Assembly: GCF_026191915.1 (NCBI RefSeq)
Contig: NZ_JAIMBY010000001.1
Location: 124,001 to 188,000, forward strand
Direction of reading: 5' to 3'
Length of the DNA stretch: 64,000 bases
Source of the DNA: Acidiphilium sp. PA
Lineage (GTDB): Bacteria > Pseudomonadota > Alphaproteobacteria > Acetobacterales > Acetobacteraceae
Below are positions 1 to 64,000 of this stretch, in pieces. Position 1 is the stretch's first letter. Each line of letters begins with the position of its first letter. A program made the position numbers and the translations under genes. The notes under the pieces are model-generated. The model did no database searches. It was not told where the DNA came from and saw only the letters and a list, made by a program, of their open reading frames with translations.

Positions 1-982
1 CTTCCAGAATGGCGAGGCGCAATTCATAGGTAGTCGCATGAACATCGGCCACCATGCCGCAGCCTAGGCGGGTGCGCAGCCGATCTTCGATGCCGGACAG
101 ATCCGACGGTGATTTATCAGCCGAGACGATGATCTGCTTGCCACTGTCGACCAAGGCGTTGAACGTGTGGAAGAACTCTTCCTGCGTGCCGTCCTTGCCG
201 ATGAGGAACTGCAGATCATCCACCATCAGCACATCGACACTGCGCAGCTCATTCTTGAATTCGATGGTCGATTGCCGACGCAGCGCGCTCACGAACCGAT
301 GCATGAACTTCTCGGCCGACATATAGGCGACCGTAACCTCGTCGGCCCGCTGCGAGAGCTCCCACGCGATCGCGTGCATCAGATGGGTTTTGCCAAGCCC
401 GACGCCGCCATACAAAAACAGCGGGTTGAAGCCGGGACTGGCATGGCCATCCGCAACGCGACGGGCGCAGGCATAGGCAAACTCGTTCGGTTTTCCGACT
501 ACGAACGTATCAAACGTAAACCGCGGATCGAGCGGAGCTGCCGTTTCCGACCGGTCTTCGGCATCCCGGCGGGTGGGCTGGGTCGATTTGCCAGGAACGG
601 CGCTCGGCTCCGCCAGATTGGGCACCGCGGTACTCCCGCCGGCCGGGCGCGTGCGAATATCGACCCGACGAACAGCAGGGTTTTCCGACTGCCACAGGCT
701 GGTCAACAGCGCGCCATATTCCTTGTTGACCCAATCGCGCAGAAAGCGCGTTGGCATCATCACCGTAATCTCATCGCCGTCCAGCCCGTGAAGAGCGGCC
801 TGACGGAGCCAGTTGCGATACTCGACTTCACCGATTTCATCCTGCAGCCGGGCGCGAACGCGGCTCCATTGCAGCGCCAGCGCCGAATCCAGCCGGCCCT
901 CACCCGATAAATCGCGCGGGCTACCGGCATCCAGGGTGCTGTCTGTGTCGTAAACCTGCTGTGCCTGCGCTTCCAACAGCAT
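1..982 (-). CDS. dnaA: Chromosomal replication initiator DnaA, 5' part (3' end lies outside the window)
   Basis: DnaA is an AAA+ ATPase that binds the replication origin and opens it. On the minus strand the frame starts at ATG 980-982, preceded by GGGGAGG. It reads through a domain I segment (W-S-R-V-R-A-R-L, then a D-W-V-N-K-E-Y-G type helix), a variable Pro/Ala-rich linker, then FVVGKPNEFAYACARRVAD and the Walker A GGVGLGKTHLMHA. Walker B (VLMVDDLQFL) and a sensor 1 region follow, and the frame runs off the window at base 1. The C-terminal DNA-binding domain is therefore not seen. The neighbour is rpsT, upstream on the same strand, which is the usual alphaproteobacterial arrangement. The frame is open throughout. 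Identification is very secure; the exact start is likely but not proven. Confidence 0.96.
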   Translation of the reverse strand, partial: MLLEAQAQQVYDTDSTLDAGSPRDLSGEGRLDSALALQWSRVRARLQDEIGEVEYRNWLRQAALHGLDGDEITVMMPTRFLRDWVNKEYGALLTSLWQSENPAVRRVDIRTRPAGGSTAVPNLAEPSAVPGKSTQPTRRDAEDRSETAAPLDPRFTFDTFVVGKPNEFAYACARRVADGHASPGFNPLFLYGGVGLGKTHLMHAIAWELSQRADEVTVAYMSAEKFMHRFVSALRRQSTIEFKNELRSVDVLMVDDLQFLIGKDGTQEEFFHTFNALVDSGKQIIVSADKSPSDLSGIEDRLRTRLGCGMVADVHATTYELRLAILE

Positions 983-1422
983 CGCCTCCCCTATTTCCAC
1001 CGTGCCCCGAGCCTTCCATGCCACACCTGCCACGCCATAAATCCACTACACGCTATGGTTGTGTCAACCATGCGTGCATTCAGCGTCCGACTGCGGGAAC
1101 CTTGTCTAGGACCAGGAAACTAAGCCAATAGACGGTGCGGACGCAAGAGATGTTGTGTTCGAAAAAACCTAGGCCGGAAGTCGAGGTTTCGAAATCTCTC
1201 CATAAAATCAGGCGATTGATACGGGTTTTTGAACCGCAAAAAAATCCAGTCAGGGCAATGGCCGCGCCAGGGCCGTGAAGCCGGAACTTCGCGCAACAGA
1301 AGTAAGCGGCCCCGACGGGGGCCGCCTCAGAATCTGAAAAAAACTTATTTTTTAGGACTTTGCATGCCCTACGTCTGGAAGGATCGGCTGTTCAAGCGCC
1401 GAAAGAGCCGCTAGGTCGGTGG
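983..1422. other. Intergenic region between dnaA and rpsT
   Basis: This 440-base stretch should carry the dnaA promoter and leader. I saw no TTATCCACA-type DnaA box cluster and no AT-rich unwinding element that would mark an origin here. It contains one strong GC hairpin (1306-1325) and A/T runs at about 1336-1353. A 61-codon open frame (1229-1414, plus strand) has basic, non-family-like composition and no ribosome-binding site, so I do not call it a gene. Confidence 0.5.
1306..1325 (-). terminator. GC hairpin downstream of rpsT, possible terminator
   Basis: A perfect 8-base-pair stem, GCGGCCCC / GGGGCCGC, with a 4-base loop lies about 100 bases after the rpsT stop. On the minus strand only a weak T-tract (TTACTTCT) follows it, so intrinsic termination is plausible but not textbook. 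Confidence 0.45.
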
Positions 1423-1689
1423 TCAGACCGCCAGAGCCTTGACGCGCGCCGACAGACGCGAGATCCGCCGTGACACCGTATTCAATTTCAGGACGCCTTT
1501 TGTCACCGCACGCTGCATCTCTGGCTGTGCCGCAACGAAAGCAGCCCGCGCCTGTGCATGATCCCCGCTGGCGATCGCCTCCTCCAGTTTCCGGACGAAA
1601 CTATGAACCCGTGACCGGCGCGCCTTGTTGCGGGCGGTGCGAACCACGGTTTGACGGATGCGCTTCTGGGCGGATGCGATGTTTGCCAT
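1423..1689 (-). CDS. rpsT: 30S ribosomal protein S20
   Basis: S20 is a primary 16S rRNA-binding protein of the small ribosomal subunit. The 88-residue product starts [13 protein letters not shown], has the family's basic N-terminus ([20 protein letters not shown]), an all-helical composition and the typical [17 protein letters not shown] ending. Length fits the family (about 85-90). It lies upstream of dnaA on the same strand, as in many Rhodospirillales. The leader from 1690 to about 1860 shows A-rich and GC segments but no clear riboswitch. Confidence 0.97.
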
Positions 1690-1953
1690 GAACTCAGGTA
1701 TCTCTTTTGGAAAACGGGATAGAAAAAAATCGGACCACGGCCCGAAAGCCTGAAGGTCCGATTGGCGTCCGCCAGCACATATCGCCCCTGCGATACGCCG
1801 TCAAGCGACCGGCAATCCGACATGGCAGCGGACTTTACCGGCCCGCCATGCACAGACAGCAAAATTCGCTGTTCAAGGCCCGGCGCGATATGTATAAAGT
1901 TTTAGCCAAAAATCGTTTTAAGTCGCTATGAGATCAAAAACAGGGACACGGCA

Positions 1954-3105
1954 ATGCCGGCTTATATCGATCGACCCCGCAGCATTGTCGATTCTGAGAT
2001 TGTAGAGGTCACGGGCTGGGTTGCAGGGCCGGCTCCCACTGCCGCGATGGTAACAGTTAACGGCATGGCGATCGCCCATGAATCGTACGAGCGCCCCGAT
2101 GTCCGTGACGCAATGCCGCAGTTTCCGTTCACGTCCGGCCTGACCGCAATAGCTGACCTGCGTGCGCTCCCCCCCTCACGCACGCTCGATATCATCGTGT
2201 CGATCAATCAGGATCGCGAACGCCACCGCGTCGAGGTATCAGACGCTCTCCATGACCGGTGGCTTGACGAGGCGGCAAAGCGGGCGGCCAACCGGGCCTT
2301 TTGCAAAATCCATCTCCGCTGCCCGGCCTGCGGCGCCACCGGGCTCGAGATCACCTCTGCGGCGGTTACATGTAAGGCCTGCCGTGTGGCGTTTCCACAG
2401 CGTGGGCACGCGCTCGACATGATCTCGGTCCCGCTGGCGATCGAGGCCAATCTCGCCATCACCGCCAATGTGTCAGCCAATCCGTACACGCCGGCAGCGC
2501 TCGCACTGATCGATCGGGTCACCGCCAGGGGGGGCGTGGTGCTCGATTGCGGTGCCGGCTCGCGACCACAACGCACTGCCAGCGTAATAAATGTCGAGAT
2601 CGTCGATTACCCATCGACCGATGTGCTCGCGATCGGCGAAGCGTTACCGTTCGCAGACCACACCTTCGATGCCGCAGTATCCCTCGCGGTGCTCGAACAC
2701 GTGCGCGATCCGTTCAAATGCGCGCAGGAACTGCTGCGCGTCGTCAAGCCGGGTGGCGAGTTACTGATCGATGTCCCGTTTTTGCAGCCGGTCCACGGCT
2801 TTCCTCACCATTATTACAACATGACCGCACAGGGACTGACCAATTTGTTTGCAGGGCGCGCCGAGGTGCTCAGTTGCACGGTGCCCCCGCATGGCCATCC
2901 GATTTTTGCCGTGCAGTGGCTGTTACGCGACTATCTCGCAGGCTTACCCCGCGACGCCGCGACCACGTTTGGCGCGATGACAGTCGACGAGCTCGTCGCA
3001 CTCAACGCGGCTGCGTTTCTCGGTGATCCCCGCGCTCAGGGCTTGAGCCAGGAAACGCAATCGCCGATCGCATGTCTGAACACGCTGCACATCCAGCGCC
3101 TCTGA
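1954..3105 (+). CDS. Class I SAM-dependent methyltransferase with N-terminal accessory domain and zinc ribbon
   Basis: The 383-residue protein probably methylates a glycan or lipid-linked intermediate (inference from neighbours). Residues 1-110 form a small domain (VTGWVAGPAP...VTVNG) that looks like a binding or accessory module. Residues about 122-145 hold a CPACG...CKAC zinc ribbon like those of Trm112-type or methyltransferase-associated proteins. The Rossmann core follows: motif I VVLDCGAGS near residue 195, then a LPFADHTFDAAVSLAVLEHV segment (motifs II/III) and VKPGGELLID. It is first in a short plus-strand run, and its 3' end overlaps the next gene by 34 bases. The acceptor substrate is not known from sequence. 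Confidence 0.8.
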   Translation: MPAYIDRPRSIVDSEIVEVTGWVAGPAPTAAMVTVNGMAIAHESYERPDVRDAMPQFPFTSGLTAIADLRALPPSRTLDIIVSINQDRERHRVEVSDALHDRWLDEAAKRAANRAFCKIHLRCPACGATGLEITSAAVTCKACRVAFPQRGHALDMISVPLAIEANLAITANVSANPYTPAALALIDRVTARGGVVLDCGAGSRPQRTASVINVEIVDYPSTDVLAIGEALPFADHTFDAAVSLAVLEHVRDPFKCAQELLRVVKPGGELLIDVPFLQPVHGFPHHYYNMTAQGLTNLFAGRAEVLSCTVPPHGHPIFAVQWLLRDYLAGLPRDAATTFGAMTVDELVALNAAAFLGDPRAQGLSQETQSPIACLNTLHIQRL

Positions 3106-4154
3106 CGCGCGCGGACCTGCTCGGCCGGACCTGGCAGTTCCGTCGCAGCGACGGCCCGGTGTTCGCCGAACGGCTCCGATTGATCAGCGACGGCGCGATT
3201 GCCGGTCATAACGGCGCGTTCGAGGCGCTGTGGACCCTCGATGATGGCATCGTGACGTTTCATGCGTTGAACGGGGTCGCAACCACGCGGTTTACCGATG
3301 TTGCGCGCCACGACAACGGCCAAATCGTCCTCGCGGGTGATTTTATGATGGCACCGGAACTCAAACTGCGCTTCGTCCTCGACTCGGTGCGCGGCAGCAC
3401 CACAGCCCCGCCAGCCCCGCAACGGCTGAATATTACAATGAGCCTGGGCGGCCCCCGCGACGCTCTGCTGATACTGTTCAACTCCATCGGCAGACCGTTC
3501 GATGGACTGGATACGCGTTGGGAGTTTTACGATCTGCCGCGCCGTCTGGGACTTGACCATGTACGCTTCGCCGAACGCACCGACCCGGCCCGCTGGTATG
3601 TCGATCAGGCCGGTGCGATCTGCGCGATGCTGACGCCGATCATCGAGCGCGGGTATCGGCGGGTCTTCCTGGCCGGGTTGAGCTCCGGTGGTTTCGCGAG
3701 CCTGCTGATCGGCACCATGCTGGCCCGCGCGTTTCCTCAACTCGTGCTCGACAGCTTTACGATCAATCCCCAAACCGGTCATGCGCCGACGCACCGGGCG
3801 GTGATGGCCGATTTGCCTGCGGCAATACCGCCGGCAGTCATGGATGAGGCGACTTATATCGCGCTCGGTCATCAGGCGAACGAGATTGCCGACTTACTCG
3901 AAGCCCTGCCCGGCACCACCCGGCTGACCCATCATGTGTTCTACGATCACGACAATCCTGCCGAGCGATATTACGTCGACCTGATCCGCCGGTTTCACGT
4001 CGTGGCGCCCACCGCTTACAGGTTCGGCGTCGGCCACTTGTCGGGCTGCCTCGCGCTGATGGAACGAGGCGTGGTCCACGATGCGATCACGGATATGCTG
4101 GCGGCCGATCAGGCGGCGGCAGGGACATCGAGATCGGTGTTCAAAAACAGATAG
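3072..4154 (+). CDS. Serine-hydrolase-like (alpha/beta hydrolase) protein of the glycan cluster
   Basis: The 360-residue protein has an N-terminal ligand-binding-like region of about 100 residues (LLGRTWQFRRSDG...), then an alpha/beta hydrolase-like half. A nucleophile elbow LAGLSSGGFASLL (G-x-S-x-G-G) lies near residue 205. A possible acid/histidine pair appears later (VFYDHDNP and FGVGHLSG). This resembles accessory acyl- or esterase-type enzymes in capsule and polysaccharide loci, but the family is not firmly recognised. It overlaps the methyltransferase upstream by 34 bases, suggesting translational coupling. Its 3' end overlaps the convergent DUF4422 gene by 46 bases. Confidence 0.6.
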   Translation: MSEHAAHPAPLTRADLLGRTWQFRRSDGPVFAERLRLISDGAIAGHNGAFEALWTLDDGIVTFHALNGVATTRFTDVARHDNGQIVLAGDFMMAPELKLRFVLDSVRGSTTAPPAPQRLNITMSLGGPRDALLILFNSIGRPFDGLDTRWEFYDLPRRLGLDHVRFAERTDPARWYVDQAGAICAMLTPIIERGYRRVFLAGLSSGGFASLLIGTMLARAFPQLVLDSFTINPQTGHAPTHRAVMADLPAAIPPAVMDEATYIALGHQANEIADLLEALPGTTRLTHHVFYDHDNPAERYYVDLIRRFHVVAPTAYRFGVGHLSGCLALMERGVVHDAITDMLAADQAAAGTSRSVFKNR

Positions 4155-4948
4155 GGCAGACGGCCAACTTTCAGCAGCGGATCCTCCATGCGTTTCTGCA
4201 TCAGATAGAAGTTGAACAGCCGCTCGGCGAAATGCCCGACCAGACGTGGATAGACCGTGATATGGCTGGCGATGAACCCGACCGCTTCGTGCCAGAACTT
4301 CATGTAGTCATCAAAAATCTCGGCACGCAGAATATACATGTTGCAATAGGCCGGCTGGTTCATCGCAAAGTCGATCTCCACCGACCGGTTCTTGAAGTAT
4401 GAATTACTGATCACCGACCCGACCAGCACCGGCCAGTATTCGGCCATATGGGTGGTCGCCCACTGCGTATCGATCGGGTCGGGCAGGATCGCCCGCAGTA
4501 CAATGACGTCGTGCGCGCCGATCCATTGCTTGAGCCGCCCGATTGCGCCGGAATCGAAATCGCGCCGCATATCAAGATAACGGTCGAACATCAAAGACCC
4601 CGCATCATGGCGGCAGGCGGCCTGGTCGCTCAGCAGGCGTTGGCGGATCGGCCGCAAATCCGGGTAGCGGCTTGCGATCTCGGAGCCAGGCAACGGATCG
4701 AGCCAGAACAGCCGGCGGTAGTGCTCAAAGCCGACATAGTCGTATTTCCAGAGATGATCCTTCCAGACATGGTATTGCTGGCGCATCTCCGAATGTTCCA
4801 GCTGATGGGCGATATTCGAACCATCGAGATCACCCCGATACCGCCCCGCAGCATCGGAGTGCAGGCCGGACACCAGCGTTGTGAACGGGCCGGTTGTCAA
4901 TGGACGATCGGGCACCGCGTGGTGGCAGTTGAAAATCTGCAGGCGCAT
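4109..4948 (-). CDS. DUF4422 glycosyltransferase-like protein
   Basis: This 279-residue protein carries the DUF4422 hallmarks: an early HHAVPDRP-type segment, then Q-Y-H-V-W-K-D-H-L-W-K-Y-D-Y-V-G-F-E-H-Y-R-R-L-F. The HYRRLF motif is diagnostic. A middle DVIVLRA segment and a C-terminal MYILRAEIFDDYMKFW...ERLFNFYL also fit. The family is found in capsule and O-antigen loci and is assumed to contain glycosyltransferases, though direct biochemistry is scarce. Its start ATG overlaps the stop of the GT61 gene (TGATG), so the two are almost certainly co-translated. The 3' end overlaps the convergent 3072-4154 gene. Confidence 0.75.
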   Translation of the reverse strand: MRLQIFNCHHAVPDRPLTTGPFTTLVSGLHSDAAGRYRGDLDGSNIAHQLEHSEMRQQYHVWKDHLWKYDYVGFEHYRRLFWLDPLPGSEIASRYPDLRPIRQRLLSDQAACRHDAGSLMFDRYLDMRRDFDSGAIGRLKQWIGAHDVIVLRAILPDPIDTQWATTHMAEYWPVLVGSVISNSYFKNRSVEIDFAMNQPAYCNMYILRAEIFDDYMKFWHEAVGFIASHITVYPRLVGHFAERLFNFYLMQKRMEDPLLKVGRLPYLFLNTDLDVPAAA

Positions 4949-6618
4949 CAGGCTGCCGCCCTCTGTTCGCCGGTCTGCACGCCATCGATTGCCATCAGGC
5001 GCAACGCCAGGAAACTGATCGCGGTCTCGCGATCATCATCACCATGGCCCGTTCTGCGCGGCGATAGGCAGACCGGGTGGATGAACACGATATCAAGCCA
5101 CTCGTGGCCCGCGAGACACGCGGGCGGCAGCACCAGGGCGATGGTACTGAACGAATCAACCACGGCCCCGCCGACCGGCACACCGTTCACTACGACATCG
5201 AGCGGGCGTCCGACCAGACCACGGTCGAGCACGAGGGCAACCACATCGAGTTCGAGCACGATACCGCTGTTGTCGTGTGGCTTTGGCAGTCGCATCGTGC
5301 TGAACGGTCCAACCGCCCAGGTATGAGTGGCCTCGGGATGCGACCAGCCAAACCGCGTGTAATCAGCCGCATTGCCCGCCGTCCCGAACACCACATCCAT
5401 CAGTTTGCCGCCCAACCGCCTGGGCAGGGTCGCACCGGCAAGCTCGATCATCCCCGAGCGTCCCACAACGGCCGGTGCCTGCTCAAGATGCTCGATCGCC
5501 GCGACGATATCAGACTCAATGGCCATGAACGGCGCATCGCGCTGCAGACCCTCACCCCCCCACAGCGTGGGACCCCGCAAATCGGCGTGCCACCCTTCGC
5601 GCGCCTGGATCAGCGGATGAAAATACGAATCCGGCCACGCGCCAGGCGCCATCGAAATCACCCTGACACCTTGCGGCGCGAAAATCAGATTGATCAGACC
5701 CGAGCCCTGCACGCCGAAAATCATCTCGGCATCGAGGAACAGGCCGACCTGCTCGCTAAATGACAGACTTTCAATCGAGGGCCGATGAAACCGCCTTTCG
5801 GACAACAATCGCTCGACGGCGTCGCTGTTGGAAAACCGCCGGGTCTGGTTCCCGCGCCTCAGAATCGCAAGACGCTGGTGCCCGGCGGGCACAATGCTGT
5901 TGCGCATCGCTCCGCGCATGACATCCATCACGACCGGGTTCATCCCCGCCATGGACCAGATGCCACTGACCGCGTGCAGCGATTTGAACCGATAATGACG
6001 ATCCGGCCGGATCTGCAGAACACGATCGTTTCCGATGCCGAACGCCGCCAGCGACTCGAGGATTGCCGTCGCATAGCTGCGCGCTGCCGACATCGTCGTG
6101 ATCGCCTGGCCGACCACGAACCGAAACCGGCCGGGATGGGCACGTTCCGCCATGATCGCCCGCGGCAGGATTTCGCCGACCCAGTGGCCCCAGGTGACGT
6201 CGCCATAGCGGGCTACGAGCAGGCAAGGCTCGTCGATGGTCTCCGTCTCGAACGGCATCGCATTCAGCTCTTCGAACGATTGCGGCCAATTGCCAACCAA
6301 CGGATTGATCTGGTCACTGACCAGGAACGCCTCGTGCCAGATCCAGTAGGAATCGCCCCCCAGCATCGTCGTGCCAGACGGCAGCTTGCCCAGCACGACC
6401 GGATCAAACGGCGCGAGACGCGAGCGATATGTGCTATTCACCATCCGGCGCTCGAACGCATCAAACCCAATCCGGGCCGCATTGGTGAACACGACCGAAG
6501 CGGGCAGTACGGCCTCAAATGGTTGGGCCAGCGTTTCGCACGTGGTAAACAAGGCCGGTAACTGGGCCAGCGATTTCGGCGTCGCTGCGCTGCGGTTCGG
6601 TGTGGCGCGTTTGGTCAT
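4948..6618 (-). CDS. GT61-family glycosyltransferase (DUF563) with C-terminal carbohydrate-associated domain
   Basis: The 556-residue protein has a GT61 core: LLVARYGDVTWGHWVGEILPR (residues about 125-145) and the signature FGVQGSGLINLIFAPQGVRV near residue 306, which is the nucleotide-sugar-binding end of the fold. Residues about 425-545 form a second, beta-rich domain (HPEATHTWAVGPFS...VVVNGVPVGG...FIHPVCLSP) that recurs in the protein at 7871-9049. I chose ATG 6618 because CAGGA lies 7 bases upstream; a GTG at 6648 has no such signal. It sits in a minus-strand operon, methyltransferase then GT61 then DUF4422. The sugar transferred is unknown. Confidence 0.8.
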   Translation of the reverse strand: MTKRATPNRSAATPKSLAQLPALFTTCETLAQPFEAVLPASVVFTNAARIGFDAFERRMVNSTYRSRLAPFDPVVLGKLPSGTTMLGGDSYWIWHEAFLVSDQINPLVGNWPQSFEELNAMPFETETIDEPCLLVARYGDVTWGHWVGEILPRAIMAERAHPGRFRFVVGQAITTMSAARSYATAILESLAAFGIGNDRVLQIRPDRHYRFKSLHAVSGIWSMAGMNPVVMDVMRGAMRNSIVPAGHQRLAILRRGNQTRRFSNSDAVERLLSERRFHRPSIESLSFSEQVGLFLDAEMIFGVQGSGLINLIFAPQGVRVISMAPGAWPDSYFHPLIQAREGWHADLRGPTLWGGEGLQRDAPFMAIESDIVAAIEHLEQAPAVVGRSGMIELAGATLPRRLGGKLMDVVFGTAGNAADYTRFGWSHPEATHTWAVGPFSTMRLPKPHDNSGIVLELDVVALVLDRGLVGRPLDVVVNGVPVGGAVVDSFSTIALVLPPACLAGHEWLDIVFIHPVCLSPRRTGHGDDDRETAISFLALRLMAIDGVQTGEQRAAA

Positions 6619-6663
6619 GGGCAATCCTGTTCGTATCCGACCGGTCACCGGAGCGATCGGCTT

Positions 6664-7500
6664 TCAGTTTCGATGCGCAACAATAGTCACCATCGGCGGT
6701 TGATCTGCCATGGCTCTCGGTGAATGGAGCGTAACAACCTGATTGGCGAAACCAAGCCGTTTCAGCATGATTTCAAAAGCGCTGGCCGAATAGTTCCACC
6801 AATGGATGTGGCCGATCGGCGGGGCGGAGGTGCCAATCTGCATCAGGCCAGGCAGCTGCGGGATCGGCGGCAGAGACACGAGGTCAGTGATAATCATGGT
6901 ATCGCGGGTCAACGCGGCGGCCTCGCGCAGCGCCTGGAACGGATTTGAAAGGTGAACCAGGATCGCACCGAAGATCGCGATGTCATACATGCCGAGATCA
7001 TCGGGCTGATGGAAAATATCGGCATAGACGGCGCGCGCCTCGAATCCAAATGCACGCTTGACATACCACCAACTGTTGCGGAGCCGGCCCGCCGAATACG
7101 CCCCGCTGATCGCAGCCTCGCCGACGGTGATGTCGCCAAACGGCATGATTTCCGGCCCATGGCCGATCGGCAGGTCGAATACCGTGAGCTCGCCTCCAGC
7201 CTGCACGATGGCGCGTGAAAGAAAGCCGCTGGCGGGACCATATTCGAGCACGCTCTTGCCGGCGAGCGGAACGCCGCCGAGATAATCTGCCTCGTGTCCG
7301 CGTAAATCCCACGCACCGTTCATCACACGCCCGTCCGGCAGCGTAATGCTGTGATAGAACTCGCAATCCCGTTCCTCGATATCGTTGTGATAAGCGGCCA
7401 ACGCGTGTTGGAACGAAGGGGTCAGTTGTCCGCCGTAGGGGCGACGGCGTACGGCCTCCTTGCGAAAGTAACTGGCGAGATCGAATGCGTGCTGATCCAT
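6664..7500 (-). CDS. SAM-dependent methyltransferase (class I)
   Basis: This protein of about 278 residues contains LAGKSVLEYGPASGFLSRAI (motif I, glycine-rich SAM loop), an acidic strand TVFDLPIG (motif II), MYDIAIFGAILVHLSNPFQALREAA (motif IV/post-IV) and TMIITDLVSL. It belongs to the tRNA-mo5U34/glycan-type methyltransferase clan. The family is common in surface polysaccharide clusters, where it methylates sugars or lipid carriers. The start is ATG 7500, with AAAGG 8 bases upstream; the alternative 7509 is a TTG. It heads the operon 7500-4109 and is divergent from the acyl carrier protein gene. Confidence 0.8.
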   Translation of the reverse strand: MDQHAFDLASYFRKEAVRRRPYGGQLTPSFQHALAAYHNDIEERDCEFYHSITLPDGRVMNGAWDLRGHEADYLGGVPLAGKSVLEYGPASGFLSRAIVQAGGELTVFDLPIGHGPEIMPFGDITVGEAAISGAYSAGRLRNSWWYVKRAFGFEARAVYADIFHQPDDLGMYDIAIFGAILVHLSNPFQALREAAALTRDTMIITDLVSLPPIPQLPGLMQIGTSAPPIGHIHWWNYSASAFEIMLKRLGFANQVVTLHSPRAMADQPPMVTIVAHRN

Positions 7501-7616
7501 CAATTGCAACCTTTCAGAGTCTGTCGCCGCGTCGATGCAGGCAGAAGTGTTAAATAAAACATTGGCCTCGTCTCGGAAAATAGACTAACAGGCGGACGTG
7601 GGTGAAGGAGATGAAA

Positions 7617-7862
7617 ATGAACACCAACTTCAGGATCTTGCACGATATTTTCACGACCGAGCTGGCCGACCCCACGCTCCACCTGACGCCGGAAACCGCT
7701 TTGGCGGATATCCCGGGGTGGGATTCGGTCAATCTCTCGTGCGTCATTCTCAGCGTCGAAACGAAATTCGGTGTCGTGTTCACACCCACGCAGATGGATC
7801 AGCTCCAATCCGTCGGCGATTTTCTGCCGATCATAACGGCGGGTGCCGCAACACCGACGTGA
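7617..7862 (+). CDS. Acyl carrier protein (stand-alone)
   Basis: Acyl carrier proteins hold acyl chains on a phosphopantetheine arm. The 81-residue product shows the attachment site in IPGWDSVNLSCVI (serine of the D-S motif), with helices I and III/IV around it (ETKFGVVFTP...LQSVGDFL). The start ATG 7617 is set by AAGGAG 6 bases upstream; a closer ATG at 7611 abuts the Shine-Dalgarno. It is alone on the plus strand, inserted between two minus-strand operons. The acyl-AMP ligase at 9046-10728 is the obvious partner for loading it (inference). Too divergent to be the housekeeping AcpP. Confidence 0.85.
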   Translation: MNTNFRILHDIFTTELADPTLHLTPETALADIPGWDSVNLSCVILSVETKFGVVFTPTQMDQLQSVGDFLPIITAGAATPT

Positions 7863-7870
7863 ACCGATCC

Positions 7871-9049
7871 TCACGGCGTGCCTCCGGGCAGCGCCCGCTC
7901 GGCCTGGCGGCAGATCGCGAGCCAGCAGTCGAGCGATAGATCCGCCGCATTATCATAAGGCGCGAAACGATCGATATAGCCGCGAGCAAGGTCCGGCATC
8001 AGCACTTCGACCGTTCCGGGCGGATTGTGGTCATCGGTTGGAACGACGTACAGGAGCCGGTTCGGACCGTATCGCCGTAGCAGCAGAAATACCGCGATCA
8101 CGTCTTCTTCCCGCAGCGTGGCGTTGTGTTTCAGCACATAAATGCGGCGCGCCGATCGCAGGTCATCGAGCATGCGGCGACGCAACAGCGTGAGTTTCTG
8201 CGCTTCGCGGTGGCGTACGCGCGATGCCGGCATCTGATCGGCATACATGAAGGTGTGGTACGTCAGATTATATCGTTTCTCTGTCAGAATATACTCTTGC
8301 GGGTCACCACGCAGATCCAGCTCGATATTTCCCGGCTCTCCGATACTGTCCAGCTCATGCAGCAACATATCCACCAGCGACGCCAACGGTGTCGCGGTAA
8401 ACCGGAGCAAGCCCAGCGACTCGCTGCCACTCAACCGCTGTGCGATACCAAATTCGCAATTATCACCAAGGCTCTCGAAACCGCCAAGCAGCATGGCAGG
8501 TGTCGCAGCAACGGCAGGCGGCGATGGTTGCACTTTCGCCGGCCGCCGGTTGACCGACCATAGGTGGAGCGTGCGACAGGCAAACGCCAGTCGGCGCTTG
8601 TCGTCGACCTCACCGACCGCCGCTGGGGACAGCGCATCGGGGTGATCGAGACTGATACTGACCGGCTGGCCGAGCGCATCGTCTGGGATAAAAAATGCGA
8701 TCAAGCCCGGACGACTCAACGACGTTTCGCATTGAAGAATTCCGTTCACCCATACCGATACGCGCTGCGAGGCTCGAGGGTTCTGACCCAGATACGGTGC
8801 ACCCTCGATCACGCCAAGCACCCGGCAATCGGCGGTGCTATGCCCGGTCTCGGACATCATGACGATCATATCGCTGCTGGTGCCGAGCGACCAGCGCATG
8901 GACCCCTCGGGAAATCCCCACCCTTCACCGAGACGCATCGCAGCGGTCGGTGCAGCAAACTCGAAACGGTCAAGCAGAACCGGCGGACTTTGGTCAATCG
9001 CGCCAGCCGGCCAGCCCGGTTGGCGCAGCGGGATCGGTGCCGGACTCAT
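7871..9049 (-). CDS. Uncharacterised two-domain protein (beta-rich N-domain plus 'SLGDNCEFG' C-domain)
   Basis: The 392-residue protein has two parts. Residues about 35-165 are beta-rich (WGFPEGSMRW...VSVWVNGILQ...HPDALSP) and resemble the C-terminal domain of the GT61 protein at 4948-6618. Residues 190-390 begin FESLGDNCEFGIAQ and contain YNLTYHTFMY, IYVLKHNATL and LLYVVPTDDHNPPG. This second domain is a recurring uncharacterised type in alphaproteobacterial polysaccharide and TPR proteins. I cannot assign a reaction, although the D-N-C-E-F-G segment could suggest a cysteine-based catalytic centre. Its ATG overlaps the stop of the acyl-AMP ligase (ATGA), so the two are translationally coupled. 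Confidence 0.6.
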   Translation of the reverse strand: MSPAPIPLRQPGWPAGAIDQSPPVLLDRFEFAAPTAAMRLGEGWGFPEGSMRWSLGTSSDMIVMMSETGHSTADCRVLGVIEGAPYLGQNPRASQRVSVWVNGILQCETSLSRPGLIAFFIPDDALGQPVSISLDHPDALSPAAVGEVDDKRRLAFACRTLHLWSVNRRPAKVQPSPPAVAATPAMLLGGFESLGDNCEFGIAQRLSGSESLGLLRFTATPLASLVDMLLHELDSIGEPGNIELDLRGDPQEYILTEKRYNLTYHTFMYADQMPASRVRHREAQKLTLLRRRMLDDLRSARRIYVLKHNATLREEDVIAVFLLLRRYGPNRLLYVVPTDDHNPPGTVEVLMPDLARGYIDRFAPYDNAADLSLDCWLAICRQAERALPGGTP

Positions 9050-10728
9050 GCTGGCATCGCCTGGAAGGCCGGCCGCGCAGCGACATAGCGGGCCAAGTTC
9101 TCCGCCCGCGATATCTTGCCGCTGGTCGTCTTGACCAACCAGCCCGGCGGCACAATCATCGCCTCATACAGCGATGCGGCAAACTCGGCATTGACCGCCG
9201 ATCTGATGGATTGAGCGAGCGCACGCTGAGCACCAAGGTCGCTGGAATCCGCCTCGGCAACGACGACAAGCGATTGACTCCCCGTTGCCGGATTGAAAGG
9301 CCCGATCGCAACGGTGCGGCCCGGCTTCACGTCGCAATGAGTATTGACGCAGAACTCCACGTCATGGGCATAAATATTCTTGCCATGAATAATCAGCAGA
9401 TCATCGGAGCGGCCGGTGATGAACAACTCGCCCGCATCGATGAACCCGCGGTCACCCGTGTGATACCAGCCGGCCTCCAGCTTGCCAGGCGGCATCGGCA
9501 AGCGGAAATAACCCTCGAACAAGGTATCGCTCGCCACCACGACAGCGCCGACCTGCCGATCCGGGCACGGTGCGCCATCGGCATCAAGAATGCGCAAACG
9601 CACACCCCGCATCGGCAGACCACACGATAGAATTGCCCGCACGGCGCGCGGATTGTTCGCCATGACGGCAATCCCGTCACGATCCAATCGTTCCGCATCA
9701 ATCGCCAGACTGCGGGGTATGCTGCCTAATGGCGTTTGCGTGACCAGAAAAACCGCCTCGGCCATTGCGTAGGATACCTGCAGTGCGACCGGATCAAGCC
9801 CATGTGCCGCAAATCGTGACCGAAACGCAGCGAGCGTCGATGGTTTGCAAGGCTCTGAACAATCGATGATCGCACGAAGCGACGAGAGATCGTAAGAGAC
9901 ACGATTATCCGCCATGCGCATGATGTGGTGGAAAGCAAAATTGGGCAGCCAGCAGAGCGTCGCACGAAAATCGGCAATCGCATCCAAAAGGCTTGCCGGT
10001 CGCCGCACCCACGCGAACGGGTCGAGCGTCACGACCGGGATTCCAAGCAAGGCGGGTACCATGAAACAGGCGATCAGCCCCATGTCATGATAGACCGGCA
10101 GCCAGGACGCAATGACGTCGCGCTCGGTCAGCGCAAGACATTCGCCCATCGCCGCGACGTGGTCGAGCACCATGCCGTGGCTCAACGCGACGCCTTTTTT
10201 AAGACCGGTCGTCCCCGAGCTATGTTGCAAAAACGCAATGTCATGCCGGTCGCCCTGAAACTGCAAGCCAGGGTCGGCGCCCGGCAGGTCAGTTTCGATG
10301 TCGAGGCAACGATGCGCATAGACAGGAAGATGCTCCCGGACCAGGCCGATGTTGAACTCGTCGGTAACGATCAGTGCGACATCGATACGGGAAAACAGCG
10401 TTCCATGAGAAGACCAGAAAATATTTGCGTCCTGCTTGGGGCTGAGCGGTGGAAAGAAACTCGGAATGGCGCCGATCATCATGGCGCCGAAAAATGCAGC
10501 CGCAGCATTTCGATGGGTGGGTAGCAGCAAAGCGATGACGTCGCGGGGTTGTATCCCGCGCGCGGCGAACACTGCGGCAAATCGTTCGGCGCACGCGTAG
10601 GACTGACGAAACGTCACCGGATTGGAAGGATCATCGGCAAGCACAATGAAGGGCTCGTCACCGCGAGCCGCCGCCACGGCACCAAACCGTTCCACGAGCG
10701 TTCTGCCGCGGGTCAGAAGTGCGTCCAT
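9046..10728 (-). CDS. Fatty-acyl-AMP ligase / acyl-CoA synthetase-like adenylate-forming enzyme
   Basis: The 560-residue enzyme of the ANL superfamily should activate a carboxylic acid as an acyl-adenylate and pass it to a thiol. The signature A3 loop FLQHSSGTTGLKKGV lies near residue 175, A5-like ALQVSYAMAEAVFLV near 330, the A7/A8 hinge region GWYHTGDRGFIDAGELFITGR at about 425-445, and a late lysine motif WLVKTTSGKISRAE. With a stand-alone carrier protein nearby, loading of that carrier (fatty-acyl-AMP ligase style) is more likely than CoA ligation, but this is inference. ATG 10728 is chosen; the longer frame starts at a TTG at 10749. It follows the large glycosyltransferase by 5 bases. 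Confidence 0.82.
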   Translation of the reverse strand: MDALLTRGRTLVERFGAVAAARGDEPFIVLADDPSNPVTFRQSYACAERFAAVFAARGIQPRDVIALLLPTHRNAAAAFFGAMMIGAIPSFFPPLSPKQDANIFWSSHGTLFSRIDVALIVTDEFNIGLVREHLPVYAHRCLDIETDLPGADPGLQFQGDRHDIAFLQHSSGTTGLKKGVALSHGMVLDHVAAMGECLALTERDVIASWLPVYHDMGLIACFMVPALLGIPVVTLDPFAWVRRPASLLDAIADFRATLCWLPNFAFHHIMRMADNRVSYDLSSLRAIIDCSEPCKPSTLAAFRSRFAAHGLDPVALQVSYAMAEAVFLVTQTPLGSIPRSLAIDAERLDRDGIAVMANNPRAVRAILSCGLPMRGVRLRILDADGAPCPDRQVGAVVVASDTLFEGYFRLPMPPGKLEAGWYHTGDRGFIDAGELFITGRSDDLLIIHGKNIYAHDVEFCVNTHCDVKPGRTVAIGPFNPATGSQSLVVVAEADSSDLGAQRALAQSIRSAVNAEFAASLYEAMIVPPGWLVKTTSGKISRAENLARYVAARPAFQAMPA

Positions 10729-10733
10729 CGCTC

Positions 10734-13700
10734 TTACGCCGGTTCGCAAAGATTGGAGCGCCGTGACAGGTTCGGATTATAATACGGGTCGCGCGCTATG
10801 ATCGTTCGCCAGCGATGGGAAAACCGCTCAGTATCCACCGAGTCGGCCGCGTTACGTGGTGCGCTCCGCGATTCGAAATGGCGCAAGCGCGCGAACGGCG
10901 TGTAGACAACGCGCTGGCCCGCTTCGAGCGCACGCAGACAGAAATCGACATCGTTGAAATCGATCGGATAACGTTCGTCAAATCCCCCGATCCGATCGAA
11001 CAGCTTGCGCCGGAACGCCATGAAGGCACCGGTCACTGCAGCGTAATTGCGCATCACATGGGTAAAGCCGTTGTAGCCGATATAGGTGTCCTCGGTGCCA
11101 CAGAACACGTGACCTGCGGCGCCATGCAGGCCGAGCACGATCCCAGCATGTTGCACGGTGTCGTCAGCATACAGCAGCCGACCACCGACGATGCCGACAC
11201 CGGGAAGTTCCAGTGGTTCAAGCACGCTCTCGAGCCAGCCTTCCTCCAGCGCCTCCATGTCATCGTTCAGCAATACCACCCGTTCGGTTGTGGCCGACGC
11301 CACCGCGAAATTGGCCTTTGCCGCGAAATTGAAGGGCGCACCGCCGCGGCGGTGCAACAGCACATCGATCCGGCGATCGCGCTTGGCGAGAACCTGTGCC
11401 ATAGCCTCGCCGCCTTCATCGATCACCAGAACCAGCCTGAATTCGGCGCGTGTAGTATATTTCAAGATCGTATCGACAAAACGTTCGGCGTAGCAGACGC
11501 GTCTCACTCCGGCCCCCGCGGGTTGCTGGGCAAAGCGGGTGAGGACAAGCAGCGTGACAGGTTCGCCCGGCAACGTCGGGCGCACGCGATAACTGCCGGT
11601 AAAGACGCCTGGCTCGACGGTGCCACGGACGCCAAGACGTTCCAGATGTTCCGCAACCGCCCTGCGACCGGCAGATTCCGCTTGCGGCTTGGCCGCGGAT
11701 GTTACGGCGGTCGACCCATCAGCCATCCGCCAGTGATACAAAGGCGCCGGAACATGGTCGAACTGCACCCCCGCACTGGCGGCACGCAACGCGAAATCAT
11801 GGTCCTGTGCGCCATCGAATGCGCTGCGATAGCCGCCGAGTTCCAGGAACCGCGACTTTCGTACACATAGACAATGAAGCACGTACATCACGCTCATCAG
11901 ATGTTCCGGCGCAAAATCGGGCTTGTAGTAATGATCGCCGCGCCGGCCATCCGGGAAGATCTTGTCCTCGTCGCAATAGAGCAGATCCGGTGCGGACGCC
12001 GCCGCGATGCGAGCCGCATACGATTCCAGAAGGCGTGGCGCGATCCGATCGTCGTGATCGACCATGACGACATATGGCGCCGACGACAGCATGACCGCCT
12101 GATTGGTCGCCGCCGATATACCGCCATTACGGTCGGTGAATATCACTCGTACCCGGCTGTCGCGCCGTCGAAGCTCACGTAACGCGCCAAGCGTTGCAGG
12201 ATCGCTCGAGTGATCGTCTGTAATGCACCATTCCCAATTCGAAACCGTCTGCGCACACAAATCGGCGTAAAGCTCTTCAAGCCAGACCGGATTGGTATTG
12301 TAGGTCGGGGTAATGATCGAAAATTGCGGCCGTACCAGGTCTTCGGCCACGTGCCGCGGCGGGGTTCGACCAGACATGATATGAGGCAGGGCAAGGGTTT
12401 CGTCGCGCGGCGACGTGATGACCGGCAGAAAGCGGCTGACATCGAGGCCGAAGGCACATCGCTGTTCAAGCAGGTCGCGCAACGCCTTGCCGACAGTCGC
12501 CGCCGATAAAACGTCCCCGACAGCGCGACAGGTCTCAACGAGGGCCGCACGCGCGCGGGCATCCCGTTTGGGAAACTGCAACAAAGTCGCGACGATCGCA
12601 TCAATATCAGGCTCGAACCAGATCGCGTGGGCCCGGTACGGTCCACGTTCGGTGCCGACTTCGGCCCTTCGGCCGGGAATGAGCAGCGGATAATCCGGAC
12701 CGAGCAACTCGGTCGCACCGGCGTAATCCGACACCAGCGCAGGCACCCCAAGCACGAGCGATTCGAATATATTCAGCCCGAAGCCCTCGCTGCGATGGGG
12801 CGAGATATAAAGGTCAGCGGCCGACTTCAGCATCAGCAGATTGGGGCGGTCGAGCACCGCATCGATCACCATCGTATCCGCGGGCATATCCTCGAGTTCG
12901 CCGCCCCCGGTGTCGCGTGAATGGGTTTTCAAGACGAACAGGAACGCGCCAGGCGCCTGTGCCGTGACACGCTGGACGACCGCCCGAAATACATCAATAC
13001 CCTTGCGCGCGGTGTAGGATGACGCATCCATCACGAACAGCACCACCGTCCGGGGCCGGTCGGATTGGCGTCGCGCCTTTTTGGCGCTTTGGATTGCCTT
13101 CACCCAATGCGAGGGTTCAGCCCGGTCCCGCTCCGCCAGCAAAGCCGCACGATCGACCACGTAGGGAATTGTTTCGATGCTCCGCGCAGTGACCGCAGCG
13201 AAAGCGTCCTTGCAGAAAACGCTGGGCGTTATGATCAAATCGAACGCACCCAGCACAGCATTCCACTCCGGGCGGGAGACCGGCATTTCCCAGACCCAGG
13301 CGCCGATATTGATCCGGTGGTCAAACAGCGCGCTTCCGTAACTATCGAGCAGCGTCGCGACGTGATCGGGGTTCAAACAGATAAAATTATGGCCAAATCG
13401 TAACCGTGTCGGGTCGAACAGGTCGAACGTACCGCCCGGCCGCGTCGCGCCCGTCACGTCGTATTCATCGACCGTGATGCCCGCGGCGCGCATGGCGTCC
13501 CGGTAGCCGCGCGCCGCGGCGCCGAGACCGCTCGGCGCCGAAAGCGCGCCGAACAAATTGACACCACCGACTTCGAATCGTCCCAGATCCTCGAGATGCA
13601 ACGGCCGCGCCGCGAATAGATTGGTGCCCGGCGCCAATCGTTGTTCCCGCAGGCCGTGGTCGCGCCAATGACCCTCCAGCGCCGCGTCGGTTGGATAGTC

Positions 13701-14873
13701 ATGCAGATCAGGGTTGGCACGCCGGTAACCTTCGGCATCGAACTGCGCATTGACCTTCGCCGGTGCCGTAACCCGCCACAATGATTCATCGATAATCGCC
13801 CGCCCGGCAGCCGCCGGTTGCCGATAGAGTACCGATGCCGTTTCAGCAGCGGTCGCCAGACTGACCTTCCGCGTGGCACGCGGCCGGCCCGCCAGCGCCG
13901 TTCGCAGGGGAATATCGCGCGATCGGGTCGCGACATCGGCAAGCGCCGGATGCGGCAACCGGCCTTCCGCATCGCCCACAACAAGAAAATGGTCGAGACC
14001 TGACCGGATGACCCCATGCCGTTTAAGCGTATGAACATCCGGATAGACGGTCAGGTAGAAATGTTCGTCGAACCACCAGAGCCGATCGCCGATCGCCTGG
14101 CTTTCCGCAAGAACGAAGCTTCGCTCGGCCCGGCGAGCCTCCGCAGGATCAGGATTGTCGATATCGAAATCCGGCAGCGTTCCCGGCCGGACGGTTTCAT
14201 CGGTTTCGGCGAAATGGGCGAACCCCGAAGTGATGCGGCCCGCTTCAATCGCTGCGGCAACCTCAGGATTGGCGGCAAGATAATCCGGTTCGGAAAACAC
14301 GCCATTGGGCGAGACCCGTTCGCTCCCGACGATGTCGATGTAGAACAGAAAGAGCTCATAGGCATTCAGGTTGACGATCTGTGGAAAGCGGGTTTTGTAT
14401 AGTTTCACGAACGCCCACGGATTGAACCATGTGTTCGGAACGAACCGCTCGCTCTCGGGCAGATCGAAGTAGGCGCGCACCGCGGTTTGTCCGGCGACAT
14501 GCAGCGAGAACGACCGCGCAAGGCGATGGCGGACATAGTGCAGATCGAACTCAAGTGAAGGCAACCGCCCTTCCGCCGCACCAAACTCCCAGAAATGGCG
14601 TTCGACATCAAACAGCGGGTTCGATTTCACGATGTCTTTGATGTCTGGATATTTATTGACGTAATAATGTCGGCGGAACACAAAATCCGGGATTTGATTG
14701 CCATCGGCCTCTTTGGCCACCGGCGAGAATCGAACCGGTAGATCGGCCACATTGAAATCCGGCCCCGTCTCGCCCGCGATAACGAGCGGCCGTTTGTCCG
14801 TCGATTTGGTCGAAGCTCTCTTAACAATATTGCGTTCGGTTGGTGGCACGGATCTTTGATCAGCGAGCGCCAT
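10734..14873 (-). CDS. Giant multidomain glycosyltransferase (repeat region + GT4 + two GT2 domains)
   Basis: This protein of about 1,379 residues combines three catalytic units. Residues about 55-420 hold at least four copies of an approximately 45-residue repeat (F-D-x-x-Y-Y-x-x-x-Y-P-D...H-F...G-x-x-E-G-R-x-P), near residues 61, 191, 268 and 377, with weaker copies between. Residues about 433-830 are a GT4-type fold (SGLGAAARGY, HRSEGFGLNIFESLVLGVPALVSDYAG). Residues about 849-1100 are a GT2 domain (FSIITPTYNTN, MVDHDD). Residues about 1104-1379 are a second GT2 domain (VVLLNDDMEALEEGWLES, FNDVDFCLRA). It probably adds several sugars of a surface polymer. The start is taken at ATG 14873; a 16-codon longer frame exists. 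It heads the 14873-7871 operon. Confidence 0.85.
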   Translation of the reverse strand: MALADQRSVPPTERNIVKRASTKSTDKRPLVIAGETGPDFNVADLPVRFSPVAKEADGNQIPDFVFRRHYYVNKYPDIKDIVKSNPLFDVERHFWEFGAAEGRLPSLEFDLHYVRHRLARSFSLHVAGQTAVRAYFDLPESERFVPNTWFNPWAFVKLYKTRFPQIVNLNAYELFLFYIDIVGSERVSPNGVFSEPDYLAANPEVAAAIEAGRITSGFAHFAETDETVRPGTLPDFDIDNPDPAEARRAERSFVLAESQAIGDRLWWFDEHFYLTVYPDVHTLKRHGVIRSGLDHFLVVGDAEGRLPHPALADVATRSRDIPLRTALAGRPRATRKVSLATAAETASVLYRQPAAAGRAIIDESLWRVTAPAKVNAQFDAEGYRRANPDLHDYPTDAALEGHWRDHGLREQRLAPGTNLFAARPLHLEDLGRFEVGGVNLFGALSAPSGLGAAARGYRDAMRAAGITVDEYDVTGATRPGGTFDLFDPTRLRFGHNFICLNPDHVATLLDSYGSALFDHRINIGAWVWEMPVSRPEWNAVLGAFDLIITPSVFCKDAFAAVTARSIETIPYVVDRAALLAERDRAEPSHWVKAIQSAKKARRQSDRPRTVVLFVMDASSYTARKGIDVFRAVVQRVTAQAPGAFLFVLKTHSRDTGGGELEDMPADTMVIDAVLDRPNLLMLKSAADLYISPHRSEGFGLNIFESLVLGVPALVSDYAGATELLGPDYPLLIPGRRAEVGTERGPYRAHAIWFEPDIDAIVATLLQFPKRDARARAALVETCRAVGDVLSAATVGKALRDLLEQRCAFGLDVSRFLPVITSPRDETLALPHIMSGRTPPRHVAEDLVRPQFSIITPTYNTNPVWLEELYADLCAQTVSNWEWCITDDHSSDPATLGALRELRRRDSRVRVIFTDRNGGISAATNQAVMLSSAPYVVMVDHDDRIAPRLLESYAARIAAASAPDLLYCDEDKIFPDGRRGDHYYKPDFAPEHLMSVMYVLHCLCVRKSRFLELGGYRSAFDGAQDHDFALRAASAGVQFDHVPAPLYHWRMADGSTAVTSAAKPQAESAGRRAVAEHLERLGVRGTVEPGVFTGSYRVRPTLPGEPVTLLVLTRFAQQPAGAGVRRVCYAERFVDTILKYTTRAEFRLVLVIDEGGEAMAQVLAKRDRRIDVLLHRRGGAPFNFAAKANFAVASATTERVVLLNDDMEALEEGWLESVLEPLELPGVGIVGGRLLYADDTVQHAGIVLGLHGAAGHVFCGTEDTYIGYNGFTHVMRNYAAVTGAFMAFRRKLFDRIGGFDERYPIDFNDVDFCLRALEAGQRVVYTPFARLRHFESRSAPRNAADSVDTERFSHRWRTIIARDPYYNPNLSRRSNLCEPA

Positions 14874-15216
14874 CAGGATGAAAACCTTTCTATGCCAAGG
14901 GAGTCTACGCCAGCAGCACACTTCAAGGATGTGCCGCCCTAGGTTGTATCAAAAACGACATTTTGTCCAAGAAAATTTTTACAACATTAAATTTTTAGTA
15001 AAAAATATTGAAACTGTCCAGACATCTCAATTCGCTTGCCTAGGTCACGGGCCAAACCGAAACGCGATAAATTTTATGCGGATTTAATGCGGCGGACGAA
15101 AAATCAGCATCTCGCTTTTATGCGCAACCGCCGATGGTGAGTGCCTCGGCCACATGCCCGCGCAGCGATCAATCGCGCGCAGGCCTTGCCGGCCGCATGG
15201 AAACAAGGAGCCCGAC
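14874..15216. other. Divergent intergenic region between the glycan operon and kdp
   Basis: This 343-base region must hold promoters in both directions. A markedly AT-rich patch (about 14950-15020) is unlike the flanking coding DNA and could hold the glycan-operon promoter. Near 15070-15125 there are three TTTA(A)TGCG repeats (separate entry). No open frame with family-like composition is seen. Confidence 0.5.
15073..15125 (+). promoter_or_regulatory. Direct repeats TTTA(A)TGCGG upstream of kdp, candidate KdpE-type operator
   Basis: TTTATGCGG (15073-15081) and TTTAATGCGG (15083-15092) are direct repeats ten bases apart. A third copy, TTTATGCGC, lies at 15117-15125. OmpR/PhoB-family regulators, to which KdpE belongs, bind tandem direct repeats of about this spacing, and the E. 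coli kdp site is also TTTA-rich. The site is 92-144 bases upstream of the first kdp-operon start codon. Binding is inferred only. Confidence 0.4.
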
Positions 15217-15300
15217 ATGTCCGATAGTATCCCGATCCTGCTCACGGCCGCCGTCTTTGCGCTGTTCTTCGCCTACGTAACGATCTGCGCAAAAGTCTGA
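15217..15300 (+). CDS. 27-residue single-span membrane peptide at the head of the kdp operon
   Basis: A short frame, MSDSIPILLTAAVFALFFAY followed by VTICAKV, begins at ATG 15217 with AAGGAG 6 bases upstream. That is a better ribosome-binding site than kdpF shows. The product is one hydrophobic helix with a short basic tail. It ends 4 bases before kdpF. No family is recognised; it is similar in size and topology to KdpF, so it may be a KdpF-like stabilising peptide of the pump. It is too short for usual gene callers. Confidence 0.6.
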   Translation: MSDSIPILLTAAVFALFFAYVTICAKV

Positions 15301-15304
15301 TCAC

Positions 15305-15391
15305 ATGGTCGAACTGGTACTGGCCGGCGCCGTGGCGCTTGGCCTTGCGATCTATCTGGTCTGGGCGTTGGTCCGGCCCGAGGATTTTTGA
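15305..15391 (+). CDS. kdpF: Potassium-transporting ATPase subunit KdpF
   Basis: KdpF is a small single-span lipid-like stabiliser of the KdpFABC complex. The 28-residue product, MVELVLAGAVALGLAIYLVW then ALVRPEDF, matches the family's usual ending (L-V-x-P-E-x-F) and length. It begins 4 bases after the 27-residue peptide and ends 1 base before the kdpA start codon. Confidence 0.9.
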   Translation: MVELVLAGAVALGLAIYLVWALVRPEDF

Positions 15392-15392
15392 C

Positions 15393-17090
15393 ATGACCAC
15401 CCACGGCAGTCTCTACATCGCCCTCGTCCTGGTCCTGGTGCTCGGCGCGGCGTTTCCGCTCGGTGCCTATATGGCACGGTTGTTCGAGGGCAGACTCCGG
15501 TTGCTCGCGCCGGTCGAGACCGGCATTTACCGGATTTGCGGCATCGATCCGACGCGTCAAATGACCTGGGCGGCCTATGCCGTCGCCCTGCTGATCCTCA
15601 GCGCGCTGCATTTCATCCTGCTCTACGCCATCCTGCGCCTGCAATATTATCTGCCGTTCAACCCGCAGCACATCGCCGGCATGGCGCCGATGCTCGCCTT
15701 CAACACCGCCGCCAGTTTCACCACCAACACCAACTGGCAGGCCTACGCGCCCGAGAGCATGATCTCGAACGGCGCGCAGATGTTCGGCCTTGTCGTGCAT
15801 ATGTTCATCAGCGCCGCCGCCGGCATCGCGGTCGCGGCCGCACTGATGCGCGCCTTCGCCAGCGGCGGCCTCAAGACACTCGGCAATCTCTATGTCGATA
15901 TCGTGCGGATCACCCTGTATCTGCTGCTGCCGGTCGCGCTGATCGCCGCAATCCTGCTGCTGGTCGCCGGCATCCCGATGACATTCGATGGCTTCGCGAC
16001 GATCCATACCTTGGCCGGCGGCACGCAGACCATTGCGCGTGGCCCGATCGCCCTGCAGGAGGCGATCAAGGAACTCGGCACCAACGGCGGCGGCTTCTTC
16101 AACGCCAATTCGGCCCATCCGTTTGAAAACCCGAACGCGCTGACCAACCTGTTCGAAATCTGGCTGCTGCTGGTGATCGGCTTCGCCCTGCCGATCGCCT
16201 TCGGTCATCTGATCGGGCGCAGACGCGAAGGCATCGCCCTGTTCACGGCCATGGCGCTCATCCTCGGTCTCGCGATGGCCGGTGACTACGCCGCCGAAGC
16301 CGCCAACAACCCCATCCTGGTCCACGCCGGCATCATGGCCCGCCCGGGCAACATGGTCGGCAAGGAGATCCGCTTCGGCATCGCGCAATCAACCACCTTC
16401 AACACCGCCGCCACCGGCACCTCGACCGGCGCGGTCGACGCCGTGACCGACAGCGACACGCCGCTCGGCGGCCTGATCCCGCTGTTTCTGATGCAACTCG
16501 GTGAAATCGCGCCAGGCGGCGTCGGCTCAGGTCTGTACGGCATGGTCCTGTTCGCGCTGCTCGCCGTGTTCGTCGCCGGGCTGATGGTCGGGCGCACGCC
16601 GGAATACCTCGGCAAGAAGGTGCAATCCAAAGAGATCAAGCTCGCCATGCTGGCGGTCCTGATCCAGACGCTGTTCATCCTCGCCGGCACCGGATTTTCC
16701 CTCCTGACCGGTTCCGGGCTCGCCTCGCTCGCCAATGCCGGGCCGCATGGCCTGACCGAGATGCTCTATGGCTGGACCTCGGCCACCGAAAACAACGGCT
16801 CGGCCTTCGCCGGCCTGTCGGCCAATACGCCGCTGCTCGACTATGGGCTCGGTCTGGCCATGCTGTTCGGCCGGTTCGCCGTGCTGATCCCGGTCCTGGC
16901 AATCGCGGGTTCGCTCGCGCTGAAGCCGAAACTGCCGCAATCGACCGGCACCTTCCCGACCGATGGGCCGCTGTTCACGGGCCTGCTGATCGGCGTGATC
17001 GTCATTCTGGGTGGCTTGCAGTTCATGCCGGCCGACACGCTGGGCCCGCTCGCCGAACATTACCTGATGCTCTCCGGCAAGACCTTCTGA
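15393..17090 (+). CDS. kdpA: Potassium-transporting ATPase subunit KdpA
   Basis: KdpA is the membrane channel-like subunit that binds and passes K+ in the KdpFABC P-type ATPase. The 565-residue protein has about ten membrane segments and the four selectivity-filter-like regions of the family: [52 protein letters not shown] and [16 protein letters not shown]. The upstream in-frame ATG at 15339 would overlap kdpF, so ATG 15393 is used. Length matches the family (about 560). Confidence 0.97.
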
Positions 17091-17104
17091 CACAGAGAAA
17101 AACC

Positions 17105-19141
17105 ATGTCCCATCAAGCCGATACGATCGGTCTGTTCGATCGTGCCATTCTGCGCCGCGCCACCGGCGATGCGGTGGTGAAACTCGACCCGCGCCGGTTG
17201 ATCCGCAATCCGGTGATCTTCACCACCGAAATCGTCGCGCTGCTGGTCACCGTGGTGGGTCTGCACAAAATGGTCATCGGCCAGCCTGCGGCCTTCTCGC
17301 TGGTCATCGCGGTCTGGCTGTGGATCACCGTGCTGTTCGCCACCTTCGCCGAAGCCGTGGCGGAGGGCCGCGGCCGGGTGCGGGCCGATGCGCTGCGGCG
17401 CGCCCGGTCCGACACCATGGCCAAGCTGATCCTCGATCCGCGCGACCGCACCCTGTTCAAACCAACCCCCGCGCCCGAGTTGCACAAGGATGATCTGGTC
17501 CTGGTCGAAGCCGGCGACATCATCCCCTCGGATGGCGACATCATCGAAGGGATCGCGAGCGTCAACGAAAGTGCAATCACCGGCGAATCCGCCCCGGTGA
17601 TCCGCGAAGCCGGCGGCGATCGCTCGGCCGTCACCGGCGGCACGCAGCTAGTGTCGGACGTCCTGGTCATCCGCATCACCGCCGAACCGGGCTCGACCTT
17701 CCTCGACCGGATGATCGCCCTGGTCGAAGGTGCCGAACGGCGCAAGACACCAAACGAGATCGCGCTCGATATCCTGCTCGCCGGCCTGACCCTGATTTTC
17801 CTGATCGCAGTGGCGACCCTCCCTGGATTTGCCGCCTATTCGCACACCCATCTGTCGATCGCGGTGCTCGCCGCCCTGTTCGTCTGCCTGATCCCGACCA
17901 CGATCGGCGGTCTGCTCTCCGCCATCGGCATCGCGGGGATGGATCGTCTGATCCGTTTCAACGTGGTCGCCACATCGGGCCGCGCCGTCGAAGCCGCCGG
18001 CGATGTCGATGCGCTGCTGCTCGACAAGACCGGCACGATCACCTTCGGCAACCGCATGGCCAGCGCGATCTATCCGGTGCCGGGCGTCGATGAGCGGACG
18101 CTGGCCGAGGCGGCGGCCGTCGCATCGCTCGGTGACGAAACCCCGGAAGGCCGCTCGATCGTAACGCTGATGCGCGACCGCTATCAGATCGAAACCGGAC
18201 TGCCGATGACCGCAACATTGGTGCCGTTCAGCGCCAACACGCGCGTCTCCGGCATCGATGCCGGCGGCCGATCCTGGCGCAAGGGCGCGGTCGACTCGGT
18301 GTTGCAGCTCACCGGCAGCCCACCGCCCGCCGCATTCACCGACGCCGTCTCGCGCATCGCCCGCGCCGGCGCGACGCCGCTCGCCCTGGCGGTCGACGGC
18401 CGGTTGCTCGGCGCGATCGAACTCAAGGACATCGTCAAACCCGGCATCAAGGAGCGTTTCGCCGATCTGCGCCGCATGGGCATCCGCACCATCATGGTCA
18501 CCGGCGATAACCGCGTCACCGCTGCCGCCATCGCCGCCGAAGCCGGGGTGGACGACGTGATCGCCGAAGCGACGCCGCAGGACAAGCTCGGCTACATCCG
18601 CAAGGCACAGGAGGAAGGCCGCCTGGTCGCGATGTGCGGCGACGGCACCAACGATGCGCCGGCCCTGGCCCAGGCGGATGTCGGCGTCGCGATGCAGACC
18701 GGCACCCAGGCCGCGCGCGAGGCCGGCAACATGGTCGACCTCGACAGCGATCCGACCAAGCTGATCGAAATCGTCGAAATCGGCAAACAATTGCTCATCA
18801 CGCGCGGTGCGCTCACGACTTTTTCGATCGCCAACGACATCTCGAAATACTTCGCCATCCTGCCGGCGATTTTCGTCGCCCCCTACCCGGGTCTGCAGGC
18901 GCTCAACATCATGGGCCTGACCTCGCCCGAAAGTGCGATTCTAGCCGCGGTGATCTTCAATGCACTGATCATCGTGGTGCTGGTGCCGCTCGCCTTGCGC
19001 GGCGTGACGTTCCGCGCGGTCGGCGCGGCCGCGCTGCTGCGCCGCAACCTGCTGGTCTATGGCCTCGGGGGCATCATCGCCCCCTTCGTCGGGATCAAGG
19101 CGATCGACATGATCCTCACCGCCTTTCACATCTTTACCTGA
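17105..19141 (+). CDS. kdpB: Potassium-transporting ATPase ATP-binding subunit KdpB
   Basis: KdpB is the catalytic P-type ATPase subunit. The 678-residue protein contains the actuator loop AITGESAPV, the phosphorylation motif [14 protein letters not shown] (Asp is phosphorylated), KGAVDSV in the nucleotide-binding domain, the [21 protein letters not shown] segment and the hinge [21 protein letters not shown]. About seven membrane segments are seen. All key residues are present, so the enzyme looks functional. It follows kdpA by 14 bases and precedes kdpC by 13. Confidence 0.98.
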
Positions 19142-19154
19142 TCGGACCATCGCC

Positions 19155-19754
19155 ATGCGACGTGAAATCCGCCCCGCGCTCTCGCTCGTCCTGCTGTTCA
19201 CCCTCGTGCTCGGTGTCGCGCTACCCGCCGCCTTCACCGGCCTTGCCCAGGCGGTGCTGCCGTTCCAGGCCAACGGCAGCCTGCTCGAACGCAACGGTCA
19301 GATCATCGGCTCCGCGCTGATCGGTCAGAGTTTCGCCGGCCCCACCTGGTTCACCCCGCGTCCCTCGGCCCTGACCGGCACCGATGCCGCGGGCAAGACC
19401 ATCGCCACCCCGTACGACGCCGCGGAATCCGGCGGCTCATCCTCAGGCCCGACCAACGCGGGCATGATCGCCCGCGTCAGATCCCGCATCGCTGCCTATC
19501 GAAAGACCTATGGTCCCGGCCCGGTGCCCGATGACGCCGTGACCACCAGCGGCTCCGGCCTCGATCCCGACATCTCGCTCGAAAACGCCCTACGCCAGGC
19601 GCCCGCCATTGCCGCCGCGCGCAAACTGCCGGCCGCCACAGTGACCGCACTGGTCAACCGCCTCGCGGCGCACCGCCTGTTCGGCGTCATCGGCACCGAT
19701 CATGTCAACGTCCTGAAGCTCAACCTTGCCTTGAGCCGCATCGGCGCGCCATGA
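19155..19754 (+). CDS. kdpC: Potassium-transporting ATPase subunit KdpC
   Basis: KdpC is a single-span subunit with a periplasmic domain that supports assembly and K+ affinity of KdpFABC. The 199-residue product has an N-terminal membrane segment (PALSLVLLFTLVLGVALPAA), then the family motifs GSALIGQSF, TWFTPRPSA, YDAAESGGSSSGPTN, SGLDPDISLENA and LFGVIGTDHVNVLKLNLAL. Length is typical (about 190-200). Confidence 0.97.
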   Translation: MRREIRPALSLVLLFTLVLGVALPAAFTGLAQAVLPFQANGSLLERNGQIIGSALIGQSFAGPTWFTPRPSALTGTDAAGKTIATPYDAAESGGSSSGPTNAGMIARVRSRIAAYRKTYGPGPVPDDAVTTSGSGLDPDISLENALRQAPAIAAARKLPAATVTALVNRLAAHRLFGVIGTDHVNVLKLNLALSRIGAP

Positions 19755-19763
19755 TCGCGGCCC

Positions 19764-22364
19764 ATGGCATCCCCGGATACCGACCACCGGCCCGATCCTG
19801 ACGCCCTGCTGGCGGCGGCGGCCAGCGAGCATCACGGCCGGCTGAAAATCTTTCTCGGTGCCGCCCCCGGCGTCGGCAAGACGTGGGAGATGCTCGTCGC
19901 CGCGCGACAGAAACGCGACGAAGGCGTCGATGTGCTGGCCGGGCTGATCGAAACCCACGGCCGCGCCGAAACCGCCGCGCAGCTCCGCGATCTGCCGGTT
20001 TTGCCGCGCCGGCAGGTGCCATACCGGGGGCATGTGCTCGCGGAGTTCGACCTCGATGCCGCGATCGCGCGGCGCCCGGGTCTGCTGCTGGTCGATGAAC
20101 TCGCCCATACCAACGCGCCCGGCCTGCGCCATACCAAACGCTGGCAGGATGTCGCGGATGTGCTGCAAGCCGGCATCGATGTCTGGACCACGCTGAACGT
20201 CCAGCATCTGGAAAGCCTGAACGATCAGGTCGCCCGCATCACCGGCGTGCGCGTGGCGGAAACGCTGCCGGATACGGTGCTCGGCCTCGCCTCGGAAATC
20301 GAACTGATCGATCTGCCGCCGGCGGAATTGCGCGTCCGCCTCGAACAGGGCCGCATCTACCGGCCCGATCTCGCCCGCCGCGCCCTCGATGGGTTTTTCC
20401 GCGCCGGCAATCTCGCGTCGCTGCGCGAAATGGCGCTGCGGCGGGTCGCCCAGCATGTCGATCGCGACATCGCCAGCTACATGCGCGCCCGCGCCATCGC
20501 AGGTCCCTGGCCCGCCGCCGAACGCGTCATGGCGGTGGTCGAACCCGGTCCCGCCGCCGAACAAATCGTCCGCCACGCGGCCCGCCTGGCCGATGCGCTC
20601 CGCGCGCCCCTGCTCGCCTTTCACGCGGAAACCGAAGTCGGCGGCGGTGTCCAATCCGCCCTCGACCTCGCGATTCAGCTCGGCGGCACGGTCGAGACCA
20701 GTACCAACGCCGATGCCGCGGCCGCCGCGCTCGATGCGGCCGCGCGCCACAATGTCGCGCATATCGTCGTCGCGCGCGGACCCGCCGGCCTCTGGCGGCC
20801 ACGCGCGCTCTCGGCCCGGCTCGGCCGGCGGGCGCGCGCCTATTCGCTGCATGTCGTGCCCGATCCCGCGGCCCGGCCCGCCGTACCGAAATCGGCCAAG
20901 CCGCGCGCCAGCCTCACACCCTACGCGATCAGCCTGGGCGGCATGGCGCTGGCCACCATACTCGGATTTCTGTTGCGTGATCAGGTGCCGCATGATGCCA
21001 TGGGTTTCGTCTTCACCGGCATCGTGGTGGTTATCGCAAGCCGGTATGGGCGGCGCCTCGGCCTGTTTGCCGCCGTGGCGAGCTTCCTGCTGTGGAATTT
21101 CTTCTTTCTGCCGCCGGTCTTCACCCTGTCGGTGGGCGATCCGCGCGACGTGGTGGCGCTGATCGTTTTCCTCGCGGTCGGCCTGCTCACCGGCTCGCTC
21201 GCCGGGCGCGTGCGGGTCGAGGCGGAAGCGGCACGCAGCCGGGTCGATGCGCTGCGGCGCGTCGCGCTGTTCGGCCGCACCCTCGGCCGGGCCGTCGACG
21301 AGACCAGCCTGCGCACCGCGATCGAAACCGAAGCCGCCGCCCTGGCCGACCGCGCCGTGTTGCTGATGGCGGTGCGCAACACGCTGGCCGTCGACCCGCA
21401 ACTCGATGAACCAGCGCAGGCGGCCGCGGCATTCGCCTATGCCAATCGCGTCGCCACCGGGGCCGGCACCATCACCCTGCCCGCCGTGCCCTGGCGCTTT
21501 CTGCCGCTCGCGACCGAAGCCGGCGTGCTCGGCGTGCTCGGCGTGCAACCGAGGGCGCCGATCACCGAACCCCTGGCCCAGGCGCTGGCCGCGCTGGCCG
21601 ATCAATCCGCCATGGCGACCGAACGGCTGCGCCTCGCCGCCCGCGCTGCCGAAGCCAACGCCCAGGCATCCACCCAGAAGCTGCGCACCGCGCTGCTCTC
21701 GTCGCTGTCGCATGATTTGCGCACGCCGCTCACCAGCATCCGGGGCGCCGCCGAAACGCTCGCCGGTTCAGCCGGCAGTCTGAACGAGTCCATCCGCGCC
21801 GATCTGCTCGCCAGCATCGTGCAGGACGTCGGCCGGATGACCCGCTTCCTCGCCAACATCACCGGCATGGCGCGGATCGAGACCGGTGAGATCGTCGCCC
21901 GCCGTGAAGCCGTCGACCTCACCGCGTTGATCGAGGCCGCCATCGCCCGCGTGCCGGAAGCGTTCCACGCCGCGGTCAATCTGCCGGGCAATGCGCGAAC
22001 GGTCCTGGCCGATCCGGCGCTGCTCGAACAGATTGTCGTCAACCTCCTCGAAAACGCGATCAAATATGCGCCGGACGGCTCGTCGATCACCATCCGCAGC
22101 GCGCTTGAGTCCAGCATGATCGCCCTGTCGGTGGCCGATGAAGGCATCGGCATCGATGCCGCCGACCTGCCCCATGTGTTCGACAGTTTTTTCCGCGCGG
22201 CCCGCGGCGACCGGATTGCCCCCGGCACCGGCCTCGGCCTCGCCATCGCGCGCGCCTTCGTGGACGTCATGGACGGCACGATCACCGCAACCTCGCCCCG
22301 CCCCGACCGGCCGCGCGATGCGCTGCCGGGTACGGTCGTGACGCTGCGCCTCCCCGCGCCGTAG
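19764..22364 (+). CDS. kdpD: Osmosensitive K+ channel histidine kinase KdpD
   Basis: KdpD senses K+ limitation and turgor and normally phosphorylates KdpE. The 866-residue protein has the N-terminal KdpD domain with Walker A GAAPGVGKTWEML (residues about 32-44) and VDELAHTNAPG, a universal-stress-protein-like domain (about 245-370), four membrane spans (about 390-490), a GAF-like region, the kinase H-box SSLSHDLRTPLTSIRG near 650, the N-box LLENAIKYAPDG and the G-box DEGIGIDAADLPH with GTGLGLAIA. It ends the kdp operon. No kdpE follows; the next gene is a convergent desaturase 13 bases away. Confidence 0.95.
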   Translation: MASPDTDHRPDPDALLAAAASEHHGRLKIFLGAAPGVGKTWEMLVAARQKRDEGVDVLAGLIETHGRAETAAQLRDLPVLPRRQVPYRGHVLAEFDLDAAIARRPGLLLVDELAHTNAPGLRHTKRWQDVADVLQAGIDVWTTLNVQHLESLNDQVARITGVRVAETLPDTVLGLASEIELIDLPPAELRVRLEQGRIYRPDLARRALDGFFRAGNLASLREMALRRVAQHVDRDIASYMRARAIAGPWPAAERVMAVVEPGPAAEQIVRHAARLADALRAPLLAFHAETEVGGGVQSALDLAIQLGGTVETSTNADAAAAALDAAARHNVAHIVVARGPAGLWRPRALSARLGRRARAYSLHVVPDPAARPAVPKSAKPRASLTPYAISLGGMALATILGFLLRDQVPHDAMGFVFTGIVVVIASRYGRRLGLFAAVASFLLWNFFFLPPVFTLSVGDPRDVVALIVFLAVGLLTGSLAGRVRVEAEAARSRVDALRRVALFGRTLGRAVDETSLRTAIETEAAALADRAVLLMAVRNTLAVDPQLDEPAQAAAAFAYANRVATGAGTITLPAVPWRFLPLATEAGVLGVLGVQPRAPITEPLAQALAALADQSAMATERLRLAARAAEANAQASTQKLRTALLSSLSHDLRTPLTSIRGAAETLAGSAGSLNESIRADLLASIVQDVGRMTRFLANITGMARIETGEIVARREAVDLTALIEAAIARVPEAFHAAVNLPGNARTVLADPALLEQIVVNLLENAIKYAPDGSSITIRSALESSMIALSVADEGIGIDAADLPHVFDSFFRAARGDRIAPGTGLGLAIARAFVDVMDGTITATSPRPDRPRDALPGTVVTLRLPAP

Positions 22365-22377
22365 CCCGATCGGCGGA

Positions 22378-23367
22378 TCAGCCGGCCTGTGAACCGAACG
22401 GCACCAGCTTGCGCCGTTCCGTGTCCCACAACGCCAGGCGGGCGCATTTAAGGCTGGCCCGGAAGGTGAGCCGTGGCGCCTGCTGAAACGCCGGGTTCGC
22501 CTCGTGGCAGGCGCGCAGCCGGTAGTTCGGAATGCGGCTCGACAGGTGATGGATGTGGTGAAACCCGATGTTGCCCGTCATCCAGTGCAGCACGCGCGGC
22601 AGATCATAGAACGAGGCACCGGCGAGTGCGGCGGTCTGAAAATCCCACTGCGGCCGCGATTCCCAATACGCATCCTCGAACTGATGCTGGATATAGAACA
22701 GCCAGACCCCGATGGTCGCGGCCAGCAACGTGACCGGCAGCCACCCGCACAGCACGGCGATCGGACCCAAGGTCACGATCAGCGTCACCAGCATGGCCGC
22801 GAGTGCCGCGTTGGTGCCGAGCACGCTCAGCCAGTCCCGCCAGCGGCGCCGCGGATTGCCGGTGGGGATGCGGTTGCTGATCAGAAACAGCCACACCGGT
22901 CCGAGCCCGAACAGCACGGCCGGATGGCGATACAACCGGTATTGCAGCCGCCGCCAGCGCGGCAAAGCCTGATATTCCGCAATCGTCAGCGTCGTGATAT
23001 CGCCGACCCCACGCCGGTCCAGATTACCGGTATGCGCGTGATGAACCGCGTGCGACGCGCGCCACGCGGTATAGGGCGTCAGCGTCAGCACGCCGAGCAG
23101 CAGGCCAACCGCGTCATTGGCCCAGCGCCGCGAAAAAAATGAGCCATGGCCGCAATCGTGCTGAAACATGAACAGACGTAACAGCAGGACGCCGCCGATC
23201 GGAAACAACAGCATGCCCGCCCAATACCCGTGGTCGAGCGCCACCAGCATCAGCCCCATCACCGCGATGAACGGCACCAGGGTGGTCGCCAGTTGAAACA
23301 AGGCAAGACGCGTATCCGGTTTCAGGTATGGCGCGATCATCGCGCGCCAGGAGACATCTGATGACAT
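22378..23367 (-). CDS. Membrane fatty acid desaturase
   Basis: A non-haem diiron acyl-lipid desaturase of the FADS-like family. The 329-residue product (from ATG 23367) shows three histidine boxes: HDCGHGSFF (near residue 73), HAVHHAHTG (near 110) and HIHHLSSRIPNY (near 265). Between the boxes lie paired membrane spans. It probably introduces double bonds into membrane lipids (delta-12/15-like motif spacing, exact position unknown). A longer frame starts at ATG 23412; neither start has a convincing ribosome-binding site. It is convergent with kdpD, and the next gene upstream on this strand is the sigma-54 activator. Confidence 0.85.
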   Translation of the reverse strand: MSSDVSWRAMIAPYLKPDTRLALFQLATTLVPFIAVMGLMLVALDHGYWAGMLLFPIGGVLLLRLFMFQHDCGHGSFFSRRWANDAVGLLLGVLTLTPYTAWRASHAVHHAHTGNLDRRGVGDITTLTIAEYQALPRWRRLQYRLYRHPAVLFGLGPVWLFLISNRIPTGNPRRRWRDWLSVLGTNAALAAMLVTLIVTLGPIAVLCGWLPVTLLAATIGVWLFYIQHQFEDAYWESRPQWDFQTAALAGASFYDLPRVLHWMTGNIGFHHIHHLSSRIPNYRLRACHEANPAFQQAPRLTFRASLKCARLALWDTERRKLVPFGSQAG

Positions 23368-23492
23368 GGGATATTCGATACATGAAGGGTGAAGATGAGC
23401 GGAGGCATTCAATCGGCTGGACGGTAACCGCTTCTGCCCGGTCTTTGGTTAATGTGCGGCCCATCATAAAGCAGGATGCCCCCGCTTGTCGA

Positions 23493-25457
23493 TCAGTGCG
23501 AACCCGCCCGCCCCAATCGGCGGTGCAACGTGCTGCGCGACACGCCGAGCAGCCGCGCCGCCCCGGAGATGTTGCCCCCGGCGGCCTCGATCGCGCGATG
23601 CATCGCCTCCGCCTCGATATCGACCAGCCGGCCCGAGGCGGGCGCGTCATCGGCCGCACCCCCCCGCATATCGAGCGGAATTTCATCGATCCCAACGTCC
23701 GCGCTCTCCCCCGCGAGCAGCAGCGATTCGACCAGATTGCGCAGTTCACGCACATTGCCCGGCCAATGATAGGCGCGCAGCACGGCCAATAGCGCCGGGC
23801 CGAACCGGCGGGGCGGCACGCCGTGCCGCGCCGCCACGCTGGCGTTAAAATGCTCGATCAGCAGATCGACATCGCCGCTCCGCGCGCGTAACGGCGGCAC
23901 GGTGATCGAGGTCACGTTGATCCGATAGAACAGATCCCGCCGAAACCGCCCCGCCGCCACCTCGTCGCGCAAATCGCGGTTGGTCATGGCGACCAGCCGG
24001 ACCGCGACCTTGCGCGGCGTGGTATCACCGAGCCGATAAATCACGCCCTCCTCCAGCGCCCGCAGCAGCAGCGGTTGCAATTCGAGCGGCAGTTCGCCGA
24101 TCTCATCGAGGCACAACGTGCCGCCGTCGGCGAGCTCGAACCGCCCCGGGCGGCCATCCGCCGTGGCACCGGTGAACGCGCCTTTGACATGGCCGAACAA
24201 TTCGGCGCCGATCAGATCTTTCGAAGCCGCGCCGCAATTGAACACGACGAAGGGCGCCGAGAAATCAAGACTGCCGTGCATGGCCCGCGCGAGCAACTCC
24301 TTGCCCACACCGGTCTCGCCATGGATCAATACCGGCACACGGTGCCGTGCGAGCTGTTCGGCCCGCCGGGTTGCCTGCAGCATGGCGGCGCTGGCCCCGA
24401 TGATGTGATGAAACGCGCTGCGGCTCGCATCCGCCTCAGACCCCGCCGGCGGCGCCGCGAGTTTGGCGGGCCGGTTGCGGGCCGGCACCACGATCATCGC
24501 CCCCACGGTACGATCATCGAGCACCACGGGGTCGAACGCGCCGTCCGCGCGCAAAGGCTCGGGCATCCGGTCGAACCAGCGCTCCACCGGCTGATCGGGA
24601 TCGAAACCGGCCAGGGTCTCGCCAAGCCCCGGCAACGCGCCTTTGCCGTTGGAATAGACGATCCGCCCGCTGCGATCGATCGCGAGCAACTCGGCGTTGC
24701 CGATCATCGGCATGCGCTGAAGGCAGCGTTCCAGCAGGCGCACCCGCTCGCGCCCGCTGCGTTCGGCAAGCGCGGTCTCGATCTGGCGCGCGGTCGCCAC
24801 CGCAAGCGAAAGATTGCCGCGCTGGTAGGTCGAGGGCGGACCCGAAATATCGACCACGCCGAGAATCCGCCCGCTCCCCGGTTCGCGGACCGGCGCGGCC
24901 GCACAGGTCCAGCTTTTGATGCCCTCGCAGAAATGCTCGGTGGCGTGCACCTGAGCCGGCTGGCCGGTTGCCAGGGCCGTACCGATCCCGTTGGTGCCAA
25001 TCACATCCTCGCGCCAGTGCCCCCCGGCGACTAGGTGTATCCGCTCGCCCTGCCCCAGCGTGCGATGGTCCCCCACCGCTTCGAGCACGATCCCGTCGGG
25101 ATCGGTCAGCAGCATCATGCAGTTCGAACCGGCGAACACATCGGCGATCCGCTGAAACAGATCACGCGAGGCCGCGATCAGGTCGCGGTTGCGATGGCGC
25201 AGGGTCAGGATCGAATCGCCCTGTGCTGCGATCGGTGCGGCCCGGCCGGTCGGATTGACGCCGAGGGCCAGGCTCCGCTGCCAGGACGAGACAACAACAT
25301 GGCCCAGCGGAATCGCTGCCTCAGGTTCGCCGGTCAGAAACCGCTCCCACGCCCACATCGCATCCCGGTCCGGCAGCGCCTCGGCACGCGTCGCCAGGTC
25401 CGTGCGCACCCGCGTCCGGTCAGCGTCGATCGGCTCGTTGATCCGCCGTTTCGGCAA
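23493..25457 (-). CDS. Sigma-54-dependent activator (AcoR/MimR-like), last gene of the monooxygenase operon
   Basis: This enhancer-binding protein should activate the sigma-54 promoter(s) of the monooxygenase genes. Of 654 residues, about 90-240 form a GAF-type sensor (REDVIGTNGIGTALATGQPAQ, CAAAPVREP). A PAS-like part (about 250-320) follows. The AAA+ domain (about 355-580) has Walker A HGETGVGKELLARA, the sigma-54-contacting GAFTGA, Walker B GGTLCLDEIG and an arginine-finger region. The C-terminal Fis-type helix-turn-helix is GGNISGAARLLGVSRSTLHRRL. The start is a TTG (25455-25457) with a perfect GGAGG 5 bases upstream; the next Met is 33 residues on. It follows the chaperonin gene by 12 bases. 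The inducer is unknown. Confidence 0.9.
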   Translation of the reverse strand: MPKRRINEPIDADRTRVRTDLATRAEALPDRDAMWAWERFLTGEPEAAIPLGHVVVSSWQRSLALGVNPTGRAAPIAAQGDSILTLRHRNRDLIAASRDLFQRIADVFAGSNCMMLLTDPDGIVLEAVGDHRTLGQGERIHLVAGGHWREDVIGTNGIGTALATGQPAQVHATEHFCEGIKSWTCAAAPVREPGSGRILGVVDISGPPSTYQRGNLSLAVATARQIETALAERSGRERVRLLERCLQRMPMIGNAELLAIDRSGRIVYSNGKGALPGLGETLAGFDPDQPVERWFDRMPEPLRADGAFDPVVLDDRTVGAMIVVPARNRPAKLAAPPAGSEADASRSAFHHIIGASAAMLQATRRAEQLARHRVPVLIHGETGVGKELLARAMHGSLDFSAPFVVFNCGAASKDLIGAELFGHVKGAFTGATADGRPGRFELADGGTLCLDEIGELPLELQPLLLRALEEGVIYRLGDTTPRKVAVRLVAMTNRDLRDEVAAGRFRRDLFYRINVTSITVPPLRARSGDVDLLIEHFNASVAARHGVPPRRFGPALLAVLRAYHWPGNVRELRNLVESLLLAGESADVGIDEIPLDMRGGAADDAPASGRLVDIEAEAMHRAIEAAGGNISGAARLLGVSRSTLHRRLGRAGSH

Positions 25458-25469
25458 TCCAGCCTCCGG

Positions 25470-27101
25470 TCATGCCCTCCCGAGCAACTCGGCGCCGCCG
25501 CCCAGCGCAGGGCCCGCCGTCGGGTCGTCGTAATCGGGTTTATCCGCGATCAGCGTATGCGTGGTCAGGATCAGGGACGCCACCGAAACCGCATTGCGTA
25601 GCGCGCTGATGCTGACCCGCACCGGATCGATGATGCCGGCCGCCTCCATGGCCACCATCCTGCCGCTCCGCGCGTCAAGTCCGGTGCCCGGCAGCGCGGC
25701 CGTCACCTGCGCCACCATCGCCTCGGCGTCGAAGCCGCTGTTGGCCGCAATCGCCGCCAGCGGCGCGGTCAGCGCATCGCGCAGCAGCAGCGCGCCGGCC
25801 CGCGCGCCGTTCAACAGCTTCGCGTTCGTGTTCAAACTCGGCGCGATCTGCGCCAGCGCCGTGCCGCCACCGGCCACCACGCCCTCGGCAATCGCCGCGC
25901 GCGCGGCTGCCAATGAATCCTCGATCAGCTGGGCATGGCGCTTCTGCGCCACCGGCGTCGCACCGCCCGCCATGATCGTCGCGGTGCCACCCGAGAGCTT
26001 GGCAAGACGCTGTTCGAGCTTGTCGCGATCGATGTCGTTGGGCGCCAGATCGACCTGGCGGCGCACCTGCTCGCGCCGTGCCGCGATCGCGGCAAGATCG
26101 CCGCCGCCGCCCGAAATCACCGTCATGCCCGCGCCGACGCGCACCTGCCGCGCACTGCCCAGATCGGCGCGGCTGGCATTGGCGATCGTGCCGCCCAGTT
26201 CACGCGCAATCACGCGCCCGCCGGTGATGATCGCGATATCCTCGAGCATCGCCTTGCGCCAATGGCCATACTCGGGCGGATGAATGGCAGCGACCGGCAC
26301 GCCGCCCGCACGGTCCGCCAGCAGCGCCATCACCGCGGCCGGTGCCACCTCCTCGGCGATCACCAGCAGCGGCTGGTTGCTCGCACCCACCAGCGCGCGG
26401 ATCTGTTCGATCTCGGCGGCGGTGGTGATTTTCAGGTCGGTCATCAGGATCAGCGGATCGTCGAGCACCGCCTGCATGCGCTCCACATCGGTGACCATGT
26501 GATGGGAAATATAGCCGCGGTCGAAGCCCATGCCGTCAACCACATCGAGCATCGTCTCCACCGTCGCGCTGTTCTCGACGGTGACGATCCCCTGCGGCCC
26601 GGCCCGCTCGATCGCCTCGGCCACCAGCGCGCCGGTCGCCGCATCGTTCGCGGCGATCGTCGCCACCGCCCGCATCTCGGCCGCATCGCGCAGCGGCCGG
26701 GCACGGGCGCGCAGGGCGGCGATCACCTCCTCCGCCGCCGCCTCGATCCCGGCGACGAGTTCCACGGCATTATCGCCCGCCGCCATCCGCGCGAGGCCCT
26801 TCTGCACCAGCGCATCGGCCAGCACCGTCGCGGTCGTGGTGCCATCGCCCGCCTCGAGATTGGTCTGAGCGGAAACCTCGCGCAGGATCTGCGCCCCCAT
26901 GTTCTCGAACCGGCACGCAAGCTCGACCTCGGCGGCGATCGAGACGCCATCACGCGAGACCATCGGCGTGCCGATCGGCCGGTCGATGATCGCGTTCATG
27001 CCGCGCGGCCCCATGGTGCCACGCACCGCCCGGGCCAGTTGCGCGACGCCACGCCCCAGCGCGGCGCGCGCGTCATCGTCGTGGAGCATCATCTTGGCCA
27101 T
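25470..27101 (-). CDS. prmG: GroEL-like chaperonin dedicated to the diiron monooxygenase (MimG/PrmG type)
   Basis: A divergent Hsp60 paralogue of 543 residues. It keeps the ATPase signature LEAGDGTTTATVLADALV (residues about 83-100) and the equatorial GRGVAQLARAVRGTMGPRGMN. It lacks the C-terminal GGM repeat of housekeeping GroEL, ending instead in GGGAELLGRA. No groES is present. In mycobacterial Mim systems a specific chaperonin-like protein is needed for soluble, active hydroxylase (established for MimG). Its place here, between the coupling protein and the regulator, supports the same role. GGGA lies 6 bases before ATG 27101. A hairpin repeat (27132-27155) separates it from the coupling-protein gene. 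Confidence 0.92.
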   Translation of the reverse strand: MAKMMLHDDDARAALGRGVAQLARAVRGTMGPRGMNAIIDRPIGTPMVSRDGVSIAAEVELACRFENMGAQILREVSAQTNLEAGDGTTTATVLADALVQKGLARMAAGDNAVELVAGIEAAAEEVIAALRARARPLRDAAEMRAVATIAANDAATGALVAEAIERAGPQGIVTVENSATVETMLDVVDGMGFDRGYISHHMVTDVERMQAVLDDPLILMTDLKITTAAEIEQIRALVGASNQPLLVIAEEVAPAAVMALLADRAGGVPVAAIHPPEYGHWRKAMLEDIAIITGGRVIARELGGTIANASRADLGSARQVRVGAGMTVISGGGGDLAAIAARREQVRRQVDLAPNDIDRDKLEQRLAKLSGGTATIMAGGATPVAQKRHAQLIEDSLAAARAAIAEGVVAGGGTALAQIAPSLNTNAKLLNGARAGALLLRDALTAPLAAIAANSGFDAEAMVAQVTAALPGTGLDARSGRMVAMEAAGIIDPVRVSISALRNAVSVASLILTTHTLIADKPDYDDPTAGPALGGGAELLGRA

Positions 27102-27131
27102 GCGTTTCCCTTTTTATTATTGGTAGAAAGC

Positions 27132-27155
27132 GCTTCTTTTCTGTAAAAGAGAAGC
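27132..27155. repeat. Palindromic repeat inside the monooxygenase operon
   Basis: GCTTCTTTT-CTGT-AAAAGAGAAGC, an almost perfect hairpin followed by an A-tract on the plus strand, sits in the 127-base gap between the coupling-protein and chaperonin genes. It shares sequence with the two hairpins at 53372-53397 and 53468-53491, so it looks like a dispersed element. On the minus transcript it could act as a partial terminator or RNA-stability element. Confidence 0.7.
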
Positions 27156-27228
27156 AAAAACGTCGTCGGATCAGGCCGGTGCCGTCATTGCAGGCGGCAC
27201 CGGCCAGGCGATCAGTCGTCGTCGGGGA

Positions 27229-27594
27229 TCAGTCGTATTTGATGTATTCCATCGCCTCGTCCATGTCGCCGAACAACACAACGGTGTTGTCATCGACCAT
27301 CACCATGCGGCCATAATGGGTCGAGGTGGAAATCTCGAACAGATAAGGCGTCATGACACGGCCGAGTGCTTCGGAAATCTCGTCCATCTTGAACGTCATC
27401 TTGCCTTCGCCATCGATGCGGATGAGCGCCGGCTGGTAGGTCACCGAAATGCCCGGCTTTTCAGCCATCACATCGGCAATCGCGCGGGCTTCGACACTGT
27501 CGTTCATGGTCACGCCGCACTGGTGCGAAATCGTGCCCTCGAACTGCATGTCCTTCATCGATTTGAAGATCGTCGCGGTATGAGCTTGAGCCAT
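27229..27594 (-). CDS. prmD: Monooxygenase coupling/regulatory protein (MmoB/PrmD/MimD family)
   Basis: A small cofactor-free effector that binds the hydroxylase and gates electron and substrate access. The 121-residue protein fits the family in length and sequence style: VTMNDSVEARAIADVMAEKPG, VTYQPALIRIDGEGKMTFKMDEISEALGR and a C-terminal tail ending MEYIKYD. AAAGGA lies 8 bases before ATG 27594. It follows the beta-subunit gene by 24 bases, within the A-B-C-D order of propane monooxygenase operons. Confidence 0.92.
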   Translation of the reverse strand: MAQAHTATIFKSMKDMQFEGTISHQCGVTMNDSVEARAIADVMAEKPGISVTYQPALIRIDGEGKMTFKMDEISEALGRVMTPYLFEISTSTHYGRMVMVDDNTVVLFGDMDEAMEYIKYD

Positions 27595-27618
27595 GGGGTC
27601 TATCCTTTATTATAACGA

Positions 27619-28701
27619 TTACTGATCCAGCGTGGCACGAACATCGAAGCCGATCTCAGCCGCGATCGCGCGCACCCGGTTTTTCGCGAGATCGAGCGCA
27701 TCGGCGAACTGAGCGACCTTGACCCGCGGTTGCGACCAGATCGGCTGCAGATGATGCGCCGCATCGAGCGCGAGCGAGCCGTGCTTGTGCATCCATTGCA
27801 CCAGGATGGCCCGGTTACTGTCGCCATGGTCCGGGTCGAGCACCAGGATGTGAAACAGCTCGACCGCATTGGCGAGGTTGCGCTCGTAATCACCCTCGGC
27901 CGCCGCCACCACCGCCGGTGTCATGAAATCGTTCTGCGCCGCCGCCATCTGCATGACGAACCCGCTGCGGAACAATTCACCGACCAGGGGCTCGAACACG
28001 ATGTTGGTGGCGAAATACTGCTCCAGATAGTCGGTCGCCCCCATCACCGCCTCGGTCGCGTGGCGCGTCCCCTGCCAGATCGGGTCTTCGAGCCAATGCT
28101 GCTTGCCCGCATCAAGATCGATGCCCTCGATATCGAGCGCGAGTTCGCCCAGATACAGCGTCAGATCCTGCGAGAACCGCAGTTTGTACGAGGAATTCGT
28201 CAGGATCGCGTTATTGATCATCTGCGTATAGCCGTAGCGCTGCGCCTGCATCGTCGCCGTGCCCAGGCCGAATTCGGCATGTTTGTACGCGCCGAGATGA
28301 TCGGACAGCACCTTGACCCAGGCCCGGTCGAACCGCTTCGGCGCACCGGAGCGGCGGCCGTTTTCGATCAGGTTGCTGATCATGCCGACAATGGTGGACT
28401 GGCGCTGGTAATGGGTGCGTTCCCACTCCTGATCGACCGCGCGGAACTGATGCCAGTTGGACGATTTCAGCGCCGTCCAGGTCTTGTCATAGGTCGGCGT
28501 GCCATCGGCGAAGCTGATGATCCAGTCCTGCAGCAGATAACGCTCCGGATCGGGCTGCACATCGACCGTCATATCCTCGTAATGGCTCGCCTTTCGGCCC
28601 TTCGGCTCGAAATAATTGTATTTGCGGCTGTCCGAACCGGCGAAGGTGGCGGACCCGGCGGCGCCGGATTTCTGGGGTGACGGTGTCTCGGTGACGCTCA
28701 T
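27619..28701 (-). CDS. prmC: Diiron monooxygenase hydroxylase beta subunit (PrmC/MimC)
   Basis: The beta subunit packs against the alpha subunit in the (alpha-beta)2 hydroxylase and holds no iron site. The 360-residue protein has the family motifs GRKASHYEDMTVDVQPDPERY, WTALKSSNWHQFRAVDQEWERTHYQ, FGLGTATMQAQRYGYTQMIN and NIVFEPLVGELFRSGFVM. Length (about 360) matches PrmC/MimC. AGGAGA lies before ATG 28701. It sits between the reductase and the coupling-protein genes. Confidence 0.93.
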   Translation of the reverse strand: MSVTETPSPQKSGAAGSATFAGSDSRKYNYFEPKGRKASHYEDMTVDVQPDPERYLLQDWIISFADGTPTYDKTWTALKSSNWHQFRAVDQEWERTHYQRQSTIVGMISNLIENGRRSGAPKRFDRAWVKVLSDHLGAYKHAEFGLGTATMQAQRYGYTQMINNAILTNSSYKLRFSQDLTLYLGELALDIEGIDLDAGKQHWLEDPIWQGTRHATEAVMGATDYLEQYFATNIVFEPLVGELFRSGFVMQMAAAQNDFMTPAVVAAAEGDYERNLANAVELFHILVLDPDHGDSNRAILVQWMHKHGSLALDAAHHLQPIWSQPRVKVAQFADALDLAKNRVRAIAAEIGFDVRATLDQ

Positions 28702-28727
28702 CGTGTCTCTCCTGATTATCGTTGATC

Positions 28728-29765
28728 TCAGCGAACGGCGGTGGTGAATTTGTCGAAATAGATATGATCCGGCTCGACCCCGGCCATCTGCAGAACCGGC
28801 AGAACGGCATCGATCATCGGTGGTGGTCCGCAGGAATAGGCGTCCATCTCGCCTTCGAGCCCTTCGGCGCGCAATCGTCGTGCCAGCACCTCGTGAATGA
28901 AACCGCGCTCGCCGGTCCAGCCATCGCCATCCTCGGCGTGCGACAGGGCCGGAATGAACCGGAAATCCGGCAAGGCCGCTTCCAGCCGTGCGAATTCATC
29001 GAGATAGAACAGATCGGCCCTGGTGCGCGCCCCATAGAAAAACCGCACCGCCCGATGCTCGCCCGACGCCACATGATCCTGCAGGATGGACCACAAGGGC
29101 GACATGCCCGACCCGCCCCCGATCAGCAGCATCGGCCCCGGCCGGTCCTCGCGCCGGAAACACGTGCCGTACGGGCCCTTGATGCTCAGCCGATCGCCCG
29201 GCTGCAGAACGGTATCGAGCGAAGCTGAAAACGCGCCATCGGGGTATTTCTTGATGATGAAGGCAAGCCGGTCCGGCTCGCCCGGCGGGCTGCCCATCGA
29301 ATAGGCCCGCGTCACACCATCCGCCAACGTGATGTCGACATACTGGCCGGCCCAGAACTTCATGGGTGCGCCAAGCGCCACGGTCATGCGGCGGATGTCG
29401 TGCGTCAGATGTTCGATGCCGGTCAGAACCGCGTCGTAAGCGCGCACCGGAATCGAGCGGCGCAGCAGATCCTCGTCATAGTTCAACAGTTCGATCTCGA
29501 GATCGCTGTAAGCGTGCGTCTTGCACAGAAGAATATGCCCGGTATCACGCTCGTAATCGGGCAATGCGAAGGTCGAATATTTGAGCAGTTCGATGTCGCC
29601 GTCGATCAGCTTCGATTTACAGGAGCTGCACTGGCCTTCCTTGCACCCGTGCATCACGGAAATACCCTGTCGGAACGCGGCATCCAGAACGGTCTCGCCT
29701 TCCTCGACCTCCATTTCGATGCCGACAGGCTCGAACCGGACCTTATGCGTCGTAATCACAGTCAT
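28728..29765 (-). CDS. prmB: Monooxygenase reductase (2Fe-2S ferredoxin plus FAD/NAD domains; PrmB/MimB)
   Basis: This protein transfers electrons from NADH through FAD and a plant-type 2Fe-2S cluster to the hydroxylase. The 345-residue sequence starts with a ferredoxin domain whose ligands are C41, C46, C49 and C81 (HGCKEGQCSSCK...LLCKTHA). The FAD-binding region follows, with TRAYSMGSPPGEP (R-x-Y-S motif). The NAD-binding part has LLIGGGSGMSPLWSILQD and a C-terminal YSCGPPPMIDAV. All cofactor residues are present. It lies between the alpha- and beta-subunit genes, as in other group 5 operons. Confidence 0.94.
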   Translation of the reverse strand: MTVITTHKVRFEPVGIEMEVEEGETVLDAAFRQGISVMHGCKEGQCSSCKSKLIDGDIELLKYSTFALPDYERDTGHILLCKTHAYSDLEIELLNYDEDLLRRSIPVRAYDAVLTGIEHLTHDIRRMTVALGAPMKFWAGQYVDITLADGVTRAYSMGSPPGEPDRLAFIIKKYPDGAFSASLDTVLQPGDRLSIKGPYGTCFRREDRPGPMLLIGGGSGMSPLWSILQDHVASGEHRAVRFFYGARTRADLFYLDEFARLEAALPDFRFIPALSHAEDGDGWTGERGFIHEVLARRLRAEGLEGEMDAYSCGPPPMIDAVLPVLQMAGVEPDHIYFDKFTTAVR

Positions 29766-29841
29766 GACGTTTCCCGTTGGTTTTTATCGTTCGGAAAAAA
29801 GCCGCCGGGCACAGCAATCGTGCCCGGCGGAACGAAACAGG

Positions 29842-31512
29842 TCAGTTCAGCGGATTGATCACGAAACCCTTGCGGTATTCCGCCGCCGCCGCCGCCTTGC
29901 CTTCCGCCGACAGGCTGCGGAAATTGAGCAGCGGGCTGCCCAGCTGATGGCCGCGCACGTCGTCGAGCGTCCACATCTTGCTGTCGTCGAAATGCAGATG
30001 CGGCTGCGGCACCAACGTCTTGCCGTCGTTGCGGACGAAGCCGAGGTCGGTGATCGCATCGGCGATATCCCAGCCGTCGTAGCAGGTCTCCCACTCACGA
30101 CGGCCGCTGAACCGCCCCATCGCCGGCGTCGGGCGCCCTTCGTATTCCGCGGCGAACGCAACCTTGTGGGTCCAGCGGCACGTCTCCGAGCAGTAGGTAT
30201 AGGTCTGCCCGTCCACCTCATCATAGGTGAAATCTTCGCGGATCAGGCAAGGCACCATGCAGGACCAGCAACGATGCGGATACACATACCCCACGTCGGC
30301 GTTGAACAGCACCTGCGTCTCGCCCTTGTGGCTGAGCTTCTCATACCATTTCCAGTAATTGCCGAACTCGGCGTACCAGCCTGGATATTTGTGCTCGAAC
30401 CACTCGAAGTCTCTCTCGGTCTGCGCCTCGATGCGCCAGAAATTGACCGACCAGCCAACCGAGAAGAACTGCGCCGTCTTGTGCACGTAATTCTTCTTGA
30501 CGATCCGGTCCCAGGCCGCCGCGACATCATCGTGATGGATCTTGATGCCGTATTTCTCGAGCGGCAGCATGTACGTGCGGTAGTAATCCTCATAGATCCA
30601 GCGATGCCACAATTCGGCATAGCTCTCCTTGTTCTTGTTGCGATCGGTCGTGCCGTATTCGACAAACGTGCCGATCGCGGCATCGACGATCGCGTGATTC
30701 TGCCAGAACGCGTATTTGATGTCGCGCTCGAGCAGCAGGTGGTTGTCCGGGTCGTTGATCAGCGACATCAGCAGCGAATGGCCGTTGCCGATATGGCGGC
30801 TCTCGTCGGACTGCACCGACAGGAACACGGTCGGCAGCGCATAGTCGCCGTTGCGCGCCGCTTCCGATGGCATGGCGACGAACAGGGTGTTGGTGAAAGC
30901 GGTTTCCGCGACCACGGTCAGATAGATGTTGGCCGAGGTGATCGCATCACCCGTCACGAAGCCCTCGGCGAACTGCCGCCCGATCGTCGAGGCATAGCAT
31001 TTGCCGAACGCCGCTTCGGTGATGTCAAAGCCCGCCGGATCGATGTAGTTTTCCATGTACCATTTCTTCAGGTTCATCTGAATCGTGGAGTGGCGGAATT
31101 CATCGACCATCTGCATCGCAAAGCCGGTGCGCAATTCCTCGCCCGGCGCCAGGCGCCCGACCATCGCCATCGAGCGCGCGGCCGAGATTTCCGGGAACGG
31201 AATGATCGCGAGAAACAGTTTCATCCACTCGACCCAGCGCGGCTGGACATTGCGGAACATGTCGCCGCGCAGCGCCGCATCGAGCGCGCCATAGACCCGG
31301 TTGTCCTTTTCTTCCTGCATCGGGAAGTAGGAGCGAAGCACCTGCTTCATCGGATCGCGTGGGGTCTTCTTGATCTTGTAGTCGGTCGGGAAGGTCATCG
31401 CCTCCTGAACGTAGCTCGGCGTCCAGCCGAGATCCGCGACCCGCCGGGTCGCATCGCTGATGCTCATCCCCTTCTGGGCCGTAATTTTGTTGAGCGTTAA
31501 GCTATCAGGCAT
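29842..31512 (-). CDS. prmA: Soluble diiron monooxygenase hydroxylase alpha subunit (propane monooxygenase-like, PrmA/MimA)
   Basis: This is the catalytic subunit that oxidises small alkanes, ketones or phenols at a carboxylate-bridged diiron centre. The 556-residue protein carries the six ligands: E108, E138 and H141 (DEFRH), E203, E237 and H240 (DESRH). The C-terminal region has CWSCMVP...CSETCRW, typical of this subgroup. Size and order of neighbours (A, reductase, beta, coupling protein, chaperonin, regulator) match group 5 (PrmABCD/MimABCD) rather than group 3 methane/butane or group 1 toluene enzymes. GGGAG precedes ATG 31512. A sigma-54 promoter lies 117-132 bases upstream. The true substrate (propane, acetone, phenol) cannot be read from sequence. 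Confidence 0.94.
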   Translation of the reverse strand: MPDSLTLNKITAQKGMSISDATRRVADLGWTPSYVQEAMTFPTDYKIKKTPRDPMKQVLRSYFPMQEEKDNRVYGALDAALRGDMFRNVQPRWVEWMKLFLAIIPFPEISAARSMAMVGRLAPGEELRTGFAMQMVDEFRHSTIQMNLKKWYMENYIDPAGFDITEAAFGKCYASTIGRQFAEGFVTGDAITSANIYLTVVAETAFTNTLFVAMPSEAARNGDYALPTVFLSVQSDESRHIGNGHSLLMSLINDPDNHLLLERDIKYAFWQNHAIVDAAIGTFVEYGTTDRNKNKESYAELWHRWIYEDYYRTYMLPLEKYGIKIHHDDVAAAWDRIVKKNYVHKTAQFFSVGWSVNFWRIEAQTERDFEWFEHKYPGWYAEFGNYWKWYEKLSHKGETQVLFNADVGYVYPHRCWSCMVPCLIREDFTYDEVDGQTYTYCSETCRWTHKVAFAAEYEGRPTPAMGRFSGRREWETCYDGWDIADAITDLGFVRNDGKTLVPQPHLHFDDSKMWTLDDVRGHQLGSPLLNFRSLSAEGKAAAAAEYRKGFVINPLN

Positions 31513-31628
31513 CTTGGTTTTCTCCCGAATGATGTTGATCTCAAAGTATCGTCACGCATCGAGCAATCGTCTGTCGTGCCGGCTCACGTCATGGCTTGGC
31601 CGCCTGCCAGAGATCGCCGGGATGGATT

Positions 31629-31644
31629 TGCAAGTTTGGTGCCA
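31629..31644 (-). promoter_or_regulatory. Sigma-54 promoter of the monooxygenase operon
   Basis: On the minus strand the sequence is TGGCAC-CAAAC-TTGCA, an exact match to the -24/-12 consensus TGGCAC-N5-TTGCW. Transcription should begin about 12 bases downstream, near 31617, giving a leader of roughly 105 bases before the alpha-subunit ATG. The nearby sigma-54 activators make this a high-confidence call. Confidence 0.93.
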
Positions 31645-31696
31645 GCTTCAGCATCTGTTGAAATCAACCGATTCCCGTAAGACCGCCGCGCGCCAC

Positions 31697-31713
31697 TGTT
31701 GCAGACAGCGCCA
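31697..31713. promoter_or_regulatory. Proximal candidate activator-binding palindrome (UAS 1)
   Basis: TGTTGCA-GAC-AGCGCCA is an imperfect inverted repeat of the form TGTNGCA-N3-TGCNACA, matching UAS 2 in spacing. Its centre is about 88 bases upstream of the predicted transcription start. That is the normal range for enhancer-binding protein sites. Confidence 0.55.
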
Positions 31714-31728
31714 GGTCCGCACGACTCC

Positions 31729-31745
31729 TGTGGCAGAATGCGACA
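31729..31745. promoter_or_regulatory. Distal candidate activator-binding palindrome (UAS 2)
   Basis: TGTGGCA-GAA-TGCGACA pairs 6 of 7 positions in each arm. Its centre (31737) is 32 bases from the centre of UAS 1, about three helical turns, so both would lie on the same DNA face. It is about 120 bases upstream of the predicted start, just past the end of the 65-residue protein gene. Confidence 0.65.
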
Positions 31746-31750
31746 CCCGC

Positions 31751-31948
31751 TCATGGCGCTGATGTGTCATCGGAGGCGCCGCGATGTTCGGCGAAGCTCT
31801 TGCCCTCCGCGATCCAGCGGGCCGCCAGCACCAGCACGCCCATCGCGAAATCCTTGCCATGCGCTGCAATCATGCGTTCGGCGATCATGCCGAGTTCCTT
31901 GAAAAACCGATCTTTCGAGGCTTCTTCGTCCGTCATCGGGCCGGTCAT
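31751..31948 (-). CDS. 65-residue helical protein coupled to the WD40 gene
   Basis: The product MTGPMTDEEASKDRFFKELG followed by MIAERMIAAHGKDFAMGVLV and a charged tail looks soluble and helical, with one amphipathic segment and no membrane span or cysteine. No family is recognised. The start ATG (31946-31948) overlaps the WD40 gene's TGA in an ATGA junction, and AGGAGA lies 6 bases upstream, so translation is well supported. It ends just before the activator sites of the monooxygenase promoter. It may work with the WD40 protein or the hydroxylase, but there is no direct evidence. Confidence 0.75.
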   Translation of the reverse strand: MTGPMTDEEASKDRFFKELGMIAERMIAAHGKDFAMGVLVLAARWIAEGKSFAEHRGASDDTSAP

Positions 31949-33042
31949 TTCATCTCTCCTCTGCCGCCCTGAACCGGGCGGAACAACAGATCGGGCAACA
32001 GCACCGTGCCGGCCTCGCCATCGACGGTCGCAAACGCCAGCGCCGCGCCGCTCGGCGTGAATTCCAGCGCAACCGGCGCACTGCCGGCCTCGCGGATCAG
32101 CATGACATCGCGCAGCCCCGGCCGCCCGAGCACCACCCGCCCCGCACGATCGGCGCAGGCCACCAGGCCCAGCCGCGGATGGCACGCGATCGGCCCGACC
32201 GCCTGGCGCCCATCACGCCCGATCGCGAACCGCCGCGCCCCGCCCGTGGCATCCCAAACGTAAACATCCTCATCGCCCCCGATCACCAGAACACCCTCGC
32301 TGGTGAAACCCATCGCGGTGGCGCGCATCGGGATGTCGATAATGCGCCACGCATCGCCCGCCCGATCGCGCATCACCACACCCCCGCCCGGCACAGCGGC
32401 GGCAAACCGCGCCCCCTCCGCATCCCAGCAGATCACGCGAAACGCCCCGGGCGCTTCAAACCGCGGCGCCGCGCGGACCGCGCAGGCTTCGAGCGACACA
32501 CCGCCCTCATACCCGATCGCGAGATGCAGGCCGGATGGATCGAAACAGAGCGCGACAACCGGCCCCGGCAGGCTCAGGCGCTTCTGATCCGGGCCGAGCT
32601 GGTCGACCTGCCGGCCGGCGGCGAATGCGCGCCGCCCGCCGCGCCCGGCGGCAACCGCATTGATCTGCCGGCGTGCCCGTGCCGCAAGCTCGGTCACGCC
32701 GCCCTCGGCGAGCCGCAGAAACCGGCCATCGGCACCGCCCGATACCACCCCGCCCAGCGGATCGGCGGCGAGCGACAAGGTCGCCGCCCGATGGGCGCCG
32801 ATGATCACGGGCGGTGGTGGCGGCGCGGCGGCGGCAATGATTTCGATACCCCCACCCGGCCGCGGCGCCAGGCGCGGCGCGCCCTGCCAAAGCGACGCCA
32901 GACAGGCGAGCGCGCCGTCCGCAAGACCGAACACCGCCGCGTCACCATCCCAGACCAATGCGTTGATCGTGGTATTGAAGACAAAACTCGCCCCGAGCAG
33001 ATCATGCAGGGGCGGCGGAGCTTGAGCGGCGGCGACATCCAT
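31945..33042 (-). CDS. WD40-like beta-propeller protein under a sigma-54 promoter
   Basis: The 365-residue protein (from ATG 33042) is built of about seven short beta-rich units ending in patterns such as VVSGGADGRFLRL, VVALCFDPSGLHLAIGYEGG, VICWDAEGARFAAAVPGGG, AMGFTSEGVLVIGGDEDVYVWD, PIACHPRLGLVACADRAGRV and ALEFTPSGAALAFATVDG. This points to a seven-bladed WD40-type propeller, probably a protein-protein scaffold. No signal peptide is seen, so it should be cytoplasmic. The longer frame begins with TTG at 33093, upstream of the predicted transcription start, so ATG 33042 is preferred. It is followed by the 65-residue gene (ATGA overlap) and lies between the monooxygenase operon and the second activator. 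The function is unknown. Confidence 0.8.
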   Translation of the reverse strand: MDVAAAQAPPPLHDLLGASFVFNTTINALVWDGDAAVFGLADGALACLASLWQGAPRLAPRPGGGIEIIAAAAPPPPPVIIGAHRAATLSLAADPLGGVVSGGADGRFLRLAEGGVTELAARARRQINAVAAGRGGRRAFAAGRQVDQLGPDQKRLSLPGPVVALCFDPSGLHLAIGYEGGVSLEACAVRAAPRFEAPGAFRVICWDAEGARFAAAVPGGGVVMRDRAGDAWRIIDIPMRATAMGFTSEGVLVIGGDEDVYVWDATGGARRFAIGRDGRQAVGPIACHPRLGLVACADRAGRVVLGRPGLRDVMLIREAGSAPVALEFTPSGAALAFATVDGEAGTVLLPDLLFRPVQGGRGEMK

Positions 33043-33053
33043 GCGAGGGCAAT

Positions 33054-33069
33054 AGCAATTGCCGTGCCA
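33054..33069 (-). promoter_or_regulatory. Sigma-54 promoter of the WD40 operon
   Basis: On the minus strand TGGCAC-GGCAA-TTGCT is an exact -24/-12 match. The -12 GC lies at about 33055-33056, so transcription should start near 33043. That is right at the ATG (33040-33042), implying a leaderless or nearly leaderless mRNA. Confidence 0.88.
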
Positions 33070-33095
33070 CGCCGGGGCGGCAGTGAATATCAAGT

Positions 33096-33117
33096 CATTG
33101 CGTCAATTGCTGCAATG
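33096..33117. promoter_or_regulatory. Inverted repeat upstream of the WD40 sigma-54 promoter
   Basis: CATTGC and GCAATG form a perfect 6-base inverted repeat with a 10-base spacer that itself contains CAATTG. It is centred about 63 bases upstream of the predicted WD40 transcription start and could bind one of the two activators. It does not match the TGTNGCA form of the monooxygenase sites. Confidence 0.35.
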
Positions 33118-33193
33118 CAAAATGCCCGGTTCGTTGTTGTCGGCATGAACAGGGCGTGACAGCATCGCTCCGTTTCTGAACAATACGCAGCCC

Positions 33194-33209
33194 TGCCACG
33201 AATTTTGCT
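33194..33209 (+). promoter_or_regulatory. Degenerate sigma-54-like site before the second activator gene
   Basis: TGCCAC-GAATT-TTGCT differs from the -24/-12 consensus only by C for G in the -24 GG pair. It lies 94 bases upstream of ATG 33303 on the plus strand. Because that GG is the most conserved part, the site may be weak or inactive. Confidence 0.35.
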
Positions 33210-33302
33210 AGGGATTTCGTCCCCCGTGCACTATCATCATTCAGGTGGGCCCCTGGCCCCAGCCAGAACAGCTCGGACCAACGAAGCTGAACGGAGGAAA
33301 CC

Positions 33303-35183
33303 ATGTTGCTGCATGCCGAAGACCGCGTGGGTCAGGCGCGGGCCGCGCTCGAATCGAACGGTCTCGTCGCCGCCGACCTGCTCTCGGCCGATATCCGCGA
33401 CAGCTGGCAGCGCTGCCTCGCATCCGGGCTCGATCCCACGGCGGCGCCGCGGATCGAAAATGTCGGCGCCGATCATCTGCGGCGCGCGCGCGAGCAGCGC
33501 GCCATGGTCCACCGCCTCGCCTCGGCCGAATTGCGCGCCTTGTATCAGCAGATCGCCGGCAGCAACTTCATGGTCGCACTCGCAGCACCCGACGGCCTGC
33601 TGCTCGAGGCCATCGCCGATCCCAGCTTTGCCCGCGAAGCGCAGGCCGCCGCGATCGAGCCGGGAACCATCTGGGATGAACTCCATTGCGGCACCAACGC
33701 GCTCGGCACCACCATCGCAACCGGCACGCCGCAGAGCATCCACGGCGGCGAGCATTTCTTTCGCCGCCACAACGCCATCACCTGCGTCGCGGCGCCGGTA
33801 TTCGGGCCGGACGGCGCCCTCGCCTGCGTGCTCGATGCCTCGTCGGACTGCCGATCCCGCCAGAGCCACACCCGCGCCCTGGTCGGCATGGCCGCCATCC
33901 AGATCGAAAACCTGCTGCTGCGCGAAACCCACGCGCGCCACCGGATCATCGCATTCCACAGCCGGCCTGAATATCTCTCAACCCTCAGCGCCGGGATTCT
34001 GGTGTTTTCCGAAAGCGGGCGCGTGCTCGCCGCCAACCGCCAGGCCCGTTTCCTGCTCGCCGGGCTACCGGTCGTGATGGGGCGCAGTTTCGATGCAATC
34101 TTCCGAACCGGGTTCGGCGCCTTTCACGATGCCTGCGCCCGCGGCGACATCGGCACGCTGGAAGACCGGGTCGGCAGCGTCTACGTCGCGACGCTCGAAA
34201 CACCCAAGACCACCCGCAGCATCGCGGTCGGTGCCGGCCCGCCGATCGGCGGCCCACAAACCAGGCCGGAGATCGCGGCACCCGATTTCGTCGCCGACGA
34301 TCCGGCCGTCGCCGCCGCGCTCCGCCTCGCCGCCTCGGCCGCGGCCCGCAACCTCCCCCTCCTGATCCGGGGCGCGACCGGCACCGGCAAGGAATTGCTC
34401 GCCCGCTACGCCCATGCGGCCCGCCGGCCGCGCGGCCCCTTCGTGCCCGTCAACTGCGCGGCCCTGGCGGAAACCCTGATCGAGGCCGAATTGTTCGGCT
34501 ACGCCGACGGCGCCTACACCGGCGCCAGGCGCGGCGGCGCACCGGGTCTGGTGGCCGAGGCCGATGGCGGCACGCTGTTCCTCGATGAAATCGGCGACAT
34601 GAAACGGCCGCTGCAGGCGGTTCTGCTCCGCCTGCTCGACGATTGGACCATCCGTCCGATCGGCAGCACCCGTGCGCGGACGGTCGATGTCCTGCTGATC
34701 GCCGCCACCAATGCCGACCTCGATGCCGCAGTCGCGGCCGGGCAGTTCCGCGCCGATCTGCTCTACCGGCTCAACACCGCCGAAGTCCGTCTGCCCACCC
34801 TGAACGAACGGCGGGATTTCACGGCGATCGCCCGGCACCTGCTCGCCCGCTTCGCGCCCGGGACCACAATCACCGATGAGGCGGCCCACCTGCTTGCCGG
34901 CTCGGTCTGGCGCGGCAACATCCGCGAGTTGAAAAGCGCCCTGCTTCGCCTCGCCATGCAGCAGGACGGCGGGATCATCGACGGGCTGGCAGCGGAAACC
35001 CTGATCGGCCAGCGCGCCATGCCGTCCGTGGACCACAGCGACCCGCACGATCTGCGCGACATCGTCCGCGCCCGGATCCGTGCTGCCTTTCGCGAGAACG
35101 GCGGCAACATCAGCGCCACCGCCCGCAGCCTCGGCGTTTCGCGGAACACGGTCTATCGCGGTCTCGACAGCGCCAACCCCTGA
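33303..35183 (+). CDS. Second sigma-54-dependent activator, GAYTGA variant
   Basis: The 626-residue protein resembles the regulator at 23493-25457 in layout. It has a GAF-type sensor (residues about 60-210, LHCGTNALGTTIATGTPQS), a PAS-like stretch (about 225-310, ILVFSESGRVLAANRQARF), an AAA+ domain with Walker A RGATGTGKELLARY (near 358) and Walker B GGTLFLDEIGDM, and a Fis-type helix-turn-helix GGNISATARSLGVSRNTVYRGL. The sigma-54-contact loop reads GAYTGA instead of GAFTGA, a conservative aromatic change usually compatible with activity. GGAGG lies 5 bases before ATG 33303. It is divergent from the WD40 operon, which is its most likely target. Confidence 0.9.
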   Translation: MLLHAEDRVGQARAALESNGLVAADLLSADIRDSWQRCLASGLDPTAAPRIENVGADHLRRAREQRAMVHRLASAELRALYQQIAGSNFMVALAAPDGLLLEAIADPSFAREAQAAAIEPGTIWDELHCGTNALGTTIATGTPQSIHGGEHFFRRHNAITCVAAPVFGPDGALACVLDASSDCRSRQSHTRALVGMAAIQIENLLLRETHARHRIIAFHSRPEYLSTLSAGILVFSESGRVLAANRQARFLLAGLPVVMGRSFDAIFRTGFGAFHDACARGDIGTLEDRVGSVYVATLETPKTTRSIAVGAGPPIGGPQTRPEIAAPDFVADDPAVAAALRLAASAAARNLPLLIRGATGTGKELLARYAHAARRPRGPFVPVNCAALAETLIEAELFGYADGAYTGARRGGAPGLVAEADGGTLFLDEIGDMKRPLQAVLLRLLDDWTIRPIGSTRARTVDVLLIAATNADLDAAVAAGQFRADLLYRLNTAEVRLPTLNERRDFTAIARHLLARFAPGTTITDEAAHLLAGSVWRGNIRELKSALLRLAMQQDGGIIDGLAAETLIGQRAMPSVDHSDPHDLRDIVRARIRAAFRENGGNISATARSLGVSRNTVYRGLDSANP

Positions 35184-35291
35184 TCGCGCGTCGCACCCTG
35201 ATCGCGCGTCGCACCGGCCGGCGGGGCTATCACGCCACGCCGCCGCGTGCTTTGATCGGGCCGTTACCAGTCGCTGCCAAGGATACCGATC

Positions 35292-36227
35292 GTGCCAAAC
35301 CCCTACGAAACACTGGGCGTCGCGCGGGATGCGAGCGCCGATGACATCCGGCGTGCCTATCGCAAACTCGCAAAGATCCATCACCCCGATCTCAATCCCG
35401 GCAACGCCGCCGCCGAAGCGAAGTTCAAGGACATCGCCGCGGCGCACGCGCTGCTTTCGGACCCCGAACAGCGCGGCCGGTTCGATCGCGGCGAGATCGA
35501 CGCCGAAGGGCATGAGGCGGCACCGCGCCGCCCCGGCTATCGCGAATACGCCGAAACCGCCACCGGCCAGCGCTACAGCGCGGGATCGGCGGGCGGCGAG
35601 ACCGGCGGGTGGGACCCCGAAGACCTCGAATCGATCTTCGGGTCGATGTTCACCGAGGCAAACCGCCCGCGCAACCAGGGTCCGGCCCGCGGCGCCGATG
35701 CGCGTTACAGCCTGACCACCAGCTTTCTCGATGCGGTCAATGGCGCCACGACCCGCCTGACCCTGCCCGACGGCAGCACGCTCGATGTCAAAATCCCGCC
35801 CGCAACCGACGATGGCCATATCCTGCGCCTGCGCGGCAAGGGCAATCCGGGCCGCAACGGCGGGCCGGCGGGCGATGCGTTGATCGCCATCACGGTCGCA
35901 CCCCACCAATATTTCACCCGCGATGGCCAGGACATCCGGCTCGATCTACCCATCACGCTGCAGGAGGCCGTGCTCGGCGGCCCCATCGAAGTGCCGACCC
36001 CGGGCGGTGCGGTGCGCATGCGCGTGCCGCCGCATTCGGACAACGGCACCATCCTGCGCCTGCGCGGCCGGGGCGTGCCGGGCCGGGGCACCACGCCGGC
36101 GGGCGATCTGTACGCCACCCTGCGCGTCACCATCGGCACGCCGGATGAGGCCCTCGAGACATTCCTGCGGAGCTGGAAACCCGCAACCGCGGCCAACCCG
36201 CGCCAGGCCATGGAAACCAACCCATGA
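35292..36227 (+). CDS. cbpA: DnaJ-class co-chaperone CbpA
   Basis: An Hsp40-type partner of DnaK. The 311-residue protein starts with a J-domain (residues 1-68, KLAKIHHPDLNPGN with the essential HPD), a Gly/Pro-containing linker (about 90-120) and the two beta-barrel substrate-binding domains (about 130-300, PDGSTLDVKIPP, GGPIEVPTPGGAVRMRVPP). It has no zinc-finger cysteines, as expected for CbpA/DnaJ type II. The start is GTG 35292 with AAGGA 9 bases upstream. It is translationally coupled to cbpM. Confidence 0.93.
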   Translation: MPNPYETLGVARDASADDIRRAYRKLAKIHHPDLNPGNAAAEAKFKDIAAAHALLSDPEQRGRFDRGEIDAEGHEAAPRRPGYREYAETATGQRYSAGSAGGETGGWDPEDLESIFGSMFTEANRPRNQGPARGADARYSLTTSFLDAVNGATTRLTLPDGSTLDVKIPPATDDGHILRLRGKGNPGRNGGPAGDALIAITVAPHQYFTRDGQDIRLDLPITLQEAVLGGPIEVPTPGGAVRMRVPPHSDNGTILRLRGRGVPGRGTTPAGDLYATLRVTIGTPDEALETFLRSWKPATAANPRQAMETNP

Positions 36228-36568
36228 TGACCCGCACCCTCACGATCGACATCATCATCCGCGCTATCGATGGCATCAAACGGCCCGACCTCGATCGATG
36301 GATCGAAAACCAGTGGGTCCGCCCGGACGCCGCCCCGACCGGCTACGTCTTCACCGAAATCGACCTCGCGCGCGTCCGCCTGATCCATGAGCTGGTCCAC
36401 GAGTTCCAGGTCAACGAAGACACCATGCCGATCGTGCTCGGCCTGCTCGACCAGATCTACGATCTGCGCCGCCGCCTGCACCAGCTCGGCGATGCGATCG
36501 GTCAAACCGCATCGCCGGATATCCGCGCCGAAATGATCGCCCGGCTGACCGGCGGCGAGGCCGCGTAA
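36224..36568 (+). CDS. cbpM: Chaperone modulator CbpM
   Basis: CbpM binds the J-domain of CbpA and inhibits it. The 114-residue protein matches the family in length and form: an N-terminal winged-helix MerR-like region (VFTEIDLARVRLIHELVHEFQVNEDTMPIVLGLLDQIYDLRRRLHQL) and a helical C-terminus. The start ATG overlaps the cbpA stop by 4 bases. Confidence 0.9.
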   Translation: MMTRTLTIDIIIRAIDGIKRPDLDRWIENQWVRPDAAPTGYVFTEIDLARVRLIHELVHEFQVNEDTMPIVLGLLDQIYDLRRRLHQLGDAIGQTASPDIRAEMIARLTGGEAA

Positions 36569-36574
36569 CCCGCC

Positions 36575-37312
36575 CTACGCCTCGACGTGCAACTCCCCGA
36601 GATAAGCCTCGCGGATCGCGGGATTCGCCGCCAGTTCCGCCGCCGGGCCCGCCAGCACCACCCGCCCGGTCTGCAGCACATACCCCCGATCGGCGATCTG
36701 CAGCGCCATGTTGGCGTTCTGTTCGACCATGAAAATCGCCACACCCTGGCGGTTGATCGTCTGAATGATCCCGAACACGACCTCCACGAACCGCGGCGAC
36801 AGGCCCATCGAGGGCTCATCCATGCAGATCAGCCGCGGCCTTGCCATCAGCGCCCGGCCGATCGCCACCATCTGCTGCTCCCCGCCCGAAAGCGTGCCGG
36901 CCAGCTGCCCCCGCCGCTCCTTCACGCGCGGGAACAATTCATAAACCCGCTCCAGATCGGCCTCGAACTCTGCCCCGCGTTTTTGGGTGTAGGCGCCCAT
37001 TTCCAGATTTTCGAACACGGTCATGCGCGGAAACAGCCGCCGCGCCTCGAGCACAGGGGCGATCCCGCGCTTGACCCGCCCGGCGGTGCTCAAACGGTTG
37101 ATGACATCGCCACGATAGCGCACCTCGCCCGCGGTCGGCGTCACCGTCCCCATGATCGTCTTCATCGTCGTCGACTTGCCGCTGGCATTGCCGCCGAGCA
37201 GCACGATTATATCCGTGCTGCTCATGGTGTAATCGACCCCCTTGAGCACATGCAGATCGCCGTAATGCGTGTTCACCGCATCGAATTCGAGCAACGGGGC
37301 ATCGTCACGCAT
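36575..37312 (-). CDS. livF: ABC transporter ATP-binding protein, LivF type
   Basis: One of two ATPases of a branched-chain amino acid/amide (HAAT family) importer. The 245-residue protein contains LLGGNASGKSTTMKTI (Walker A, with Ala-Ser in place of the common Gly-Ala), LSGGEQQMVAIGRALMARPRLICMDEPSMGLSP (signature plus Walker B) and the LivF-typical AYTQKRG and EAYLGE ending. It overlaps the upstream fusion gene by 8 bases and is the last gene of the operon. Confidence 0.92.
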   Translation of the reverse strand: MRDDAPLLEFDAVNTHYGDLHVLKGVDYTMSSTDIIVLLGGNASGKSTTMKTIMGTVTPTAGEVRYRGDVINRLSTAGRVKRGIAPVLEARRLFPRMTVFENLEMGAYTQKRGAEFEADLERVYELFPRVKERRGQLAGTLSGGEQQMVAIGRALMARPRLICMDEPSMGLSPRFVEVVFGIIQTINRQGVAIFMVEQNANMALQIADRGYVLQTGRVVLAGPAAELAANPAIREAYLGELHVEA

Positions 37313-39287
37313 TGACCGCGCCCCGGCCGATATACGCCTCGATCACCGCCTCGTCGCGCCGGACCACATCCGCCGGTCCCTCCGCCAGCTTCTCGCCGTA
37401 ATCGAGCACGATCACGTTGTCCGCCAGCCGCGTGACCACATCGAGCTTGTGCTCCACCAGCAGCACCGTCAGGCCCAGATCGCGAAACCCGGCGATCTGC
37501 TCGGCGAGTTCGAGGCTTTCGGCCGGATTCATCCCCGCCGTCGGCTCATCGAGCATCAGCAGCCGCGGCCTCGTCGCCAGCGCGCGCGCAATCTCGACCC
37601 GCCGCCGATTGGCATAAGACAGCTGGGCCACCCCCTGATCGATGCGGGGGATCAACCGGTTGCCGAACATCGCGAGCAGCTCCAGCACGAACTCGCGGGC
37701 TTCGCGCTCTTCGGCCCGCACGCCCCCAAGCCCCAGCACGATCCCGCCCGGTCCCGATTTCAGATGCGTATGCTGCCCGATCAGCACGTTCTCCATCACC
37801 GTCAGATTGGGAAACAAACGGATGTTCTGAAACGTCCGCGCCACGCCATGACGCAGGATCTGATCCGGCCGCAGGCCGATCAGCTGATGCCCGGCAAAAT
37901 CGATCGAGCCGGCCGCGGGCGTCACCAGCCCGGTAATGCTGTTGAACAAGGTCGATTTGCCGCTGCCGTTCGGCCCGATCACCGCAACGATGCCCCCGGC
38001 CGGCACATCGAGCGAGATCGATTTCAGCGCGGTCAGCCCGCCGAATTTCACCGTCAGGTCCCGCACCGCCAAGGCCGCCGGCGCGCCCGCGGTCGTGGCC
38101 TGCGCGCAGGCCCGGCTCAACCGCTCGACCGCCGGCAGCGCCCCGCGCGAGACCGCCGCATCCTGCTGGGCAAAACTCAACCGCACCTCGTTGCGGCTGG
38201 CCGGCACGATGCCGTCCCGCCGATACAGCATCATGGTCACCAGAATGATGCCAAAGATCAGTTCGGACGCCGATGTCAGTTCAAGGTTGGACAGAAACGG
38301 CGAATGCACGGCATTGCCCAGCGCCTGCACCAGCGCGCTGAGTTCCGGCAGAAACCACGCCTGCAACAACTGCAGCAGCACGGCGCCGATGATCGCACCC
38401 CACACGCTGCCGAGACCGCCGAGCACGATCATCACCAACACCATGATCGACACCGGCAGGTCGAACATATCCGGTGTCGCGGTCTGCAGCTTCGCGATGT
38501 AGAACGTGCCCGTCAGCCCCGCGAAACCCGCCCCCATCGCAAACGCCAGCAGCTTCAGCCGCGTCGTATGGATCCCCATGGCGCCGGCCGCAATCTCATC
38601 CTCGCGAATCGCCATCCAGGCCCGGCCGATCCGCGATGGCTTCAGCCGCAGGCTGATGAACAGCAGGAGCAGCACGATGCCGAGCCCGACGTAGTAATAT
38701 GGCGTCGAATTGATCCCGAAACTGTGGCCGAACACCGAAGGCGGCGCCACGCCGTTCAGCCCCTCCGCGCCATTGGTCAGCGAAGACCAGTTGCGCACCA
38801 CGATCGGCACGATCTCCCCGAAGCCCAGCGTAACGATCGCCAGATAATCGCCCTTCAGCCGCAACGTCGGCGCCCCGAACGCGACACCGAACCCCGCCGC
38901 GATCATCGCCGAGACCGGCAGCATCACCCAGAACGGCACCGTGAAATGCACCGTGGCCGCCGCACCGACACCCAGTTTCGCAACGAACCCGATCGCGGCA
39001 AGCGGTGCCCACGCGCTGCTCCACGCCGGGTGCAGCTGATACGAGTTCAAAATGCCATAGGCATAAGCCCCGATCGCGAAAAACGCCGCGTAACCGAGAT
39101 CGAGCAACCCCGTGAAACCGACCACGATATTGAGCCCGAGCGCCAGAGCGGCATAAGCGGCACAATTCGCCGCGATATCGATATTGGCCTGCCCGGTATC
39201 GAGAAACGGAAACACCAGCAGAAACGCCAGCACCACCAGAAAAACCATCTGCCTGGTCCGCGGCGACAGCGCGGCGAACCGCTTCAT
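37305..39287 (-). CDS. ABC transporter permease-ATPase fusion (LivM-LivG)
   Basis: A 660-residue fusion. Residues 1 to about 320 form the LivM permease with about nine spans (VVGFTGLLDLGYAAFFAIGAY, GDYLAIVTLGFGEIVPI, GGLGSVWGAIIGAVLLQLL). Residues about 400-655 form the LivG ATPase (VIGPNGSGKSTLFNSITG; LMLDEPTAGMNPAES). Fusions of this kind are known in alphaproteobacteria. The linker (about 345-400) has no domain I recognise. The ATGA overlap with livH upstream and the 8-base overlap with livF show tight coupling. Confidence 0.92.
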   Translation of the reverse strand: MKRFAALSPRTRQMVFLVVLAFLLVFPFLDTGQANIDIAANCAAYAALALGLNIVVGFTGLLDLGYAAFFAIGAYAYGILNSYQLHPAWSSAWAPLAAIGFVAKLGVGAAATVHFTVPFWVMLPVSAMIAAGFGVAFGAPTLRLKGDYLAIVTLGFGEIVPIVVRNWSSLTNGAEGLNGVAPPSVFGHSFGINSTPYYYVGLGIVLLLLFISLRLKPSRIGRAWMAIREDEIAAGAMGIHTTRLKLLAFAMGAGFAGLTGTFYIAKLQTATPDMFDLPVSIMVLVMIVLGGLGSVWGAIIGAVLLQLLQAWFLPELSALVQALGNAVHSPFLSNLELTSASELIFGIILVTMMLYRRDGIVPASRNEVRLSFAQQDAAVSRGALPAVERLSRACAQATTAGAPAALAVRDLTVKFGGLTALKSISLDVPAGGIVAVIGPNGSGKSTLFNSITGLVTPAAGSIDFAGHQLIGLRPDQILRHGVARTFQNIRLFPNLTVMENVLIGQHTHLKSGPGGIVLGLGGVRAEEREAREFVLELLAMFGNRLIPRIDQGVAQLSYANRRRVEIARALATRPRLLMLDEPTAGMNPAESLELAEQIAGFRDLGLTVLLVEHKLDVVTRLADNVIVLDYGEKLAEGPADVVRRDEAVIEAYIGRGAVNA

Positions 39288-40213
39288 GACCGGTTCGGTG
39301 CCAGCATGCCGAGCAACCCGGCCGGGCGAAACACCAGCGTGCCGATCAGGATCGAAAAAATGATCACATCCGCCCAGCGCGCCGCGATATACTGGCTGCC
39401 GAGGGTTTCGATCAGCCCGATCACAATACCGCCCAGCATCGCCCCCGGCACGTTGCCGATCCCCCCGAGCACGGCGGCGGTAAAGGCGCGCAGACCCGCC
39501 GTATACCCGATGCTGTATTGCGCGAAATTATAGTAGAGCCCGAAAATCATGCCCGCCGCGCCGGCCAGCGCGGAGCCGGCGAAAAACGCGATCATCACCA
39601 CATGATCGACGTCCACGCCCATCATCCGCGCCGCCTCGGCATCCTGCGCCACGGCCCGCATCGCCTTGCCGAGCCTGGTGCGTTTCACGAACAGATTAAG
39701 CCCGACCATCAGCGCCGCCGAGACGATCCAGATCAGAATTTCCTTCAGCCGGATCACCACGCCGCCGACATGATAGCTCGCCGCCGGCATCGGATCGGGA
39801 AAATTGATCGCCTGCGCATTGGTGGCCAGCAGGACCAGATTGAACAGGATATACGAGACCCCGATGGTCGTGATCATCGCCATCGGCCCTTTGACATTGC
39901 GCATCGGCCGCAGCGTGTATCGCTCGATCATCACGCCCAGCGCCCCCGAGGCCACCATGGTCACCACCAGCGCCACCAGCAGCACCAGCACCAGCGGCGC
40001 ACCGTGCAGAACCACCGACTGTCCCTGAAGCCCGAACGCCTGCAGCACCACGAGCGCCACGAACGCGCCCACCATGAACACGCTGAAATGGGCGAAGTTG
40101 ATCAGTTCCAGAATGCCATAAACCAGCGTGAATCCCAGGGCGAGCAGCGCATAAACCGCCCCGAGACTGACACCATTGACGATCTGCTGCAGAAAAATCG
40201 CAGAACCGGTCAT
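39284..40213 (-). CDS. livH: ABC transporter permease, LivH type
   Basis: Inner-membrane permease of the same importer. The 309-residue protein has about eight spans and the family motifs QQIVNGVSLGAVYALLALGFTLVYG, LRPMRNVKGPMAMITTIGVSY and GLRAFTAAVLGGIGNVPGAMLGG (EAA-like cytoplasmic loop). It follows the binding-protein gene by 8 bases and overlaps the permease-ATPase fusion by 4. Confidence 0.94.
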   Translation of the reverse strand: MTGSAIFLQQIVNGVSLGAVYALLALGFTLVYGILELINFAHFSVFMVGAFVALVVLQAFGLQGQSVVLHGAPLVLVLLVALVVTMVASGALGVMIERYTLRPMRNVKGPMAMITTIGVSYILFNLVLLATNAQAINFPDPMPAASYHVGGVVIRLKEILIWIVSAALMVGLNLFVKRTRLGKAMRAVAQDAEAARMMGVDVDHVVMIAFFAGSALAGAAGMIFGLYYNFAQYSIGYTAGLRAFTAAVLGGIGNVPGAMLGGIVIGLIETLGSQYIAARWADVIIFSILIGTLVFRPAGLLGMLAPNRS

Positions 40214-40221
40214 GGTCCGGC

Positions 40222-41466
40222 CTAGCTCTGCGGCGCCACCCCGATATAGACGGTCTGTTTGTCCATATCCGCCAAAGGTGCTGATTTGTCCTGCTTGAAC
40301 TGGAACACGGCGACCACGCGGGTGCTCAGATCGCCATATTTGTCGAACGAGATCGGCCCTTGCAGCCCGTTGATCTTCACCGTCTGGACCGCATTGCGCA
40401 CATTCGCCGCGGTCAGCGGCTTGCCGCTCCTGATCACCGCCTTGATCGCGGCAATCGCGACCAGGGCCGCGTCGTACGATGTGATGGCATAATCATCCGG
40501 CTGGACGCCGTATGTCTTCGCATAGAGCGCCACCCAGCTCGCGAGCTTCGGATCGTCGACGACATGCGGCGAGGCATTGGTGGCATACCAGCCTTCGGCC
40601 GCCGGAAATCCTGCCGCGGTCATCATCTCCGGGCTCAAAATCCCGTCGCCGCCGCCCTTCTTGATGCCCGGCACGATCTGGTAGGATTGTTTCACGAGCT
40701 TGACCGCGGCCTGCATGGTGCCGCCGTAGTACAGCGACGCTGCGTTGGTCGCCTTGATCTTGGTCAGAACCGCGGAATAGTCGGCGGCCTTCGGGTCGAG
40801 CCGGTCGCGGCCGAGCACTTTGATGCCCTTGACCTTCGCCTGCGCCGCGAAGGCATCGGCCAGGCCAACGCCATAGGCACCGCTGTCGTCGAGCACGTAA
40901 ACGCTCGGCACCTTCAGGGTCTCGGCGTAGAAATTCGCCATATTCGGCCCCTGATAGGCGTCCGTCGTCACCGTGCGGAAATAGATCGGCTTGCCACCCG
41001 GCACGAATTCGCCGGCAAATTGCGGGTCGGTCAGGGCGGGTGCCGTGGAGCTCGGCGTAATCGTCGCCAGATCAGCCATCGACAGGATCGGCGCCATCGC
41101 CTTGCCCGAACCGCTCATTTCGGGGCCGACGTTGGCCAGAACCGATTTATCGCCGGCCAGTTTGCGGGCGTTGGTCGCGGCCTGCGCCGGATCATACTGC
41201 CCGGCCGTGGCCGTCGCATTGTTCAACACCATCGGCTCGAGCGTGACGCCCTTCAATTCGCCGCTCGAATTGGCCAGTTTGATGGCAAGCAGCGCCCCGT
41301 TCAGAATCAGATGCGCGGCCTCGGCATCGGCGCCGGTCAACGGCAAGGTGATCCCGATGCGATAAACCTTGTCGGAAGCAAAGGCCCCGGGCGCTCCGGC
41401 AGTGATCAAAGCGGCGGTCGCGGCGGTCGCGGCGGTGCCGCGCAACGCATGGCGTCGAGAAATCAT
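40222..41466 (-). CDS. ABC transporter periplasmic substrate-binding protein (Leu/Ile/Val/amide type)
   Basis: Periplasmic receptor of the importer. The 414-residue protein starts with a signal sequence of Tat-like appearance (ISRRHALRGTAATAATAALI, then an Ala-rich cleavage region ending AFASD). The Peripla_BP_6 core follows: YRIGITLPLTGADAEAA, VLANVGPEMSGSGKAM and VPSVYVLDDSGAYGVGLADAF. The ligand could be a branched-chain amino acid, urea, amide or aromatic acid; sequence alone does not decide. ATG 41466 is preferred over TTG 41478. It is the first gene of the operon, divergent from a LysE exporter. Confidence 0.88.
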   Translation of the reverse strand: MISRRHALRGTAATAATAALITAGAPGAFASDKVYRIGITLPLTGADAEAAHLILNGALLAIKLANSSGELKGVTLEPMVLNNATATAGQYDPAQAATNARKLAGDKSVLANVGPEMSGSGKAMAPILSMADLATITPSSTAPALTDPQFAGEFVPGGKPIYFRTVTTDAYQGPNMANFYAETLKVPSVYVLDDSGAYGVGLADAFAAQAKVKGIKVLGRDRLDPKAADYSAVLTKIKATNAASLYYGGTMQAAVKLVKQSYQIVPGIKKGGGDGILSPEMMTAAGFPAAEGWYATNASPHVVDDPKLASWVALYAKTYGVQPDDYAITSYDAALVAIAAIKAVIRSGKPLTAANVRNAVQTVKINGLQGPISFDKYGDLSTRVVAVFQFKQDKSAPLADMDKQTVYIGVAPQS

Positions 41467-41661
41467 CAGAAGCCCCAATCATATTGTTTTTGTGTTACGA
41501 AATCGTGAGCAGACTAGCGGGGCTGACACGGAACGCAAGAAGATTTTATCACCGCCCGGGCGCAGCGGGATGATACCCCGTCAACACGACGGCATACGCA
41601 ATTTTACGTATACGGCCGGCCTGCGCGGTGCCGGCACACCGGCCGCGAGGAGATCAATGGA

Positions 41662-42279
41662 ATGCCCGATGTCCATCTGTTCGCCGCCTTCGTGGCAACC
41701 GTCACGCTGCTGATGCTGCTGCCCGGCCCGAACGTCGGGCTGATCGTGGCAAACACCGTGCGCCACGGCACCGGCCATGGCCTGCTCACCATCGCCGGCA
41801 CCACCACTGCCATGGCGGTGCAACTCGCATTCACAGCGCTCGGCCTCGCCTCCCTGCTCGGTCACGCCGGTCTCTGGTTCGGCTGGATCAGATGGATCGG
41901 CGTCGCGTATCTGATCTATCTCGGCCTCAAATCCTGGCGCGCGGCGCCCTCCGCCCGGCAAGGCGCGAGCCTGCCGCCCGCTTCACCCCGCGGTGTGCTG
42001 GCCAAGGCATTCCTGGTCTCGCTGACCAACCCCAAGACGCTGTTCTTCTATGGCGCTCTGCTGCCGCAGTTCATCAGCCCCGCCGGACATTTCGCAGAGC
42101 AGATGACCCTCCTGGCGATCACCTGCGTCACGATCGCCCTGATCGTCGATACCGGCTGGTGCCTGCTGGCCGGCAGACTGCGCGGCCATATCGGCGGCCG
42201 TCTGGCAAACCGGATCGGCGGTTCCGTACTGATCGGCGCCGCCCTGGGCCTCGCCCTCGCGCGCGGCGCCAAATCCTGA
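41662..42279 (+). CDS. LysE-family amino acid exporter
   Basis: A six-span exporter of amino acids or derivatives. The 205-residue protein has the LysE/RhtB motifs MLLPGPNVGLIVANTVRHGTGHGLLTIAG, IRWIGVAYLIYLGLKSW and FLVSLTNPKTLFFYGALLPQF. It is divergent from the importer operon, with 195 bases between them. Confidence 0.9.
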   Translation: MPDVHLFAAFVATVTLLMLLPGPNVGLIVANTVRHGTGHGLLTIAGTTTAMAVQLAFTALGLASLLGHAGLWFGWIRWIGVAYLIYLGLKSWRAAPSARQGASLPPASPRGVLAKAFLVSLTNPKTLFFYGALLPQFISPAGHFAEQMTLLAITCVTIALIVDTGWCLLAGRLRGHIGGRLANRIGGSVLIGAALGLALARGAKS

Positions 42280-42307
42280 CCGGAGTCCCGATCGTCATTA
42301 TCACGGT

Positions 42308-43669
42308 TTGGTGATTTTTATAACGGTGCCACGGGGCAAGGCCTATCTCCGTCTGGATGACAAAACGCCGCTCCATGGCACGTGCGCCCGGTTCATGATG
42401 CTGACCGCGCTCATCTCCGGCACGCCGGATGCCGAGATCGATCCGCCGCACGGCATCATCGGCTGTCCGTGGTGCGGGCTGGTGCAGCGGCTTCCCGAAA
42501 TCACCGGGCGCGGCGTCATCCATTGCCGGCGTTGCGATGCGCCGCTCGAACGCACCGCGGGCCGCAGTATCGATGCGGCGCTGGCATGCGCGATCACCAT
42601 GATGGTCCTGCTCATCCCCGCGATCGTCATGCCATTGATGCAGGTGTCGATCCTCGGCGCCGTCAATCAAAGCACGGTGGGCGCAGGCGTCGCCGGAATC
42701 TGGCACCAGGGCTGGCCGCTCATGGCACTGGTCGTGGGGGCAGAGCTGATCGCCGTGCCGCTGGTCCGCTTCGGTCTGCTCACGATCGTCCTGCTCATCC
42801 TCCGCCTGGGCCGACGCCCGCATTGGCTGGGACGCGCGTTCCGGATCACTGAACGGCTCGACGAATGGGCGACGCTCGATGTCTTTCTGATCGGCTGCGT
42901 CATCGGCTATTCCCGGGTCGAACCGTTCCTGCCCGTCCATATCGGACCGGGCGGATGGTGCGTTCTGGCCGCCGCTTTCATGACCATGATCACCCGCGCC
43001 ACACTCGAGCGCCGCGCGATCTGGCGGATGATCGGGCCGGATGCCAGTGAAAGTTCCGTCCACGCCATCGCCTGCGGCGCCTGCGACCATATTGCGCCGG
43101 CGAGCGCCGAGGGTGAATGCTGTCCGCGCTGCAACGCGCATCTGTGGCGCCAGCGCCCCAACGCGACCATGCGCGCCTTCGCCTTCACGCTGGCCGGGTT
43201 CATCTTCTACCCGATCGCCTATCTGTTTCCGATGGAAATCGACGTCGAAGCCGGCAAGGCCCATGCCCATTCGATCATCAGCGGCATCATGCAGCTCCTG
43301 CAAGCCGGGCTCTGGCCGCTCGCCATGGTCATTTTCACCGCCAGCGTCGGCATCCCGCTGTTCAAGCTGTTCGGCATTTCCTGGATCATCCTGTCATCCT
43401 ATCAACATTCGACCAGCCGCCTCCGCCTGAAGGGCAAGCTTTACCGTATCATCGTCGCGGCCGGCCGATGGTCGCACATCGATGTGTACACCGTCGCGGT
43501 GTTCCTGCCGCTGATGCATCTGCCCGGCCTGCTCAGCGTCGATGTCGCAAAAGGCATGCCGGCATTTCTGGGTGTCGTCGTGCTGACCATGATGGCGGCA
43601 CGCGTGCTGGACCCGCGCCATATCTGGATCGCGGCGCACGAGTCGCCGAAATACGCCTATGACCGATAG
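42308..43669 (+). CDS. pqiA: Paraquat-inducible protein A-like membrane protein (PqiA/LetA family)
   Basis: An inner-membrane partner of an MCE protein in lipid transport between membranes. The protein has two PqiA units, each with a zinc-ribbon pair (CPWCG...CRRC; CGAC...CCPRC) followed by four membrane spans. The start is uncertain: the frame opens at a TTG (42308), and ATG 42395 is a shorter choice without a clear ribosome-binding site. It overlaps the pqiB-like gene by 11 bases. Confidence 0.9.
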   Translation: MVIFITVPRGKAYLRLDDKTPLHGTCARFMMLTALISGTPDAEIDPPHGIIGCPWCGLVQRLPEITGRGVIHCRRCDAPLERTAGRSIDAALACAITMMVLLIPAIVMPLMQVSILGAVNQSTVGAGVAGIWHQGWPLMALVVGAELIAVPLVRFGLLTIVLLILRLGRRPHWLGRAFRITERLDEWATLDVFLIGCVIGYSRVEPFLPVHIGPGGWCVLAAAFMTMITRATLERRAIWRMIGPDASESSVHAIACGACDHIAPASAEGECCPRCNAHLWRQRPNATMRAFAFTLAGFIFYPIAYLFPMEIDVEAGKAHAHSIISGIMQLLQAGLWPLAMVIFTASVGIPLFKLFGISWIILSSYQHSTSRLRLKGKLYRIIVAAGRWSHIDVYTVAVFLPLMHLPGLLSVDVAKGMPAFLGVVVLTMMAARVLDPRHIWIAAHESPKYAYDR

Positions 43670-45311
43670 ACAGGCAAAGCCGGAACCGCCGAAAGCCCGT
43701 TTCCGCGGCACAAGATGGCCGGGGTTGATCTGGGCGGTGCCGGTCGCGGCAGCCGGGATCGTCATCTGGCTCGGCCTCGAAGCGATCGCCAGGCGCGGCC
43801 CCGAAGTCACCGTCTCGTTCCCAACCTCGGGCGGCATCAAGGCCGGCTCGACAACCGTGAAATATCGCGGCGTCACCGTCGGCCATGTCGAAGCCGTCCG
43901 GCTCGACAAGACCCTCGACCGCATGAAGGTGTCGATGCAGTTCACCAGCGAGATGCAGCACCATCTCGGCAAGGGCACGAGGTTCTGGATCGCCGGCCGC
44001 AGCGTCAGTTTCAGCAATCTCGCCTCGCTGAAATCCGTCATCGCCGGCCCTTATATCGGCATCGCGCCGCGCCCCGGCCCCGTGGCCGATCATTTCACCG
44101 GGCTGACCCAGGCGCCGGTGATCGAAAGCGGGGACAAGGGCGAAACCATCACACTCACCGCCGCGCATACCGGCAATCTGTCCCGCGGTGCCGCGATCTA
44201 TTTCAACCATTTCAAGATCGGCAAGGTCCTGAGCGTGGCCATGCGCCCGGACGGCAAGACATTCGTCGTCACCGCCTTCATCGAACGCGGACGCGAAAAT
44301 CTGATCACCTCGGCAAGCCGCTTCTGGAACGCCGGCGGCGTTTCGCTCAGCAGCGGCGGGAACGGACCGAAGCTGATGCTGCAATCGATCCCGGCCCTCG
44401 TCTCCGGCGCGATCGGTGTGACAACGCCGGACGGTGGCCACCCGATCAACCCCGGCACGACATTTCACCTCTACGGCACGGCGTCCGCCGCCCGCGCGGC
44501 ACCCGGCCCGCACGCGGTTCCCTACCGCATCGTGCTGGCCGGCGGCCCGCACGGTCTGGCCAAAAACGCCAAGGTGACGCTCGAAGGTGCCGATGCCGGC
44601 GTCGTGACAAAAGTCGCCCTTCACTACGATACCGGCGCCGGCGCCCTGACCACCACCGTCCATGTGGCGCTCGAGCCGCGCGACATCCCGCTCGACCCGC
44701 CGGACCGCTGGAACCTCACCGATCCCGCGCCGCAAATGAACGCCATGCTGTCGTCGCTGATCGCGCACGGTCTGCGCGCCCACCGCGTGCAATCGACGCC
44801 GGTGATCGGCGCCCAGACCATCGCGCTCGACATCGTCAAGGCGGCGCCGAAAGCCGTCCTGAGCCTCGCGGGCACGCCCGGCGAACCGCCGACCATCCCC
44901 TCCACCAGCGCCACCTCGATCAATCAGATCATGGATCAGATCAGCGCAATTCTCGCCAATGTTCACGACGCGACCAGCCGGATCGCCGCCGTCAGCCGCT
45001 CGCCGCGCACCCGCCGCACGCTCGAACGGCTCGACCGGACAATCACGCATATCGATGCGATCACCCGCACCACCGATGCGCAACTGCCCGCCCTGCTGGC
45101 CGGTCTGCGCCGCACCACCAGGGCCGCAGACGCGTCCCTGCGCGCCGCCCGCGACGTGCTGGCACAACAGGGCACCGCGGCGAACACGCCAGAATCGGAA
45201 TCCCTGCCACACGCGCTCTATGAACTCACCCGCGCCGCGCAATCGCTGCGCGAATTGACCGACTATCTCTCGGGTCATCCGAATTCAATCATTCTCGGCA
45301 AAGGACGCTGA
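43659..45311 (+). CDS. pqiB: MCE-domain inter-membrane transport protein (PqiB-like)
   Basis: A 550-residue protein with one N-terminal span (PGLIWAVPVAAAGIVIWLGL) and three MCE domains (starting near residues 47, 160 and 285: VTVSFPTSGGIKAGSTTVKYRGVTVG; ITLTAAHTGNLSRGAAIYFNHFKIGKV; VPYRIVLAGGPHGLAKNAKVTLEGADAG). A coiled tail near the C-terminus (about 430-530) should help form the periplasm-spanning tunnel. Three MCE units match PqiB. It is flanked by pqiA and pqiC. Confidence 0.93.
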   Translation: MTDRQAKPEPPKARFRGTRWPGLIWAVPVAAAGIVIWLGLEAIARRGPEVTVSFPTSGGIKAGSTTVKYRGVTVGHVEAVRLDKTLDRMKVSMQFTSEMQHHLGKGTRFWIAGRSVSFSNLASLKSVIAGPYIGIAPRPGPVADHFTGLTQAPVIESGDKGETITLTAAHTGNLSRGAAIYFNHFKIGKVLSVAMRPDGKTFVVTAFIERGRENLITSASRFWNAGGVSLSSGGNGPKLMLQSIPALVSGAIGVTTPDGGHPINPGTTFHLYGTASAARAAPGPHAVPYRIVLAGGPHGLAKNAKVTLEGADAGVVTKVALHYDTGAGALTTTVHVALEPRDIPLDPPDRWNLTDPAPQMNAMLSSLIAHGLRAHRVQSTPVIGAQTIALDIVKAAPKAVLSLAGTPGEPPTIPSTSATSINQIMDQISAILANVHDATSRIAAVSRSPRTRRTLERLDRTITHIDAITRTTDAQLPALLAGLRRTTRAADASLRAARDVLAQQGTAANTPESESLPHALYELTRAAQSLRELTDYLSGHPNSIILGKGR

Positions 45312-45314
45312 ACG

Positions 45315-45872
45315 ATGAACCGATGGCTCTGCCTGACCGGCATTGCACTGTTGCTGGACGGCTGCGCCACGACGCCGACCACCTACCTCACCCTGGCACC
45401 CACAACCGGTCCCACCGTCTCGATCGCCTCGCCCCCGCTCGCCGTCGCCAAAGTCATGATGCCCGCCGCGATCGACCGGCTCTACCTGACCAGCGCGACC
45501 GGCCCCACCACGCTGCATGTCGCCGATCACGCGCGCTGGGCTGCACCGCTCGGCGGCGAGGCGCAGAACACGCTGGCCGACGATCTGGCGCAACGCCTGC
45601 CTGGCACGACCGTGCTCCACCCCGGCGATCCCGCGCCACCGGGCGGCGCGCGGCTGATTGCGGTCAACGTGACCCGGTTTCTGCCCGACCCCAGCCACGT
45701 CGTGCTGAACGCGGATTGGCGGGTCACGGCGCGCGATCATCATCGGGTGCTCGCGACCGGACGCGACCACATCGTGATCCCCTCTGCCGCCACACCTGCC
45801 GCCCGCGCCAGCGCCATGAGCGCAGCACTGGGCCGCCTCGCCGATCGCATCATCGCCCGTCTCGACCGCTGA
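45315..45872 (+). CDS. pqiC: ABC-type transport auxiliary lipoprotein, PqiC family
   Basis: The outer-membrane lipoprotein component of the Pqi system. The 185-residue product has a lipoprotein signal with lipobox LLDGC (Cys near residue 17), a TYLTLAP segment and the family's conserved core (PPLAVAKVMMPAAIDRLYL). It begins 3 bases after pqiB. Its last 23 bases overlap the end of the convergent TPR/ATP-grasp gene. Confidence 0.9.
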   Translation: MNRWLCLTGIALLLDGCATTPTTYLTLAPTTGPTVSIASPPLAVAKVMMPAAIDRLYLTSATGPTTLHVADHARWAAPLGGEAQNTLADDLAQRLPGTTVLHPGDPAPPGGARLIAVNVTRFLPDPSHVVLNADWRVTARDHHRVLATGRDHIVIPSAATPAARASAMSAALGRLADRIIARLDR

Positions 45873-47421
45873 CGGACCCGGCACGCCCGATCCGCGCGCC
45901 GATCATGCGGTCGACCGCGGCCAGAATCGCCGCCACCGCCGCATTCTTGTAAGCGAACATCGCCTCGGTCTCGGGATGCACCAACATCGTCGCATTGGCT
46001 TCGAAGACCAGCACACGCCCATCCGGCAACACCGAAAAATCGATGCCGGCGTAATCGAGATCGAGCCGCGCCGCGACCGCCTCCAACGCCGCCATCGCCC
46101 GCGCGCCGATCGCCCTGGCCGGATCGCGCAGAAACCGCGCCTCCTCGGCACGGCGCGCCGGCGCCTCCGCCATGCCCGCGGTCCAGTAATGCACCAGCCA
46201 GCCGGTCCCGATCGCGAGATGATACGGATAAGGCACCCGATCGACGAAGATCACGCGATATTTGCGATACAACCCGTCCCTTGCCGAACGATAGTCGTGG
46301 AAATCGGTGACGTAGCCATGCGGATCGCGGCCGATCGCGGCAATCGCCGCCGCTTCGGTCGCGGCAAGGACCAGGTCCTGACCGCCATGCGATCCCGCCG
46401 GCCGCACGATCACCGGCAGCCGATGCCCCGCAAACCATGCCCGCGCATCGCCTTGCGCCCGCGCCACCCGACTCACATGCGGCACCACCACGTCCGGCAG
46501 CCCCGCCAGCAGGTCGGGCAGCGCGGCCCGGTCGATCTCGCGGACCCGCTCGGGATGGTTCAGCACCGGCCGATCGGTCTCACGCAACATGCGCGCCACC
46601 GGCACGCCGATTTCGGGCATCAGGTCAGGATCACCGATCGCGTTGAACACCAGATCATGCGCCGGCAACGCCCGATCCTGATCGGGGCACGCATAATCGA
46701 TGAACCAGCGGACCTGGGTGAAACACCGCCGGGGCAGCAGATGCTCGAGCGGAATATTGGCCGCCGCCGCACATGTCAGCACGAGCACCACCGGTGCGGC
46801 GGGCGGCCCGGCAATCGTGACGATCTGCTTTCGCCGATACGCGGCATCCCGATGCACCGCCGCGGCCGGATCATCCGCCGCCAGCAACGCCGCCAGATTC
46901 TGATGCGCGATCACCTGGTCCGGATCGAGCGTCAGCGCATAGCGGCAGGCCGTGATCGCCGCCGCCGCGTTGCCCGCCCGCGCGCACACCGCGCCCAACG
47001 CCGCCGCCGCCGCCGCATTGCCGGGCTCGGCCGCAATCGCCTCCATCAAGGCCGCGATCGCCGCGCGAAACTGGCCCGCCTCGGCATACGCGGTCCCCAG
47101 CCCGATCAGGATCGTCGCGCGGCCCGGGTGCGCCTGCGCCAGCACCGCAAAATCCGCCGCCGCCGCCTCAAACCGGCACAGCGCGTTCAACGCCGACGCC
47201 CGCGTGATGCGCGCAACGCCATCCGAAGGATCACCGCGCAACGCAACATCAGCCGCGGCAACCGCATCAGCGTAATCGCCCGCCTCATACAAAGCCTGCG
47301 CCAGCAGCCCCTGTACCACCGCCGAATCGCCTCCGTCCGCCAGCAGGGTCCGGTATCCCCGCACGGCATCGCACAGCGGAGTTTCAGCCACGGCCATCGC
47401 GGCGCGCACACTCTGGTTCAT
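45850..47421 (-). CDS. TPR protein with ATP-grasp-like C-terminal domain
   Basis: The 523-residue protein has about five tetratricopeptide repeats (residues 15-190; YEAGDYADAVAAADVALRGDP, YAEAGQFRAAIAALMEAIAAEP). A C-terminal half (about 210-520) follows, with an ATP-grasp look: LPVIVRPAGSHGGQDLVLA near residue 340, YRKYRVIFVDRVPYPYHLAI, and LDYAGIDFSVLPDGRVLVFEANATM (metal/ATP site). The RimK/ddl-like fold suggests a ligase forming an amide or peptide bond, but the substrate is unknown. It is transcribed toward pqiC and overlaps it by 23 bases at the 3' ends. Confidence 0.75.
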   Translation of the reverse strand: MNQSVRAAMAVAETPLCDAVRGYRTLLADGGDSAVVQGLLAQALYEAGDYADAVAAADVALRGDPSDGVARITRASALNALCRFEAAAADFAVLAQAHPGRATILIGLGTAYAEAGQFRAAIAALMEAIAAEPGNAAAAAALGAVCARAGNAAAAITACRYALTLDPDQVIAHQNLAALLAADDPAAAVHRDAAYRRKQIVTIAGPPAAPVVLVLTCAAAANIPLEHLLPRRCFTQVRWFIDYACPDQDRALPAHDLVFNAIGDPDLMPEIGVPVARMLRETDRPVLNHPERVREIDRAALPDLLAGLPDVVVPHVSRVARAQGDARAWFAGHRLPVIVRPAGSHGGQDLVLAATEAAAIAAIGRDPHGYVTDFHDYRSARDGLYRKYRVIFVDRVPYPYHLAIGTGWLVHYWTAGMAEAPARRAEEARFLRDPARAIGARAMAALEAVAARLDLDYAGIDFSVLPDGRVLVFEANATMLVHPETEAMFAYKNAAVAAILAAVDRMIGARIGRAGSVSGRDGR

Positions 47422-47553
47422 CCACCCAGACTAGCCGCCCGAAATGAACAACCGGTTAACACCGCCCGCCAATCCGACGTTTCAGGACGATTTCGCAACC
47501 AGCCCCGCCGATGCCGCCATGGACAGCGCGCGGCCGACCAGCGATGATGCGGC

Positions 47554-48183
47554 ATGATCTTCGACCTGACCGCCCTGCCGCCGCTCGACCAATACAAACT
47601 CCTCGCCTCGACCGTGGTTCCCCGGCCGATCGCCTGGGTCGTCACCATGAACCCCGAAGGCCGGCTGAACGCCGCGCCGTTTTCCTTCTTCAACGTCTTC
47701 GGCGCCGGCCCGCCGATCCTGTGCATCGGCATCGGCGCGCGCAAACCCGGCGACCTGAAAGACACCGGCGAGAACATCCGCAGCACGGGTGAATTCGTGG
47801 TCAACCTCGTCGCCCTCGCCAACGCCCGTGCCATGAATGTCACCGCCATCGAATTCGGCCCGGAGATCGACGAACTCGCCGAGGCCGGGCTGACCACCAT
47901 GCCCTCGCTGAAAATCAAGCCCCCGCGCATCGCGGAAAGCCCGGTCGCGCTGGAATGCAGACTGCACTCCATCGTCGAATTCGGCCCCGACCGCGCCATG
48001 GTGGTGGGCGAAGTCCTCGCCATGCACGTCCGCGACGACGCCGTGCTGGACGCGAAACGCTGCCACATCGACACGCCCAAACTCGACCTGATCGGGCGCA
48101 TGCATGGCGGCGGGTGGTATTCCAGCACGAACGACCGGTTCGACATGCCGCGCATCCCGGTCGAAGAGTGGCAGACCGGCTAA
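47554..48183 (+). CDS. Flavin reductase-like domain protein
   Basis: An FMN-binding split-barrel protein that may reduce flavin with NAD(P)H. The 209-residue protein has the family motifs LASTVVPRPIAWVVTMNPEGRLNAAPFSFFNVFG, CIGIGARKPGDLKDTGENI and EFVVNLV. It may supply reduced flavin to a two-component monooxygenase, but none is adjacent. It is divergent from the TPR/ATP-grasp gene, with 132 bases between them. Confidence 0.88.
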   Translation: MIFDLTALPPLDQYKLLASTVVPRPIAWVVTMNPEGRLNAAPFSFFNVFGAGPPILCIGIGARKPGDLKDTGENIRSTGEFVVNLVALANARAMNVTAIEFGPEIDELAEAGLTTMPSLKIKPPRIAESPVALECRLHSIVEFGPDRAMVVGEVLAMHVRDDAVLDAKRCHIDTPKLDLIGRMHGGGWYSSTNDRFDMPRIPVEEWQTG

Positions 48184-48293
48184 GTCGCTCGCGCGATCTT
48201 GAGGCGTGGGGCATCAATCGCGAGCCCCAACGGCGATTGAACCTCCGCCGCGAATCCGTTACGTTCAATCACGTTGGATCAACGGAAGGTCTC

Positions 48294-48533
48294 ATGTCGC
48301 TACCGCGCATGCGTCGCTACTTTATCATCGCCCGGCTGATGTTGGCGTTGGTCTTTCTAGTCTGCCTCGCCGTGATGCTGTTCGAACCCGCAGCACGCCC
48401 CCACGGTGTCTGGCTGTTCCTCGATGGCATGCTGCTGGTGCCCAGCATGTTCACCGCGGTGCAATGCCTCTGCGCCCTGTTCAACCCCGCAGCCTTGGAT
48501 CGGTTTCCCGAACTCCGCTGGATGCTGGACTAA
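48294..48533 (+). CDS. Small membrane protein (79 residues)
   Basis: The product begins MSLPRMRRYFIIARLMLALV. Two hydrophobic segments (about 8-30 and 37-62) flank a short loop, so it should span the inner membrane twice. GGAAGG lies 5 bases before ATG 48294. No family is recognised. It ends 3 bases before the next small membrane gene, so they form a pair. Confidence 0.7.
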   Translation: MSLPRMRRYFIIARLMLALVFLVCLAVMLFEPAARPHGVWLFLDGMLLVPSMFTAVQCLCALFNPAALDRFPELRWMLD

Positions 48534-48536
48534 CCG

Positions 48537-48821
48537 ATGGCACAAGCTAAGCACGTCCCCCAAGCGGACGCACCGAGCCCTCTACTGACAAAAATGCGGC
48601 AGACGTTCCTATTGTGCTACACGATCTTCTACGGTGGGCAAGCGTGGCTGCAATGGCACTTGGCGGCTCGATCCCCCACGTCCGGCGATCATCTTTCGGT
48701 GATCGTCCATGCCGTCGTGATTGCCGGTTCCGCACTGATGGCCACATGCGGGCTCTATAATATGGCCTTCCTGCGGAACCCGCACGCACGCCTCTACCTG
48801 TTCCGCTGGATGAGCACGTAA
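48537..48821 (+). CDS. Small membrane protein (94 residues)
   Basis: The 94-residue product has hydrophobic segments near residues 22-40 (QTFLLCYTIFYGGQAWLQW) and 52-75 (LSVIVHAVVIAGSALMATCG), predicting two spans. No family is recognised. It starts 3 bases after the preceding small membrane gene, so the two are probably co-transcribed and may interact. The DUF3857 protein gene follows 34 bases later. Confidence 0.7.
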   Translation: MAQAKHVPQADAPSPLLTKMRQTFLLCYTIFYGGQAWLQWHLAARSPTSGDHLSVIVHAVVIAGSALMATCGLYNMAFLRNPHARLYLFRWMST

Positions 48822-48855
48822 CCTGTTCGCGCGATGATCTGAAAGGGCTGCCCAC

Positions 48856-50748
48856 ATGATCCCGAAGCTTCGAACCGGCGCGGCGCTTGCCGCGTTTACG
48901 GCTGGCCTCAGCATCATCCCGGCCGCCGCCGCAACCCCGCAGCCCACCCCAAACGCCGCCGGCGCGCCGTTCAAAGTGCTCTCCTACAGCGACGTCTTCA
49001 CCCTCGCCGCCAACGGCACCTATACCCGCACCGTCCACAAAATCATCGAACCGCTGACCAAAAACGGCGTGCAGAGCGACGGCCAGATCCAGGAGCTCGT
49101 CGCCACCGCGATGGAGCACTTCCACCTCGTCTCCGCCCGGACCATCGCCCCCGGCGGCAAAATCTACCCCGTCACCGCCAAGGACGTGCACACCCAGACC
49201 GCCCCCTCCGCGGTCGATGCGCCGACCTTCAGCGACGCAAAAATCGTCAGCATCGAATTTCCGCATGTCGAGCGCGGCAGCAAGCTCGATGTCACCTACA
49301 CCATCCACCGCTTCCTGCCCTATTTCCCCAACGAATTCTCCGGCATCGACGCAGTACCCCCCGGCCAGTTCACCGGGCATGAACAGGTCGAGGTCCGCGC
49401 GCCCGCCAGCCTGCACCTGCTCACCTCGGTGCGCGGCGGCTACAAAATGACCCGAACGGTCAACGGCAACACCCAGATCATCACCGCAACGCTCGATAAC
49501 CCGCCCTACCACGTCGTCCCCGGCGATGCCGTCAGCACCGCGCAGTTCGAACCCATGTTCCTCGCCACCACCTTCCCCGACTGGCAGGCCCTGGGCAATG
49601 CCTATTGGGCCCGCGCGGCCGCGAAAGCCCGCGTCACGCCGGATGTCAAAAAACTGGCCGATGAAATCGCGGGCAACAAGACCGGCCGCGCCGCGGTGGA
49701 CGCGCTGTACGACTGGGCGACCACCCACATCCGCTGGGTCGGCATCGAACCCGGCCTGTCAGGCTGGATTCCCGCCGCCGCCGGCCATACGCTCACCCGG
49801 CGCTACGGCGATTGCAAGGCCTCTGAAACCCTCCTGGTCGCCCTCCTGAAAGCCAAGGGCATCAAGGCCGAACCCGCCCTGATCGATGGCGGCAGCGCCG
49901 TCTATCGCCTCACCCATCTGGTCAATCTCGGCATCATCGACCACGTGATCGTCTACGTGCCGAAATACAAACTCTTCCTCGACCCCACCTCCGGTTTCGC
50001 GACCCCCGGCGAACTGCCCGCGGGCGATGCCGACAAGCCGGTAATCCTCGCCTCCGCCCACTCCACCCTCGCGCGCACCCCGTCCGGCCCGGCCTCCTAC
50101 ATCCAGCAAACCGCCGAAACCATCACCCCGGGCGGCACGCTGCAGGGCAGCGGCACCATCCACGCCACCGGCTATACCGACTGGATGATGCGCGACATTC
50201 TCGACCAGCTGCCCAAAGCGGCCTACCCGCGCGTCGTCAAACAGGTGCTCTCCGGTGAAGGCCTGGTCGGCACCGGCACCTTCACCGCCACCGGCGCCGA
50301 TGATCTGACCAAACCCTTCATCGTGACCGACCACTGGCGCGCCCCCGGCTATTACACCCCCGGCCATATCGTGGTGCTGCGCGTCCACAAGGGCTTCGCC
50401 TTCACCGCCATCGGCCATTATCTCGCCACCAACGCCTCGCCCAGCAAGCGTTACCCGGTCAAACGCGCGGTCGGCACGCTGCATTTCACCACCAGCCTGA
50501 CGCTGCCGGCCGGCTACAAAGTGCTGGCGACACCCGAAAGCGGCACGGTCAAAACCAGCGCCGGCAGTTTCGTGCAGTCCGCGACCATGCACGGCACCAC
50601 CCTGCACCTGGTGCAGACATTGTCGCTCGAACGCATGTGGTACCCGGTCCGCGATCGGGACGCCCTGAAAACCCTGTTCAACAAAGCCTACCGGCTCGAT
50701 CGCCAGCAGATCGTGCTGGAACGCACCAGCACCAAACCGCAGGCGTGA
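48856..50748 (+). CDS. DUF3857 / transglutaminase-like secreted protein
   Basis: The 630-residue protein starts with a signal peptide ([16 protein letters not shown], cleavage after about residue 26). A DUF3857 domain (about 40-230) precedes a transglutaminase-like domain (about 245-400) with the Cys-His-Asp pattern: [17 protein letters not shown] holds the cysteine, IIDHVIVYV the histidine and [10 protein letters not shown] the aspartate. The C-terminal third (about 430-630) is beta-rich. The periplasmic or extracellular substrate is unknown; such proteins are often linked to cell-envelope or peptide processing. Its stop overlaps the GTG start of pdxA. Confidence 0.85.
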
Positions 50749-51728
50749 CCGCCCCGGTCGCCCTCACCATGGGTGACCCGGCCGGCATCGGCGGTGAGAT
50801 CACCGCCGCCGCCTGGCTCGCCGCGCGGCAGGGCAGCGCCCCCGGCATCCTGCCGTTCTGCCTGATCGGCGATGTCGGCTGGGCCGGCGGCTTCGGCGTG
50901 CCGATCGAGGTGATCGACCATCCCGCCGCCGCCGCCGCCGCCTTCCCGCGCGCCCTGCCCGTGCTGCCCATGCCGCTCGCCGCAGCCCCGGTCCCCGGCC
51001 AGCCCGACCCCGCCAACGCCCACGCCATCATCGGCGCCATCGAACGCGCCACCGCCCTGGCCATGGCCGGCGCCGTCAGCGCGGTCGTCACCAACCCCAT
51101 CGCCAAATCCGTGCTCTACGCCGCAGGCTTCGCCCACCCGGGCCACACCGAATTCATCGGTGCGCTGACCGGTGCGCCAACCCCGATCATGATGCTCGCC
51201 GGCCCCACCCTGCGCGTCGTGCCGGTCACCGTGCACGTCTCGCTCCGCCGCGCGATCGAAACCCTCACCACCGAGGCGATCATCACCGCCGCAACCATCA
51301 CCCACGCCGGCCTGATCCGCGATTTCGCCATCCCGTCCCCCCGCCTCGCCATCGCCGGGCTCAACCCGCACGCCGGCGAAGCCGGCGCCATGGGCGATGA
51401 CGAAACCCGCATCATCGCCCCCGCCATCGCGGCCCTGCGCGCCGCCGGCATTGCCGCATCCGGCCCCCTGCCGCCCGACACCTTGTTCACCCCGATCGCG
51501 CTGCAGGGTTACGACGCCGCAATTTGCATGTATCATGACCAGGCACTCATTCCGCTCAAAACCATCGATATGGAGAACAGCGTGAACATCACGCTCGGCC
51601 TGCCGATCATCCGCACCTCGCCCGACCACGGCACCGCGTTCGACATCGCGGGCAAAGGCCTCGCCCGGCCCGCCAGCCTGCTCGCCGCCCTGCGCATGGC
51701 CACGCTCATGGCGGGGCGGCGCGCATGA
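50745..51728 (+). CDS. pdxA: 4-hydroxythreonine-4-phosphate dehydrogenase
   Basis: An enzyme of DXP-dependent pyridoxal phosphate synthesis: it oxidises 4-phosphohydroxy-L-threonine. The 327-residue protein starts at GTG 50745 (GTGA overlap with the preceding stop). A longer frame lies inside the preceding gene. Motifs are [46 protein letters not shown] (metal-binding region), [19 protein letters not shown] and [18 protein letters not shown]. Length matches the family (about 330). Confidence 0.96.
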
Positions 51729-52438
51729 ACACCCAGCGCCTCGGCGTCAACCTCGACCACGTCGCGACCCTGCGCAACGCCCGCGGCGTCGATTACCCCG
51801 ACCCGATCCGCGCCGCCCACCTCGCCATCGAGGCCGGCGCAGACGGCATCACGCTGCACCTGCGCGAAGATCGCCGCCACATCCGCGATGCCGACATCAC
51901 CCGCGCGCGCACCCTGCCGGTCCCGCTCAATCTGGAAATGGCCGCGACCGATGAAATGGTCGCCATCGCCTGCCGCGAACGCCCGCACGCCGCATGCCTG
52001 GTCCCGGAACGCCGCGCCGAAATCACCACCGAAGGCGGGCTCGATGTCGCCGGCAACCACGCCACGCTCGCGCCCCGCATCGCCCGCCTGCGCGAGGCCG
52101 GCATCCGCGTCTCCCTGTTCATCGACCCCGACGAACACCAGCTCCAGGCCGCCGCATCGCTCGGCGCCCCGGTCGTCGAACTCCACACCGGCGCCTACGC
52201 CGACGGCAAACCCGGCGAGCTCGACCGGCTGATCGAAGCCGCCCGCAAGGCCGCATCCCTCGGCCTCGAGGTCCACGCCGGCCATGGCCTGACCTTCGCC
52301 AACGTCGCCGCCGTCGCCGCCATCCCCCAGGTGCGCGAACTCAACATCGGGCATTTCATCGTAGGCGAAGCCGTCTTCCTCGGCCTGCCCGAAACCATCC
52401 GCCGCATGCGCACCATCATGGACCAAGCCCGGCGCTGA
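51725..52438 (+). CDS. pdxJ: Pyridoxine 5'-phosphate synthase
   Basis: Condenses 1-deoxyxylulose 5-phosphate with the PdxA product to form pyridoxine 5'-phosphate. The 237-residue TIM-barrel protein begins [17 protein letters not shown] and has [56 protein letters not shown] and [13 protein letters not shown]. The ATG overlaps the pdxA stop (ATGA), so both are co-translated. Confidence 0.97.
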
Positions 52439-52588
52439 CACACGAACCCGTCCGCCACCCTGTCATTCCATTCCACGAGCGCCAGCGCCACCGCCACCGG
52501 GTGGCCCACCGGCGCCGGACCTGATTTCTAACAATCCCCCTGACAAACCGCTTTCTCACCCCCCACCGACCATGGTCTAACCCTACCC

Positions 52589-53314
52589 ATGATCGCAAAC
52601 GCGCCGTTCATGCCTGCCGACCCGACCGAGCGCTTCACGGTGATCTTCCGTGCCTTGCAGCGCTCGGTCGCCGATAATGGCTACCGCCTCAAAATCCACG
52701 GCCCGCTCATCGTCCTGATCTGGAACTACCTCGCCCGCCAGATCGCCCGCTTCGCCCGCATCGCATCCCGCCTGCCACAATCTCCCCGCACCCGCACCCG
52801 CGCTCCCGGACCGGTCGAGCGCGAACCCGCCACCCCTAACCCCAATCCCAAACCACCCCTCACCCTGCCGCGCGGCTTCGCCTGGCTGATCCGCCTGCTG
52901 CCCAACGGCCCCGCCACCGTCGTCGGCGGTGCCGCCGCCCGCGCCGATCTCCAGCTTTTCATGGAAGACCCCATCGTGCTGGAGCTGCTGGCCACCCACC
53001 CCAGCCTCGGCCGCATCCTCCGCCCCCTCCACACCATGCTCGGCCTGCGTCCCCCAAAAATCATCAAACGCCCCAGAAAACCCCGGCGCGAACCCACAAG
53101 CGCCGCCAACCCCCGCCCCAAACGCCCCCGCCCCAGGCGTCAGCCCGACTTCATGGCCCAGTACAAAGTCAACCCCGATGGCAGCATCGACTTCACCCCC
53201 GAACAACTGCGCGACATCCTCGGCCCACCCCCACCACCCGTGCCCCCCTGGCACCAGCCCTTCGTGCCCTCCTTCGATGCCAAAAAAATGTGGCGCAAAG
53301 GCCCACGGGGCTGA
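52589..53314 (+). CDS. Proline/arginine-rich protein of unknown function
   Basis: The 241-residue product has a conserved-looking N-terminal part (residues 10-60, FTVIFRALQRSVADNGYRLK), a Pro/Arg-rich linker, a helical segment (about 115-150, DLQLFMEDPIVLELLATHPSLGRILRPL) and a C-terminal Pro-rich tail (GPPPPPVPPWHQPFVPSF). No enzyme motif or membrane span is seen. The composition suggests a disordered, probably nucleic-acid- or protein-binding protein typical of Acetobacteraceae. It precedes a large inverted repeat. Confidence 0.6.
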   Translation: MIANAPFMPADPTERFTVIFRALQRSVADNGYRLKIHGPLIVLIWNYLARQIARFARIASRLPQSPRTRTRAPGPVEREPATPNPNPKPPLTLPRGFAWLIRLLPNGPATVVGGAAARADLQLFMEDPIVLELLATHPSLGRILRPLHTMLGLRPPKIIKRPRKPRREPTSAANPRPKRPRPRRQPDFMAQYKVNPDGSIDFTPEQLRDILGPPPPPVPPWHQPFVPSFDAKKMWRKGPRG

Positions 53315-53362
53315 TGCACGCCTGAATCGTTACGATACCATAACGAAACAGGCAAAGAAGCA

Positions 53363-53498
53363 AGGGAAGCTCTTCTTTTTTGTGAACAAAAAAGAAGCAA
53401 AAAAAACTTTGTTCATTTGGGCCCGTGCCGGTGAAAACGCCCGTGCCTCAGGGTCAGAAAGTTTTTTGCTTCTTTTTTACAAAAAAGAAGCCTTCCCT
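53363..53498. repeat. Large nested inverted repeat between convergent genes (bidirectional terminator-like)
   Basis: Outer arms (53363-53410 and 53458-53498, imperfect) flank a 47-base loop. Each arm itself contains a hairpin: 53372-53397, a perfect 12-base stem CTTCTTTTTTGT/ACAAAAAAGAAG with a 2-base loop, and 53468-53491, stem GCTTCTTTTTT/AAAAAAGAAGC. The element lies between two genes that end toward each other, with T/A tracts on both sides, so it should terminate both. It resembles the copy at 27132-27155. Confidence 0.8.
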
Positions 53499-53501
53499 CC
53501 C

Positions 53502-54668
53502 CTAAACCCGCTCCAAAATCGAAACATAATTCGCCACGGCAGCCCCGCCCATATTGAAGATCCCCCCAACATCAGCCCGGCTCAACTGCATCTCCCCCGC
53601 CTCACCGGTCAGCTGCATCGCGGCGATCACGTGCATCGATACCCCGGTCGCCCCCACCGGATGCCCCTTCGCCTTCAACCCGCCGGACCGGTTGACCGGC
53701 AACCGTCCCTCGGCACTGACCATGCCATCCAGCACCACCCGCGCCCCTTTGCCGTGCGGCGCCAATCCCATCGCCTCGTATTCGATCAACTCGGCGATGG
53801 TGAAACAATCATGCGTCTCGACGAACGATAAATCCTCAATCGAAAGCCCCGCGCCGTCCAGCGCCTGCGCCCATGCCGCCGCCCCGCCGTCGAACCGCGT
53901 CGGGTCCCTGCGCGATAACGGCAGAAAATCATTGACATGCGCCGCCGCCCGAAACCGCACCGCCCGCCGCATCGCCGATGCCGTCTCCGCATCCGCGAGC
54001 ACCAGCGCCGCCGCACCATCGCTCACCAGCGAACAATCCGTCCGCTTCAACGGCCCAGCGACATACGGGTTTTTCTCCGACACCGTCCGGCAGAATTCCA
54101 CCCCCAGATCCCGCCGCATCTGCGCATACGGATTATCCACCCCGTTGCGATGATTCTTCGCCGCAATCGCCGCCAACGCATCCGATTGATCGCCGAACCG
54201 CTGAAAATACGTCTCGGCAATCCGCCCGAACACGCCGGCAAACCCGCCGGCAATCTCGCCTTCCTCCCGCCGATACGACGCACCGAGCAGAATATCGCCC
54301 ACCGCCGCCCCGCTCACCCCCGTCATCGTTTCGGCCCCGACCACCAGGGCAAACCGCCCCCGCCCGGCCGCAATGAAATCGCGCGCCGCAAACACCGCCG
54401 CCGAACCCGATGCACAGGCATTCTCACACCGCATCGCCGGCTTGAACCGCAACGCCGGCACGCTCTGCATCGCAAGCGACCCCGGAAAATCCTGCTTGCT
54501 GAACCCGTTGTTGAAAGTGCCCACAAACACGCCATCGATCTCGCCAGGCGCAATGCCCGCATCCTCGATCGCACTGCCTGCCACCGCCCCGATCAGCGAT
54601 TCCAGATCAGGCCCATCGAGCTTGCCGAACGGCGAATGAGCCCAGCCCACAATGCAAACCCCGGTCAT
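53502..54668 (-). CDS. Thiolase-superfamily acyltransferase (SCP-x/lipid-transfer-type)
   Basis: The 388-residue protein resembles SCP-x-like thiolases. It has a conserved cysteine in CENACASGSAAVFA (near residue 88), HDCF near 290, and the late GLKAKGHPVGATGVSMH near 340, giving the thiolase Cys/His/His set. It probably cleaves or forms 3-ketoacyl-CoA thioesters (beta-oxidation or ketone degradation). The start ATG 54668 is preceded by GGGGGA; a longer frame starts at 54704. The upstream neighbour on this strand is the broken CheB-CheR gene, so it is probably monocistronic. Confidence 0.83.
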   Translation of the reverse strand: MTGVCIVGWAHSPFGKLDGPDLESLIGAVAGSAIEDAGIAPGEIDGVFVGTFNNGFSKQDFPGSLAMQSVPALRFKPAMRCENACASGSAAVFAARDFIAAGRGRFALVVGAETMTGVSGAAVGDILLGASYRREEGEIAGGFAGVFGRIAETYFQRFGDQSDALAAIAAKNHRNGVDNPYAQMRRDLGVEFCRTVSEKNPYVAGPLKRTDCSLVSDGAAALVLADAETASAMRRAVRFRAAAHVNDFLPLSRRDPTRFDGGAAAWAQALDGAGLSIEDLSFVETHDCFTIAELIEYEAMGLAPHGKGARVVLDGMVSAEGRLPVNRSGGLKAKGHPVGATGVSMHVIAAMQLTGEAGEMQLSRADVGGIFNMGGAAVANYVSILERV

Positions 54669-54750
54669 GGTCGATCCCCCTGGCTGCGGCGCCTGCCGGC
54701 GCACGGCAATGATATCACCCCCCGCACCCTATCAGGTCGCCGGCCACCCG

Positions 54751-57487
54751 TCACCGCTGGATGGCAACGCCTTGCGCCGCCGCACTCGCAAGCCGCGCGA
54801 GGGCCGCGACCGACGCCGTACCCGTCTTACGCATGATCGCCGCCCGATGCAGCTCGACCGTGCGCGGACTGATCCCGAGCATCCGGGCAATCACCTTGCT
54901 CGGCTGCCCGCCCACCCGCCGGCAACCCACCAGAATGCGCCCCCGCCTGGTATATTTCAGCGCGTTCGATACCAGGTTACGCAAAATCTGCGTCAGCAAA
55001 CCCCGGTCCGTCTCGATCGTCAGCGTGCAGGGCATCACGCGAAAATCGAGCCCATGCGCCGCGGCATCATCGGCGAACTCCTGGCGCAACCGGTCGAACA
55101 CCGCATTGACGGCGAAGTGGCTCGCCGAGACCTTGACCACGCCCGCTTCGATTTCATTGATGTCGAGCAGCGTATCGAGCATCGTCGTCATCACACCCAG
55201 CGCCTGCGCCATCCGCTCGACCAGCGGCTCGGTCGGCGTGCCCGTCACCGCGCGGGCCAGCAGCCCGTGCAGCAGCGACAGCGACGTGAGCGGCTGGCGC
55301 AGATCATGGCTGGCCGCCGCCAGAAACCGCGACTTCGCGAGATTGGTCTGCTCGGCAACCGTCGTCGCCGTCTGCAAGGCAAGCGCGGTCCGCTTACGCT
55401 CGGTGATGTCGGCGTAGGTAATCACCACCCCTTCTACGCCATGCTGCTGGGTCCGATAAGGCAGCACCCGCCGGGTGAACCAGGCGCCGTTGCGCCCCTG
55501 CACCTCGCGTTCGATCGGTTGCAGCGTCTCGAGCACCGACCGCGCATCAAGCGTCAGCATCCCGTCATTGGTCAGCGCGGTCAGCTCCTCGTTCAGCGAT
55601 TGCAATTCCTCCTTCGAGGTCAGCAACTCCTCGTTGGTGGACTGGAACTCCTCATTGACCGAGAGCGCCTCCTCGTTGATCGCCTTCTGATCCTCGCTCG
55701 ACAATTCCAGATCATGGATGGCGCCGAGCAATTCCGTCCGCGTCGCCGCCAGCTCGCGCTCCAGCTGCGCCACGCGCGAGCTGTCCTTGCGGGTGACCGG
55801 CGATGCCTCCGCCGTCACGCCGGTCTGCCCCGTCACGAAACAGACCAGCAGCAACCGCTCGCCATCGCTCGCGACCGGTTGCACATCGATCATGAACGCC
55901 TGCTCGACGCCCTCATGCGTCATCGTCCCACCCGGCACCACCACCCGCCCCGCCGAGTCGATCGCCCGGCGGATCGCGGCGCGCAGCTTGGTACGCAGCC
56001 CCGGCCGGCACATCGCCAGCACGTCGTGCGAGGGCAGGCCGGGGGCGATCTGCAAAAACCGGTCGACCGGTCCGAGCGTGAACAGGCACTCGTTCTGCCC
56101 GTTGATCAACACCGCCGCCGGCGCATAGGCCTCGATCACCATCCGCCGGCACAGCTCGGCCAGGCTCACCGGCTCAGCTGTCCCCCGCCCCGGCGTGACG
56201 ATCAGGCTCGTCCCGGGCAGCGTGGCGGCTACCAGGCGTGTCGCCGGGCGCGACCTGTCGTTCGGCAGGACCGGAAAGCCGAACACCCCGGGCCGATTGC
56301 GACCGGTCCGCCGATAGATCCGCTCGGCCTTGGCGACCACGCTGAAACCCTGATCGCCCGCCCCGATGGTCTCGGCGCTGCCGAGCAGCAAAATCCCGCC
56401 ATCGCGCAGCGCAAAATGAAACAGCGTCACGATTTTCGACTGCGCCTCACCACGCAAATAGATCAGCAGATTCCGGCACGACACCAGATCGAGCCGAGAA
56501 AACGGCGGATCGGCCAGCACATCCTGCACCGTGAACACCACTAGCGCCCGCAACTCGGCGCCGATGCGGTATTTCTGTTCCTCGCGGGTGAAAAACCGCG
56601 CGATCGCGAAAAAAACTGGTGACATTGATCAACAGATCCTGCGCCAGCAAATCCACCTCGGCCGGGTGGCTGGTCAGCAACGCCAGATACGCATCGAGGG
56701 TCGGCGGCACCAGCCCGGCCAGCCCGATCCGCCGATCGATCCGCCGGCGCAGCGTGCCCGACTTATAGAGGGTGAAATTATGGGCGGTCGCCTCGCGCAG
56801 CAGCGCGATGATCGCTGCGAAACTATCCGGCGTATCGCCCGGCACCACACCCGCCACCGCATCACGCGGCCGTGCCGCCAGGGCGGCCGGAATCTCGTTG
56901 AGCGGCAGCACCAGATCGACCAGACCAGTCGCGATGGCATTGCGCGGCATGCCATCGAACGCCGCCTCATCCGGCGCCTGCGCGATCACGAAACCACCCT
57001 TGTCGCGGATCGCCCGCAGCCCCGCGCTGCCATCGCGCCCGGTGCCGCTCAGCACCACCGCAATGGCGCGGCTGCCGCAGGAGCCCGCGATCGAATGGAG
57101 CAGAAAATCGAACGGCAGCCGCATGCCGTGCCGCTCGACCGGTTGCGTGAGGCGCAGCATATCGTGCTCGACCGCCAGGTACCGCCCGGGCGGAATGACA
57201 TAGACATGATCGGGTTCGAGCATCATCCCATCGCCCGCCTCGATCACCGGTATCGCGGTATGGCGGGCCAGCAACTCGACCATCAGGCTCTCATGGGTCG
57301 GGTCCAGATGCTGCACCAGAATGAACGCCATGCCGGAGTCGCGGGCCAACCGATCGAGGATGCGGCCGAACGCATCGAGCCCGCCCGCGGATGCGCCCAG
57401 CGCAACGACCGCGAAACGGCCGCCCGCCGCGGCCCGCTGTGGCACGGCACCGGACAGCGCCGCTTGTGAGGGCACGATTTCCGCCAT
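54751..57487 (-). pseudogene. Degraded CheB-CheR-PAS-histidine kinase-HTH gene (two internal deletions)
   Basis: The gene starts (57487) as an intact CheB methylesterase (VALGASAGGLDAFGRIL, LVQHLDPTH, VLSGTGRDGSAG) and the CheR N-terminal helices (YKSGTLRRRIDRRI). Near 56600 the frame jumps from LLINVTSFFRD straight to the CheR end (RFFTREEQKYRI...CRNLLIYL). The SAM-binding core of about 100 residues is missing and the frame is shifted. The minus-strand frame 56625-54751 then gives a PAS and coiled region (LNEELTAL), the DHp segment FLAAASHDLRQPLTSL, and the N-box NLVSNALKYTRRG. After VGGQPSK (near 54910) it jumps to a LuxR-type HTH (GISPRTVELHRAAIMRKTG), omitting most of the HATPase domain and any receiver. 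Such hybrids are normally intact two-component proteins, so this copy is very likely non-functional. Confidence 0.88.
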
Positions 57488-57614
57488 GCGATGAAATCTT
57501 TCATCATTGAAACGGTTGCCGTGCGGAATCAGTGATCATACGGACAATAAGGATGGTTTGTCCATCGCCGCCGCCCTTGCGCCGCCCCGGCGCGGCGGGC
57601 GGGCATCGCTTGCG

Positions 57615-59279
57615 CTACAACGTCTCGAACAACCGCCCGATCAGCGCCTGCGCCTCCTGCTGCACGGCTTTCAGGTGCTGATCGCTCAGAAAACTCTCCG
57701 CATAGATTTTATAGACATCCTCGGTCCCCGATGGCCGCGCCGCGAACCATCCGTTCTCGGTGACGAGCTTGATGCCGCCCAGCGCCGCATCATTGCCGGG
57801 CGCCCGGTTGAGTTTCGCCATGATCGGCTCCCCGGCCAGCGTCGTCGCCGCGATCGCGGCGGGGTCGAGCTTCGAGAGCACCGATTTCTGCGCGCGCGAC
57901 GCCGGTGCATCGATCCGCTCGTAATGCGATGTGCCCAGACCCTCGGTGATTTCGGTGTAATACTGGTTGGGGTCCTTGCCGGTCACCGCCGTCATCTCGG
58001 CGGCCAGCAGCCCCAGGATCAGCCCGTCCTTGTCGGTCGTCCAGACCGACCCGTCCCGCCGCAGAAACGACGCCCCGGCGCTTTCCTCGCCGCCGAACAC
58101 CAGCGAGCCATCGGTCAACCCGGCGCTGAACCATTTGAACCCGACCGGCACTTCACGCACGTGCCGTCCCTGGCGTGCCACGACCCGGTCGATCATCGCG
58201 CTCGAAACCGCAGTCTTGCCGACCGCGCCGCCCGCCTGCCACGCCGGCCGATGCGTGCACAGATACCCGATCGCGGCGGCCAGATACGCATTGGGCGGCA
58301 TCAACCCAGCCGAAGGGCAGACGATGCCATGCCGGTCCGCATCGGGATCGGTCGCGCAGGCGATATCGAAGCGCTCGCGCAGCGCGATCAGCTTGGCCAT
58401 CGCGAAGGGCGAGGAACAGTCCATCCGGATCTTGCCGTCCCAATCGACCGACATGAAGCGGAAGGTCGGGTCGATCGCCGCGTCCACCACTGTCGCTGCA
58501 ATGCCATAGTGCTCGATGATCGGTTGCCAATAGGCGCCCGCCGCCCCGCCGAGCGGATCGACGCCGATCCGCACCCCGGCGCGCCGGATCGCCGCCATGT
58601 CGATCACCGCGCCGAGATCGGCGACATAGGGGGTGATGTAATCATGGGCATGCACACAGGCCGCCCGCCTGGCGTGCGCGAACCCGATGCGGCGGACCCC
58701 CTGGTTCTGCGCCGCCAGATACGCATTGGCGGCCCGTTCGATCGCGCCGGTGACATCGACATCCGCCGGCCCGCCGTTCGGCGGATTGTATTTGAATCCG
58801 CCATCCTCCGGCGGGTTGTGCGAGGGGCTGATCACGATGCCGTCCGCCAACCCGCTCGTCCGGCCGCGATTATAACCGATGATGGCGTGCGAGATCACCG
58901 GCGTCGGCGTGTAGCCGCCGTCCTGATCGATCATGGTCTCGACCGCGTTCGCCGCGAGCACCTCGATCGCGCTGGTGAACGCGGCTTCCGACAAGGCATG
59001 GGTATCCATGCCGATGAACAACGGCCCGGTGATGCCCGCGCCGCGCCGATAATCGCACACCGCCTGGGTGATCGCGAGAATATGGTCCTCATTGAAGCCA
59101 GCCGCGCGCGCATTGCCGCGATGGCCGGAGGTTCCGAACGCAACCCGCTGCGCCGGCACCGCGGGGTCTGGTTTGAGCGCGTAATACGCCGTCATCAGGC
59201 GGGGGATATTGACCAGTAGCGCGGCCGGCACCGGCTGGCCGGCCAGCGGATTGATGCGCGGTGTCATTGGCTCGGACAT
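57615..59279 (-). CDS. pgm: Phosphoglucomutase (alpha-D-glucose phosphate-specific)
   Basis: Interconverts glucose 1-phosphate and glucose 6-phosphate, feeding glycan and glycogen synthesis. The 554-residue protein has FGTSGHRGNA, GIVISPSHNPPEDGGFKYNPPNGGPAD (catalytic Ser in the S-H-N motif), the metal loop CATDPDADRHGIV, a sugar-binding loop FGGEESAGASFLR and the phosphate-binding RPSGTEDVYKIYAESF. Length matches the family (about 545). ATG 59279 is chosen; the longer frame starts at 59315. It may supply the glycan cluster at 1954-14873, though it is not in the same operon. Confidence 0.96.
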   Translation of the reverse strand: MSEPMTPRINPLAGQPVPAALLVNIPRLMTAYYALKPDPAVPAQRVAFGTSGHRGNARAAGFNEDHILAITQAVCDYRRGAGITGPLFIGMDTHALSEAAFTSAIEVLAANAVETMIDQDGGYTPTPVISHAIIGYNRGRTSGLADGIVISPSHNPPEDGGFKYNPPNGGPADVDVTGAIERAANAYLAAQNQGVRRIGFAHARRAACVHAHDYITPYVADLGAVIDMAAIRRAGVRIGVDPLGGAAGAYWQPIIEHYGIAATVVDAAIDPTFRFMSVDWDGKIRMDCSSPFAMAKLIALRERFDIACATDPDADRHGIVCPSAGLMPPNAYLAAAIGYLCTHRPAWQAGGAVGKTAVSSAMIDRVVARQGRHVREVPVGFKWFSAGLTDGSLVFGGEESAGASFLRRDGSVWTTDKDGLILGLLAAEMTAVTGKDPNQYYTEITEGLGTSHYERIDAPASRAQKSVLSKLDPAAIAATTLAGEPIMAKLNRAPGNDAALGGIKLVTENGWFAARPSGTEDVYKIYAESFLSDQHLKAVQQEAQALIGRLFETL

Positions 59280-59364
59280 GGCGATCTCGGACGACCTCGG
59301 ATCATGATCCACCATCCCTACACCGTGATCCGCCGCCTCGCCAGCGGCCCGGTTGCAGGAAATC

Positions 59365-59415
59365 GGCGCTCGTGGATATAGCTCTGACGGTAATTGTCAG
59401 TCATCCACGAGCGCC
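59365..59415. other. Strong stem-loop upstream of pgm
   Basis: GGCGCTCGTGGAT (59365-59377) and ATCCACGAGCGCC (59403-59415) form a perfect 13-base-pair stem. Inside, CTGAC (59384-59388) and GTCAG (59396-59400) can add a second 5-base-pair stem. The structure lies 86 bases upstream of pgm and is not followed by a T-tract on either strand. It might be a leader structure, a protein-binding site or a small RNA element. Confidence 0.6.
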
Positions 59416-59561
59416 CTTTATCGCGGCGCGTTTGTCCTCGGCGCGTCTGCCCGGTTATGCTCGCTCAAATGACCCTGTCTCGGTAGCCCGTCTGTAAAAC
59501 CGTTTCGAAAACTGTTCGTCGTTGCAATGACCTCCGGTTACCGTGGTCTCTCCGCGCCGTC

Positions 59562-59577
59562 TGTGACCTGCGTCACA
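59562..59577. promoter_or_regulatory. Perfect CRP/FNR-family palindrome TGTGA-N6-TCACA
   Basis: TGTGAC-CTGC-GTCACA is a perfect palindrome that fits the CRP consensus TGTGA-N6-TCACA exactly. It lies about 157 bases upstream of the transketolase-like gene. With the candidate -10 at 59599-59604, the spacing would suit a class II (-41.5) activated promoter. Which regulator binds it is unknown. Confidence 0.65.
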
Positions 59578-59733
59578 TCGCCACGCTTGATTTATGGCAT
59601 ATGCCCTGCGGTTTTCCCGCGCGATGCCTTTTCGTACCGGCACAATGTGTTTTTTGATGGGCGCGCGCTGCACCCATTCCTTGATCGCGTCGCGATTCCA
59701 TCTACAGTCGCAAGGCCAGCTCAGGGATTGGAA

Positions 59734-62121
59734 ATGGACAAATTCGTCGCCGACCAGCTTCGCGATGCCAGCGCATCGGCCACCACGGTCGATTACGCCG
59801 CCTTGCGCCAGATCGAGCGCAAGCTGCTCTGGCTGTCATCATGGATGATCCATAACGCCAACCACATCCGCCCGAATCGCGACGGCTTGAAGGTCGGCGG
59901 CCATCAGGCCTCCTGCGCCTCGGTCGTTTCGATCATGACGGCGCTGTATTTCCACATGCTCCGCCCGCAGGACCGCGTCGCGGTGAAACCGCACGCCGGG
60001 CCGGTGCTGCACGCCATCAATTACCTGCTCGGGCGCCAGACCGTCGACATGATGCAGGGCTTGCGCCAGGTCGGCGGCGCGCAGGCCTATCCCTCGCGCG
60101 TCAAGGACGGCGGCGAGATCGATTTCTCGACCGGCTCGGTCGGCCTCGGCGTCGCGATCACCTCCTTCGCCGGGCTGATCCAGGATTATCTGCGCGCCCA
60201 CGACATGACCCCGGCCAATCGCCCGGCGTCCCGCCATGTCGCGATCGCCGGCGATGCCGAACTCGACGAGGGCAATATCTACGAAGCCCTGCTCGAAGGC
60301 TGGAAACACGATGTGCGCGATGTCTGGTGGGTGGTCGACTACAACCGCCAGAGCCTCGACAGCGTGATGCCGGACCGGCTGTTCGGCCGGTTCGAGGGTC
60401 TGTTCCGCGACATGGGCTGGAACGTGATGAGCCTGAAATACGGCAAGGCGCTCGAAGCCGCGTTCCGCAAACCGGGCGGGGCGGCGCTGCGCGCCTGGAT
60501 CGATGACTGCCCCAACTCGCTGTACTCCGCCCTCACGTTCCAGGGCGGCGCCGCCTGGCGGCAGGCGCTGATGACCGACCTGGGCCGCTCACGCGGCGTG
60601 CGCGCCATCATCGATCCGGTATCGGACGAGGCCTTGGCCGGGCTGATGACCAACCTCGCCGGCCACGACCTGCCCACCCTGATCGAGGCCTTCACCGAAG
60701 CCGCCCATTCCGACCAGCCGACCTGCTTTCTGGCCTACACCACCAAGGGCGCCGGCCTGCCGTTCGCCGGCCACAAGGACAACCACTCCGGCCTGATGAA
60801 CGAAGACCAGATGGATGCGTTCCGCACCCTGATGAACATTCGCCCAGGCCATGAATGGGACCCCTATGAGGGCATCGCCGATCCCGAATCCCTGCGTCAC
60901 TTCGTCGCCAGCGTCCCTTTCGCGGCGAAACTCTCGCCCGCCGGCCGGGTGCTGACCGCACCGCTCGTGCCGGTGCCCGCCACCCTGCCGCACGCCCCCA
61001 CCGCCGGGCGCAAAATGTCCACCCAGGGCGCGTTCGGTGAGATGCTCTCGGAGATCGGCCGTGGCGAAGGCGATTGCGCCGAACTCGCCAGACACATCGT
61101 CACCATGAGCCCGGATGTCACGGTCTCGACCAGCCTCGGCCCCTGGGTCAACCGGCGCGGCGTGTTCGACCGGCACACCCGCAACGACGTTTTCCGCGAC
61201 GCCAAACTCGCCTCCGCCCAGCGCTGGGGCATGAGCCCGGAAGGCCAGCACATCGAACTCGGCATCGCCGAACAGAATTTGTTCCTGCTGCTCGCCGCCG
61301 CCGGCCTCGCCGGCCCGATGCAGGGCACCCGCCTGCTGCCGATCGGCACGGTGTACGACCCGTTCGTCAACCGCGGCCACGATGCGCTGGTATATGGCTG
61401 CTATCAGGATGCCCGGTTCATGCTGGTCGCCACGCCGTCCGGCATCACCCTCGCGCCGGAGGGCGGCCAGCATCAATCCACCAACACCCCGCTGCTCGGC
61501 ATGGTGCAGGACCGCATCGCCGCCTACGAGCCCGCCTATGCCGATGAATTCGCCATATTGTTCCGCCACGGGTTCGACTGGATGCAACGGCCGGAAGGCT
61601 CATCGGTATGGTTTCGCCTGTCCACCCGGCAGCTCGATCAGCCCCGCCGCACGATCGACCCCGCCGCCGTCATCGCCGGTGCGCACTGGATCGAACCGCC
61701 CGCCCAAGGTGCGCAGATCGCCATCCTCTACCAGGGCGCCGTCGCCCCCGAAGCCGAAGCCGCCTTCGCCGCCCTGCTCGAAGACGCACCCGGCGCCGGG
61801 CTGATGGCGATCACCAGCCCCGACCGCTTGTTCGCCGATTGGCGCGCCGCCCAGGCCGCCCGCCGCGAAGGCCGGCACGACACGCGCGCCCACATCGAAA
61901 CCCTGCTCGCGCCGCTCTGCCCGGGCGCCGCACTCGTCACCGTGCTCGATGGCCACCCCAGCACCCACGCCTGGCTCGGCGGCGTGCGGGGCCAACGCAT
62001 CCACACCCTCGGCCCCGACCACTTCGGCCAGTCAGGCGATATCCCCGACCTCTACCGCATCTACGGCATCGACGAAGACGCCATCCTTAACGCCTGCGCC
62101 GCTGCGATGCTAATGGCGTAG
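59734..62121 (+). CDS. Transketolase / pyruvate dehydrogenase E1-like thiamine diphosphate enzyme
   Basis: The 795-residue enzyme belongs to the ThDP-dependent transketolase superfamily in its homodimeric E1-like branch. It has an N-terminal pyrophosphate domain (KVGGHQASCASVVSIMTALYF; IAGDAELDEGNIYEALLEGW...VVDYNRQSLD, the G-D-x-E...N metal/ThDP motif), a pyrimidine domain (HIELGIAEQNLFLLLAAAGL, with the key Glu) and a C-terminal domain. It may act in central carbon metabolism (alpha-keto acid or ketose); the substrate is uncertain. ATG 59734 is used because the region upstream of it lacks conservation. A CRP-type site precedes it. Confidence 0.82.
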   Translation: MDKFVADQLRDASASATTVDYAALRQIERKLLWLSSWMIHNANHIRPNRDGLKVGGHQASCASVVSIMTALYFHMLRPQDRVAVKPHAGPVLHAINYLLGRQTVDMMQGLRQVGGAQAYPSRVKDGGEIDFSTGSVGLGVAITSFAGLIQDYLRAHDMTPANRPASRHVAIAGDAELDEGNIYEALLEGWKHDVRDVWWVVDYNRQSLDSVMPDRLFGRFEGLFRDMGWNVMSLKYGKALEAAFRKPGGAALRAWIDDCPNSLYSALTFQGGAAWRQALMTDLGRSRGVRAIIDPVSDEALAGLMTNLAGHDLPTLIEAFTEAAHSDQPTCFLAYTTKGAGLPFAGHKDNHSGLMNEDQMDAFRTLMNIRPGHEWDPYEGIADPESLRHFVASVPFAAKLSPAGRVLTAPLVPVPATLPHAPTAGRKMSTQGAFGEMLSEIGRGEGDCAELARHIVTMSPDVTVSTSLGPWVNRRGVFDRHTRNDVFRDAKLASAQRWGMSPEGQHIELGIAEQNLFLLLAAAGLAGPMQGTRLLPIGTVYDPFVNRGHDALVYGCYQDARFMLVATPSGITLAPEGGQHQSTNTPLLGMVQDRIAAYEPAYADEFAILFRHGFDWMQRPEGSSVWFRLSTRQLDQPRRTIDPAAVIAGAHWIEPPAQGAQIAILYQGAVAPEAEAAFAALLEDAPGAGLMAITSPDRLFADWRAAQAARREGRHDTRAHIETLLAPLCPGAALVTVLDGHPSTHAWLGGVRGQRIHTLGPDHFGQSGDIPDLYRIYGIDEDAILNACAAAMLMA

Positions 62122-62147
62122 CGAGGGGCTTGGGGTGGCTGCCTTAA

Positions 62148-62188
62148 GGTAAGCAAGACCAGGGGCTCTGCCCCTGGCCTTACTTGCT
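62148..62188 (+). terminator. GC-rich hairpin downstream of the transketolase-like gene
   Basis: CCAGGGGC (62159-62166) and GCCCCTGG (62170-62177) form a perfect 8-base-pair stem with a TCT loop. Partly paired flanks extend it to 62148-62188. It lies about 27 bases after the stop codon. It has no U-tract afterwards, so it may be a dispersed GGGGCTCTGCCCC-type element that stabilises or terminates the transcript. Confidence 0.6.
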
Positions 62189-62294
62189 CTCAAACTCCAC
62201 CCCACCACTACCCAGTATTACAGGCCGGGTGATAATTGAAATCGCGGTGGTTGGTGCCAATGTTGTGGATGCAACAATAAATAGGCGACCGAGG

Positions 62295-62519
62295 ATGGAC
62301 AATCACACGTATCGGCTGGTGGAGTTGGTTGGGTCTTCACCGACCAGTATTGAGGATGCGATTCAAACCGCGCTGACCAAGGCGCACGAGACTTTGCGCC
62401 ACATACATTGGTTTCAGGTGATCGAGACGCGGGGCCATGTCGAGGGCGGCAGGGTTGCGCATTACCAAGTCACGCTGAAGGCTGGCTTCACGCTTGAGGA
62501 CGATGGCAAAAGCGCGTAA
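62295..62519 (+). CDS. Dodecin (flavin-storage protein)
   Basis: Dodecins form dodecamers that bind and store FMN, FAD or riboflavin. The 74-residue protein (from ATG 62295) matches the family: [37 protein letters not shown] (flavin-sandwiching Trp and Gln) and [17 protein letters not shown] longer frame from 62184 would exceed the normal length of about 70 residues. A GAGG abuts the ATG, an unusually short spacing. It lies between the transketolase-like and DUF2934 genes with no clear partner. Confidence 0.92.
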
Positions 62520-62683
62520 GCGCACCGATAATCCAATCTGATGTCGTAACGAAACCATGATCTTGATACGGTATTCCGGCACCGCACCGGATGACCGCGA
62601 ATTCACCGTTCGGCCCGATTGAGCCGGTCCAGGCGCCTTGCCATGTCCATCGTACACGGCAGTCAATCAGGAGGGAATCCGCC

Positions 62684-62896
62684 ATGTCCGACCAGAAACA
62701 CGAAGAAAAGGTCAGAGAGCTGGCCTACAAACTATGGGAAGAGGCCGGCAAACCCGCCGATCGCGATGACGAGTTCTGGCATCAGGCCCATGCCCAGATC
62801 CCGCACCCGCCAGAGGCCCCGGAACCATCGGGCAGCGAAGAGCCGGCCTCGTCCAAATCGCCGCTCACCGCCAAGGTCCCCGCCGGTCAGGCGTAA
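62684..62896 (+). CDS. DUF2934 family protein
   Basis: The 70-residue product has the DUF2934 core: KVRELAYKLWEEAGKPADRD followed by DEFWHQAHAQI (alternating helix with a conserved E-x-x-G...W motif). The function is unknown; the family is common in soil and acid-tolerant alphaproteobacteria. GGAGGG lies upstream of ATG 62684. It is convergent with the reductase gene. Confidence 0.9.
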   Translation: MSDQKHEEKVRELAYKLWEEAGKPADRDDEFWHQAHAQIPHPPEAPEPSGSEEPASSKSPLTAKVPAGQA

Positions 62897-62941
62897 CCTG
62901 ACCGCACGGCAAGCGGGCCCGGCGGCGCGCTTGCCGTGCCG

Positions 62942-63715
62942 TCATTTCTCGACAAATGCTTTTTCGATGACGTATTCGCCAGGGTGCGACGAGTTTCCTT
63001 CGTTGAACCCGCCCGCCTCGAGCAGCGCCGTCATGTCGGAAAGGAACGCCGGGCTGCCGCACAGCATCACGCGATCGCTCCCGGGCGAAAGCGGTGGCAA
63101 GTTGTAGCTCGGGTCGAACCCGTCGCGCATCAGCGTGGTGATCCGCCCGTTGTGACGGAACGGCTCACGCGTCACGGTCGGGTAATACAGCAATTGCGCG
63201 CGTACCATGTCGCCGATGAATTCGTTCTGCGGCAGCGTGCTGGTGATATAGGTCTCATAGGCCAGCTCCGAGACATGCCGGCAGCCATGCACCAAAATGA
63301 TCTGTTCGAACCGCTCATAAATATCCGGCTCACGGATAATGCTCATGAACGGCGCCAGCCCCGTCCCGGTCCCCAGCAGATACAGCCGCGCACCCGGCCG
63401 CAGATTATCGGCCACGAGCGTTCCGGTCGGCTTGCGCCCGACCAGCACGGTATCGCCGGGCTTGACGTGCTGCAACTGCGAGGTGAGCGGGCCGGACGGC
63501 ACCTTGATGCTGAAAAACTCCAGATGATCCTCATACGTCGCACTCGCCATCGAATAGGCGCGCATCAGCTTCCGCCCGCCGACATCGAGCCCGATCATCG
63601 TGAACTGCCCGGCCACGAACCGGAACGACGGATCGCGCGTCACCGTGAAGCTGAACAGCCGATCAGTCCAATGATGCACATCGGTGACGGTTTCGGTATT
63701 ATGGCTGGCACTCAT
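62942..63715 (-). CDS. fpr: Ferredoxin/flavodoxin-NADP+ reductase
   Basis: A single-domain-pair FAD enzyme that moves electrons between NADPH and ferredoxin or flavodoxin. The 257-residue protein has RAYSMASATYEDHLEFF (FAD-binding R-x-Y-S), LYLLGTGTGLAPFMSII (NADP-binding), HGCRHVSELAY, VMLCGSPAFLSDM and the family's C-terminal ...GEYVIEKAFVEK. GGAG lies 8 bases before ATG 63715; a longer frame begins at 63733. Length matches subclass II Fpr (about 257). Confidence 0.95.
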   Translation of the reverse strand: MSASHNTETVTDVHHWTDRLFSFTVTRDPSFRFVAGQFTMIGLDVGGRKLMRAYSMASATYEDHLEFFSIKVPSGPLTSQLQHVKPGDTVLVGRKPTGTLVADNLRPGARLYLLGTGTGLAPFMSIIREPDIYERFEQIILVHGCRHVSELAYETYITSTLPQNEFIGDMVRAQLLYYPTVTREPFRHNGRITTLMRDGFDPSYNLPPLSPGSDRVMLCGSPAFLSDMTALLEAGGFNEGNSSHPGEYVIEKAFVEK

Positions 63716-63858
63716 CAGGCTCGCTCCGCGCATCGTTCGGGTCAGGATCAGTCGGTGGTCGTAGAAAAACTGTCAGTCCTTTGCAACACTGGTCCCTCAC
63801 ATGGCGATCCCCGGCAACCTGACCAGCGGCAGGTCAGCCCTGCATCAACCTTGGCGCC

Positions 63859-64000
63859 TCACCGTACGTGGACGGTCCGGGTAATCGTCCGCCCGGTCGC
63901 ATCCATGATCGTGAGCCGATAGAACCCCGGCCCCGGCGGCTGCCATTCGGTGCTGCGCAGCGCCGGGATCGACGCGATCACCCGATCATCGACCATGAAC
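63859..64000 (-). CDS. pbpC: Penicillin-binding protein 1C, C-terminal end (5' part lies outside the window)
   Basis: The minus-strand frame runs off the window at 64000 and ends at TGA 63859-63861. Its 46 residues, ...MVDDRVIASIPALRSTEWQP and PGPGFYRLTIMDATGR, match the BiPBP_C domain that closes PbpC (peptidoglycan glycosyltransferase/transpeptidase) proteins. Only this terminal domain is visible, so the call rests on one short but characteristic motif. Confidence 0.75.
   Translation of the reverse strand, partial: FMVDDRVIASIPALRSTEWQPPGPGFYRLTIMDATGRTITRTVHVR

Follow-up and report, generated by a model that had tools for sequence, protein, structure and literature searches.

The window, i.e., the whole stretch of 64,000 nucleotides of Acidiphilium sp. 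PA DNA that was analysed, contains the gene set of a soluble diiron monooxygenase, in which the alpha, beta, reductase and coupling genes are present together with the diiron ligand motifs. Read from right to left, the gene order is activator 2, WD40, P65, prmA, prmB, prmC, prmD, groEL and activator 1; sigma-54 activator 2 is encoded on the plus strand, and all genes from WD40 through activator 1 on the minus strand (Table 1). The earlier note on this DNA had described a WD40 gene and a coupled gene of 65 codons behind a perfect -24/-12 site, placed between the main operon and a second sigma-54 activator, and this arrangement was confirmed, as were PrmA, the reductase, the beta subunit, the coupling protein, GroEL and both activators. 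The 78% identity to a Methylocella tundrae protein, read together with a statement in PMC9213486 on the related M. silvestris enzyme, suggests that the window enzyme may be placed in group V. One sigma-54 gene is present in the genome of the window. A search of genome contigs for related loci gave Acidiphilium rubrum as the sole match and the closest named relative.

Table 1. Genes and sigma-54 sites of the monooxygenase locus (positions within the window).
Feature	Position	Strand	Remarks
WD40 protein, 365 aa, propane-monooxygenase-linked group	31945..33042	-	ATG at 33042, stop at 31945
P65, small helical protein, 65 aa, undescribed family	31751..31948	-	core SKDxFF...HGKDFxMGxLVLAARxIAE
sigma-54 -24/-12 site of the WD40-P65 operon, TGGCACGGCAATTGC	33055..33069	-	0 mismatches
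sigma-54 site before prmA, TGGCACCAAACTTGC	31630..31644	-	0 mismatches
prmA, hydroxylase alpha subunit	29842..31512	-	E..H motifs at 138, 237, 300
prmB, reductase	28728..29765	-	2Fe-2S, FAD, NAD domains
prmC, hydroxylase beta subunit	27619..28701	-
prmD, coupling protein	27229..27594	-	MimD-like, under NCBIfam cut-off
GroEL-like chaperonin of the cluster	25470..27101	-
sigma-54 activator 1	23493..25457	-	GAF, AAA+, Fis; GAFTGA loop
sigma-54 activator 2, divergent from WD40	33303..35183	+	AAA+, Fis; GAYTGA loop

The start codon of P65 overlaps the WD40 stop codon as ATGA, with AGGAGA ahead of it, and an alternative P65 start at 31936 (giving 61 aa) aligns better with the relatives of this protein.

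Sigma-54 sites and variants of the operon

The window has 10 sites with at most one mismatch to the sigma-54 motif, where 5.6 (sd 2.6) would be expected; 8 of 100 shuffles reach this count, and a -24/-12 motif by itself is no proof of a promoter. Three sites are perfect (0 mismatches), i.e., the two listed in Table 1 and one at 28871-28885, which falls within prmB. What makes the site ahead of WD40 convincing is its position together with its conservation, as it is the same in A. rubrum though the immediate flanking bases differ; other blocks of the WD40 intergenic stretch are also conserved there. Across 25 related loci with a clear first gene, which are related to one another and hence not independent, a sigma-54 site was found close to where the accessory operon begins in 15 (three of them without WD40; 0.28 expected from shuffles) and upstream of prmA in 13 (0.22 expected), with up to one mismatch allowed, GG and GC invariant, and a span searched from 220 b ahead of the modelled gene start to 45 b past it. 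The sigma-54 link of the pair, which had been predicted from the sequence, is supported by the conservation of the sites in A. rubrum and in these loci. The WD40 ATG follows the site after 12 bases in the window and in A. rubrum and after 13 in genome G153, from which a 1- to 2-base leader is predicted, i.e., a near-leaderless sigma-54 message for WD40 in three genomes of the genus; the predicted transcription start in the window lies one base ahead of the ATG.

In 12 of the 18 P65-bearing genomes of the family, an alcohol dehydrogenase gene leads the operon near activator 2, and P65 ends it before prmA. Two further genes, for an amidohydrolase and for a DUF59 protein (PF01883 match, E 7e-13), are found just ahead of WD40 in G196 and G023, the DUF59 gene directly preceding it. 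The window lacks the alcohol dehydrogenase, amidohydrolase and DUF59 genes; the three lie together on another contig of the same genome, where a sigma-54 site with one mismatch is found close to the alcohol dehydrogenase start. Lacking these front genes, the WD40-P65 operon of the window is a reduced form of a longer operon under sigma-54. The two-gene operon proposed earlier therefore holds as the form present in the window and not as a fixed unit, given the leading dehydrogenase gene and those loci that have P65 without WD40.

Other genes accompany the unit elsewhere. P100, an unnamed protein that is coiled-coil-like and about 100 residues long, is encoded at the unit in several loci (L032:11678-11995; L033, L060, L070 and L073) and was not found in the window. 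In several Rhizobiales-type loci the unit is divergent from prmA, often together with P148, an unnamed protein of about 150 residues encoded near the unit (L087:7990-8454; L034, L058, L081, L085, L089-L091 and L093), one member of which gave no Pfam match. Such a Rhizobiales-like version of the cluster is also present in G232 (L058), a genome of the window's own genus, which is a sign of transfer. Three clusters of Rhodobacterales (L079, L080 and L081) have their own rpoN in or near the WD40-P65 unit: in Paracoccus the unit is contiguous with the extra rpoN gene on the same strand, and in the Ponticoccus and Gemmobacter clusters rpoN genes are located nearby.

These rpoN genes, together with the sigma-54 activators that the unit adjoins in many loci, speak for a regulatory module, in which WD40 and P65 (with P100 where present) would bind and tune the activator or sigma-54 itself and thereby couple transcription to the state of the substrate or the enzyme. 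We consider this explanation unlikely, as Azospirillum loci without the pair still have sigma-54 sites before prmA and an activator, an extra rpoN was seen in only 3 loci, and the GTPase described below would be left unexplained.

Distribution of the pair among PrmA loci

The P65 profile matched 18 of the 249 genomes of the family, i.e., all 17 with PrmA (E ≤ 1e-100) and G026, whose prmA runs off the contig end (43 aa matched), and none of the remaining 231. A WD40 gene adjoins P65 in 16 of the 18, G179 and G217 being without it; in G039 it is cut by the contig end. The co-occurrence check that the earlier note had suggested was therefore strongly positive, and its view that the two genes belong with the monooxygenase was supported by P65 as well as by the adjoining WD40. 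The opposite outcome that it had named, homologues mostly without a diiron monooxygenase, was not seen for P65 (18/18 vs. 0/231) or for WD40 genes adjoining P65 (16/18 vs. 0/231), and it does apply to WD40 homologues in the wide sense, which match 132 of the 249 genomes.

Of 385 genomes drawn from the whole class, 3 have PrmA and 2 have P65, and the genome with PrmA and without P65 (G274) has no P65 anywhere in its whole sequence. A third draw of 398 genomes, meant for the phylum and with the 24 genomes listed all belonging to the same class, contained PrmA in 4, including the window's own genome, and the 3 new ones have both WD40 and P65. Among 72,556 plasmid records, P65 (E ≤ 1e-8) is present in 13, of which 11 also carry PrmA with at least 60% identity; nine records carry such a PrmA without P65. 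Plasmids from other Alpha- and Betaproteobacteria also carry the pair together with PrmA. The two P65 records without PrmA look like decayed clusters, since the plasmid of Rhizobium CB3171 has kept prmBCD, GroEL, a shortened WD40 and P65 and lost nearly all of prmA, and on the Phyllobacterium plasmid the pair is flanked by ISL3 elements, with VOC, Tat-signal and GMC genes known from other such clusters close by. On a Shinella plasmid (L093), prmA is cut beside an IS21 element, and WD40 and P65 remain.

The comparison of 39 PrmA loci revealed P65 in 31 and P65 with WD40 in 27, the four loci with P65 and without WD40 being those of G217, G179, G592 and Skermanella. Neither gene is present in the other 8 (four of Azospirillum, one of Methylocella tundrae, two of Rhodococcus, and G274), so PrmA can exist without the pair, in G274 without P65 genome-wide. 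In the unrooted PrmA tree of the 39 loci (duplicates as well as L072, with a prmA fragment, and L101, with prmA lost, were omitted), WD40 is missing in 2 of the 4 members of genus g54 and in the Azospirillum-Methylocella branch, within which Skermanella and G592 keep P65. P65 is the core of the pair, and WD40 is lost more often.

Comparing the window with A. rubrum, we found dS values of 0.08, 0.02, 0.01 and 0 for prmA to prmD and 0.24 for GroEL, while those for WD40, P65 and both activators are 0.42-0.50. As prmA-D (27229-31512) are near-identical at silent sites, it seems that recent recombination has spread a tract that comprises the enzyme genes and excludes the pair. The dN/dS values in the same comparison (about 0.22 for WD40 and 0.05 for P65) show that both genes are under purifying selection.

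The two genes might also be bystanders carried along with the cluster on mobile DNA, and it is true that some clusters are carried by plasmids that contain insertion sequences and that G232 has a cluster different from that of the window in spite of the shared genus. The match of P65 with PrmA over 249 genomes, the conserved sigma-54 sites and the low dN/dS make this explanation highly improbable. As far as sequence comparison goes, the tie of WD40-P65 to the enzyme is well shown. In the openly licensed PMC literature, we found nothing joining WD40 with propane monooxygenase or di-iron monooxygenase.

Kinship of the two proteins and the COG0523 GTPases

P65 was not named by Pfam (two members searched), NCBIfam, PHROGs or the PDB sequences; the best E-values, 0.046 in NCBIfam (33 members) and 1.4 in the PDB, gave no match to a known assembly factor, and Foldseek with the P65 model yielded nothing better than E 4.6. 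The protein was modelled as a two-helix hairpin with a mean pLDDT of 83. Identity to the window protein is 45-95% over the 33 rows of alignment A1 (of 35; the two omitted are second copies of a locus), with 7 invariant residues, compared with 18-84% for WD40 over the 24 rows of alignment A2 (of 32 matches; two non-propane ones, one fragment, one duplicate, L070, L073, L090 and L091 were omitted), and on these alignments P65 is more conserved than WD40. Another small protein, of 63 residues and unrelated to P65, is annotated between prmA and prmB in Aminobacter (L087:10713-10904).

Phenol and toluene hydroxylases contain a small third subunit, and P65, a small and highly conserved helical protein that follows PrmA in its distribution, could be a gamma-like hydroxylase subunit of this kind in these lineages, with WD40 as its partner or chaperone. 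This seems distinctly unlikely, because P65 was not found on the searched plasmids with about 80% identical PrmA (four Azospirillum loci and one of Methylocella tundrae) and is without a match among the solved structures.

For the WD40 protein, single-sequence Pfam matches were weak and under the curated cut-offs (E 1e-4 to 3e-3), and a structure model from two sequences reached a pLDDT of 39.5. Its fold is nonetheless secure, as the profile of 24 relatives matches solved propellers (best E 2.9e-53, to a WD-40 repeat protein). Eukaryotic CIAO1, also a WD40 protein, acts with MIP18 in the CIA targeting complex, and the genes of WD40 and of a DUF59/MIP18-type protein are together in many of our loci (DUF59 in 21 of the 27 with WD40, including the adjacent genes of G196 and G023). 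On this basis, WD40 could work mainly with the DUF59 protein, giving iron or a 2Fe-2S cluster to the enzyme system. However, CIAO1 (E 1e-18 to the WD40 profile) does not stand out among the many WD40 proteins matched, i.e., it shows no specific kinship, and two Rhodococcus loci carry DUF59 without WD40, so that we rate such CIA-like delivery as decidedly improbable. A tie of P65 to DUF59 was considered as well and rejected, as the Skermanella locus has P65 without DUF59 and Rhodococcus the reverse.

Score alone fails to separate the propane-linked WD40s from the others (the propane-linked protein of G232 scores only 3e-14, weaker than many other WD40s), and the two kinds were therefore told apart by their neighbours and by a tree. 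In this unrooted tree, 28 propane-linked and 18 other WD40s (16 of the latter taken from about 120 weaker matches in the family) are on opposite sides of a branch with 100/99 support, and the window WD40 is not inside the group of non-propane, mostly GTPase-linked proteins. Both kinds occur in four genomes (G017, G074, G086 and G153). At the 16 non-propane loci, a COG0523 GTPase gene is next door in 13, and P65 and PrmA were not seen within 1.5 kb flanks. Haas et al. (2009; PMC2770081) described a clustering of WD40 genes with the COG0523 subfamily 5 genes of prokaryotes, several of the latter being predicted as Zur-regulated. The GTPase-WD40 layout is found together with metal transport genes on the plasmids of Devosia and Gemmobacter aquarius.

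A GTPase search of 43 sequences (the window and 42 loci) gave matches in five loci. In four propane loci (L033, L068, L069 and L071, i.e., Caballeronia SBC1, G017, G018 and G086), the GTPase gene is located directly ahead of WD40, in the order ADH-(P100)-GTPase-WD40-P65-prmA, and the encoded proteins have cobW and CobW_C domains, Walker A and an intact CxCC metal motif. They group with 84/99 support, which is below the starred level, in an unrooted tree with very long branches elsewhere. Among 23 searched genomes, identity to the G017 protein is 71 and 73% for the GTPases of G018 and G086, and at most 57% over the length, or 61% in one partial match, for the others. The fifth match (L072) was rejected as a module member, since it is another kind of GTPase and lies beyond the activator. 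Of the 27 WD40 loci, just 4 have the GTPase of the module; there is no such gene in the window, and the genome of the window has only general ones (best 54%). Being distinct and adjoining in four loci, the GTPase appears to belong to the module in some genomes, which raises the chances of metal delivery. The role of assembly scaffold that the earlier note had offered for the pair gains indirect support from these loci, and that of stress partner gains none.

A putative maturation module

As the pair travels almost always with the enzyme and sometimes with a metal-delivery GTPase, it probably helps to build the enzyme. On balance, we favour the reading that WD40-P65 is a dedicated maturation module of the proteobacterial propane-type (putatively group V) soluble diiron monooxygenases, switched by sigma-54 together with the enzyme. 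It draws on the co-occurrence, the neighbourhood, the sigma-54 sites, purifying selection, the kinship of WD40 to COG0523-adjoining proteins and the GTPase at four loci; for metal delivery and assembly as such, regulation, a subunit role and CIA-like delivery are live rivals.

In such a module, the WD40 propeller would be the platform on which a COG0523 GTPase docks to deliver metal, a dedicated GTPase in some genomes and perhaps a general one in others. The helical hairpin of P65, with its very conserved face, would link WD40 to the slowly changing hydroxylase, and P65 would then contact the conserved enzyme, whereas the partner of WD40 would be more variable. MmoD and DmpK are credited with aiding the iron loading or folding of their enzymes, and P65 may act on the hydroxylase in the same manner; it resembles them as a small protein encoded with a diiron hydroxylase and differs in having no sequence match to named families or solved structures. 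A more specific version is possible, yet we hold it only tentatively: a single-client metallochaperone pathway in which a COG0523-type GTPase, the WD40 platform and P65 load the propane monooxygenase with metal and are produced when needed from sigma-54 promoters, with the GTPase of Acidiphilium lost or replaced by a general one.

Among the known systems, the COG0523 GTPase-WD40 pairs are alike in the homologous WD40 and in the gene order of the four propane loci, whereas the known cases are partly tied to zinc limitation and the neighbours here are a diiron monooxygenase and P65. The accessory genes known from soluble diiron monooxygenase clusters, i.e., those of the GroEL-like chaperonin, the amidohydrolase and the iron-sulfur assembly protein (the latter two drawn in the published cluster maps of PMC9213486), are found in the same clusters; WD40 and P65 are not homologous to them and are not named in the legend to those maps.

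Expressed alone, smoABCD gave no growth on alkanes, and growth was obtained with dehydrogenases and GroEL (PMC11057499). The co-encoded chaperonin is the helper stressed so far, and next to it WD40-P65 is a conserved pair that follows the enzyme through the Alpha- and Betaproteobacteria, which makes it a concrete addition for expression strains and offers a direct test of the metal supply of diiron enzymes. The targets of most COG0523 proteins were termed not obvious in 2009 (PMC2770081). If the proposed role is true, the propane monooxygenase would be a client for COG0523 GTPases and their WD40 partners, and indeed a concrete iron client for this large family, and the pair would represent a bacterial counterpart of WD40-guided cofactor delivery.
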